From IMG/VR virus record IMGVR_UViG_3300021368_002653, positions 1 through 32,715 of that record: a stretch of 32,715 bases of DNA. One strand, written 5' to 3'. The notes under the pieces were generated by a model. That model saw only the letters and a list, made by a program, of their open reading frames with translations. It was not told the DNA's origin and did not search any database. Positions 1-32,715 of this stretch are shown piece by piece. Position 1 is the first letter of the stretch, and every line of letters begins with the position of its first letter. The stretch is from a virus. The translations under genes and the position numbers were made by a program.

Positions 1-6
1 TAATGA

Positions 7-543
7 AATATTTACAATGCAAGAGATGGTAAAAAATTTAGAAATATTTCATTAAACGGCACCGCCAGCGCTGATTATACCTTTAGCACACCAAGCACCG
101 TTGTCGACGATGATACAACTCAAGCTCCGAATATTGTAACTAATTCTTTAGACGGGTTTAGTTATGGTTTCCCGAATATAAATCCTTCAGGACCGCCGTA
201 TTCAGTTCAAGGATATCGATACATGGATTGGCCATGCAATCGCGAAGACATCTCTTTCGAGCAGAACAGCACTAACGTTGATAATACTAGCGTTACCAAT
301 ATGGCTTTTGGCAACACAAAAGTTTTTGATTCAAACGGAAACAATACTCTTACTCTACATCCCACTATTATGGACTGGTCGCCGATGGGTGGTAATATAT
401 GTGATATGTCTAAAAAAGCAGGTGTTTATTGGGCACCGGGCGGTGCTGGATTCTGGGGAGACAGCGCTGATATTGATGGTTCTAAATATCAATATTTTCC
501 GATTAGTGCGCATGGCGCATGGGTAATTAGGCGAGAAGACTAA
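7..543 (+). CDS. Partial structural/tail-fibre-like protein, start not resolved
   Basis: The frame is open from base 7 to the stop at 541-543 (178 codons), directly after in-frame TAA TGA at 1-6. The first ATG in frame is at 223, preceded by AAGG about ten bases upstream. However, the 70 codons before it also read like protein, rich in Asn, Thr, Ser, Gly and Pro. The composition (low Lys, many N/T/G/S, aromatic residues near the C-terminus) suits an extracellular beta-rich virion protein such as a fibre or neck appendage, but no family is recognised. The gene overlaps the next by one base (TAATG). Either the real start is 223, or the gene is broken or misassembled at the window edge. The product function is inferred from composition only. 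Confidence 0.5.
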   Translation, partial: NIYNARDGKKFRNISLNGTASADYTFSTPSTVVDDDTTQAPNIVTNSLDGFSYGFPNINPSGPPYSVQGYRYMDWPCNREDISFEQNSTNVDNTSVTNMAFGNTKVFDSNGNNTLTLHPTIMDWSPMGGNICDMSKKAGVYWAPGGAGFWGDSADIDGSKYQYFPISAHGAWVIRRED

Positions 544-815
544 TGGCTAGTCAAGCACTCTCTAAATATACAACCATTGGACCAACTGGTGGTACTAATG
601 ATTTAACAACTAGTTGGCATGGGGTTTTACCACTTGATTCTGCTACAACTTTTCCTAACTTTGATTTTGTAAGTCCAGCAATTACGATGGATAAAAGAAT
701 TGGCAAAAATCCGGATTTTTATCAAAATGCATCTATCGGATTAGCAACAACAACTACCATCGTACAATCAGGCGGTAGTGAATCAGAAGCTACTGGTCCA
801 CGTTGGGAAGACTGA
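543..815 (+). CDS. Small unknown protein, probable virion component
   Basis: A 90-residue product starts at the ATG of a TAATG stop/start overlap with the preceding gene, indicating translational coupling. It is rich in Thr, Ser, Gly and Pro with few charges. It ends in a short acidic WED, loosely like the RED ending of the gene before it. No domain, signal peptide or membrane segment is visible. Its tight linkage to a fibre-like gene suggests a structural accessory such as a fibre tip or hinge piece, but this is context only. The family is not recognised. Confidence 0.6.
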   Translation: MASQALSKYTTIGPTGGTNDLTTSWHGVLPLDSATTFPNFDFVSPAITMDKRIGKNPDFYQNASIGLATTTTIVQSGGSESEATGPRWED

Positions 816-840
816 TTAATATTAAAAAGGATATAAGATT

Positions 841-1299
841 ATGTTATCATTATTAGGATCATTGCTTGGATTTGCTGGCTCAGCAGTCCCTGCAATCACA
901 GATCATTTTGCATCGAAAGAAGATCGCAAACATGAGCTGGACAAAATGAGAATGCATGCCGAACTTCGTAAGGAAGGCTATGATTTTGATATTAAAATGT
1001 ATGAAACAATGGGTGCCGATAAAGAGCACGAAAGGTTGATTCAACATGATATTTCAATTAACAAAGGATCAGGGATTATCTCTGGTCTTCAAAAGTCAGT
1101 TAGACCCGTCATCACTTATGCATTCTTTGGACTTTTTGCTACAATTGAAATTACTCTTTTGATGAATGCAATCGAAATGGGCACACCATTTAATGAAGCG
1201 ATTCAACTACTATGGGATGAAGAAACAAAAGCAATCTTTGCGGCAATCATTTCATTCTGGTTTGGATCTAGAGCAATTGAAAAGGCACGTAGAAAATGA
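841..1299 (+). CDS. Holin of the 3-TM, gene-transfer-agent type
   Basis: The 152-residue protein has a hydrophobic N-terminus (residues 1-20), then a long charged amphipathic stretch (25-75). Two further hydrophobic segments follow at about 91-112 and 130-145, with a basic C-terminus. The segment SVRPVITYAFF before the second hydrophobic stretch and the closing FWFGSRAIEK are characteristic of the GTA_holin_3TM family as I know it. Such proteins make holes in the inner membrane to release endolysin at lysis. Start: ATG after AAAAAGGATATAAG, a good ribosome-binding site. It overlaps the next gene by 4 bases. No endolysin gene sits next to it in this window, which is usual for T4-like genomes. 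Confidence 0.75.
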   Translation: MLSLLGSLLGFAGSAVPAITDHFASKEDRKHELDKMRMHAELRKEGYDFDIKMYETMGADKEHERLIQHDISINKGSGIISGLQKSVRPVITYAFFGLFATIEITLLMNAIEMGTPFNEAIQLLWDEETKAIFAAIISFWFGSRAIEKARRK

Positions 1300-1496
1300 A
1301 AGAACAATTAGTCAAAGCAGCACGTATGCATGCTGAAGGAGAGCTCGAAAGAGCCAAAACAAACATCATGGTCTACATGAATCAGAGTGTTGGTATTGGA
1401 GAACATTCTGATATTGTAGAAGCTATTCAAGAAGAACTCGATAAGATGGCCGCGGCCGAAGATCGAATCGAAATGTTAGAAAAACATTTCACTTAA
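1296..1496 (+). CDS. Small conserved T4-like phage protein, unknown function
   Basis: The 66-residue, strongly charged and helical product overlaps the holin stop (ATGA). The opening MKEQLVKAARMHAEGEL and the middle VGIGEHSDIVEAIQEEL resemble a short protein I recall from many marine T4-like phages, always annotated as hypothetical. There are no cysteines, membrane segments or catalytic motifs. It is probably a soluble helical protein. It is the last gene before the dyad and promoter at 1525-1562, so it ends the holin transcription unit. Confidence 0.7.
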   Translation: MKEQLVKAARMHAEGELERAKTNIMVYMNQSVGIGEHSDIVEAIQEELDKMAAAEDRIEMLEKHFT

Positions 1497-1524
1497 TTTC
1501 AAAAAATATATCATAAAACTATAC

Positions 1525-1552
1525 AAAACGCGGTTTACAAAAACTGCGTTTT
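1525..1552 (+). terminator. Stem-loop overlapping the nrdJ promoter; terminator and/or operator
   Basis: The arms AAAACGCGGTTT (1525-1536) and AAACTGCGTTTT (1541-1552) pair over 12 positions, one of them G-T, around a 4-base loop. As RNA this could end the holin transcript, with the U-run inside the 3' arm. As DNA the dyad covers the -35 hexamer and spacer of the promoter at 1534-1562. It has only moderate GC content, so terminator strength is uncertain. Confidence 0.5.
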
Positions 1553-1562
1553 GATATATAAT
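1534..1562 (+). promoter_or_regulatory. Early promoter for nrdJ
   Basis: TTTACA (1534-1539), a 17-base spacer, then TATAAT (1557-1562). Expected transcription start is near 1569, giving a leader of about 35 bases with GAGG before the nrdJ ATG. That leader is too short for a cobalamin riboswitch. It belongs to the family of nine similar promoters in the window. Confidence 0.8.
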
Positions 1563-1603
1563 ACTATCACCAAAATAAAAAACAAGCTATATGAGGTAGT
1601 AAG

Positions 1604-3820
1604 ATGGCAACAGCGAATGTTGACACTAGGAAATTTTTGTCCGAAACGAAATTTTACGAAGGTTATTCCCGATACATTGAAGATCAAGGCCGTTACGAAA
1701 GCTGGAATGAAGCAGTTGATCGTGTTATTGGGATGCATGAAAACACATACAATGAAAAGAATAATGAATTAGCTCCTTATATGGAAGAAGCTCGTCAGGC
1801 ATATAAAGAACAACGTGTTCTTGGTGCACAGCGTGCTTTACAATTCGGTGGTGAACAACTGATGAAGCATCAGATGCGTATGTATAACTGTACGTCATCT
1901 TATGTGGATCGTCCAGATTTTTTTGGTGAAGTGTTTTACATTCTATTGTGTGGTGCTGGTGCAGGGTTTTCTGTACAAAAACACCATGTTGAAAAACTTC
2001 CTCACATCCAGCCAAGATCAAAGCAAGCTAAAGGATTTGTTGTAGAAGACTCAATTGAAGGTTGGGCCTCTGCACTTGACGTTCTTATGGCATCGTACTT
2101 TGTCGATGGCGGAAAATATCCAGAATATGCAGGTCGGAGAGTTTTCTTCGACCTTTCTCAAATCAGGCCGAAAGGTGCTAAAATCTCTGGTGGATTCAAG
2201 GCGCCCGGGCCAGAAGGCTTACGTCGTTCACTCGACAAAATCGAACACCTACTTCAAGGTATTGTACTCGATTCGAAAGAATCAATTCCACTTAAACCAA
2301 TTAATGTTTATGACATTACTATGCATGCAGCAGATGCTGTATTGTCTGGCGGTGTCCGCCGTTCAGCGACTATTTGTCTTTTCTCACCAGATGATGAGGA
2401 AATGATGAATGCCAAGACTGGCAATTGGTTTATGGAAAATCCACAAAGAGCTCGCTCAAACAACTCTGCTGTTATTGTAAGAGACAAAACAACAGCAGAT
2501 CAGTTTGGCAAGATTATGGAATCTGTTAAACAGTTTGGCGAGCCTGGTTTCGTCTTCGTTGAATCAACTGAGCATACAACTAATCCATGTGTTGAGATTG
2601 GTATGTATCCACAGATTGATGGCCAGTCGGGTTGGCAAGGTTGCAACCTGACTGAAATCAATGGAGGTAAGTGCAATACCGCGGAAGACTTCTATCAGGC
2701 CTGTAGAGCAGCGTCTATCCTCGGTACACTCCAGGCAGGGTATACTGACTTCAAATTTCTCTCAGATACTTCCAAGAAGATCTTTGATAGAGAAGCCCTG
2801 CTTGGAGTTTCTATTACTGGCTGGATGAACAATCCTAGCATTCTGTTTAATGATAAGATCCTTGAGAAGGGAGCAAAGATTGTTAAAGAAGTTAATAAAG
2901 AAGTGGCAACTATCCTGGGCATCAATCCAGCTGCTCGCACTACTTGTGTTAAGCCTAGTGGTAATGCATCAGTTCTTCTACAAACCGCATCTGGCATTCA
3001 TGCTGAGCACTCAGGAATGTACATTCGTAACGTGCAGATGAATAAAGAATCTGAAATTACTCAAGCGATTATGAAATCTAATCCTTGGATGGTTGAAGAA
3101 TCTGTATGGTCTGCTAATGGTACTGATGTCGTTGTGTCGTTTCCAATCATTCCTAACAAAGATTCAATTATTAAAGATGATATTATTGGAGTTAAACACC
3201 TTGAACTTGTTGCAAAAGCTCAAAAGCATTGGGTGAATGCCGGTACAAATGAAGACCTGTGTGCAGACAAAGGAATAAGACATAATGTTTCCAATACTAT
3301 TCTGGTCGATGATTGGGATGAAGTTGAAAAATACGTATTTGAAAACAGACATTCATTTGCTGGTATCTCGTTCTTGTCAATGATGGGAGACAAAGACTTT
3401 AACCAGGCACCGAACACAGCAGTCATTACCGCAGAAGAAATGGTAAAGAAATATAGTACTGCCGCGGTGTTTGCATCGGGTATGGTAGTTGATGGCCTTA
3501 AGACTTTTGATAACTTGTGGAATGCGTGTTCAACAGCACAAGGATATGGAGAAGATTTAACTCTTGACGATTCCTCTACTGCAATGAAAAAAGATTGGGT
3601 TCGTCGTTTCCACAACTTTGCTGATAACTATTTGAATGGTGATATGAAGAAAGCAGAATATTGTTTAAAGGATGCTTATCTTCTTCATAAATGGAAAAAA
3701 ATTCAAGCTAACTTGCAACAAGTCGATTGGGCTGAGGATATTACTGAAAAGAAATATACCGACGTTGATACGCTTGGTGCCGCAGCCTGTGCTGGTGGTG
3801 CTTGTGAAATCGATTTCTAG
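1604..3820 (+). CDS. nrdJ: Adenosylcobalamin-dependent (class II) ribonucleoside-triphosphate reductase
   Basis: The 738-residue protein matches the length of monomeric class II reductases (about 739 in Lactobacillus leichmannii). These make deoxyribonucleotides from ribonucleotides with a B12-derived radical. Visible hallmarks: YNCTSS with Cys96 (first active-site thiol), NPCVE with Cys329 (thiyl-radical cysteine, with Asn and Glu alongside), GCNLTEIN with Cys347 (second thiol), and a C-terminal CAGGAC (Cys729/Cys734) shuttle pair four residues from the end. PSGNAS is also conserved. No second subunit is needed. The host or environment must supply B12, and thioredoxin or glutaredoxin (one is encoded at 17591) must reduce the tail thiols. 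The gene has its own early promoter. T4 itself uses class I NrdAB, so this is a lineage difference. Confidence 0.93.
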   Translation: MATANVDTRKFLSETKFYEGYSRYIEDQGRYESWNEAVDRVIGMHENTYNEKNNELAPYMEEARQAYKEQRVLGAQRALQFGGEQLMKHQMRMYNCTSSYVDRPDFFGEVFYILLCGAGAGFSVQKHHVEKLPHIQPRSKQAKGFVVEDSIEGWASALDVLMASYFVDGGKYPEYAGRRVFFDLSQIRPKGAKISGGFKAPGPEGLRRSLDKIEHLLQGIVLDSKESIPLKPINVYDITMHAADAVLSGGVRRSATICLFSPDDEEMMNAKTGNWFMENPQRARSNNSAVIVRDKTTADQFGKIMESVKQFGEPGFVFVESTEHTTNPCVEIGMYPQIDGQSGWQGCNLTEINGGKCNTAEDFYQACRAASILGTLQAGYTDFKFLSDTSKKIFDREALLGVSITGWMNNPSILFNDKILEKGAKIVKEVNKEVATILGINPAARTTCVKPSGNASVLLQTASGIHAEHSGMYIRNVQMNKESEITQAIMKSNPWMVEESVWSANGTDVVVSFPIIPNKDSIIKDDIIGVKHLELVAKAQKHWVNAGTNEDLCADKGIRHNVSNTILVDDWDEVEKYVFENRHSFAGISFLSMMGDKDFNQAPNTAVITAEEMVKKYSTAAVFASGMVVDGLKTFDNLWNACSTAQGYGEDLTLDDSSTAMKKDWVRRFHNFADNYLNGDMKKAEYCLKDAYLLHKWKKIQANLQQVDWAEDITEKKYTDVDTLGAAACAGGACEIDF

Positions 3821-3956
3821 TCCATGTGTAAAAATCTGCACATTGACAGATAACTACTGTGTAGGTTGCGGCAGGTCAAGCGAAGAGATTCGTGAATGGC
3901 TTGCCGCGACTGATAAAAGAAAACAAGAAATCCTCGAAAGGATCAAGGATGATTGA
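3804..3956 (+). CDS. DUF1289-type small cysteine protein
   Basis: A 50-residue protein with SPCVKIC followed by CVGCGRSSEEI, i.e. Cys8, Cys12, Cys19 and Cys22. This is the pattern of DUF1289 proteins, small predicted metal or Fe-S binding proteins common in proteobacteria. I chose the GTG at 3804, inside the last codons of nrdJ, because it is the closest start before the conserved SPC. Longer versions would lie deep inside nrdJ. The molecular role is unknown. Overlap with nrdJ and with the next gene suggests co-translation. It was probably acquired from a proteobacterial host. Confidence 0.7.
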   Translation: MKSISSPCVKICTLTDNYCVGCGRSSEEIREWLAATDKRKQEILERIKDD

Positions 3957-4095
3957 ATACGTCATGGAGTGCAATGAGTGTGGTAATACAACTGCAGTCT
4001 TTAGTTACGAACCACCAGAATTTTGTCCAATCTGTGGAAGACGAGCCGAAGCAGAAGAAAAGCTTGAACAATATGATTGGGAAGATGATGAATAA
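3949..4095 (+). CDS. Mini zinc-ribbon protein
   Basis: A 48-residue protein with two knuckles, CNEC (Cys8/Cys11) and CPIC (Cys26/Cys29), the fold signature of a zinc ribbon like those in rubredoxin-like or FmdB-like proteins. An acidic tail follows. Start: ATG preceded by AAGGATCAAGG, overlapping the previous gene by 8 bases. Such single-ribbon proteins often mediate protein or nucleic-acid contacts, but no partner is evident. Its place behind nrdJ could mean it serves nucleotide metabolism or may be incidental. Confidence 0.7.
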   Translation: MIEYVMECNECGNTTAVFSYEPPEFCPICGRRAEAEEKLEQYDWEDDE

Positions 4096-4103
4096 ATATC
4101 TTC

Positions 4104-4505
4104 ATGTGGTATTACAATAATGAACCCTTTGACACAACACCCGAAGAATTCCAGGGCTTTGTCTATCTTATCACCGAGATCGACACCAACAAAAAGTATA
4201 TTGGAAAGAAGAACTTCTGGAAACCAAAGACATTGCCGATCACGAAGAAGCGTAAGAGAAGAGTACGTACGCGTGTCGAGAGCGACTGGAGAGAATACGC
4301 GGGCTCGAGCGAGAAAGTTATTACCCTTATTGAATCTCGAGGCTTAGACAAATTTAAAAAAGAAATCCTATATCTTTGTAAAACAAAAGGTGAGATGTCG
4401 TACTATGAAGCTAAGCTACAGTTTCAGTACGACGTTTTACTTTCAGACGAATACTTCAATGAATTTATTGGATGCAAAATACATTCCCGTCATATAAAAA
4501 AGTAG
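4104..4505 (+). CDS. GIY-YIG family nuclease-like protein
   Basis: The 133-residue protein contains FVYLI (19-23) and KYIGKK (31-36), the two beta-strands of a GIY-YIG nuclease core. A later YYEAKLQF contains Glu102, a plausible metal-binding glutamate. A basic segment (residues 48-58, KKRKRRVRTR) could bind DNA. It is a single domain with no attached DNA-binding module, unlike T4 Seg homing enzymes, which carry extra modules. It may be a free-standing homing nuclease or a repair/host-DNA nuclease. It sits 8 bases after the zinc-ribbon gene, with a weak ribosome-binding site. The domain assignment is fairly secure; cleavage activity is inferred. Confidence 0.7.
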   Translation: MWYYNNEPFDTTPEEFQGFVYLITEIDTNKKYIGKKNFWKPKTLPITKKRKRRVRTRVESDWREYAGSSEKVITLIESRGLDKFKKEILYLCKTKGEMSYYEAKLQFQYDVLLSDEYFNEFIGCKIHSRHIKK

Positions 4506-4534
4506 TTTACATTCCGGTGTTTCTGTTGTATAAT
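4506..4534 (+). promoter_or_regulatory. Early promoter upstream of the RNase H gene
   Basis: TTTACA (4506-4511), 17-base spacer, TATAAT (4529-4534). Expected start is about 4541, giving a short leader with CTACAATTGC and AAAGGA before the ATG at 4563. The initial transcribed sequence resembles that of the promoters at 17830 and 19766 (AACAATTG). Confidence 0.8.
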
Positions 4535-4562
4535 AATACTACAATTGCAAAGGATTTACATT

Positions 4563-5414
4563 ATGATTCTAGTTGACTTCAGTGGCATCTGTCTTGCTAC
4601 TATTCTTATCAACAAACAAAATGACGAACGTATGATTCGCCATATGACTCTCAACTCTCTTCGTATGTACAACAAGAAGTTCAAAGACAATTATGGTCAA
4701 ATGGTTTTGGCTTGTGACGGTGCTAACAACTGGCGCCGTGGTTACTTTCCTCAATACAAAGCCAATCGTCGTAAAGGCCGTGACGAGTCTACCTTTGATT
4801 GGAACGAAGCATTTCGTATCATGCATAAAATCAAAGACGAGCTTCGTGAAAACTTTCCTTACAAAGTAATTCACCTTGAAGGTTGTGAGGCTGACGACGT
4901 AATCGGTACTTTGGTCGAACGTACTCAAGACTTTGGTAACTTCGAACCGGTTATGATTGTATCGTCTGACGGTGACTTCAAACAATTGCAAAAGTTTGAC
5001 AACGTTTCTCAGTTCTCTCCTATGACTAAGAAGTATGTCGAAGAAACTCATCCACGTCAGAATCTCAAGCTCAAGATTCTTCAAGGCGATACCGGAGACG
5101 GTGTTCCTAACGTACTGTCAGATGATGATACACTGGTAGAAGGTCGTAGGCAAACACCGCTGTCAAAGAAAAAGAAAGAAGCCATTCTTCAAGATCTATC
5201 TGAAGGCGAACTTCTGTATGCAGCATCTTGGTATCGTAACTATTGTCGCAATGAAACTCTCATTGATTTGACAAAAACGCCACAAGATCTTAAGAATTCC
5301 ATTATAAATAATTTTGAAGAACAAGATCCTTGGCACAACAAGGGAAAGGTTTTTCCTTACCTTGTTGCTAACAGGATGAATCGCTTGATTGAAAGTGCAC
5401 AGGAGTTTATTTAA
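4563..5414 (+). CDS. rnh: T4-type RNase H (5'-3' exonuclease, FEN family)
   Basis: The 283-residue protein (T4 Rnh is 305) removes RNA primers and short flaps from Okazaki fragments. Metal-binding acidic motifs occur in family order: VDFSG (Asp5), ACDG (Asp52), EADD (Glu109, Asp111, Asp112), SSDGDF (Asp136, Asp138) and GDTGDG (Asp176, Asp179). RRGYFPQYKANRR (residues 58-70) is the arch-side basic motif seen in FEN nucleases. I chose the ATG at 4563, because AAAGGA lies just upstream and the conserved ILVDFSG follows directly; the ATG at 4545 lies too close to the promoter. It overlaps the next gene by one base (TAATG). It likely acts with gp32 (at 22144), as in T4. Confidence 0.9.
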   Translation: MILVDFSGICLATILINKQNDERMIRHMTLNSLRMYNKKFKDNYGQMVLACDGANNWRRGYFPQYKANRRKGRDESTFDWNEAFRIMHKIKDELRENFPYKVIHLEGCEADDVIGTLVERTQDFGNFEPVMIVSSDGDFKQLQKFDNVSQFSPMTKKYVEETHPRQNLKLKILQGDTGDGVPNVLSDDDTLVEGRRQTPLSKKKKEAILQDLSEGELLYAASWYRNYCRNETLIDLTKTPQDLKNSIINNFEEQDPWHNKGKVFPYLVANRMNRLIESAQEFI

Positions 5415-5830
5415 TGAAGCAGTATGTTTATGAAGTTCTTGAAGAAGCTGCCAAGAAAAGACACAAAGCGCAGAAGGTAAAAGTCTTGCAAGACAACGAG
5501 AGTTGGGCATTGAAAGATATTCTTAGAGGATCTATGGATTCCACAGTACAATGGAATCTGCCTGGCGGCAACCCGCCTTACACACCCGCCGAAGCTCAAT
5601 CTCATCCTTCTAATCTCCTTAGAGAAAACAAACAGTTTGCATACTTCGTAAAAGGAGGCAAAGGTGATAAGCTTCCTGCGTTTAAACGCGAAAATATTTT
5701 TATCGGTTTGATCGAAGGCGTGCATCCAAGAGATGCAGAGCTCGTTATTGCTATGATTAATAAAGAGAAACCCGTTGGTCTCTCTAGACCAATCGTAGAG
5801 GAGGCATTTCCTGGATTACTGAGAGACTAG
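5414..5830 (+). CDS. Conserved T4-like phage protein (DUF6433-like), unknown function
   Basis: The 138-residue soluble protein is translationally coupled to RNase H through a TAATG junction. The N-terminus (VLEEAAKK) is helical and charged. The middle has a Gly/Pro-rich stretch ending NPPYTPA, and the C-terminal part reads like a small globular fold. I recall this kind of protein from marine T4-like phages under DUF6433, without function. Consistent linkage to RNase H hints at a replication or mRNA-turnover role, which is inference. Confidence 0.6.
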   Translation: MKQYVYEVLEEAAKKRHKAQKVKVLQDNESWALKDILRGSMDSTVQWNLPGGNPPYTPAEAQSHPSNLLRENKQFAYFVKGGKGDKLPAFKRENIFIGLIEGVHPRDAELVIAMINKEKPVGLSRPIVEEAFPGLLRD

Positions 5831-5849
5831 GGTTTTAAACATTAACCCT
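5829..5849 (+). other. Small stem-loop after the RNase H pair
   Basis: AGGGTT (5829-5834) and AACCCT (5844-5849) can pair around a 9-base loop, starting in the stop codon of the preceding gene. No U-tract follows and the GGAGA ribosome-binding site of the next gene begins just after. It may be an mRNA-processing or weak attenuating hairpin rather than a terminator. Confidence 0.3.
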
Positions 5850-5863
5850 GGAGAAAAGTACAC

Positions 5864-6025
5864 ATGGTATTAGCTCAGCTTGAAAGACTTAAAAAAGACG
5901 CAACTGAATTAGAAATCTATGCAAAGAAACTTGAGAAAAAGGGAAACCTTGATAGAATGAGAAAGATACTTCGAAAACAAGATTTCGTGAAACGTCGAAT
6001 CGCTGAGGTTAGATATTCAACTTAA
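5864..6025 (+). CDS. Small basic helical protein, unknown
   Basis: A 53-residue protein, almost entirely predicted helix and rich in Lys, Arg, Glu and Leu (for example LERLKKDATELEIYAKKLEKK), probably a short coiled coil or helical hairpin. Start: ATG with GGAGAAAAG upstream. It is the last gene of the RNase H unit, followed by a new promoter at 6041. The family is not recognised. Confidence 0.6.
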   Translation: MVLAQLERLKKDATELEIYAKKLEKKGNLDRMRKILRKQDFVKRRIAEVRYST

Positions 6026-6040
6026 AGTAAAATATAGGAG

Positions 6041-6069
6041 TGTACATGTCCCTGTCAATTTGGTATAAT
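6041..6069 (+). promoter_or_regulatory. Early promoter for the PhoH/nuclease unit
   Basis: TGTACA (6041-6046), 17-base spacer, TATAAT (6064-6069). Expected start is about 6076. It drives the five overlapping genes at 6102-8420. A perfect 11-bp dyad (6049-6092) surrounds its -10 box. Confidence 0.75.
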
Positions 6070-6092
6070 TACTATATCGATATTGACAGGGA
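6049..6092. promoter_or_regulatory. 11-bp perfect inverted repeat around a -10 box (putative operator)
   Basis: TCCCTGTCAAT (6049-6059) and ATTGACAGGGA (6082-6092) are perfect inverted repeats separated by 22 bases that contain TATAAT. The left arm is in the promoter spacer, so it is not transcribed from this promoter. A DNA-binding repressor site is therefore more likely than an RNA hairpin. The right arm also holds AGGG, the probable ribosome-binding site of the gene at 6102. Confidence 0.6.
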
Positions 6093-6101
6093 TATTTCAT
6101 T

Positions 6102-6671
6102 ATGAATTTATTTATTCTAGACAAAGATCCAGTTGTCGCTGCTCAACTGCAGTGTGACAAGCACGTACCTAAAATGGTTGTGGAATCTGCACAAATGATG
6201 TCCACGGCTCATCGTATTCTCGATGGCGAACCAACTCGCCGACCATCAAAGTCTGGTAAGACGATGGTCAAGTATTGGGTACATCCTAATCACAATTGGG
6301 AAAACATTCTCCACAAAGCTGTCCACACCGGTCATCCATGTACGAAATGGACAATGGTAAGTAGTGACAATTACTTCTGGCACTACAAGCATTTCACAGC
6401 TCTTTGTGACGAGTATACATATCGATATGGTAAGATACACAAATGCGATAAAGACTTGCGCGATATCCTTTGTCACTTGCCAGAAAATATTCCACGTGGA
6501 GATCAAACACCATTTGAACTTGCTATGAAGTCTAATCCAGAATGTATTGCACTTGGCGATCCAGTCAAAGCTTACCAAGCATTCTATCAAACAAAGCAAC
6601 ATCGTTTCAATATGGTCTGGTCAAAGCGTTCAGTGCCGGAGTGGTTTAAGTATGCCGACGTATACGCTTAA
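6102..6671 (+). CDS. Conserved phage protein with CDKH motif, unknown function
   Basis: The 189-residue soluble protein begins MNLFILDKDPVVAAQLQCDK and continues HVPKMVVESAQMMSTAHRIL. This opening is widespread in T4-like and other phages and in some bacteria. Other conserved-looking pieces are HPCTKW (about 78-83), LCDEYTYRYGKIHK (about 106-119) and a C-terminal PEWF. Many His, Cys, Asp and Glu residues suggest a metal-dependent enzyme, but I know of no established activity. It is first in its unit, behind the promoter/dyad at 6041-6092, and overlaps the next gene by 20 bases. Confidence 0.7.
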   Translation: MNLFILDKDPVVAAQLQCDKHVPKMVVESAQMMSTAHRILDGEPTRRPSKSGKTMVKYWVHPNHNWENILHKAVHTGHPCTKWTMVSSDNYFWHYKHFTALCDEYTYRYGKIHKCDKDLRDILCHLPENIPRGDQTPFELAMKSNPECIALGDPVKAYQAFYQTKQHRFNMVWSKRSVPEWFKYADVYA

Positions 6672-6888
6672 AAATATTAAAGACAACATTGAGTTCGATG
6701 TTAATTGTTCTTATGATGATTTGCAAGTAATGCTTGACGAACAACCTGACGTCGTACGAGTATTGACAGCACCAAAGATTGTAACTGGTGTAGGTGGTTT
6801 GCATAGTAAAGTACCAGACGGCTTTAGGGATAAGCTGAAGCAAATTAAAAAAGGTTCTGGTAAAAACAACACGATTAAAGTAGTATGA
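6652..6888 (+). CDS. Small FmdB-like phage protein without zinc knuckles
   Basis: A 78-residue protein starting MPTYTLKNIKDNIEFDVNCS, with a C-terminal GFRDKLKQIKKGSG. This layout (MPTY..., a -D-L-x-x-M-L- helix, a G-G-L loop, then GFRD-LKxIK) is familiar from marine T4-like phage proteins described as FmdB-like. Classical FmdB proteins carry a CxxC zinc ribbon; here only one Cys is present, so metal binding is unlikely. I chose the ATG at 6652, matching the conserved MPTY, over the earlier in-frame codon at 6547. It overlaps phoH by 4 bases. Confidence 0.6.
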   Translation: MPTYTLKNIKDNIEFDVNCSYDDLQVMLDEQPDVVRVLTAPKIVTGVGGLHSKVPDGFRDKLKQIKKGSGKNNTIKVV

Positions 6889-7562
6889 AGACATCAGCTG
6901 TTAAACAAGATGAATTATATGAGTATGAACCTCTAACTGATAATCAAAAGATTGCATTTGATTCTTGGGATGATGGTGATAACTTAGCACTAGTTGGAAC
7001 TGCGGGTACTGGCAAAACATTTTTAGCTATGTATCTTGCGATGGAAACTGTGACAGATAAACAAACGCCACAGGAAAAGATTACAATCTTTCGTTCAGTT
7101 GTTCCTACTCGTGAAATGGGATTCTTACCCGGCACTGTCGAAGAAAAGAAAGAAGTATTTGAAACACCATACAAGGCGATTGTAGAGGAAGTACTTGGTG
7201 GCGACCAACCTTACAAAAGAATGGTGAGGTGTAATCAACTTGAGTTTCTTACTACGTCTTTCATTCGTGGAATTACTATAGATAATTCTGTAGTGATTGT
7301 AGATGAGATGCAGAATCTAAATTTCCATGAACTCGATTCTGTTATGACTCGTATTGGAAATAATTGCAGAGTTATTTTTGCAGGTGATTATCTACAATCA
7401 GATTTTAAAGAAGGCGGTGAAAGAGACGGCGTTGTAAAATTCATGAGAATTGTAGATCAACTAAAAGATTTTACTACAGTTCAATTTGGATGGGATGACA
7501 TTGTTAGATCTGACTTCCTTCGTGATTACATTATGACAAAAGAAATGTTAGGAATGAGATAG
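6885..7562 (+). CDS. phoH: PhoH-family P-loop ATPase
   Basis: The 225-residue protein has Walker A GTAGTGKT (38-45), the PhoH-typical PTREMGFLPGT (about 74-84), Walker B VVIVDEMQN (Asp140/Glu141) and a sensor-like FAGDYLQ. PhoH is a helicase-like NTPase, found in most marine T4-like phages and often linked to phosphate stress or RNA metabolism, though its phage role is unsettled. The length is that of the single-domain phage form with no KH or PIN domain. ATG overlaps the previous stop (GTATGA), and the following gene starts within its stop codon. Confidence 0.92.
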   Translation: MKTSAVKQDELYEYEPLTDNQKIAFDSWDDGDNLALVGTAGTGKTFLAMYLAMETVTDKQTPQEKITIFRSVVPTREMGFLPGTVEEKKEVFETPYKAIVEEVLGGDQPYKRMVRCNQLEFLTTSFIRGITIDNSVVIVDEMQNLNFHELDSVMTRIGNNCRVIFAGDYLQSDFKEGGERDGVVKFMRIVDQLKDFTTVQFGWDDIVRSDFLRDYIMTKEMLGMR

Positions 7563-8230
7563 TGGAGTTTATACATGAAACAATTGATCTCGGCTATGAA
7601 GACTTGGTGGCCACAACTACTTCTAAAGGCAGAACTTATAATGTTCCTGATGGGGGTAGCTATCCTAGTATTACTACTGTTCTTTCACTTCTAAATGAAG
7701 AAGCGATTGCTGCATGGCGTAAACGCGTAGGAGAAGAAGAAGCAAACCGAATTGGCCATCGTGCCTCCAGTCGTGGAACAATGGTCCACTCTATCATAGA
7801 GAAGTATTTATTAAATGAAAGCACTACTGACTTTTTACCGCATATACGGCAAAGCTTGGAAAACGTTCGGCCTATCCTTGATAAATCTATCGGGAAAATC
7901 TTTGGTCTCGAGACTCCTCTTTACAGTCGTCATCTTGGGCTGGCTGGTCGTGTTGATTGTGTAGCAGAGTTTGATGGGGTACCTTCCATCGTAGATTTTA
8001 AAACATCTCGTTGGCCAAAGACAAAAGAGAAGATTCCAAATTACTTTGCACAAATGACTGGCTATGCTATTATGTTTGAAGAAAGAACTGGCATGCCAAT
8101 CACCAATACAGTTATTGTAATGGATGTAGATAACCATGAGCCTCTGGTATTCAAAGAACACAGAGATAATTATGTAGATCTATTACTTGCCACGAAAGAA
8201 GAATATGATAGGCGGCAACTCTTCCACTGA
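7562..8230 (+). CDS. PD-(D/E)XK (RecB/Cas4-like) exonuclease
   Basis: The 222-residue protein has the RecB-nuclease signature: an upstream helix with His76 (RGTMVHSIIE), GRVDCVAEFDG (Asp132), IVDFKTS (Asp145, Lys147) and the trailing FAQMTGYA motif with Gln164 and Tyr168. Such enzymes trim DNA ends in repair and recombination. Similar stand-alone nucleases occur in cyanophages and other marine T4-likes. The start is GTG at 7562, inside the phoH stop (TAGTG); the nearby ATG at 7574 is out of frame. Co-transcription with PhoH suggests a shared nucleic-acid processing role. Confidence 0.82.
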   Translation: MEFIHETIDLGYEDLVATTTSKGRTYNVPDGGSYPSITTVLSLLNEEAIAAWRKRVGEEEANRIGHRASSRGTMVHSIIEKYLLNESTTDFLPHIRQSLENVRPILDKSIGKIFGLETPLYSRHLGLAGRVDCVAEFDGVPSIVDFKTSRWPKTKEKIPNYFAQMTGYAIMFEERTGMPITNTVIVMDVDNHEPLVFKEHRDNYVDLLLATKEEYDRRQLFH

Positions 8231-8420
8231 GTTCAAAGATAAAGCTCGTGTGTTCTGGATGGTCAAAGGCTATCTTCCAGATGACCGGACTATTGAATCT
8301 GCTTATCCTGGTTACGTAAAAAGATTGTGGTGGAATGAAGAGGCTTACCTTCGAGCTGATGGGTTCGAAGAAGCATGGCAAAAAAGAATGCTAAATCTTT
8401 TTTGGCGTGAAAATATTTAA
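8205..8420 (+). CDS. Small Trp-rich protein, unknown
   Basis: A 71-residue protein, overlapping the nuclease gene by 26 bases. ATG at 8205 is chosen; a TTG at 8187 in the same frame is possible. The product is rich in Trp, Tyr, Arg and Glu (FWMVKGYLPDD, KRLWWNEEAY, FEEAWQKRM), looks all-helical and has no cysteines or membrane segments. It is the last gene before the promoter at 8440. The family is not recognised. Confidence 0.55.
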   Translation: MIGGNSSTEFKDKARVFWMVKGYLPDDRTIESAYPGYVKRLWWNEEAYLRADGFEEAWQKRMLNLFWRENI

Positions 8421-8425
8421 ATAAA

Positions 8426-8440
8426 ATGCATTTTAGGGGT
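8426..8440 (+). repeat. Promoter-upstream box, copy 1
   Basis: ATGCATTTTAGGGGT lies immediately upstream of and into the -35 region of the early promoter at 8440. An identical 15-mer is at 17816-17830 and a diverged copy (ATGCATTTTTATGGT) at 19752-19766. In all three it follows a stop codon by a few bases at most. Confidence 0.75.
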
Positions 8441-8467
8441 TTACTTTTTCGAGAATCGTGGTATAAT
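8440..8467 (+). promoter_or_regulatory. Early promoter, 16-base spacer
   Basis: TTTACT (8440-8445), 16-base spacer ending in GTGG, then TATAAT (8462-8467), close to the T4 early consensus. The +1 expected from the -10 box falls on A8474, the A of an ATG in frame with the next gene. Confidence 0.82.
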
Positions 8468-8497
8468 AGATACATGATTAGAAAAGAGGAGAGCCTA

Positions 8498-8695
8498 ATG
8501 AAATCTGAAAATGCAAGATATCCTTATAAGTATGGTGAGCTTAAGATCGTAGCTCAGCAACTTGCTCAACAAGTCAAGGAAGATCATATGCGTCGTGTCA
8601 AAGATTATGGTAGCACACCATACTTTGATGTCATGACATATGACAAGGCAAAGCGCCTACTGGCACTTATCGAAGATCAGGAGAATCGCGTATGA
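8498..8695 (+). CDS. Small early protein, unknown
   Basis: A 65-residue, charged helical protein. The start chosen is ATG 8498, because GAGGAGA sits eight bases before it. An in-frame ATG at 8474 lies exactly at the predicted +1 and could give an eight-residue longer leaderless form. The sequence (KYGELKIVAQQLAQQVKEDH, then MTYDKAKRLLALIEDQE) has no recognised domain. It heads a unit of overlapping small genes running to 10470 and perhaps onward into the glycan cassette. Confidence 0.6.
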   Translation: MKSENARYPYKYGELKIVAQQLAQQVKEDHMRRVKDYGSTPYFDVMTYDKAKRLLALIEDQENRV

Positions 8696-8991
8696 TTAAG
8701 GTTTTTCAAATTGTGGATCAAACTCCACTTCATCCCGCAGTCACGTTTACTTATGGCATGCAAGTTTCTTCTGCATTTAAGCCAGAAGATCACATGGAAA
8801 AGTATGAGCATGTGGCTACACTCGATGTTCAAACTCTCAATGAAGCATACGAAGTAGGCAACATTGGTCCTGAAGAAAAGATCAGCCGCTTTGCTTCAAT
8901 GCATTCTCTTTCCATTGGTGATATCCTTGAATGGAATGACGAACGCTACATCATTTCTCGTTTTGGTTTCGATAAACTGGAGGCAGCATAA
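8692..8991 (+). CDS. Early phage protein, unknown
   Basis: A 99-residue soluble protein overlapping its neighbours by 4 bases (ATGA) and 1 base (TAATG). The C-terminal half, with SLSIGDILEWNDERYIISRFGF, looks like a small beta-barrel of the kind seen in phage proteins that report a value or status, but no named family can be assigned. There are no cysteines or membrane segments. Function unknown. Confidence 0.6.
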   Translation: MIKVFQIVDQTPLHPAVTFTYGMQVSSAFKPEDHMEKYEHVATLDVQTLNEAYEVGNIGPEEKISRFASMHSLSIGDILEWNDERYIISRFGFDKLEAA

Positions 8992-9422
8992 TGGCTATGT
9001 GGATGGACAGAACAATGAGCGATCTGGAAACGGTAATGCTCGAATTGGAAACTCTTATACCAGCACAAGGCAAGTGTGAGTTTTCTCAGTCAAAGAACAA
9101 AGCACTCGATCGTTTCCGTCGTGCTACTAATCTGGTTCATGATCTTTTCAATAATGGTCTTGGCAATCGTAGGCACAACTGGTTCAGTACCTTCAAGTTT
9201 GGACCACCTATTCAAACTCATGCACAAGTCTATCGCTACAATATCAGGCAAGACAAGCACTACTGGATGAGGATTGAAGATCGCATTCATCCTAGGTATC
9301 GTGAGATCGTTATGGATGCTGTGCTTGAACAGTTTGGTAAAGATGTCTGGCTTAAAGTCATGCACAATAAGTCTTCATCAATTATTAGAGAAGCAATTGA
9401 AAAAGAAAGGATTGCTGCATGA
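8991..9422 (+). CDS. Early phage protein, unknown
   Basis: A 143-residue basic protein with alternating Arg and aromatic residues (LGNRRHNWFSTFKFGP, RYNIRQDKHYWMRIEDRIHP). The N-terminus is helical with a single Cys. The basic/aromatic composition suggests nucleic-acid or protein binding, though no known fold is recognised. It is coupled to the previous gene via TAATG and overlaps the nucleotidase gene by 4 bases. Confidence 0.6.
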   Translation: MAMWMDRTMSDLETVMLELETLIPAQGKCEFSQSKNKALDRFRRATNLVHDLFNNGLGNRRHNWFSTFKFGPPIQTHAQVYRYNIRQDKHYWMRIEDRIHPRYREIVMDAVLEQFGKDVWLKVMHNKSSSIIREAIEKERIAA

Positions 9423-9928
9423 CAATATATGTCGACATGGATGGTGTGATTGCTGATTTCTTTGGTGGTCTGGAAAAATTCACCGGTGTATCGCACTGGA
9501 AAGATATCCACAACAAAGAAGTCACAATCTGTTCCTTGAAAGATACTGACTTTTTTTATCAGCTAAGTGAGTTCCCTACTTCTAAACGTTTGATTAGTTT
9601 CGTCAACATCGTGTCAAAAGGTGATTGGGGCATTTGTTCTTCTCCACTTCGTGGTGATAGAGACAACTCTGCTTATTGGAAACGCCGGTGGCTTGAAGAA
9701 CATAACATGATGCCATCGATCGATCGACTTATCTTTACTAGCAATAAACCTAAGTATGCATGGAGCATGCTTGATGGAAAGCCGAATATTCTCATCGATG
9801 ATAAACCTGAAAATATTAAGCGATGGAATGATGCTGGTGGTATCGGTATTCGCTACCAAGCAAATGAAGATGATCTAAAAGAATACCTGTTTGTAGAGTT
9901 GGAGAAAGCCATTGCTAAAAATAACTGA
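9419..9928 (+). CDS. HAD-family 5'(3')-deoxyribonucleotidase-like protein
   Basis: The 169-residue protein opens with IYVDMDGVIADF, HAD motif I with nucleophile Asp6 and acid/base Asp8. CSSPLRGD fits motif II (Ser), and LIDDKPENI carries the motif IV acidic pair. K-x-A-W-x-M-L-D before it is typical of the NT5C (PF06941) group, which dephosphorylates deoxynucleoside monophosphates. In phages this could balance nucleotide pools alongside NrdJ. It overlaps both neighbours, so it is operon-embedded. Substrate is inferred from family. Confidence 0.8.
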   Translation: MTIYVDMDGVIADFFGGLEKFTGVSHWKDIHNKEVTICSLKDTDFFYQLSEFPTSKRLISFVNIVSKGDWGICSSPLRGDRDNSAYWKRRWLEEHNMMPSIDRLIFTSNKPKYAWSMLDGKPNILIDDKPENIKRWNDAGGIGIRYQANEDDLKEYLFVELEKAIAKNN

Positions 9929-10142
9929 TATCTTAAATTTAAGGACTGAGTTTGAAGAAGTAACGTCTGACTTTCGATTCCCTGACGAGATCAGTGGATC
10001 TAGTATATATACTCTAGAGTGGTTTGTAGAGAATGGACATCGCTCCAATTCTCTGCGTTCTGGTTATGATCGTGCAAAAGAAATCGCAACCATTATCGTA
10101 GAGGATTACAATGGAGCAAAAGAAACTGGAGCCAGGATCTGA
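9912..10142 (+). CDS. Small protein, unknown, TTG start
   Basis: A 76-residue protein. TTG at 9912 is chosen because GGAGAAAG lies seven bases upstream and no better in-frame start exists. It overlaps the nucleotidase gene by 17 bases and the EF-hand gene by 32. The sequence includes TLEWFVENGHRSNSLRSGYD and a helical tail. No domain is recognised. Unusually long overlaps on both sides mark compact packing. Confidence 0.5.
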   Translation: MLKITDILNLRTEFEEVTSDFRFPDEISGSSIYTLEWFVENGHRSNSLRSGYDRAKEIATIIVEDYNGAKETGARI

Positions 10143-10470
10143 TTTTAATGAAGCCGACATCAATAAAGATGGTGTTGTCACTGACAAAGAATTACTTGCA
10201 ATGGAAAAATTACATCAGATTGAAAGAGATGATAAGCTAGCTGAACGGCAGGATAGAAAACAAAAACAGCAGCGTTACATGGCTTGGACAGCCATTTGGT
10301 CAATGGTAGCTTTTACTGCTGTTATTCTCAGTCCAATTATTCCTGATTCTAAATTAGAATTGTTGGCTACATTACTTAGTACATTCTACATTGCTCAGGC
10401 AGGTATTGTTGGTGCCTTCATGGGATTTGCTACTATCTCAGACAAGAATTCATCAGCTCGAATGAAATAA
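10111..10470 (+). CDS. EF-hand protein with two membrane segments
   Basis: In this 119-residue protein, residues 16-27 form a canonical EF-hand loop, D-x-N-x-DG-x-V-x-x-x-E, in DINKDGVVTDKE. A charged helix follows (28-55), then two hydrophobic segments at about 56-76 and 83-108. It is thus a tail-anchored or hairpin membrane protein with a calcium-binding head. I recall similar small EF-hand membrane proteins in cyanophage-type genomes, without known function. Start: ATG after GAGG. It could sense Ca2+ at the membrane or act in lysis timing; both are inference. Confidence 0.72.
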   Translation: MEQKKLEPGSDFNEADINKDGVVTDKELLAMEKLHQIERDDKLAERQDRKQKQQRYMAWTAIWSMVAFTAVILSPIIPDSKLELLATLLSTFYIAQAGIVGAFMGFATISDKNSSARMK

Positions 10471-10489
10471 ATAAATTAAAGGTTTTGTT

Positions 10490-11275
10490 ATGAAAAGACT
10501 GATATATCAAGTTTACACTGGCAATCGTTCTAAGCTATATGACACGTGTGTTGACTCTGTCGATGATTATTGTAAAAGACATAACATCGATCATATAGTT
10601 CAAAGAACTCCAAAATTAAAAATCAAACCCGACGTATTTATCACAAATCGTAGTAAAGAAAGCTACGAAAAATACGGCGGGTTTCTTCCTATCTATGAAA
10701 AAGAAAATGCATTCGATTTATTTGATCAGTATGATCAGATAGCAATCGTCGACGCAGACATTTGGATTAGAGATGGTGCACCAAATATTTTCGACGATCT
10801 AGATCCAAATGTTGATTTTGCTGGTGTGGTAGAAGCTGAAATGCCAATTCAGCCTTGGTACGTACAAAAGATTGCAAACTATTCTCGTATGCAATATGGC
10901 TCATTAAAGATTGACTGGAAATATACAGATCAGTATGGATTTCCTTTTATGAATATGGGTCTAATGGTAATGAACAAATCAATTCATAAATATCTTCGTG
11001 GTCAATCTGCTAAAGAGTTTCTCCAAAGGCAAGAATTTAAAATGTTTGTCGATGGTATGGGTGCATGGAAGTGGTCGACAGATCAGACTCTTCTGAACTA
11101 CTGGATTCGTAATGAAAAGATGAATATTCAAAATCTAGACTGGAAGTGGAATGCTTTATACACTGCAGTTGATCAGAATAAAATAAAGGACGCGCATTTT
11201 GTACATTTTTTCTTAAAAGATAAATTGCCTAATAGAGGAGAAAATGTATCAGAGCTTATGAGTGCAATCAAATGA
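10490..11275 (+). CDS. Glycosyltransferase, GT-A fold, DxD
   Basis: The 261-residue protein starts LIYQVYTGNRSKLYDTC, a pattern of GT8-like nucleotide-sugar transferases, with the metal/nucleotide motif VDADIW (DAD at 88-90). NMGLMVMNKS and the C-terminal HFVHFFLKDKLPNRGENV are consistent with the acceptor side and the second His metal ligand. It is the first gene of a run of nine glycan-type genes. Its opening is strikingly like that of the protein at 11937 (LIYQVWCGT), so the two are probably paralogues. Sugar and acceptor are unknown. Confidence 0.75.
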   Translation: MKRLIYQVYTGNRSKLYDTCVDSVDDYCKRHNIDHIVQRTPKLKIKPDVFITNRSKESYEKYGGFLPIYEKENAFDLFDQYDQIAIVDADIWIRDGAPNIFDDLDPNVDFAGVVEAEMPIQPWYVQKIANYSRMQYGSLKIDWKYTDQYGFPFMNMGLMVMNKSIHKYLRGQSAKEFLQRQEFKMFVDGMGAWKWSTDQTLLNYWIRNEKMNIQNLDWKWNALYTAVDQNKIKDAHFVHFFLKDKLPNRGENVSELMSAIK

Positions 11276-11940
11276 ATATAATTTTACAACACTTTGATGG
11301 TGAACTACGAGAGCTTGATAAGTTATCAATGGCTAACATCAAAGACTATGCCGAAATGGTCGGAGCAGATTATAGACTAGTCAAAGGCAAGCCATTTCGT
11401 AAACACCTAACAGCTCCATGCCAAAAGGTTTACATGCTTGATGAAGAATGGGATGAGTACGATAATGTGCTTATGCTTGACATTGATATGTTTGCAGTTA
11501 AAGGAATGAAGACAAACGTTTTTGAAGAACCAGGTATTGGTCTGTACGCAGAAGTACAGCAAAGACTTCATAGAAATATTGCTTCAGCCTATCCTATGAT
11601 TGCTAGCCTTGATGCTCCATATTGGGGTGGTGCTATTTACAAAATGGACAGGCCCACAAGAAAACAATTACGCAAAGAACTCGGTGGCAATGAAGGCTGG
11701 ATGAATAATTACAATCGTCTTTATCATTTTGAAGATGAAGGTATTATGCATACTTTAGCTTACAAGTCAGGTTTTAAAACAATGGATCCATACATGGATA
11801 GAAAATGGTGCCAATGTAGTTTCTTACCTAATGCTAAACATGCAGGTTTTATCCACATTAGAACAAAGATTAAACCCGAAGGTCCAAAACGAGAGAAGAT
11901 TGAAAACTATAGAGACTTAGTCGAAAAAGGTGTGCTGTGA
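11272..11940 (+). CDS. Glycosyltransferase-like protein, DxD
   Basis: A 222-residue protein with LMLDIDMFA, DID at 70-72 in the position of the GT-A DxD motif. YWGGAIYKMDR resembles the substrate-side segment of GT8-like enzymes, and a late HAGFIHIRT holds a possible metal-ligand His. It overlaps both neighbours by 4 bases, so it is translated from the same mRNA. It is shorter than the paralogues on each side but shows the same order of motifs. The exact family is unassigned. Confidence 0.68.
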   Translation: MNIILQHFDGELRELDKLSMANIKDYAEMVGADYRLVKGKPFRKHLTAPCQKVYMLDEEWDEYDNVLMLDIDMFAVKGMKTNVFEEPGIGLYAEVQQRLHRNIASAYPMIASLDAPYWGGAIYKMDRPTRKQLRKELGGNEGWMNNYNRLYHFEDEGIMHTLAYKSGFKTMDPYMDRKWCQCSFLPNAKHAGFIHIRTKIKPEGPKREKIENYRDLVEKGVL

Positions 11941-12752
11941 GAAACTTAATTTATCAAGTATGGTGTGGTACTCTTTCGGAGGAAGCGAAGGCCAGCAGTA
12001 AGCTAATGAAACAATACGCAGATCGTATTGGAGCTGAATATCTTTTACACATGAATCCTAACATTGCTTCTAAACTTGTAGATGGCAATGGTCCTTACTG
12101 GGAGTGGCTGAACCCTGTAGTTGATGATTCTTTTTTAGAATACGACAATGTTTTGGTAGTTGACCTAGATGTTTTTCCTGTAGAAAATTTAAATGAAAAT
12201 ATTTTTGAACAAAACTTTGGAGATGTTGGTGCATGCACTGAACCATTTCAAGGAAAGCAAAGGGCGACAGTTACTGTAGGCGGGCATATCAATAAAGCAA
12301 ATGATGAGAAATGGGCTGGTGTTATCAAAGAGAAATGGGGTGTTACACTACCACGTGATAATGATGGACACCTCAAAGTATACAATGCAGGAGTTGTTAT
12401 ATTTTCAAATGAAGGCATGCGAAAGGCCAGAAATTGGATGCCATTTCAAGAATATATAAATCTTATGAGAAGTAAAAACTTCCAAAGATTTTATACGGTC
12501 GATCAAAATTATTTTCATGCTATGGCATTCGTTAATGATATTGATTTTGTTGAAATGGATAACGGATGGAACTCACAAATTCATTACATTAGAGGTCCAC
12601 TAGCAATTACCGGTAATATCAATGATGAAAGAAATGCTAGCACTAAATTTGTGCATGTGCAAATGACTGCTCATAGATGGAATGAAAAACATTTGTATGA
12701 AGTTACAAATCTTCCACAAAGCAAATGGACTTTCGATTATGAGAGTGTTTAA
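11937..12752 (+). CDS. Glycosyltransferase, GT-A fold, DxD, GTG start
   Basis: The 271-residue protein begins LIYQVWCGTLSEEAK and has VVDLDVFPVE, with DLD at 76-78. VYNAGVVIFSNEG corresponds to the NxG segment seen in GT8-like enzymes, and KFVHVQMTAHRWNEKH closes the domain with candidate metal-ligand histidines. It starts with GTG overlapping the previous stop (GTGA). It is related to the protein at 10490 by N-terminal likeness. Substrate unknown. Confidence 0.72.
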   Translation: MRNLIYQVWCGTLSEEAKASSKLMKQYADRIGAEYLLHMNPNIASKLVDGNGPYWEWLNPVVDDSFLEYDNVLVVDLDVFPVENLNENIFEQNFGDVGACTEPFQGKQRATVTVGGHINKANDEKWAGVIKEKWGVTLPRDNDGHLKVYNAGVVIFSNEGMRKARNWMPFQEYINLMRSKNFQRFYTVDQNYFHAMAFVNDIDFVEMDNGWNSQIHYIRGPLAITGNINDERNASTKFVHVQMTAHRWNEKHLYEVTNLPQSKWTFDYESV

Positions 12753-12769
12753 GTAAACAGGAGAATCAG

Positions 12770-13360
12770 ATGGCTTATGATCCGTTTAGAGTAAAAGAAA
12801 GAGAAAGACAAGATGGTACACCAAATGGAAGATCAAAAGTATTAGAAAAATTAATTAAAGATAATAACTTGAAAACCGGAGCTGAACTGGGTGTAAGGTC
12901 TGGTGAAAATTATTACTATCTATTAGCACACTGCCCCGATCTTGAATTACTCGGAGTGGATCTTTTTCAAATACAACCAGAAGGTGCTGGTGATGGCCGA
13001 AGATGGAAAACCTTCGAAGAGCCAGAGCCTGATGGAGTATTCACATACGATTTTGAATCATATTATAATTTTATTCTTGAATTGCAAGAAGAATTTGGAC
13101 CTCGAGCAAAGTTTATTCGTGATTGGACTACAGAAGCGGTTAAACAAGTACCAGATAACAGTTTAGATTTTATTTTTATTGATGCTGACCATGCTTATAA
13201 ATCAGTAGTAAAAGATATTCAAGATTGGGCACCAAAAGTTAAAAAGGGTGGATATATTACTGGCCATGATTGGTACATGTCTTCAGTAAAAAATGCCGTT
13301 AGAGAAGTTCTGGGCTCTGTATCGATACACCCAGACAACGTATGGATGTATAGAAAATAA
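12770..13360 (+). CDS. Class I SAM-dependent methyltransferase (Methyltransf_24-like)
   Basis: In this 196-residue protein, GAELGVRSGEN (residues 37-47) is the glycine-rich SAM-binding loop. LGVDLF gives the acidic end of strand 2, and FIFIDADHAYKSVVKDIQDW (Asp138, Asp140, His141) is the metal/catalytic segment typical of TylF-like and cephalosporin-hydroxylase-like O-methyltransferases. GGYITGHDW closes the fold. The start follows GGAG with a 17-base gap after the previous gene. In a sugar-transferase run it probably methylates a sugar hydroxyl. Confidence 0.82.
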   Translation: MAYDPFRVKERERQDGTPNGRSKVLEKLIKDNNLKTGAELGVRSGENYYYLLAHCPDLELLGVDLFQIQPEGAGDGRRWKTFEEPEPDGVFTYDFESYYNFILELQEEFGPRAKFIRDWTTEAVKQVPDNSLDFIFIDADHAYKSVVKDIQDWAPKVKKGGYITGHDWYMSSVKNAVREVLGSVSIHPDNVWMYRK

Positions 13361-13361
13361 A

Positions 13362-13955
13362 ATGCTTACTGCAAATTTAAAACACGTTGAATCTGTAGAT
13401 GAATTTTACACTGAAATTCGTAGACAACAAGAAGAAGCTCATGGTGATAAATATTGTGCTATGCACGATGCTATTCGCAAATACCTGAAAGATTGTAAGT
13501 CATATAAAGAACTTGGTACTCATCAGGGTGGCACTGCTGCATGTGTCATGACTGCAGAACACAAACCGGAATACATTGAATTGGTTGATATCAACCATGT
13601 TAAGTATAGATGGAAGTTAAAGTCTTTAGCCGAACCATATTGTAAAGAGCATGGCATTGAGCTTGTTGTTAAAGATGCAGACTCTACAGCTTTAGGATCT
13701 TTAAGTGATCGTAGTATAGATATGCTTGTTATCGATTCATTGCATAAAAGATACCATATGGAAGCAGAGCTTACAATGCATGCTAAGTATATCAAAAAAT
13801 ATATCATTGCCCATGACACCACCATTTGTCAAGATAATCCACCAGATGCTTTGTACGCATGCTTACATGATTTTTGTAGAGAAGCACCGGGCTGGGAAAT
13901 TGTTGAACGTGAACTCGCTAATGTTGGATACACAGTACTGAAAAGAAAATGCTAG
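13362..13955 (+). CDS. SAM-dependent methyltransferase-like protein
   Basis: A 197-residue protein. YKELGTHQGGTA (residues 49-59) occupies the SAM glycine-loop position, IELVDIN the strand-2 acid, VVKDADST the adenine-contact site, and DMLVIDSLHKRYHMEAEL the catalytic/metal segment. The order equals that of the gene before it, so the two may be distant paralogues. ATG 13362 comes one base after the previous stop with no clear ribosome-binding site, indicating coupling. It overlaps the next gene by 7 bases. Substrate unknown, probably a sugar. Confidence 0.72.
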   Translation: MLTANLKHVESVDEFYTEIRRQQEEAHGDKYCAMHDAIRKYLKDCKSYKELGTHQGGTAACVMTAEHKPEYIELVDINHVKYRWKLKSLAEPYCKEHGIELVVKDADSTALGSLSDRSIDMLVIDSLHKRYHMEAELTMHAKYIKKYIIAHDTTICQDNPPDALYACLHDFCREAPGWEIVERELANVGYTVLKRKC

Positions 13956-14653
13956 CATTTGTAATTGCCATTCCTAATCATGAAGTATCTCAAGCTGCAG
14001 CTGATAAATGTATTCAGTCTGCAATTAATTATGAGAACAATTTTGATATTGAGAAGTTTACTGCTATCACGGCAGACAATGTTGAAGACAAACTCAGAGA
14101 ATACAAAGTTAAGTGGAACTATCCATGGGAAGGCGAGGTGGTTGACTTCGCCACAGGCCTTACAAAGAAATCATATCCTACATCTAAGAGAGCCGCACGA
14201 GTTGCATGTGGTTTAAGCCACTACAGCCTATGGTCTGCGTGTGCACACGGTGCGACTCCCTATCTGGTGTTAGAACATGATGCTATTTTTACCGGTAAAT
14301 TAAAGTATAATATTATCAATCAGAGTAAAAAATTAATCATTAGTATCAATAATCCAATGGGTGCAACCCGAAAATCAAGAGAATACGTTGAGTCTGTAAA
14401 AGAAGCAATTCCAGATGTGTATGGTGTTGTAACTGCACCATACATTGATGAGAGAAATGTGCCACAAGGACTGCCCGGAAACTCAGCATATATAATCAAA
14501 CCAGAAGGTGCTAAGAAAATGCTTCAGCTGGTAGATGAGTATGGCCTTTGGCCTAATGATGCTTTGATGTGCAAACAGTTAATTCCTAATATTGGATGCA
14601 CGCAGAAGTTCTATACAAGAGTACAAGGAGTGAGGTCGACGACCACATTTTAA
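13949..14653 (+). CDS. GT25-like glycosyltransferase, copy 1
   Basis: The 234-residue protein contains ACGLSHYSLWSACAHG (about 87-101) followed by PYLVLEHDAIF, with the acidic Glu109/Asp111 pair. This is the core of Glyco_transf_25 (LPS beta-1,4-galactosyltransferase-like) enzymes: conserved H-x-x-LW, then LExDA. A later GNSAYIIKPEGAKKML is the typical A-Y-x-x-x-x-x-GA-x-x-L tail. It probably adds a hexose to a surface glycan or phage glycoconjugate. A neighbouring gene (14655) is a paralogue. Confidence 0.78.
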   Translation: MLAFVIAIPNHEVSQAAADKCIQSAINYENNFDIEKFTAITADNVEDKLREYKVKWNYPWEGEVVDFATGLTKKSYPTSKRAARVACGLSHYSLWSACAHGATPYLVLEHDAIFTGKLKYNIINQSKKLIISINNPMGATRKSREYVESVKEAIPDVYGVVTAPYIDERNVPQGLPGNSAYIIKPEGAKKMLQLVDEYGLWPNDALMCKQLIPNIGCTQKFYTRVQGVRSTTTF

Positions 14654-14654
14654 A

Positions 14655-15305
14655 ATGAAAGCATTTGTTATTACAATCATGGACAATCAACCTTCTGTAC
14701 AAGTTGCCAGTAGGTGTATTAAGTCCGGTGAAAAGTTTGGATTAAAAATTAATAATTGGCATGCAACTACACCAAATGATATGCCAATTGAAAAGCTTAT
14801 CAACGAAAAAGTTAACATCGCTGGCTTACATGAAACGTACTCTCGTATTGCCAATTGTGCTGCAGCTTTTCATTCTCATTTTTCTCTATGGAAGCACTCA
14901 ATTGAAATCAACGAACCGGTGATGGTCTTTGAGCATGATGCGGTTGTGGTAAACAATATTCCAAACTTTATTGCATTCGATAAATGCATTTCTCTTGGCA
15001 AGCCATCGTACGGAAAATGGAATACACCATCCACGTTTGGTGTCAATCCACTAACATCAAAAGGTTACTTTCCTGGTGCTCATGGATATATCATGAAACC
15101 ACAAGGCGCAAAGGAAATAATTGCTCAAGCAAAAGTATTCGCTCGTCCTACTGACGTATTCTTAAACACATCTTATTTCCCGTGGTTGCAAGAATATTAC
15201 CCATGGCCAGTTGAAGCGCATGATAGCTTTACCACGATTCAAAACGAGTCGGGTTGTTATGCGAAACATAATTATGGAGAAACATATCGTGTCGAAGAAG
15301 TATGA
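14655..15305 (+). CDS. GT25-like glycosyltransferase, copy 2
   Basis: The 216-residue protein starts MKAFVITIMDNQPS and has AAFHSHFSLWKHSIE followed by VMVFEHDAVV (Glu93, Asp95), then GAHGYIMKPQGAKEII. The motif order and spacing match the gene at 13949, so this looks like a tandem duplication that has diverged strongly. It starts one base after the previous stop. The end overlaps the next gene by 17 bases. Confidence 0.76.
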   Translation: MKAFVITIMDNQPSVQVASRCIKSGEKFGLKINNWHATTPNDMPIEKLINEKVNIAGLHETYSRIANCAAAFHSHFSLWKHSIEINEPVMVFEHDAVVVNNIPNFIAFDKCISLGKPSYGKWNTPSTFGVNPLTSKGYFPGAHGYIMKPQGAKEIIAQAKVFARPTDVFLNTSYFPWLQEYYPWPVEAHDSFTTIQNESGCYAKHNYGETYRVEEV

Positions 15306-15936
15306 TCAGGCTTTTATTACGGGTTGTGATGAAGGACATGCATGGATGCTTCCATGGTTTGTCAAAAACTACAAGCGTTATAACTCTGCGCCACTAATCT
15401 TTTCTGACTTCGGTGTTTCTGAAAAAACTCTAGAGTATGTTAAGCAGGAGTTTCATTGCATCTTAGATATGACGAAAGTAAAAGAAGCTGGCTGGTTTAA
15501 AAAACCTCGTTCTATGCTATATGCTCCAGCAAAGAAAACAGTGTGGATCGATACCGATTGTGAAATCCTGGATAACATCGAAGATATTTTTAACAAGCTT
15601 GTTCCTAACAAATTAGCAATGGTAGAAGATAAGCCTTGGTCAAAACGTAGAGGTGAACTGTGGCACAACTCCGGAGTTGTAGGCTTTATAGATAAACCTA
15701 TGATTCTACATCAATGGTGTCAACGAGTTCATGACGAACCTAATGTAGGAGATCAAGAAGTATTACATTCAATGCTCGATCCTATGTCCAAGCTGGTGCA
15801 TATTGAAGATCTGCCGAATGAATACAACGTTTTAAGGATTCAGGTTCAGCTTGATGGTTACAAAGGGAAAAAGAAAATTATTCATTGGACCGGTCCAAAG
15901 GGAAAGAATCAAATTAGGAGCATGATTGATGGGTAA
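15289..15936 (+). CDS. Glycosyltransferase-like protein, DxD
   Basis: GTG 15289 is chosen (215 residues) because GGAG lies nine bases upstream and the likely conserved YDQAFITGCDEGHAWMLPWF follows; ATG 15274 would add five residues. VWIDTDCEIL carries DTD (88-90) in a GT-A setting, and WHNSGVVGF plus GDQEVLHSML match the acceptor-side motifs of glycosyltransferases. IIHWTGPKGK near the end offers a His ligand. Family not certain. Confidence 0.68.
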   Translation: MSKKYDQAFITGCDEGHAWMLPWFVKNYKRYNSAPLIFSDFGVSEKTLEYVKQEFHCILDMTKVKEAGWFKKPRSMLYAPAKKTVWIDTDCEILDNIEDIFNKLVPNKLAMVEDKPWSKRRGELWHNSGVVGFIDKPMILHQWCQRVHDEPNVGDQEVLHSMLDPMSKLVHIEDLPNEYNVLRIQVQLDGYKGKKKIIHWTGPKGKNQIRSMIDG

Positions 15937-16573
15937 AAGAATTGTACAAATCTTAGGCAACGGTGATTCGTGTCATTTTTATAAAGCTGCTCCTCGTCCT
16001 GGATTGAAGTTGACATGCAATCTTCCACCATTCGCTATGGAAGATCCGGTGTATGCCACCACAATTGTAGATTTTAAAATGATGAATGCAATCGCAAAGC
16101 AAGAGATTGTAGTACCCGGTCAATGGGTTCTTGGAATGAGACCAAAAGTTTTCATGGACAAGTCGCCGGCTATTCATATCAGGCACGCTCATCAAATCAA
16201 GCAATTCTATACCACACTTCCAAAGTACTGTCCTAATTACACTGATCTAAGCTGTGGTCATTTTGCTGCGCATTATGCAGCCAGCACATTTAAGCCAGAT
16301 GAAATTCATTTGTATGGATTTGATTCTATTTTTGATTTTAACTTGCGTAGTTCTTCTGACTTCTTTATGCATTCAGATCGAGAGAACATGAACAACTATC
16401 GTCTATCAAATAATTGGAGACCACTTTGGACTGGTATCTGGAACGAATTCAAGAACACTAAATTTGTGTTGCATTATTTCCACAAAGACGTCGCGCCAAA
16501 GCATGGTGATAATGTCGAGGTTGTAGTCTACAAAAAAGAAATGATGAAAAAATTATCATCAGATGGTGAATAA
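15929..16573 (+). CDS. Rossmann-like protein of the glycan cassette, unknown
   Basis: A 214-residue protein. ATG 15929 is chosen, with AGGAG upstream, instead of the TTG one codon earlier. The start KRIVQILGNGDSCHFYKA is a strand followed by a glycine/serine loop, reminiscent of DUF115/motility-accessory-type glycan proteins or sialyltransferase-like folds. A later DEIHLYGFDSIFDF is similar in style. The C-terminus ends HYFHKDVAPKHGDNVEVV, which resembles the HFFLKDKLPNRGENV ending of the enzyme at 10490. Membership in the cassette suggests a role in glycan synthesis; no activity can be assigned. Confidence 0.6.
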   Translation: MGKRIVQILGNGDSCHFYKAAPRPGLKLTCNLPPFAMEDPVYATTIVDFKMMNAIAKQEIVVPGQWVLGMRPKVFMDKSPAIHIRHAHQIKQFYTTLPKYCPNYTDLSCGHFAAHYAASTFKPDEIHLYGFDSIFDFNLRSSSDFFMHSDRENMNNYRLSNNWRPLWTGIWNEFKNTKFVLHYFHKDVAPKHGDNVEVVVYKKEMMKKLSSDGE

Positions 16574-16576
16574 TGG

Positions 16577-16605
16577 TTTACTTTCTCAAAAAACTGTAGT
16601 ATAAT
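16577..16605 (+). promoter_or_regulatory. Early promoter after the glycan cassette
   Basis: TTTACT (16577-16582), 17-base spacer, TATAAT (16600-16605). Expected start is about 16612. It drives the unit of small genes ending with glutaredoxin. Confidence 0.82.
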
Positions 16606-16617
16606 AGATCTACAGTT
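16592..16617. promoter_or_regulatory. 8-bp inverted repeat flanking the -10 box
   Basis: AACTGTAG (16592-16599) and CTACAGTT (16610-16617) are perfect inverted repeats around TATAATAGAT. The geometry matches the dyad at 6049-6092: arms either side of the -10, left arm untranscribed. It is a possible operator. Confidence 0.45.
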
Positions 16618-16633
16618 AAAGAGGAGCTAAATT

Positions 16634-16843
16634 ATGGAATATCGTTATCCCGTTCTTGCCAACGTTCTCAAATCAATCGCAGTTGATTGGTCCGAAGAGA
16701 ATGTCACCTATCAACTTCAGCGTCTTACTTCCGACGAAATGCGGAAGCTGCGTGAGCTTTTCAACACAGCCGAAATGATTGAGGACAATCGCGGCAAGTT
16801 CAATCCTTTTGGCGACGATGACTATTGGAAGGACGCGGTATGA
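16634..16843 (+). CDS. Small early protein, unknown
   Basis: A 69-residue acidic helical protein, first gene behind the promoter at 16577, with AGAGGAG before the ATG. LQRLTSDEMRKLRELFNTAEMI forms an amphipathic helix, and the tail is Asp/Trp-rich (FGDDDYW). No family is recognised. It overlaps the SWIM gene by 4 bases. Confidence 0.65.
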   Translation: MEYRYPVLANVLKSIAVDWSEENVTYQLQRLTSDEMRKLRELFNTAEMIEDNRGKFNPFGDDDYWKDAV

Positions 16844-17040
16844 GCCATCCCTCTGAAATCGTCAATACGAAAGGTCACTGGGCTGTTGGAGTAAAATGGC
16901 CCGTGATCGGCAGTAAAGGTGATAAATATATTGTAGAAATGCTCGATTCCGGTTTTGATTGTAACTGTATCGCATTTCGTAAGTGTAAGCATATCAAGTC
17001 TGTAGAGGAAAAATTCAATGATCCTTGTGACGGGCGGTAG
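16840..17040 (+). CDS. SWIM-type zinc-finger protein
   Basis: A 66-residue protein with CNCIAFRKCKH, i.e. Cys41-x-Cys43, Cys49-x-His51, the CxCx(n)CxH pattern of SWIM zinc fingers, which bind DNA or proteins. The N-terminal part forms beta strands (GHWAVGVKWPVIGS). It is essentially a single SWIM domain. The ATG at 16840 overlaps the previous stop. It overlaps the metalloprotein gene by 23 bases. It may be a phage DNA-binding or takeover factor; target unknown. Confidence 0.7.
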   Translation: MSHPSEIVNTKGHWAVGVKWPVIGSKGDKYIVEMLDSGFDCNCIAFRKCKHIKSVEEKFNDPCDGR

Positions 17041-17419
17041 AGCTAAACAACGACAAAACGTTTACCGCGCAGCTGAGTTTGCGTGGAACTACTTGATGCC
17101 TCGAGTAAGAAATTGTTTTGTTGATATTACAATTAAGAAAATAAAAGATGCACAAGGTTATTGTCTTGAAGCAGATGATAGAACCTTTGAACTTGAAATT
17201 GATCGTCGACTAGAAGGCGATGATTTATTAACGTGTGTTTTTCATGAAATGGTGCATGTTAAACAAGGTGTTCGTAATGAATTAAAAGATGTGAACTATT
17301 TTGCAAAGAAGTGGAAAGGTGAAGAGTACATTAATATACTCTATGATGTTAACCATCCATGGGAAGTAGAAGCTTACGAATTACAAGAGGAAATTTTGAA
17401 AGAATGGAAAAGAAGGTAA
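17018..17419 (+). CDS. Putative zinc metallopeptidase (HExxH)
   Basis: A 133-residue protein with VFHEMVHVKQG, HEMVH at 76-80, a classic zinc-protease helix. WEVEAYELQ near residue 118 offers Glu118 as a third ligand, giving a gluzincin-like layout. It is short, with no signal peptide, so it acts in the cytoplasm. SprT-like phage proteins share this layout. It could cut a host protein or a phage precursor. Start: ATG after GAGGA, nested in the end of the SWIM gene. The catalytic motif is clear; the substrate is unknown. Confidence 0.75.
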   Translation: MILVTGGRAKQRQNVYRAAEFAWNYLMPRVRNCFVDITIKKIKDAQGYCLEADDRTFELEIDRRLEGDDLLTCVFHEMVHVKQGVRNELKDVNYFAKKWKGEEYINILYDVNHPWEVEAYELQEEILKEWKRR

Positions 17420-17604
17420 GACACCAGACAGATAAAGAAGCTGAGTACTATCGTAGTATGGTTGTCGCGCAAGGTGATGAAATTCAAATTTTACGTAACA
17501 ACGTGAAAGAATTGCAAGGACAACTCCAAGGTGCATATCGTCGTATTGGCGAACTAAGAGAAGCTTTGGATATTGAGGTTGGTCAGAACAATGAAAGAGT
17601 ATAA
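17404..17604 (+). CDS. Short coiled-coil protein
   Basis: A 66-residue protein, nearly continuous heptad-like helix from about 10 to 58 (EIQILRNNVKELQGQLQGAY, then RRIGELREALDIEV), likely a dimeric coiled coil. It overlaps the metalloprotein gene by 16 bases and glutaredoxin by 14. No family is recognised. It might be a scaffold or adaptor for its neighbours. Confidence 0.6.
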   Translation: MEKKVRHQTDKEAEYYRSMVVAQGDEIQILRNNVKELQGQLQGAYRRIGELREALDIEVGQNNERV

Positions 17605-17815
17605 GATCTATACAAAATCCGGATACTGCGGTTACTGCGATGCAGCTAAAATCTTGATGAGAGAAAAAAATATTCGATTTAAGGAAGTCAAGCTGGTCAC
17701 TATAGAACAAAAGCAATCTTTCAGGGATGAAGGATTTAGTACTGTGCCACAGATTTACGATGATGAAGGTAACCATATTGGTGGTTACGATGATTTGAGA
17801 AAAAAATTAAAATAA
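17591..17815 (+). CDS. Glutaredoxin
   Basis: A 74-residue protein with YTKSGYCGYCDAAK (redox pair Cys13/Cys16), STVPQIY (cis-proline) and GGYDDL at the glutathione-binding end: a complete minimal glutaredoxin. The CGYC active site is unlike the CPYC of many cellular enzymes. It probably reduces the C-terminal Cys729/Cys734 pair of the phage NrdJ or other thiols. Last gene of its unit. Confidence 0.9.
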   Translation: MKEYKIYTKSGYCGYCDAAKILMREKNIRFKEVKLVTIEQKQSFRDEGFSTVPQIYDDEGNHIGGYDDLRKKLK

Positions 17816-17830
17816 ATGCATTTTAGGGGT
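17816..17830 (+). repeat. Promoter-upstream box, copy 2
   Basis: ATGCATTTTAGGGGT, identical to 8426-8440, again overlapping by one base the -35 hexamer of an early promoter and starting directly after the TAA of the gene before. Confidence 0.75.
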
Positions 17831-17858
17831 GTACTTTCTCGGAAAAACGGTGTATAAT
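17830..17858 (+). promoter_or_regulatory. Early promoter
   Basis: TGTACT (17830-17835), 17-base spacer, TATAAT (17853-17858). The transcribed leader contains CTAACAATTG and GAGGAG before the ATG at 17892. Confidence 0.8.
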
Positions 17859-17891
17859 ATATCTAACAATTGATGAAGAGGAGCAAACATC

Positions 17892-18368
17892 ATGACTTAC
17901 ATTATGCAACAAGACCTTCGCGATTACATTAACGCTCAGCGCGCTGAGGCGGAAGCCTATTCTCAGCAGCCTGGCTGTTGGATGGGCAAAATGGTCGATG
18001 CAGACGATATCGAGTATTGGTCGGAGCGTGTTCCGTCTGGTACTCTTCAAGAGCTCAAGCGCACTGAGCTTATCGAGGATGCATACTACATCACTGCTGA
18101 TCATGTCAGCAAGTCGTATGCACGTTCTCTTCAGTTCCATCGTTGGACAGATGACAAGATCCTCCGCCACATCGAGAAAATCTCGAAGCAGGCCGAGCGT
18201 GAGCGTCAGATCGATCACCTTGAAAAGGTAGCCGAAGAAGCTCGCCTTGACAACCTTGCTGCAGACATGGGTGTCTGTCGCGAAACACTCGATCGCTGGA
18301 TCGAGGAAGATTATCCTAGCGAGGTCTTCCAGCCTCGCTCTCATCAACCAGATTATGCGGTGTACTAA
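17892..18368 (+). CDS. Early protein with possible C-terminal helix-turn-helix, unknown
   Basis: The 158-residue protein has higher GC content than most neighbours, with many CGC/CTT/GAG codons. The middle is a long charged helix rich in Glu, Arg and Ala. RLDNLAADMGVCRETLDRWI (about 119-138) reads like a helix-turn-helix (L-A-x-x-x-G-V-x-x-x-T-L-x-x-W). It could be a small phage regulator, but this is a by-eye motif. GAGGAG precedes the ATG. First gene of its promoter unit. Confidence 0.6.
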   Translation: MTYIMQQDLRDYINAQRAEAEAYSQQPGCWMGKMVDADDIEYWSERVPSGTLQELKRTELIEDAYYITADHVSKSYARSLQFHRWTDDKILRHIEKISKQAERERQIDHLEKVAEEARLDNLAADMGVCRETLDRWIEEDYPSEVFQPRSHQPDYAVY

Positions 18369-18369
18369 G

Positions 18370-18651
18370 ATGCTGAAGTTCATGTATGATACACATACTC
18401 TCGAGTATGGTCCGGATGTTAGGGTTGCTTATTACAAGTTTGAAGGCGCAGACTATCGTGACGATGTACGTCTTCTCGAAAAAACATACAGGGAAGATTA
18501 TAAAGTCAAAGTTGATCGTATTCTTTCCTGTTATAACAGTGGCATCGATCCAATTACTGATGTCCGTCATGGTCCAGCCGAGTACGGGTTTGAAGTAATT
18601 TACGAAGGGTTTGCACCAGTAAAACGTGAGGACATTGATGCCTCTGTCTGA
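18370..18651 (+). CDS. Small early protein, unknown
   Basis: A 93-residue soluble protein rich in Tyr and Asp (ADYRDDVRLLEKTYREDYKV), one base after the preceding stop. Alternating strands and helices suggest a compact fold. No motif or family is recognised. It overlaps the membrane protein gene by 14 bases. Confidence 0.6.
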   Translation: MLKFMYDTHTLEYGPDVRVAYYKFEGADYRDDVRLLEKTYREDYKVKVDRILSCYNSGIDPITDVRHGPAEYGFEVIYEGFAPVKREDIDASV

Positions 18652-18844
18652 GATACAAGAAGCGCTGCCTATGCTGCTTCAGCTCCTCTTTTTAGTAGCA
18701 TGTGGCGCGCTTCTTGTAGGAATATTCGTGGCTATCATTAACTTTATTGTTAAGAACGCTATCGCAATTGTTCTTATTATGTTTTTGTTTTTTGCATGGC
18801 AAAGTGGAGTTTTACTTGAATGGTTCCGTAGCTCAACTGGATAG
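18638..18844 (+). CDS. Small membrane protein overlapping tRNA-Arg
   Basis: A 68-residue protein with two near-continuous hydrophobic segments, about 12-38 (LLQLLFLVACGALLVGIF) and 44-60 (AIAIVLIMFLFFAW). Start: ATG after GAGGA. The last 23 bases, including the stop TAG, are also the 5' part of tRNA-Arg. The peptide can be made only from transcripts not yet cut by RNase P. It could be a holin-like or superinfection protein; function unknown. Confidence 0.6.
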   Translation: MPLSEIQEALPMLLQLLFLVACGALLVGIFVAIINFIVKNAIAIVLIMFLFFAWQSGVLLEWFRSSTG

Positions 18845-18898
18845 AGCAGCAGACTTCTAATCTGCAGGTTGAGGGTTCGAGTCCTTCCGGAATCGCCA
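18822..18898 (+). tRNA. tRNA-Arg (anticodon UCU)
   Basis: It begins GGTTCCG, pairing with CGGAATC (one G-T), with a D-arm around GCTCAACTGGATAGAGC. The anticodon stem GCAGA/TCTGC has loop CTTCTAA, hence anticodon TCT. The T-loop is GTTCGAG, and CCA is encoded at 18896-18898. It reads AGA/AGG, common in this AT-rich genome. Confidence 0.95.
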
Positions 18899-18901
18899 AA
18901 T

Positions 18902-18987
18902 GCGAGCGTGGTGGAATAGGTAGACACACAAGACTTAAAATCTTGAGGCTTTAAGCCGTGGGGGTTCGAGTCCCCCCGCTCGTACCA
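18902..18987 (+). tRNA. tRNA-Leu (anticodon UAA)
   Basis: GCGAGCG pairs with CGCTCGT (terminal G-T). Anticodon stem CAAGA/TCTTG with loop CTTAAAA gives anticodon TAA. There is a long variable arm (GGCTTTAAGCCGT, class II tRNA), T-loop GTTCGAG, and encoded CCA (18985-18987). It reads UUA. It lies 3 bases after tRNA-Arg. Confidence 0.95.
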
Positions 18988-18999
18988 AAGGAGGAAACA

Positions 19000-19134
19000 A
19001 TGGGCAGAGCTCAGCGTATACATAAAAGTACTTCTGCAAGAAAAAAAAGAAGAGCTACAAAGGACATTGTAATCACAAGAACTTTGAATTTGTTTTCTAA
19101 GTTACGACGAAAAAGGCGCAACCGGACTGCCTAG
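19000..19134 (+). CDS. Very basic 44-residue protein within the tRNA cluster
   Basis: A perfect AAGGAGG lies before the ATG at 19000, 12 bases after tRNA-Leu. Of the 44 residues, 17 are Lys or Arg and only one is acidic. There are two basic clusters (RKKRR at 14-18 and RRKRR at 36-40) around a short hydrophobic stretch (TLNLFSKL). It has the look of a ribosomal-protein-like or RNA-binding peptide. It is too short for family assignment; coding is supported by the strong ribosome-binding site. Confidence 0.55.
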   Translation: MGRAQRIHKSTSARKKRRATKDIVITRTLNLFSKLRRKRRNRTA

Positions 19135-19205
19135 CAATTACGCTGAAATCCGGAGCACAATGACTACATGCATCCAGTCTATATAAGCTGGCTCTGCTTT
19201 ATTAA

Positions 19206-19240
19206 GGTGGCAGGCAGGATTACATAAGAAGCCTGCCACC
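19206..19240 (+). other. Strong hairpin between small basic gene and tRNA-Gly
   Basis: GGTGGCAGGC (19206-19215) pairs perfectly with GCCTGCCACC (19231-19240) around a 15-base loop. It ends seven bases before tRNA-Gly and is followed by ATTTAT, a poor U-tract. It sits in a 112-base stretch (19135-19246) with no tRNA and only an eight-codon reading frame (19160-19186, after GGAG). It may be an RNA processing signal, an attenuator, or part of a small RNA. Confidence 0.5.
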
Positions 19241-19246
19241 ATTTAT

Positions 19247-19321
19247 GCGGGTATAGTATAATGGCAATTACTGCAGCCTTCCAAGCTGAGGATCGGGGTT
19301 CGACTCCCCGTACCCGCTCCA
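19247..19321 (+). tRNA. tRNA-Gly (anticodon UCC)
   Basis: GCGGGTA pairs with TACCCGC. Anticodon stem CAGC/GCTG with loop CTTCCAA gives anticodon TCC. T-loop GTTCGAC, stem GGGG/CCCC, discriminator T, and encoded CCA at 19319-19321. It reads GGA. Confidence 0.93.
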
Positions 19322-19334
19322 CAAGGATATAAAT

Positions 19335-19496
19335 ATGACTATGGATGATCTTTTACCAATCGACTACATTATGGTAATCATGTTCGCATGGATTATTTCG
19401 CAATCAATTATTGTAGCGGATCTCTTCTGGCTTGGCATTGGTATCTGGTGTTTCCAAATATATGCTAGGAAAAGAGGAGGATGGCAAGATGAGTGA
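19335..19496 (+). CDS. Small membrane protein, unknown
   Basis: A 53-residue protein with AAGGA seven bases before the ATG. Residues about 10-46 are hydrophobic (YIMVIMFAWIISQSIIVADL and then FWLGIGIWCFQIY), with one Asp in between, so probably two short transmembrane passes or one kinked one. A basic RKRGGW tail suggests the C-terminus is cytoplasmic. It overlaps the next gene by 8 bases. Function unknown. Confidence 0.6.
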   Translation: MTMDDLLPIDYIMVIMFAWIISQSIIVADLFWLGIGIWCFQIYARKRGGWQDE

Positions 19497-19752
19497 TGAT
19501 ATTTTTGACTTTGGGTTCACTGCAGTTAACGAAGATGAATTAAAAGTCGCACAGGATGCCGCTCGTCAAGTTGATGAGTATAGTACCACCATCAACGATA
19601 CACAGCAAAAGCTTGACAAGCTTTACAATGCTATTACTCCCCTTTTAAACAATCTCAAACAGAATCCTGAAAAAGAATACATCCTTTGGCCAGATCGATT
19701 AGCCAAAGTTGAAGCATTCGAAACTCACCTTCAAAAAATATATTCAGCTTAA
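19489..19752 (+). CDS. Conserved marine T4-like small protein, unknown
   Basis: An 87-residue protein starting MSDDIFDFGFTAVNEDEL, with a helical middle and a conserved-looking NPEKEYILWPDRLAKVEAFE near the end. I recall this DIFDFGFTAV opening from many marine T4-like phages, always as hypothetical. ATG 19489 is chosen, preceded by AGGAGG. It starts inside the membrane-protein gene and ends at the promoter-upstream box at 19752. Possibly a structural or assembly factor; unproven. Confidence 0.7.
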   Translation: MSDDIFDFGFTAVNEDELKVAQDAARQVDEYSTTINDTQQKLDKLYNAITPLLNNLKQNPEKEYILWPDRLAKVEAFETHLQKIYSA

Positions 19753-19766
19753 TGCATTTTTATGGT
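19752..19766 (+). repeat. Promoter-upstream box, copy 3 (diverged)
   Basis: ATGCATTTTTATGGT, sharing ATGCATTTT and the terminal GGT with copies 1 and 2, starts in the TAA of the gene before and overlaps the -35 of the promoter at 19766. Confidence 0.65.
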
Positions 19767-19794
19767 TTACTTTCTCGTCAAACTGTGGTAGAAT
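19766..19794 (+). promoter_or_regulatory. Early promoter
   Basis: TTTACT (19766-19771), 17-base spacer ending GTGG, TAGAAT (19789-19794). The leader contains ATAACAATTG and GAGGAG before the ATG at 19819. Confidence 0.8.
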
Positions 19795-19818
19795 AGATAT
19801 AACAATTGAGGAGTAACT

Positions 19819-20064
19819 ATGAAATACGCAATCACTAAAGACATGTCCAAGGCTCAGCGCCTTGCGGTTATCAAACACTTCGCCGAAAAGCACAACAAAA
19901 AAGCTATTGTTCGTGACTACACCGAAAAGTATGCCGATCATACTCTCAAAAGTGTCCGCGATGATATTAACATCAATGCTTATACCGATGGTGCTAAATA
20001 TCTCGATGAGCATTATGGCGATCGTGTTCGTGAAACCAATGAGTATGAAAGTGAGTGGAACTAA
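19819..20064 (+). CDS. Small early protein, unknown
   Basis: An 81-residue charged soluble protein, first gene behind the promoter at 19766. The N-terminal half is a basic helix (MSKAQRLAVIKHFAEKHNKK), the C-terminal half acidic and Tyr-rich. It is coupled to the next gene by TAATG. No family is recognised. Confidence 0.62.
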   Translation: MKYAITKDMSKAQRLAVIKHFAEKHNKKAIVRDYTEKYADHTLKSVRDDININAYTDGAKYLDEHYGDRVRETNEYESEWN

Positions 20065-20420
20065 TGACTATGCATCTAGTTCGTGGTATGACTACCACCT
20101 CTACCCGTAAACGCAAGCAAAATCGTAAGCCAGGCCAAGCTCAGGCTCAGGCTGCTCACGATGCATGGCTTCGTAAAATGGGTGTCCACCCTTCACAGCT
20201 TAAGACAAAGGAGAAGTCTAGTGGCGCGAGTGTTCCGAACTATTCAAAGACGAGTACAGGTATCAAGACGTCAGACGTCATTGTTCCCATCGCTGGAAAG
20301 CGTAAAGCAAACGAGTATTCCGGAGATTACATTGTTGGACTCGCCACAATGCACAAGTCTAACATCGTCCCTGTGGGTAAAGGCAATTCAGCCGAAGACT
20401 ACGCTAAAATGAGGCGTTAG
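20064..20420 (+). CDS. Basic early protein, unknown
   Basis: A 118-residue protein with ATG in the TAATG junction. Residues about 6-30 are Arg/Lys/Gln/Ala-rich and disordered-looking (TRKRKQNRKPGQAQAQA), then a helix (HDAWLRKMGVHP). The C-terminal part, with IVPIAGKRKANEYSGDYIVG, looks folded. The basic N-terminus suggests nucleic-acid binding. No family is recognised. The unit ends here, 12 bases before the next promoter. Confidence 0.6.
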   Translation: MTMHLVRGMTTTSTRKRKQNRKPGQAQAQAAHDAWLRKMGVHPSQLKTKEKSSGASVPNYSKTSTGIKTSDVIVPIAGKRKANEYSGDYIVGLATMHKSNIVPVGKGNSAEDYAKMRR

Positions 20421-20432
20421 TAAAATTAGTCC

Positions 20433-20461
20433 TTTACTTTTCTGTGAAACTGTGGTAGAAT
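20433..20461 (+). promoter_or_regulatory. Early promoter, apparently giving a leaderless mRNA
   Basis: TTTACT (20433-20438), 17-base spacer ending GTGG, TAGAAT (20456-20461). The +1 position (seven bases after the -10) is A20468, the A of the first ATG of the next gene. Confidence 0.78.
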
Positions 20462-20467
20462 ATATAC

Positions 20468-20695
20468 ATGATGGAAAAAGTACTACTCACTGGCAAATCA
20501 CGTCACGGCAAAAATCGTATCAATCAGCACGGCAAGCTTTGGTTTGTCCAAGACATAGGTACGTTTAGAGGTTCGCCTGCAGCGCATTTGCGTAGTGAAT
20601 TCAAGACCGAAGGACCTAAAGACAAAAAAGGCTTTGACAGCCGATGGGTTCTTCTCCAGAATGATCCTAACTTTGTTATCGAGGAGCAACGATAA
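20468..20695 (+). CDS. Small early protein, likely leaderless mRNA
   Basis: The 75-residue basic protein begins with two consecutive ATGs at 20468 and 20471. There is no ribosome-binding site, and the promoter's predicted +1 is the first A of the ATG. No other in-frame start is available before the conserved-looking SRHGKNRINQHGKLWFVQD. The rest is rich in Lys, Arg and Gly with possible SH3-like strands. Coupled to the next gene by TAATG. Function unknown. Confidence 0.62.
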   Translation: MMEKVLLTGKSRHGKNRINQHGKLWFVQDIGTFRGSPAAHLRSEFKTEGPKDKKGFDSRWVLLQNDPNFVIEEQR

Positions 20696-21819
20696 TGGCA
20701 CTACAAAAACGTAAAAAGAAAACTGTCCGTGCACGCCGGCGTACTGGCGCAGACGGTGCACCGGTTGAAAAAGGTTTCGACTCTGTAATGTACTACTTCC
20801 AAAACGAAGTAGATCGTAAAGAGACGATCAACCTTGTCAAGTCTTTCGTCAAGTCTCAGTTTAACAAGACAGACGCTAAGAATATTCTTGCAAATCCAGA
20901 CTATTGCTTTGGTCATTCATACATGGGTTCTACTTCTTACTGGTATATCAATGCCAATGAAGTAACTGAAAGATCTGAGTACTGGAGGAATGGTGTTATT
21001 AATCGTCTGAAAGAATTGGTCGATCGAGGTAAATCAATTCTCAAAGAAAAAGCATCTCAAAAGAAAGTTGAGAAAAACGTTATCTCTCTTTCTCCGATGC
21101 AACGTCTACAAAATAAGATCAGCAATACAATCATGCAAGATTTGCTGGATCTAGAAGACCAATGGATTGAAGGTGAAAAGACTACGATTGATGTGTATGG
21201 TCTTTTCAAGAAACATGGATTGCCTGGTTCCGCAACGGGCCAGGTAAGGAACGTCGTTGAAGGATGGCTGCTAGACTATGAAGATGCCCTCTTTGCCAGG
21301 TGTGACCAGGCTGTTGAAGGGTACTCGCATTTGAAAAAGCCAGAACTAAAGCGACGTGTAAAGGCCTGTCAGGAAATGCTCCTCGATCTTGACAGGGTAA
21401 AGTCTGCAGCCAAGGCGACGCGTAAGACAAGGGTCAAGCAGCCCTTGGCTGCAGACAAACAAGTAAAGAATGTCAAGTACAAGACAGAGGATCCGAGCTT
21501 TAAGCTTGTCTCTATCAATCCAACACAAATTGTTGGTAAGGTAAGATTGTACACATTCAATACTAAGACTCGAGTGTTAGCCGAATATCTAACACAGGCT
21601 GTAAAGGGATTTGAAATCTCTGGTACGTCAATCAAAAACTTTGACAAAGCCAACAGTCGTCAAGTCAAACTAAGGAAACCACAAGAGTTTCTGCCGGAGA
21701 TATTTGATCGTACGCCGAAACAAATATCGAAAGCGTGGTCTGACTTGACTACTAAGTCTTCAGTACCAAATGGTCGTATCAATTCTGATACAATTCTACT
21801 AAGGGTCTTGGATAAATGA
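20695..21819 (+). CDS. Conserved large phage protein, unknown function
   Basis: The 374-residue protein has a basic, unstructured N-terminus (QKRKKKTVRARRRTG) and a globular body. FGHSYMGSTSYWYINANEVT (about 82-101) is aromatic-rich, followed by a long helical region (about 106-170) and a Lys/Arg-rich linker near 230-260. No enzymatic motif is visible. I recall proteins of this kind upstream of gp33-gp32 in marine T4-like phages, but no named function. DNA binding or a replication/recombination role is possible from the basic tail and position. It ends overlapping gp33 by 4 bases. Confidence 0.65.
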   Translation: MALQKRKKKTVRARRRTGADGAPVEKGFDSVMYYFQNEVDRKETINLVKSFVKSQFNKTDAKNILANPDYCFGHSYMGSTSYWYINANEVTERSEYWRNGVINRLKELVDRGKSILKEKASQKKVEKNVISLSPMQRLQNKISNTIMQDLLDLEDQWIEGEKTTIDVYGLFKKHGLPGSATGQVRNVVEGWLLDYEDALFARCDQAVEGYSHLKKPELKRRVKACQEMLLDLDRVKSAAKATRKTRVKQPLAADKQVKNVKYKTEDPSFKLVSINPTQIVGKVRLYTFNTKTRVLAEYLTQAVKGFEISGTSIKNFDKANSRQVKLRKPQEFLPEIFDRTPKQISKAWSDLTTKSSVPNGRINSDTILLRVLDK

Positions 21820-22055
21820 TTGAAGATCAATTTTTAACTAAGTCTAAATTTACTAAGCTTGTTGAAAAGACGGTGCATGAATTGAAGGTACCCTATATGG
21901 AAGCGATATTGCATCTTTGTGATAAGAACAATATTGAACCGGAGGATGTCAAGAAGTTCATTTCACCGATCATTAAGACAAAGCTTGAAGCTGAGGCAAT
22001 GCAGCTAAATTTTTTGCCAAAACAGAATGCACTTGACTCTGCTTTATTCGAATAG
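21816..22055 (+). CDS. 33: gp33-like late-transcription co-activator
   Basis: A 79-residue protein with helices VEKTVHELKVPYMEAILHLC and EPEDVKKFISPIIKTKLEAEA, then QLNFLPKQNALDS. This ends like short marine T4-like gp33 proteins (the EAxQLNFLPK motif). T4 gp33 binds the RNA polymerase beta flap and links it to the sliding clamp for late promoters. This version is shorter than T4's 112 residues. It sits just before gp32, as in other marine T4-likes. Its presence agrees with TATAAATA promoters seen at 27219 and 28289. Confidence 0.78.
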   Translation: MIEDQFLTKSKFTKLVEKTVHELKVPYMEAILHLCDKNNIEPEDVKKFISPIIKTKLEAEAMQLNFLPKQNALDSALFE

Positions 22056-22079
22056 TGTGATATATACTAATACATACTA

Positions 22080-22108
22080 TGTACATTACAGCAAATATAG
22101 TGTATAAT
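22080..22108 (+). promoter_or_regulatory. Early promoter for gp32
   Basis: TGTACA (22080-22085), 17-base spacer, TATAAT (22103-22108). The leader (start about 22115) is A-rich and unstructured (CAGTAACAAGGACAATACG region), which would suit gp32 autoregulation by binding its own unpaired leader as in T4. A short palindrome TACATA-C-TATGTA (22071-22083) overlaps the -35. Confidence 0.78.
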
Positions 22109-22143
22109 ATTACAGTTAACAATTCAGTAACAAGGACAATACG

Positions 22144-23046
22144 ATGTCATTCGAAAATCTAAAGCGTAATCGCGATCAAATCTCAAAACTCGTTCAAGCA
22201 GCCGAAGCTACCGGTGGTGGCGGAGAAAAGAAATCTTATGTTGACGAGCGAGTGTGGAAACCAACAGTAGACAAAGCGGGTAACGGGTATGCAGTACTCC
22301 GATTCCTCCCTGGAGCAGAGGGGCAAGAACTCCCATGGGCTCGATACTGGGACCACGGATTCAAAGGTCCTACCGGCCTTTGGTATATCGAAAACAGTCT
22401 TACTTCTATTGGTCAGAATGACCCAGTTGGCGAACTCAACTCCCGGCTGTGGAATTCTGGGATTGAAGCGGACAAAGAAAGAGCGCGCTCACAAAAACGT
22501 AGACTCCACTACGTAGCAAATATCCTTGTTCTGCAGGATCCTAGTGCTTCTCAGAATGAAGGTAAGGTGTTCCTCTATAAGTTTGGTAAGAAGATCTTTG
22601 ATAAGATCATGGATTCTATGCAGCCGGACTTTGCCGATGAAACACCGGTTAACCCTTTCGATTTTTGGGAGGGTGCAGACTTTAAATTGAAAATCCGTCA
22701 GGTTGAAGGATACCGTAATTATGATAAGTCAGAGTTTGCAGCAGCATCTGCTCTCTATGATGCAGACGAATCCAGATTGGAAAGTGTCTATAACCAACTA
22801 CATGATCTCAGTGAGTTCACCGACCCGAAGAACTACAAAACCTACGACGAGCTCAAAACAAAACTGATGCGAGTCCTTGGTGAAGATGCTTCGATTGGTG
22901 CGCCTACGATGGCTCAAACAGTTCAAATGAATGAACCAGCTCCGGCACCACAGGCTCCGGCTGCTGAGCCAGTCACTGCCGAAACGATGGCAACTGACGA
23001 TGATGATACTATGTCTTACTTCGCACGTCTTGCGAACGAAGATTAA
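22144..23046 (+). CDS. 32: gp32-like single-stranded DNA-binding protein
   Basis: The 300-residue protein (T4 gp32 is 301) coats ssDNA in replication, recombination and repair. N-terminal FENLKRNRDQISKL is the cooperativity domain. The core carries YAVLRFLPG, DHGFKGPTGLWYIE, LHYVANILVLQDPS, NEGKVFLYKFGKKIFDKI and WEGADFKLKI, all diagnostic. An acidic C-terminal tail (TDDDDT) is the partner-binding region. There is no cysteine in the protein: positions that hold the T4 zinc ligands (CSSTHGDYDSCPVC) read NSLTSIGQNDPVG. Start: ATG after CAAGGAC. It has its own promoter, and is followed by the terminator at 23116. Confidence 0.95.
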   Translation: MSFENLKRNRDQISKLVQAAEATGGGGEKKSYVDERVWKPTVDKAGNGYAVLRFLPGAEGQELPWARYWDHGFKGPTGLWYIENSLTSIGQNDPVGELNSRLWNSGIEADKERARSQKRRLHYVANILVLQDPSASQNEGKVFLYKFGKKIFDKIMDSMQPDFADETPVNPFDFWEGADFKLKIRQVEGYRNYDKSEFAAASALYDADESRLESVYNQLHDLSEFTDPKNYKTYDELKTKLMRVLGEDASIGAPTMAQTVQMNEPAPAPQAPAAEPVTAETMATDDDDTMSYFARLANED

Positions 23047-23115
23047 GGTCAACCAACCAATTAGGCCTTATCGCTGAATAAGATTCGGATAAAAGTTGGT
23101 GTACAATAAGAGACG

Positions 23116-23147
23116 GATAGGGGGACTTCGGTCCCCTTATCTTATTA
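23116..23147 (+). terminator. Rho-independent terminator with UUCG tetraloop
   Basis: GATAGGGGGAC (23116-23126), loop TTCG (23127-23130), GTCCCCTTATC (23131-23141): 11 pairs with one G-T, followed by TTATT. It ends the gp32 transcript. It sits between convergent genes and could partly stop leftward transcripts too. It overlaps the stop codon of the minus-strand gene (23145-23147). Confidence 0.85.
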
Positions 23148-24899
23148 ATATGCAGGAGTGAGACCCAGCGAAGGATTCATGTTAAACTTGGCGTGTTGGT
23201 CTTCTACATTTAGGCCACTTGAAAACGAAAAGCTATTGTCATTCAAGACCATATTAGTATCACCGATTTGCCCGGTAACTAATGGCGGAGGTGCTAATGG
23301 TATTGAACCAGTGTTTGATGCAGGTGGTATCTTTGTCGTTGGCTTTGGTGCTGTAACAATAGGTCCTCTAGAACGAGGTATCATATCTGCAGTAATATTA
23401 TCTATGCTATTCAGAAGTTCAGGTGTCAGCTTCCCAGGGTCGACTACGGTGTAGATTTCATCTTTAATATTGTCCGGAGTAATATCTCTACCGCGGCTCG
23501 ACAAAGATGCGCTTGCTGCATTAATAATAGAAGACAAGTTTTGTCCGGATTCAATCGCTGTCCGTAAATCCATTGTCGCTTTCATATTATCATTGCCGGT
23601 ATCATATTGTCTTTGTTTTAAACTCTTATTGTATTTTTCTAGTAAAGCTTCCAACCGGTTGTCGCCTTCATACTGTGGAAGTTGGAGCGCTCTTCTAAGC
23701 TCTTGACTACCCATTGCAATTGCAGCAAAGTCTTCTTCAGTAGCTGTACCTTCTTTAACTTTTTTATCTGCAAGTTCTGCTGCTCCAATCGCGGTTTCCA
23801 TAACTTCATTATTTCTGGTTCTGAACCAATCCGCTAATGCGCCTAGTCCTGCAGAGGCCATAGCGAATAATCCTCCAGCCAATGCACCATACGGACCGGC
23901 TAACATCAATCCGATAGCGGCTGCGCTAAATGTATTTGCAACAAAATTACCAGCTTCTTCATCTGCAATATTTTCAACATAAGCACCTAAGGTAGCACCT
24001 AATCCAATCAATAAAGCTGGACCAACAAATCTTCCGAAGCCTGTGAAGAAGTATGATCTAACTGATTTCTTAGGTGTAAATCTACCTTTAGCATCTCTTC
24101 CAACTTTAGCACCTGGAAAGGCTAGTGCAGTTCCTCCAAACATCTTAGTCACAGCACCGTATAAAAGGCCAGGACCTACATACGCTCCTAATACTGATCC
24201 AATAGTAATTAATTGATCAGGAGTGATCGGAGTTTCTAGGCCAAAAAGTTTAATCTTGTCATCTAATGACATACCTTCTGGTAAAACTTGTGTAATTGCT
24301 TCTGCTAAGATAGAGCCTAAGAAGCCGGCAATGAATCCTTTCTTGCCGAAGAATGTTCCTAAGAACAAGCCAGTTTTCAATCCATCAACTGCTAATTCTG
24401 CTAGAGCGTTGATTGTTGCTGGACTTACTTCAGCGTTTGGAAATGCGTCTACAAACTGTGTAATAAGACTAGTAAATATGTCTTCGCCAAATGTTTCGAG
24501 TAACAAAATAGCAGGACCGAATATTAATCCTCTACCAATTATTTTTCCGATTCTCGTGGTTAATGCTTTGATAGTAGCACCACCAAATATTCCAGCTATA
24601 GCTGCTTGTAACATAGAACGGATGCCACCACCTATGCCTGAAAATAAATTTAATCCAGTCGCTTCTCTAATTCCCATTCCTAAGCCGGCTTTAAAACCTG
24701 CCGGCTCTATCGCTGCTTCATCTCTACGTTTTCTAGATTTTTCTTCTAGTCTATCTTCTAAAGCTTTTTTGCGTTCGGACTCAGCACGGCGCATGGCATT
24801 TGATCGAGCTCTTGCTTCTTGATCAAGTCGAGTTCTTACATCAACAAGAGTGTCATTTTGTTTCTGTAATTCTTCTACAACAGCTTGTAATGTTGCCAT
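23145..24899 (-). CDS. Tape-measure-like tail protein (gp29-like)
   Basis: The 584-residue protein (T4 gp29 is 590) has an N-terminal coiled coil rich in Arg/Glu (about 1-65). A long hydrophobic Gly/Ala/Leu/Phe region follows (about 70-390) with repeated GxxxG-like patches, the usual look of tape-measure proteins. These fix tail length and pass into the host membrane. The C-terminal third is soluble, ending in a disordered Pro/Thr stretch and QIGDTNMVLNDNS. It starts one base after the stop of the frameshift extension of gp26, the position of the tape-measure gene behind G/GT chaperones. It could also be an internal virion protein. Confidence 0.7.
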   Translation of the reverse strand: MATLQAVVEELQKQNDTLVDVRTRLDQEARARSNAMRRAESERKKALEDRLEEKSRKRRDEAAIEPAGFKAGLGMGIREATGLNLFSGIGGGIRSMLQAAIAGIFGGATIKALTTRIGKIIGRGLIFGPAILLLETFGEDIFTSLITQFVDAFPNAEVSPATINALAELAVDGLKTGLFLGTFFGKKGFIAGFLGSILAEAITQVLPEGMSLDDKIKLFGLETPITPDQLITIGSVLGAYVGPGLLYGAVTKMFGGTALAFPGAKVGRDAKGRFTPKKSVRSYFFTGFGRFVGPALLIGLGATLGAYVENIADEEAGNFVANTFSAAAIGLMLAGPYGALAGGLFAMASAGLGALADWFRTRNNEVMETAIGAAELADKKVKEGTATEEDFAAIAMGSQELRRALQLPQYEGDNRLEALLEKYNKSLKQRQYDTGNDNMKATMDLRTAIESGQNLSSIINAASASLSSRGRDITPDNIKDEIYTVVDPGKLTPELLNSIDNITADMIPRSRGPIVTAPKPTTKIPPASNTGSIPLAPPPLVTGQIGDTNMVLNDNSFSFSSGLNVEDQHAKFNMNPSLGLTPAY

Positions 24900-24900
24900 C

Positions 24901-25089
24901 TTATCCTCGTGCTTGTCTATCTCTTTCTTCTTGTTGTTCTTTTAAGTCTTCAACCAACAAGGTGATAAAGATTTCCCTTTCCCATGGTAGCATATCATTA
25001 ATATCACTGAGCGAATGATGAAAGTTTTGCATCAACTGATAATTAGTCTTATAATAATTCACTAAGCTGTCATGAGAAAGGGTGACTGA
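24901..25089 (-). CDS. -1 frame extension of gp26 (T-like chaperone part, gp51 position)
   Basis: The frame is open from the slippery site to TAA at 24903-24901 (62 codons), overlapping the last 28 bases of gp26. It reads SVTLSHDSLVNYYKTNYQLM..., then MLPWEREIFITLL and a charged helical tail. GTG 25062 and ATG 25032 exist but neither has a ribosome-binding site, so entry by frameshift is more likely. Similar short 'PWERxIY' proteins follow gp26 in marine T4-like phages as I recall; T4 has gene 51 at this position. The fused product would be 297 residues against 243 for gp26 alone. Confidence 0.72.
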   Translation of the reverse strand, partial: SVTLSHDSLVNYYKTNYQLMQNFHHSLSDINDMLPWEREIFITLLVEDLKEQQEERDRQARG

Positions 25090-25793
25090 AAAAAATCTGC
25101 CAATCCTTCTAAGGTGCGGACATTTAGTGTTTCACATTCTTCGCATTTAAAGCTAACATCATGAGATAGTTTTGGTAGATTATTTGCAAACTGCATAATC
25201 TCTTCGAACTGATTAGTTGTTAGCTGATTTAAAAATGATTCTACTTCCTCTTTTGTTTCATCTAAGAATGAAATTCTTTCTTCATCTGTGTTCAAGCTAC
25301 CTAAGCATGCTGTAAGCAATCCGTACAACTGGTTAACTTGACTTTTATCATTTAAATCTACCTCATTCAATAATTCTTGGTAGTTAGGATATTTAAGCAT
25401 TAAAGTATATTTGTCATTTAACTTAATGCTAGGTAGTTTTTCTGGCAAATCAATTTCAATATCCTGTAGGTTGACAGTTACTTTATTCGAATGTTCACAG
25501 TTACTACACGGAATTCCAATATCTGATGATTCGCCTGCAGACTTTGTTCTTAATTGAATAAAAATATACTCTACATCGAACGTTGACAACTCTCGAATAT
25601 CGATCGGATCCGTGATACAAGACTGAATTGTATTCATAATCGAATTTAGAATCTGCGCTTCATCACGAGATTCTAATGCAATCAATAGTACTTTTTGTTC
25701 TTTAACTAAAAACGGTCTGTATGAAACTTTCTTTTTGCTAGAGGGGATTACTAATTCATACTGTGGTATATCATTAAACTTAGGCAGAGCCAT
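25062..25793 (-). CDS. 26: gp26-like baseplate hub assembly protein
   Basis: The 243-residue protein opens with ALPKFNDIPQYELVIPSSKK and VSYRPFLVKEQKVLLIALES, a signature of the T4 baseplate-hub family (gp26, PF12322). Two CxxC knuckles, CSNC (Cys96/99) and CEEC (Cys217/220), may bind one zinc. It acts in hub/tail assembly and not necessarily in the final particle. Overlaps the previous gene by 14 bases. The slippery T_TTT_TTT is in codons 233-235, so it can be read as the G-like part of a frameshifted chaperone pair. Confidence 0.85.
   Translation of the reverse strand: MALPKFNDIPQYELVIPSSKKKVSYRPFLVKEQKVLLIALESRDEAQILNSIMNTIQSCITDPIDIRELSTFDVEYIFIQLRTKSAGESSDIGIPCSNCEHSNKVTVNLQDIEIDLPEKLPSIKLNDKYTLMLKYPNYQELLNEVDLNDKSQVNQLYGLLTACLGSLNTDEERISFLDETKEEVESFLNQLTTNQFEEIMQFANNLPKLSHDVSFKCEECETLNVRTLEGLADFFQSPFLMTA
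25089..25095 (-). other. Slippery heptamer T_TTT_TTT for -1 frameshifting
   Basis: On the minus strand, gp26 codons read GAT TTT TTT CAG, so the seven T's are in exact X_XXY_YYZ register. Slipping back one base enters the open -1 frame that continues to 24901. No strong downstream hairpin was seen by eye; the best is weak (GTCA/TGAC). Confidence 0.75.
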
Positions 25794-26049
25794 TGATGTT
25801 CACCTTCTTCCATACTTCATTTGCATTCACACGAATAAATTTCTTATTCGTTTCATTTGTGTTTGGATTAGGAATAGTCAGCATCACATTTTTGCCAGCC
25901 ATCCAAGCACGTAATTTTGCATGTGCTTGTTTATCGCTTCCTACCCATTCTCTCCTCTGCTGCTTAGCAATTTTATTACCGAGCCTATTAGGATTCTGGT
26001 GTGTAACTCCCTTTGATACCTGTTTGGATCTCGTTCTTTTCTTTCCCAT
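25780..26049 (-). CDS. Small basic protein of the tail/head block, unknown
   Basis: The 89-residue very basic protein (KKRTRSKQVSK, RREWVGSDKQAHAKLRAWMA) ends with a hydrophobic strand and VNANEVWKK. It starts with GGAAGTGAA before ATG. I recall small basic proteins at this place in marine T4-like tail clusters, without function. The basic N-terminus might contact DNA or acidic virion proteins. It overlaps gp26 by 14 bases. Confidence 0.6.
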   Translation of the reverse strand: MGKKRTRSKQVSKGVTHQNPNRLGNKIAKQQRREWVGSDKQAHAKLRAWMAGKNVMLTIPNPNTNETNKKFIRVNANEVWKKVNINGSA

Positions 26050-26057
26050 TTCACTTC

Positions 26058-26681
26058 CTATATTAAATCAATTGAACCAATCGGTGTGCTGACACTAGCA
26101 TTAAGGAAATTCTGCGGACTAGTGTCTACTTCTGAATTGGTATATGATAGTGATACTGTGTATTGTAATAAACCATCTAGTTCGTTAGATAGTTCAATGG
26201 CGTTGAACGTTGTAGGAAATGCATCAATAAGCTTGCATGAATAAACAGTTCCACCGCCAATTCCAATGTTTGGTCTAAAAGGACCAAGTTGTTTACTAAA
26301 ACCAACTAACGGCTTTCTTAGTTGGTGTATCTGCACCGGCCTTTGATATTCATTCTTATATCTAATATCAAATACATTCTCATCGATGACAGCTGTTCTC
26401 CAGTTGTCAAAATATTTTTTGACTCCGTAATCATTCATCAAGTAGAAAGTCATGCTTACTTCACTGACAGCATAACCATATGCCATCCTCTGAGTCTCCA
26501 TGCCAATTCTTCTCTCACTGGTCAGTATTTGTTTGCCAGGTATAGTTGCATTAGAACATAGTATATTTAACTCTCTTCCATCCACACCAAAGTCAGCTGG
26601 CAATGTGACTAGAAAATTATTAGAGCGCGCAAATCCTAGCTTAACTGAAGCTAGTGCTTTTAAATCATCAATACTAGCCAT
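26058..26681 (-). CDS. Tail-tube-fold protein (gp19/gp54-like)
   Basis: The 207-residue protein has FLVTLP, LCSNATIPGKQILTSERRIG, MAYGYAVSEVSMTFYLMNDY and YFDNWRTAVID. This is the order of the tube-protein fold: first strand, 'PGK' loop, the S-M-T-F-Y strand and the Y-F-x-x-W helix. T4 gp19 (tube) and gp54 (tube initiator) share it. Given the baseplate-hub neighbours and single copy, the initiator role of gp54 seems likelier than the main tube, but this is inference. Overlaps the gene before it by 8 bases. Confidence 0.68.
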   Translation of the reverse strand: MASIDDLKALASVKLGFARSNNFLVTLPADFGVDGRELNILCSNATIPGKQILTSERRIGMETQRMAYGYAVSEVSMTFYLMNDYGVKKYFDNWRTAVIDENVFDIRYKNEYQRPVQIHQLRKPLVGFSKQLGPFRPNIGIGGGTVYSCKLIDAFPTTFNAIELSNELDGLLQYTVSLSYTNSEVDTSPQNFLNASVSTPIGSIDLI

Positions 26682-27213
26682 TCATCTTTCCTCTTGAATC
26701 TTTATACACTTGACTTGCAGACGCCTTTCTAAAGTCCTGAGTCGGAAGGAATGTAGCAATTTCCCATTCAGGTTTATCGACTAATGCAAAGCGACTTCTT
26801 ACATGCTTTGTCAAGTATCTATGAATAGTTGGTCTAATATATTTCATTGGCACTGAACCTTCACCAAGCAAAGCATCAAGTGCTTTTGCTCTAAGAACAG
26901 GAGGAAGATAGTGCAGGTTCATTCCATAAAAGCCACCTTCTGCAGGACCCATCATAATAACCAGAGGGAACGCATCGTAATAAGGGAGAGTATCTTTATA
27001 TTTCGGATCATAGAAATACATGTACATATTACCATACGGTGTAGTCTTAGGACGATTACGTAAAGATATTTCGTCCTGCTGCATAATGTCAGTACGACTT
27101 ACACGACCAAGATCTGTGGCCTTCTTCCGAAACCATTCAATTGATTGCTTGGTTCTCGGTGTAATGCCAGCTCGGAACGCTTCAATTTCTAATTGTTTAA
27201 ATAAATTACTCAT
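26674..27213 (-). CDS. Virion assembly protein with PYYDAFPL motif (gp2-like candidate)
   Basis: A 179-residue protein. GNMYMYFYDPKYKDTLPYYD runs into AFPLVIMMG, and then GGFYGMNLHYLPPVLRAKAL follows. This is a conserved signature of marine T4-like proteins, some annotated as gp2 DNA end protector. In T4, gene 2 is next to gene 4; here gp4 lies two genes upstream, which supports that label. It is shorter than T4 gp2 (274). Residues 1-55 are helical and basic. A late-promoter-like TATAAATA is directly upstream. Confidence 0.6.
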   Translation of the reverse strand: MSNLFKQLEIEAFRAGITPRTKQSIEWFRKKATDLGRVSRTDIMQQDEISLRNRPKTTPYGNMYMYFYDPKYKDTLPYYDAFPLVIMMGPAEGGFYGMNLHYLPPVLRAKALDALLGEGSVPMKYIRPTIHRYLTKHVRSRFALVDKPEWEIATFLPTQDFRKASASQVYKDSRGKMNG

Positions 27214-27218
27214 AAACC

Positions 27219-27226
27219 TATTTATA
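27219..27226 (-). promoter_or_regulatory. Late-promoter motif TATAAATA
   Basis: A perfect TATAAATA on the minus strand in the 13-base gap after the methyltransferase stop. A T4-like start 6 bases past the motif would fall at about 27213, the first base of the next gene's ATG, so the transcript would be leaderless or nearly so. AGG lies 5 bases before the ATG. Confidence 0.55.
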
Positions 27227-27787
27227 TCAAATTTCGCAAACTAGTACATCACTTCCTTGACTTCCCTTAAACTTTGTACGTATACGCAATCCGTTACTCG
27301 TAATCAAATCTTCCATTTCACTCGTAGTAGCATCAAGGCAATCAACAGGTTCACAGACACTCAGCCTTTCATTGTACTCGATGTAAAGAGTTCCATTCTC
27401 TGCCAGCTGATCTCTCCACGTTTGAATTGTTTTTACAGGATCAATTGAATGATCAAATGAATTTGAATATACTAGATCTGCTTTACTTATCCATTCTTCT
27501 TTTTGAACTGCAAAGTCATGCTGTATAGTCATTTCAAATTGAGAAGCGGTATCGCTAATTTCTGTTCCAATGACATCTGCATTTCGAAAATGTTCCTTAA
27601 ACATTTTTTGTTCGGCACCATTTCTTGTGCCATGACAAATGATAAAGTTAACTTTCTTTGCACCTCTGTCATCTGCAATCGATTTGATCGCATGCGGTCT
27701 TACAAACTTCCAGCCAATTTTCTGCTTGTTGGCTTTTGTTTGATTTTCTACATATTCATTGTAATCTTTGTATTCATAGATTTTCAT
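27227..27787 (-). CDS. SAM-dependent methyltransferase-like protein
   Basis: The 186-residue protein shows a class I fold: VNFIICHGTRNGAEQKMF (strand 1 and loop), ADVIGTEISDTA (strand 2 with Glu), IQHDFA (Asp near the SAM adenine), ADLVYSNSFDHSIDPVKTIQ (strand 4) and LAENGTLYIEYNE (strand 5). The first loop, CHGTRNGAE, is non-canonical but keeps glycines. It lies between gp4 and a gp2-like gene, overlapping gp4 by 4 bases, hence co-expressed with virion genes. Possible targets are a sugar, protein or nucleotide; unknown. Confidence 0.72.
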   Translation of the reverse strand: MKIYEYKDYNEYVENQTKANKQKIGWKFVRPHAIKSIADDRGAKKVNFIICHGTRNGAEQKMFKEHFRNADVIGTEISDTASQFEMTIQHDFAVQKEEWISKADLVYSNSFDHSIDPVKTIQTWRDQLAENGTLYIEYNERLSVCEPVDCLDATTSEMEDLITSNGLRIRTKFKGSQGSDVLVCEI

Positions 27788-28281
27788 TTTCTTCTCTTTT
27801 TGCGAAATGGTTTAAGAGGTTTTAGTTTACCCGGTACTTTCTTCAATGGCTTCTGCATTATGCCCATTGTTTGTAAAGTATTCTCCGTCCAGATTTGAAA
27901 GTGCCATCCACGATCTTTACAATAATCATTTGCTGCTTGCCACTTGTTCATATTCTTGATATATGTCAGCGATTCGTTAATGTACCTTTTCGATTTGTCT
28001 GGCCTCTTTGGCGGTTCTGTTTCTTTGGCGGGTTTGATCTCGACGAGGATTGTTTTGTTTTCAAAGACAATCTTGATATCGGGATAATAGCGGTGATAGC
28101 GTTTGTCAACTTCATAATAGTATGGTATTACTACCTCCTCTGAACACCATGACTTGACTTTCGGATTCATGTCGAGCCACTTAAATACATCACGCTCCCA
28201 TAACGATCGAAAGATCACGTTGCTGTGGTCACCTGAGTATTTGCGAGTATTCTCTACAATGTATCTTCCAGAATATGCCAT
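27784..28281 (-). CDS. 4: Head completion nuclease (gp4-like)
   Basis: The 165-residue protein (T4 gp4 is 150) has SLWERDVFKWLDMNPKVKSW, YPDIKIVF (Asp68), LVEIKP (Glu81, Lys83) and W-x-x-A-x-x-YCKDRGWHF. The pattern is PD-(D/E)XK. T4 gp4/50 trims or joins DNA at the packaged head so that the tail can attach. C-terminal Lys/Arg/Pro tail (KPFRKKRRK). First minus-strand gene of the cluster; its promoter is not obvious (TATAGATA at 28322-28315 is a weak candidate). Confidence 0.88.
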   Translation of the reverse strand: MAYSGRYIVENTRKYSGDHSNVIFRSLWERDVFKWLDMNPKVKSWCSEEVVIPYYYEVDKRYHRYYPDIKIVFENKTILVEIKPAKETEPPKRPDKSKRYINESLTYIKNMNKWQAANDYCKDRGWHFQIWTENTLQTMGIMQKPLKKVPGKLKPLKPFRKKRRK

Positions 28282-28288
28282 CGTTTGA

Positions 28289-28296
28289 TATAAATA
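28289..28296 (+). promoter_or_regulatory. Late promoter TATAAATA before gp48
   Basis: A perfect TATAAATA in the 51-base divergent gap between gp4 and gp48. Expected start is near 28302, giving a 31-base leader with TAGG before the gp48 ATG (28333). Consistent with gp33-assisted late transcription. Confidence 0.75.
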
Positions 28297-28332
28297 ATGA
28301 AGAGTTTACTTAACTATCTATAGGTTTTTCAT

Positions 28333-29535
28333 ATGTTAGAAGATAGATTTCAGATTGACCCTAGCGGAAAGCCAACGCTAAGAGATCCTAGTCCAGTGCA
28401 AGAAGTGTTTTCCGGAGATCCTGGCGAAAATGCTGGCATAGACGGATCAGGTATTGGTGGAAGTGTAACTGCTAATCACCTATCATCTCAATCGCTCGGT
28501 GTCTCACAAACTCCACTTTTAAAATTTCCATTGGTCGACAATCCTGCATATTCAGGTAGAATGTCATTTAAAGTATATAGACTAAAACCTGCAAATGCAG
28601 ATTTATCTGCTTTATTCGAATCTCCAGTTTTTGATAATGTAAAAGGATACGCGAAAAAAATTACTGAAGCGTTCACAACTGTTCCAGGAGAAGAAGGTGT
28701 AGCGCCAATAGAAGCTGATGAGCAGGCAGCATTAGATGCACAGGCTAATGCAGATGCCATTGCACTACAAGATAATAAGAAAGCACAGGCCGATGCCGTG
28801 AGGAATATTTTAACCGGTTTGAATGATGAACCAGTTGAAGATGCTCCACGTGTAGATTTATACTTTCCTCTTTCTGTACAAATAGATGACACAGTTGATA
28901 TTGGTACTGGAAACTTGGGTGGCCTAGGTGTAGGAATATTGAAAGGTGCCGAAAATAATCAAAAATTAGGAACTGCAGTTGCTAATTCTGTCAGTGCAGG
29001 ATTTCAGAACGTATTTGATTTTGCTTTAGGCGGGCTAAATAAAGAGACGGCTCAGTATGTCGCAAATAAAATGGGGAAGATGGGTCCTCAAGGTATTCAA
29101 ACTGCGGTGTCTGTCGCCACACAAACAGCAATCAATCCTCATACTCGAGCAGTATTTAATCAAGTTAACATCAGACAGTTTAGCTTTACGTTTAAATTCA
29201 TACCGGCCAGCGCATCTGAAGCTCGTGAAGTTCAAAAGATTATAAAACATTTCAGAAGTCAAATGTATCCTGAGCTTCTAGAAGTAGGATCCGATGGCGT
29301 AACACTTCCTCTTGGTTATAAGTATCCTAACTTATTTAAAATTACATTCAAGCATAGAGGATCAGAAGCAAAGATTCCTCGATTGCAGTATTGTTATTTA
29401 AGAGGTGTGCAGTCTTCGTACAATCCTACCGGTCAAGCTTTCTATCGTGATGGACAGCCGAATGAAATTGATATGACTTTACAGTTCCAGGAGTTCAGAA
29501 CACTTTCAAGAGAAGATATCGAGAAGGGTTACTAA
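28333..29535 (+). CDS. 48: Baseplate tail-tube cap (gp48-like)
   Basis: The 400-residue protein (T4 gp48 is 364) carries a low-complexity N-terminal part, an Ala/Asp/Gln-rich helix (about 124-155) and the tube-like C-terminal domain: NIRQFSFTFKFIPASASEAR, VQKIIKHFRSQMYPE, YPNLFKITFKH and PTGQAFYRDGQPNEIDMTLQ. The ending TLSREDIEKGY is typical of this tube-cap family (gp48/gp54 share it). It caps the baseplate hub and nucleates tube growth. Runs into gp53 with one base of overlap (TAATG). First plus-strand gene behind the late promoter. Confidence 0.82.
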   Translation: MLEDRFQIDPSGKPTLRDPSPVQEVFSGDPGENAGIDGSGIGGSVTANHLSSQSLGVSQTPLLKFPLVDNPAYSGRMSFKVYRLKPANADLSALFESPVFDNVKGYAKKITEAFTTVPGEEGVAPIEADEQAALDAQANADAIALQDNKKAQADAVRNILTGLNDEPVEDAPRVDLYFPLSVQIDDTVDIGTGNLGGLGVGILKGAENNQKLGTAVANSVSAGFQNVFDFALGGLNKETAQYVANKMGKMGPQGIQTAVSVATQTAINPHTRAVFNQVNIRQFSFTFKFIPASASEAREVQKIIKHFRSQMYPELLEVGSDGVTLPLGYKYPNLFKITFKHRGSEAKIPRLQYCYLRGVQSSYNPTGQAFYRDGQPNEIDMTLQFQEFRTLSREDIEKGY

Positions 29536-30275
29536 TGCGTTACTTTAGTTCATTTGATCAATTATTATATCGATTCGGAAATGAAGAAAGTCGAACAGCT
29601 TTTCAAGATCTGTCTGCTTATTCAGATGTTGTTGATGAGTTGAAAGATAACGTTATCTCATATAACACATATGACATTAACGAAGGATACCGGCCAGATC
29701 AATTATCTCAGGCTTTGTATGGTTCACCATTATACTATTGGACATTCTATATTATGAATGATCATATTAGAGAAAGAGGTTGGCCACTCTCAAATGAAGA
29801 GTTAATGAACGTAGTTAACACAGAATTTCCGGGTGTAACATTAACCACAAGAGACAGTTTATCCGGTAAATTTAAGATCGGTCAAACCGTTAGAGGTGTA
29901 GTGTCTGGTGCAACTGGTAAAATTGTACATCGGAATCTAGACTTAGGACAGGTAGTATTAAATGAAGTTACCGGAACATTTGCAGAAGGCGGTGAAGGCA
30001 TACAGTCAGACGTCACTTCATTGACAGAGACAGTTACCGAATCAATCGTAGCCGTGTCATCATCTTTAGAAAAACTTGCAGCTCGGCACTATATCGATGG
30101 TGATAAAAAAATTACAGACATTGATCCTGCAATCGGGCCTGGTGCTTTTTTAACTGAAATTACAAATCAGCAATTCTATTATGATGAAAATGAAAAGCTT
30201 AAGAGAATAAAAGTTATTCGAAAAGATTTAATTCAGAAAGTTGCTAATAGCTATAAAAAAGCTTTAAGATCTTAA
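29535..30275 (+). CDS. 53: Baseplate wedge protein gp53
   Basis: The 246-residue protein (T4 gp53 is 196) keeps the N-terminal YNTYDINEGYRPDQLSQALY, GSPLYYWTFYIMND and GWPLSNEEL, matching T4's YRPEELA...YWVLLMCNDN pattern, and ends with LKRIKVIRKDLIQKVANSYK. It joins six wedges around the hub. Between the two conserved ends is an insert of some 45-50 residues (about 115-163) with FKIGQTVRGVVSGATGKIV and GTFAEGGEGIQSD, a beta-repeat like those seen in other marine phage structural proteins. Confidence 0.9.
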   Translation: MRYFSSFDQLLYRFGNEESRTAFQDLSAYSDVVDELKDNVISYNTYDINEGYRPDQLSQALYGSPLYYWTFYIMNDHIRERGWPLSNEELMNVVNTEFPGVTLTTRDSLSGKFKIGQTVRGVVSGATGKIVHRNLDLGQVVLNEVTGTFAEGGEGIQSDVTSLTETVTESIVAVSSSLEKLAARHYIDGDKKITDIDPAIGPGAFLTEITNQQFYYDENEKLKRIKVIRKDLIQKVANSYKKALRS

Positions 30276-30276
30276 T

Positions 30277-31650
30277 ATGTCAAATAATAATTTAAGAGAT
30301 GTTCAAGACGACTTCGAGCTAATCGAAGTTCTTTATACGAGTGATAGAGACGTTTCTATCGCGTATGATCTAGTCAATATGATAACAGACTTTGAAATTT
30401 TTGAACATATCGATAAACCATTTATCTCCGCACAGTTTGCTCTATTAGACACAGTTAATTTTGTGCAGTCTGTAGATCTACAGGGCGGAGAAAAAATTAA
30501 ACTGACAATTCAATCGAAAGAAACTGAAGCAGACGCTGATACAATTGTAAAAAACTTTATAGTCGATAAAATAGTTAAATCTCAAAGAGCAGACGATAAG
30601 ACAGAAGTTTTTTACATTCATTGTTTTGAGGACATTGTTTTAAAATCTAGTTTAATCAATGTAAATAAATTTTATAATGCATCACCGACAAATATTATTG
30701 AAAACATTATAAGTGAGTACCTAGGTAGAAATCTAATTAGATCTTTAGATGAATACCAAACAAACATGCAGGTTATTATTCCAAACATGCATCCTATCGA
30801 GGCAGCGTCTTGGATTAAAAATAGAATCTCAAGTGTCGATGGTTTGCCATACTATCTCTATTCATCTTTTACAAATGACGACTTGTATCTAATTGACTTA
30901 GGACAACTACTAACACGTACACCGATTAATAAAAAAGCACCGTTTACTTACATTAAACCCTTAGGAACACAGTATAAGACTGATAATTTTGTACCTATTC
31001 TAGATTATAAACATGAGAATATCGATGACGTGTTATCATTAATCAGAAAAGGTTATGTCGGTTCGAGCTATAACTTCTTAAATACATTGACTGGACAAAA
31101 CGTGAATTGTAAGTTTGATGTGGTAGCAGATGTGTTTGATCAATTAGATGATCATGCTATGTTTAAAGAGCAGAATAGATATAACTTTGGAAGTGGCGAA
31201 AAGGTAGATGGCATTCCTTTTTCTAATTACAATTCAGAAGTAATTACTCGTATTGCGGGTAACGGATCTTACAATAATGCAAACTATAATGTACGTACAG
31301 TAGATGAAGAACTTGATCCGATTGCGTACAAGAAAAGAATATCGAGTGGTGCACTTCGCCACTTTATGACAAAGGCACCTATTTCTATACAAGTCAAAGG
31401 CCGGCCTTTTATTGCAGGAACTGGTGATTACACAATTGGAAATGTTGCACGGCTTCTCTTCCTCGATTCGAATAGAAGGAATGATGTTTCGGCAGAACCA
31501 GATTTCAAAAAATCTGGTGATTACTTAATGTATGCAGCACGTCATACTTTCTCTGTTAGAGATCCAAACCGTGTTGTGTCAAATGTTCTTTGTGCTAGAC
31601 TCTCTATGCATAGTGACAACTTGAGTGTAGGAGATTTCTTAAATGTATAA
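30277..31650 (+). CDS. 27: Baseplate hub protein gp27-like
   Basis: The 457-residue protein (T4 gp27 is 391) contains DFEIFEHIDKPFISAQFALL, GEKIKLTIQSKE and a long beta-domain. FNYAS-like NKFYNASPTNIIENII and MHPIEAASWIKNRI follow; these are family features of hub proteins that form the central trimer holding gp5. It begins one base after the gp53 stop and overlaps gp5 by 8 bases, so hub and spike are co-translated. The order gp53-gp27-gp5 differs from T4's 53-5 ... 27 arrangement. Confidence 0.82.
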   Translation: MSNNNLRDVQDDFELIEVLYTSDRDVSIAYDLVNMITDFEIFEHIDKPFISAQFALLDTVNFVQSVDLQGGEKIKLTIQSKETEADADTIVKNFIVDKIVKSQRADDKTEVFYIHCFEDIVLKSSLINVNKFYNASPTNIIENIISEYLGRNLIRSLDEYQTNMQVIIPNMHPIEAASWIKNRISSVDGLPYYLYSSFTNDDLYLIDLGQLLTRTPINKKAPFTYIKPLGTQYKTDNFVPILDYKHENIDDVLSLIRKGYVGSSYNFLNTLTGQNVNCKFDVVADVFDQLDDHAMFKEQNRYNFGSGEKVDGIPFSNYNSEVITRIAGNGSYNNANYNVRTVDEELDPIAYKKRISSGALRHFMTKAPISIQVKGRPFIAGTGDYTIGNVARLLFLDSNRRNDVSAEPDFKKSGDYLMYAARHTFSVRDPNRVVSNVLCARLSMHSDNLSVGDFLNV

Positions 31651-32446
31651 GAATCATTTCTACGGAGATGAGACCAGATGGTTTATTGGTCGAGTCGTTG
31701 ACAATAACGATCCTTTATATCTGGGTCGAGTCAAGGTAAGAATCTATGGTATTCATACAGGATCTACACAAGACATTCCTGAGTATGCATTACCATGGGC
31801 ACAGGTTGTTTTGCCTGTAACCGAAGAAGGTACAACAGGATATGGAAACAATCCTGCAATCTTGCCAACCGCTCAGGTGTTTGGTATCTTTTTAGATGGT
31901 AAGGAATCACAGCTTCCATTGGTTATTGGATCAATACCAAAGATTGAAACAGATGCCACCGACAATGCATATACACCTGAAACAACAGATGATACATTGC
32001 CCGGTAATTCAAATGAAGAAAAAACATTCAGGTATTTGATATCTCAAGATCAGCATGCATATACACCTGAACAGGCATGCGGTATTATTGGCAACCTTTT
32101 ACACGAATCAGGCTTGAATCCTCTTGCAGTATCGCAGGTACCTGGTGAAGATTCATTTGGTATTGCACAGTGGAATCCTGCTGTCAATCGTAAACAAGAA
32201 CTGATTGAGTACTGTGTACAGAATGGATTCGACTATACATCACTATTCGGCCAACTTAAATTCTTGAAGTATGACTTAGACACTACATACGGATATAGAG
32301 TAAATAAGAAGTTAGGTGATTTAAAAGATGCACCAACTGTTGAAGATGCATCTAAGATCTTTGAATTCCAGTACGAAAGACCACAAAAAGGCAGTACGCA
32401 GGATCGCATTGACAAAGCCCGTAAAGTATTTGAGAGATTAGCATGA
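31643..32446 (+). CDS. 5: gp5-like spike protein with phage-tail-lysozyme domain
   Basis: The 267-residue protein has an N-terminal OB-fold (about 10-100): WFIGRVVDNNDPLYLGRVKV, LPWAQVVLPV and LPLVIGSIP. A short linker follows, then a lysozyme-like domain (about 130-265): ACGIIGNLLHESGLNPLAVS with catalytic Glu155, and FGIAQWNPAVNRKQELIEY. This domain matches the phage-tail-lysozyme (PF18013) group, not the T4-lysozyme fold present in T4 gp5 (575 residues). T4's C-terminal beta-helix spike is absent. It cuts peptidoglycan during injection. It overlaps the next gene by 4 bases. Confidence 0.82.
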   Translation: MYKNHFYGDETRWFIGRVVDNNDPLYLGRVKVRIYGIHTGSTQDIPEYALPWAQVVLPVTEEGTTGYGNNPAILPTAQVFGIFLDGKESQLPLVIGSIPKIETDATDNAYTPETTDDTLPGNSNEEKTFRYLISQDQHAYTPEQACGIIGNLLHESGLNPLAVSQVPGEDSFGIAQWNPAVNRKQELIEYCVQNGFDYTSLFGQLKFLKYDLDTTYGYRVNKKLGDLKDAPTVEDASKIFEFQYERPQKGSTQDRIDKARKVFERLA

Positions 32447-32715
32447 CAATACAAAAGGCAAAAAATACTAATACGATTACACTACAGTTTACACCAATTA
32501 AAATTAATAGTGTAATTGTCAGAGCTGCGCCTGGTACACTCGGCACGAATGCACGTGGTTATAAAGTGTCGGGTAAAACCATTACACTAAAAAAGGTGCA
32601 CGGTGAAATTACAGTTGATTATGATTATGATCTTGCAGAAAATCCTGAGGGCCTGAAAAAATTTGCAACATTCTCGAAACAGGCCTTTGGCCAAGATCTG
32701 ACCGCAGCGACTATT
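32443..32715 (+). CDS. Truncated gene after gp5, beta-rich virion protein
   Basis: 91 codons from ATG 32443 to the window end, no stop. The ATGA overlap with gp5 indicates coupling. The sequence (ITLQFTPIKINSVIVRAAPG, KVSGKTITLKKVHGEITVDY) is beta-strand rich. It could be a spike tip or a baseplate component. Family not recognised. Confidence 0.6.
   Translation, partial: MTIQKAKNTNTITLQFTPIKINSVIVRAAPGTLGTNARGYKVSGKTITLKKVHGEITVDYDYDLAENPEGLKKFATFSKQAFGQDLTAATI

Follow-up and report, generated by a model that had tools for sequence, protein, structure and literature searches.

In phage lambda, a short tail assembly chaperone, gpG, is accompanied by gpGT, in which a -1 frameshift adds a C-terminal extension, and the partner of the pair is the tape-measure protein (PMC5009743). 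T4 was given there as the exception to the G-T frameshift (PMC5009743). In the TAC locus of Vandenendeviridae and Andersonviridae (phage Adele), a -1 slip at a poly-T stretch near the 3' end of TAC-N, with the motif given as GTTTTT, was inferred from conservation, and the passage of the same article that cites Vladimirov et al. 2022 describes poly-T -1 signals as known from the TAC-N genes of T4-like phages (PMC12846349). According to a passage of another article, again citing Vladimirov et al. 2022, some T4-like phages carry a short gene copy together with a long, fused one in place of frameshifting (PMC10885494).

The locus described here shares with lambda gpG/gpGT the combination of a short form and a -1 extended form, the latter predicted; it differs from it in that sequence similarity with gp26 is not established and that gp26 is larger and carries Cys pairs. 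It shares with the locus of phage Adele a predicted poly-T -1 slip near the TAC-N 3' end, although the motif is another one and Adele belongs to another phage group. Vladimirov, Gautam and Davidson (Virology 566:9, 2022) reportedly identified the tail assembly chaperone genes of T4-like phages. As far as the passages that cite this work go, these are apparently the same kind of genes as the gp26 and gp51 studied here, whereas our sequence comes from an uncultured marine lineage. Because T4-like chaperone genes and poly-T slip signals have already been published, to judge from the same passages, we are very probably dealing with a clear further example of chaperone frameshifting, which is well known in tailed phages and reported for T4-like phages, and not with a new kind of system. 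The breadth of the distribution, the invariance of the heptamer, and the layout of the stimulators may go beyond the published work.

Slip site and reading frames at the gp26 junction

We analysed a stretch of 32,715 nucleotides, the entire IMG/VR virus record IMGVR_UViG_3300021368_002653, hereafter the window. The relevant features, all on the minus strand, are the following (basis in brackets).

25062..25793, minus: gp26, predicted short form (TAC-N), T4_baseplate family, 243 aa (PF12322, phrog_150, AlphaFold2 model)
25104..25110, minus: AGAAGGA, a Shine-Dalgarno-like possible stimulator preceding the slip site (sequence; family-wide anti-SD peak)
25089..25095, minus: slippery heptamer T_TTT_TTT in the gp26 register (sequence; T_TTT_TTN conserved in 202/202 loci)
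24901..25095, minus: gp51-like C-terminal extension of the proposed long form, FF + 62 codons + TAA in the -1 frame (phrog_634; purifying selection)
25062..25064, minus: gp26 stop TAG, proposed to be bypassed by the slip (sequence)
23145..24899, minus: putative tape-measure gene, 584 aa, one base past the extension stop (position; partial matches of the P-HM1 counterpart)

The gp26 gene runs from ATG 25793 to TAG 25064-25062. Its codons 232-236 read GCA GAT TTT TTT CAG and contain, at 25095-25089 and in the zero-frame register, the X_XXY_YYZ sequence T_TTT_TTT; the zero-frame stop lies 8 codons after this site. After a -1 slip, the reading continues as SVTLSHDSLVNYYKTNY...RQARG for 62 codons past the heptamer and ends at TAA 24903-24901, one base before ATG 24899 of the next gene. 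Two potential start codons are present in the -1 frame (GTG 25062 and ATG 25032). Their best anti-SD pairing energies are +0.7 and -1.5 kcal/mol, compared with -5.7 at the gp26 ATG and -5.9 at the ATG of the next gene, and they thus have no Shine-Dalgarno sequence. The first-pass annotation of this DNA had already described the heptamer in register (codons 233-235, GAT TTT TTT), the -1 frame open across the gp26 stop up to the next ATG, and the lack of a ribosome-binding site at both start codons, and all three descriptions hold.

Profile searches assign gp26 to PF12322 (T4_baseplate; E 1.5e-55, 188.7 bits for a curated cut-off of 24.5) and to phrog_150 (E 2.4e-60). The extension matches positions 58-116 of the 121 positions of phrog_634, the gp51 family annotated as "baseplate hub assembly catalyst" (E 5.5e-21), as well as the C-terminal region of phrog_150. 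Its dN/dS against the relatives with estimable dS is 0.05-0.19, indicating purifying selection. With tblastn, 755 phage records match gp26 at E 1e-5 or better, with cyanophages in the lead, and none of these matches reaches at least 60% identity. No sequence relative was found in the PDB (best E 0.18).

The E. coli dnaX -1 site has a Shine-Dalgarno-like element upstream of its slip heptamer. A comparable element is found in the gp26 family, where anti-SD pairing is strongest 8-16 nt ahead of the heptamer (-5.74 versus -4.68 kcal/mol in synonymous controls, z -4.8, family-wide); the window reads TAGAAGGA in this zone. Averaged over the family, 70-nt segments starting 5 nt after the heptamer show an excess of RNA structure (mean z -1.85 versus about -0.4 elsewhere), with clear hairpins in P-SSM2, P-HM1, and two further loci (L009 and L015). 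We searched the window for such a downstream stem-loop and found none (z +1.06), so only the upstream element can be claimed for this genome. Hence, the layout resembles that of dnaX in the upstream element and the slip heptamer and, in many gp26 relatives, also in the downstream stem-loop; it differs in that dnaX is a cellular gene with an A_AAA_AAG heptamer and in that the window lacks the stem-loop.

Conservation of the junction and competing readings

We assembled 202 loci having both parts from IMG/VR and named phages (180 distinct loci, 70 clusters at <50% identity). A profile made from all 28 extensions was too diverse for scanning the collection, and two narrower alignments were used instead. 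One of the scan patterns, FF[SL][VI][TN]LSH, contains the slip residues and is therefore biased toward loci having them; the patterns of the other scan lie wholly downstream of these residues, and every locus they retrieved also has the heptamer. The loci of Vibrio phage D506 and L020 are outside the set, having no extension match. The gp51-like segment is in the -1 frame in all 202 loci, and in all of them the junction is T_TTT_TTN, with all four bases occurring as N. They include KVP40, phiM7, AF3, Moby, X1, PhiW-14, Desulfovibrio phage 7757, and the jumbo phage slurp01. The zero-frame stop comes 0 or 1 codon after the slip site in 178 of the 202. Since homology to gp51 starts at the slip site, and no ATG, GTG, or TTG occurs between the upstream stop of the -1 frame and this site in 174 of the 180 distinct loci, hardly any locus could initiate the whole conserved segment by itself. 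Start codons are also missing from -15 to +30 nt around the gp26 stop in 100/180 distinct loci. In the set of non-T4-type loci, frame analysis revealed no fusion of gp26 and gp51 in a single frame. The conserved -1 segment has no annotated CDS in the published genomes of four cyanophages: ACG-2014d, ACG-2014b, S-WAM1, and S-SSM4 (L030, L031, L033, and L036).

We compared the codons at the slip site with the expectation computed from the codon usage of each gene itself. NNT TTT was expected in 84 of the 180 distinct loci and observed in every one; by cluster, it was expected in 29.6 of 70 and observed in 70 (log10P -32, a value that assumes independent clusters, which related sequences are not). 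GAT TTT is kept at this place even in GC-rich phages that prefer TTC and GAC. Elsewhere in gp26, Phe-Phe is encoded as T_TTT_TTY in 7 of 96 cases. Because NNT TTT is far above the expectation and Phe-Phe is rarely T_TTT_TTY at other positions, conservation of the residues Asp-Phe-Phe alone does not account for the heptamer. The first-pass annotation had suggested looking in marine T4-like genomes for a conserved heptamer and open -1 frame with synonymous-site constraint; the present loci have the heptamer and the frame, with the synonymous-codon excess given above. Its proposal of a -1 fusion between gp26 and the extension is thus supported by the conserved slip site, the frame, and the lack of initiation.

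The alternative that survives best, improbable as we judge it, is termination-reinitiation: the gp51-like segment would be a gene of its own, started at a codon that overlaps the end of gp26, such as GTG 25062 in the window or the TAATG and TGATG of several relatives. Such an overlap exists in 32 of the 180 distinct loci, where gp51 could be translated separately; KVP40, PhiW-14, AF3, S-CRM01, and slurp01 have TAATG or TGATG, Vibrio phage D506 has TAATG in a gene without the heptamer, and annotators often call gp51 separately. However, the overlapping start is missing from the other 148 distinct loci, among near relatives the GTG is absent from L002, L003, and L006, and in the window this codon has no Shine-Dalgarno sequence. 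The homology starts upstream of this overlap, at the slip site, and reinitiation would explain neither the invariance of the heptamer nor the synonymous bias. In D506 (L045, around 2648-2690), the gp26-like gene has A_CTT_TTC in place of the heptamer and TAATG overlapping its stop; translational coupling may take the place of the slip in this lineage.

We give even less credence to transcriptional slippage at the T-run, which would generate mixed mRNAs, one of them reading into the extension. There is indeed a poly-T run of 6-8 at the junction, but it has just 6 T in 104 of 180 distinct loci, which is short for polymerase slippage. Furthermore, in 180/180 the first T of the run coincides with the X position of the heptamer; such a register is relevant to the ribosome and not to the polymerase, and the positioned Shine-Dalgarno-like element and the RNA structure also implicate the ribosome. 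Finally, one could attribute the frame break to an error of sequencing or to the decay of a fusion once in frame, and invoke for this the in-frame version (gp51) of T4-type phages. This reading is effectively refuted because 202 loci, from isolates as well as metagenomes, have the break at an identical codon, with an extension under purifying selection.

Relation to tail assembly chaperones and to T4 gp26 and gp51

The comparison with chaperones concerned the fold of HK97 gp13, YqbN, and Rbstp2171. The AlphaFold2 model of the window gp26 has a mean pLDDT of 84, with values <50 confined to the tail that follows the slip site. Foldseek ranks 2OB9, a tail assembly chaperone of HK97, first among its PDB matches (E 0.27, prob 0.87). 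In a second structural alignment, of residues 1-96, the best chains are 3FGX (Z 7.8), 2OB9 (Z 7.5), and 3KLU (Z 7.4), aligned over 85-86 residues, and the next chain has a Z of 4.5. These are the three chaperone structures grouped together in PMC9603447. Values below 8, as all three are, are not conclusive by themselves, and the isolation of exactly these structures carries weight; the matches are middling but favour a fold resembling that of known tail assembly chaperones. A model of the T4-like long form, made from 7 sequences only, gave no informative PDB match, and the three chains were not among its matches; its matches to viral structures were mostly gp26/gp51 relatives.

Profile comparisons link the window proteins to those of T4. 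T4 gp26 matches the gp26 family (99.7%) and T4 gp51 (98.7%). T4 gp51 in turn matches gp26 with its N part (98.4%) and the extension with its C part (97.1%, E 5.8e-11), the latter match starting at the slip residues. By profile, T4 gp51, which combines both matches, is thus the long form encoded in a single frame, and T4 gp26, which matches gp26, corresponds to the short one. The 3' end of T4 gp26, TTC TTT GAG, has no slip site. The two phages therefore have homologous proteins, but T4 makes its two forms from two divergently transcribed genes, 26 and 51, in place of a slip. The earlier suggestion that the extension occupies the position of T4 gene 51 was correct in that the extension is gp51 by profile; it needs amending in that T4 gene 51 is a whole long-form copy and not the extension alone. 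T4 gp51 is needed for assembly yet is not in the particle (PMC3004832), which fits a chaperone.

On these grounds, we consider it highly probable that gp26 and gp26-gp51 form a tail assembly chaperone pair of the lambda G/GT type, the former being the short form and the latter arising by the -1 slip. The first-pass annotation had put forward gp26 and the extension as the counterpart of the lambda proteins, and it finds support in the conservation of the slip, the chaperone-fold match, and the in-frame equivalent in T4 gp51. We infer the slip, its efficiency, and the binding partners as follows. Most ribosomes would read gp26 to its own stop and produce the short form (TAC-N), and a minority, probably helped by the upstream AGAAGGA, would slip by -1 at T_TTT_TTT and produce the long form (TAC-NC), composed of gp26 residues 1-235 and 62 gp51-like residues. 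Going by lambda G/GT, the N part would be the one to bind the product of the next gene, the presumed tape-measure protein, and tail tube or hub subunits would be recruited through the extension.

If this is true, what the annotations of many marine phage genomes list as a separate gp51, or omit, is the C-terminal portion of a frameshift product, and T4 gp26 and gp51, hub chaperones that are poorly understood, can be assigned a concrete function as short and long form of a tail assembly chaperone. The slip would be measurable on a short stretch of about 90 nt.

We lean towards a broader scenario, in which gp26-gp51 would be an ancestral -1 frameshift unit across the T4 superfamily (cyanophages, Pelagibacter, Vibrio, Rhizobium, and Stenotrophomonas phages, and jumbo Asteriusvirus phages) with a dnaX-like layout, i.e., a Shine-Dalgarno-like element, T_TTT_TTN, and frequently a stem-loop some 5 nt further downstream. 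In the T4-type enteric phages, the slip would have been lost and replaced by a duplication of the gene into gp26 (short) and gp51 (long). The order of events, slip first and duplication later, is suggested by the distribution. A T4-type gp51 on an IMG/VR contig (L218, about 2855-2870) shifts frame in the middle of the gene, away from the gp26/gp51 junction, which may be real or an error.

The downstream gene and neighbouring reading frames

The product of the gene at 23145-24899 had no family match of its own in profile searches. An ORF of >350 aa starts within -20 to +39 nt of the extension stop in 59 of the 63 loci that have a complete ORF of this size. The counterpart in P-HM1 has partial matches to tape-measure, peptidase, and endolysin families, a mixture that tape-measure proteins often show. 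By its position and the partial matches in P-HM1, the gene is likely, and putatively annotated as, a tape-measure gene. Of the first-pass claim that the tape measure follows gp26, the adjoining large ORF was found in the window and in most relatives; the label itself is drawn from position and from the partial matches in one relative.

Two further reading frames of the window lie on the minus strand. An ORF of 89 aa at 25780-26049 overlaps the gp26 start by 14 nt, has a fair Shine-Dalgarno sequence, and matches phrog_23239, a family whose function is unassigned (E 9.8e-7). An ORF of 186 aa is found at 27227-27787, between the head-closure (gp4-like) and DNA-end-protector genes.
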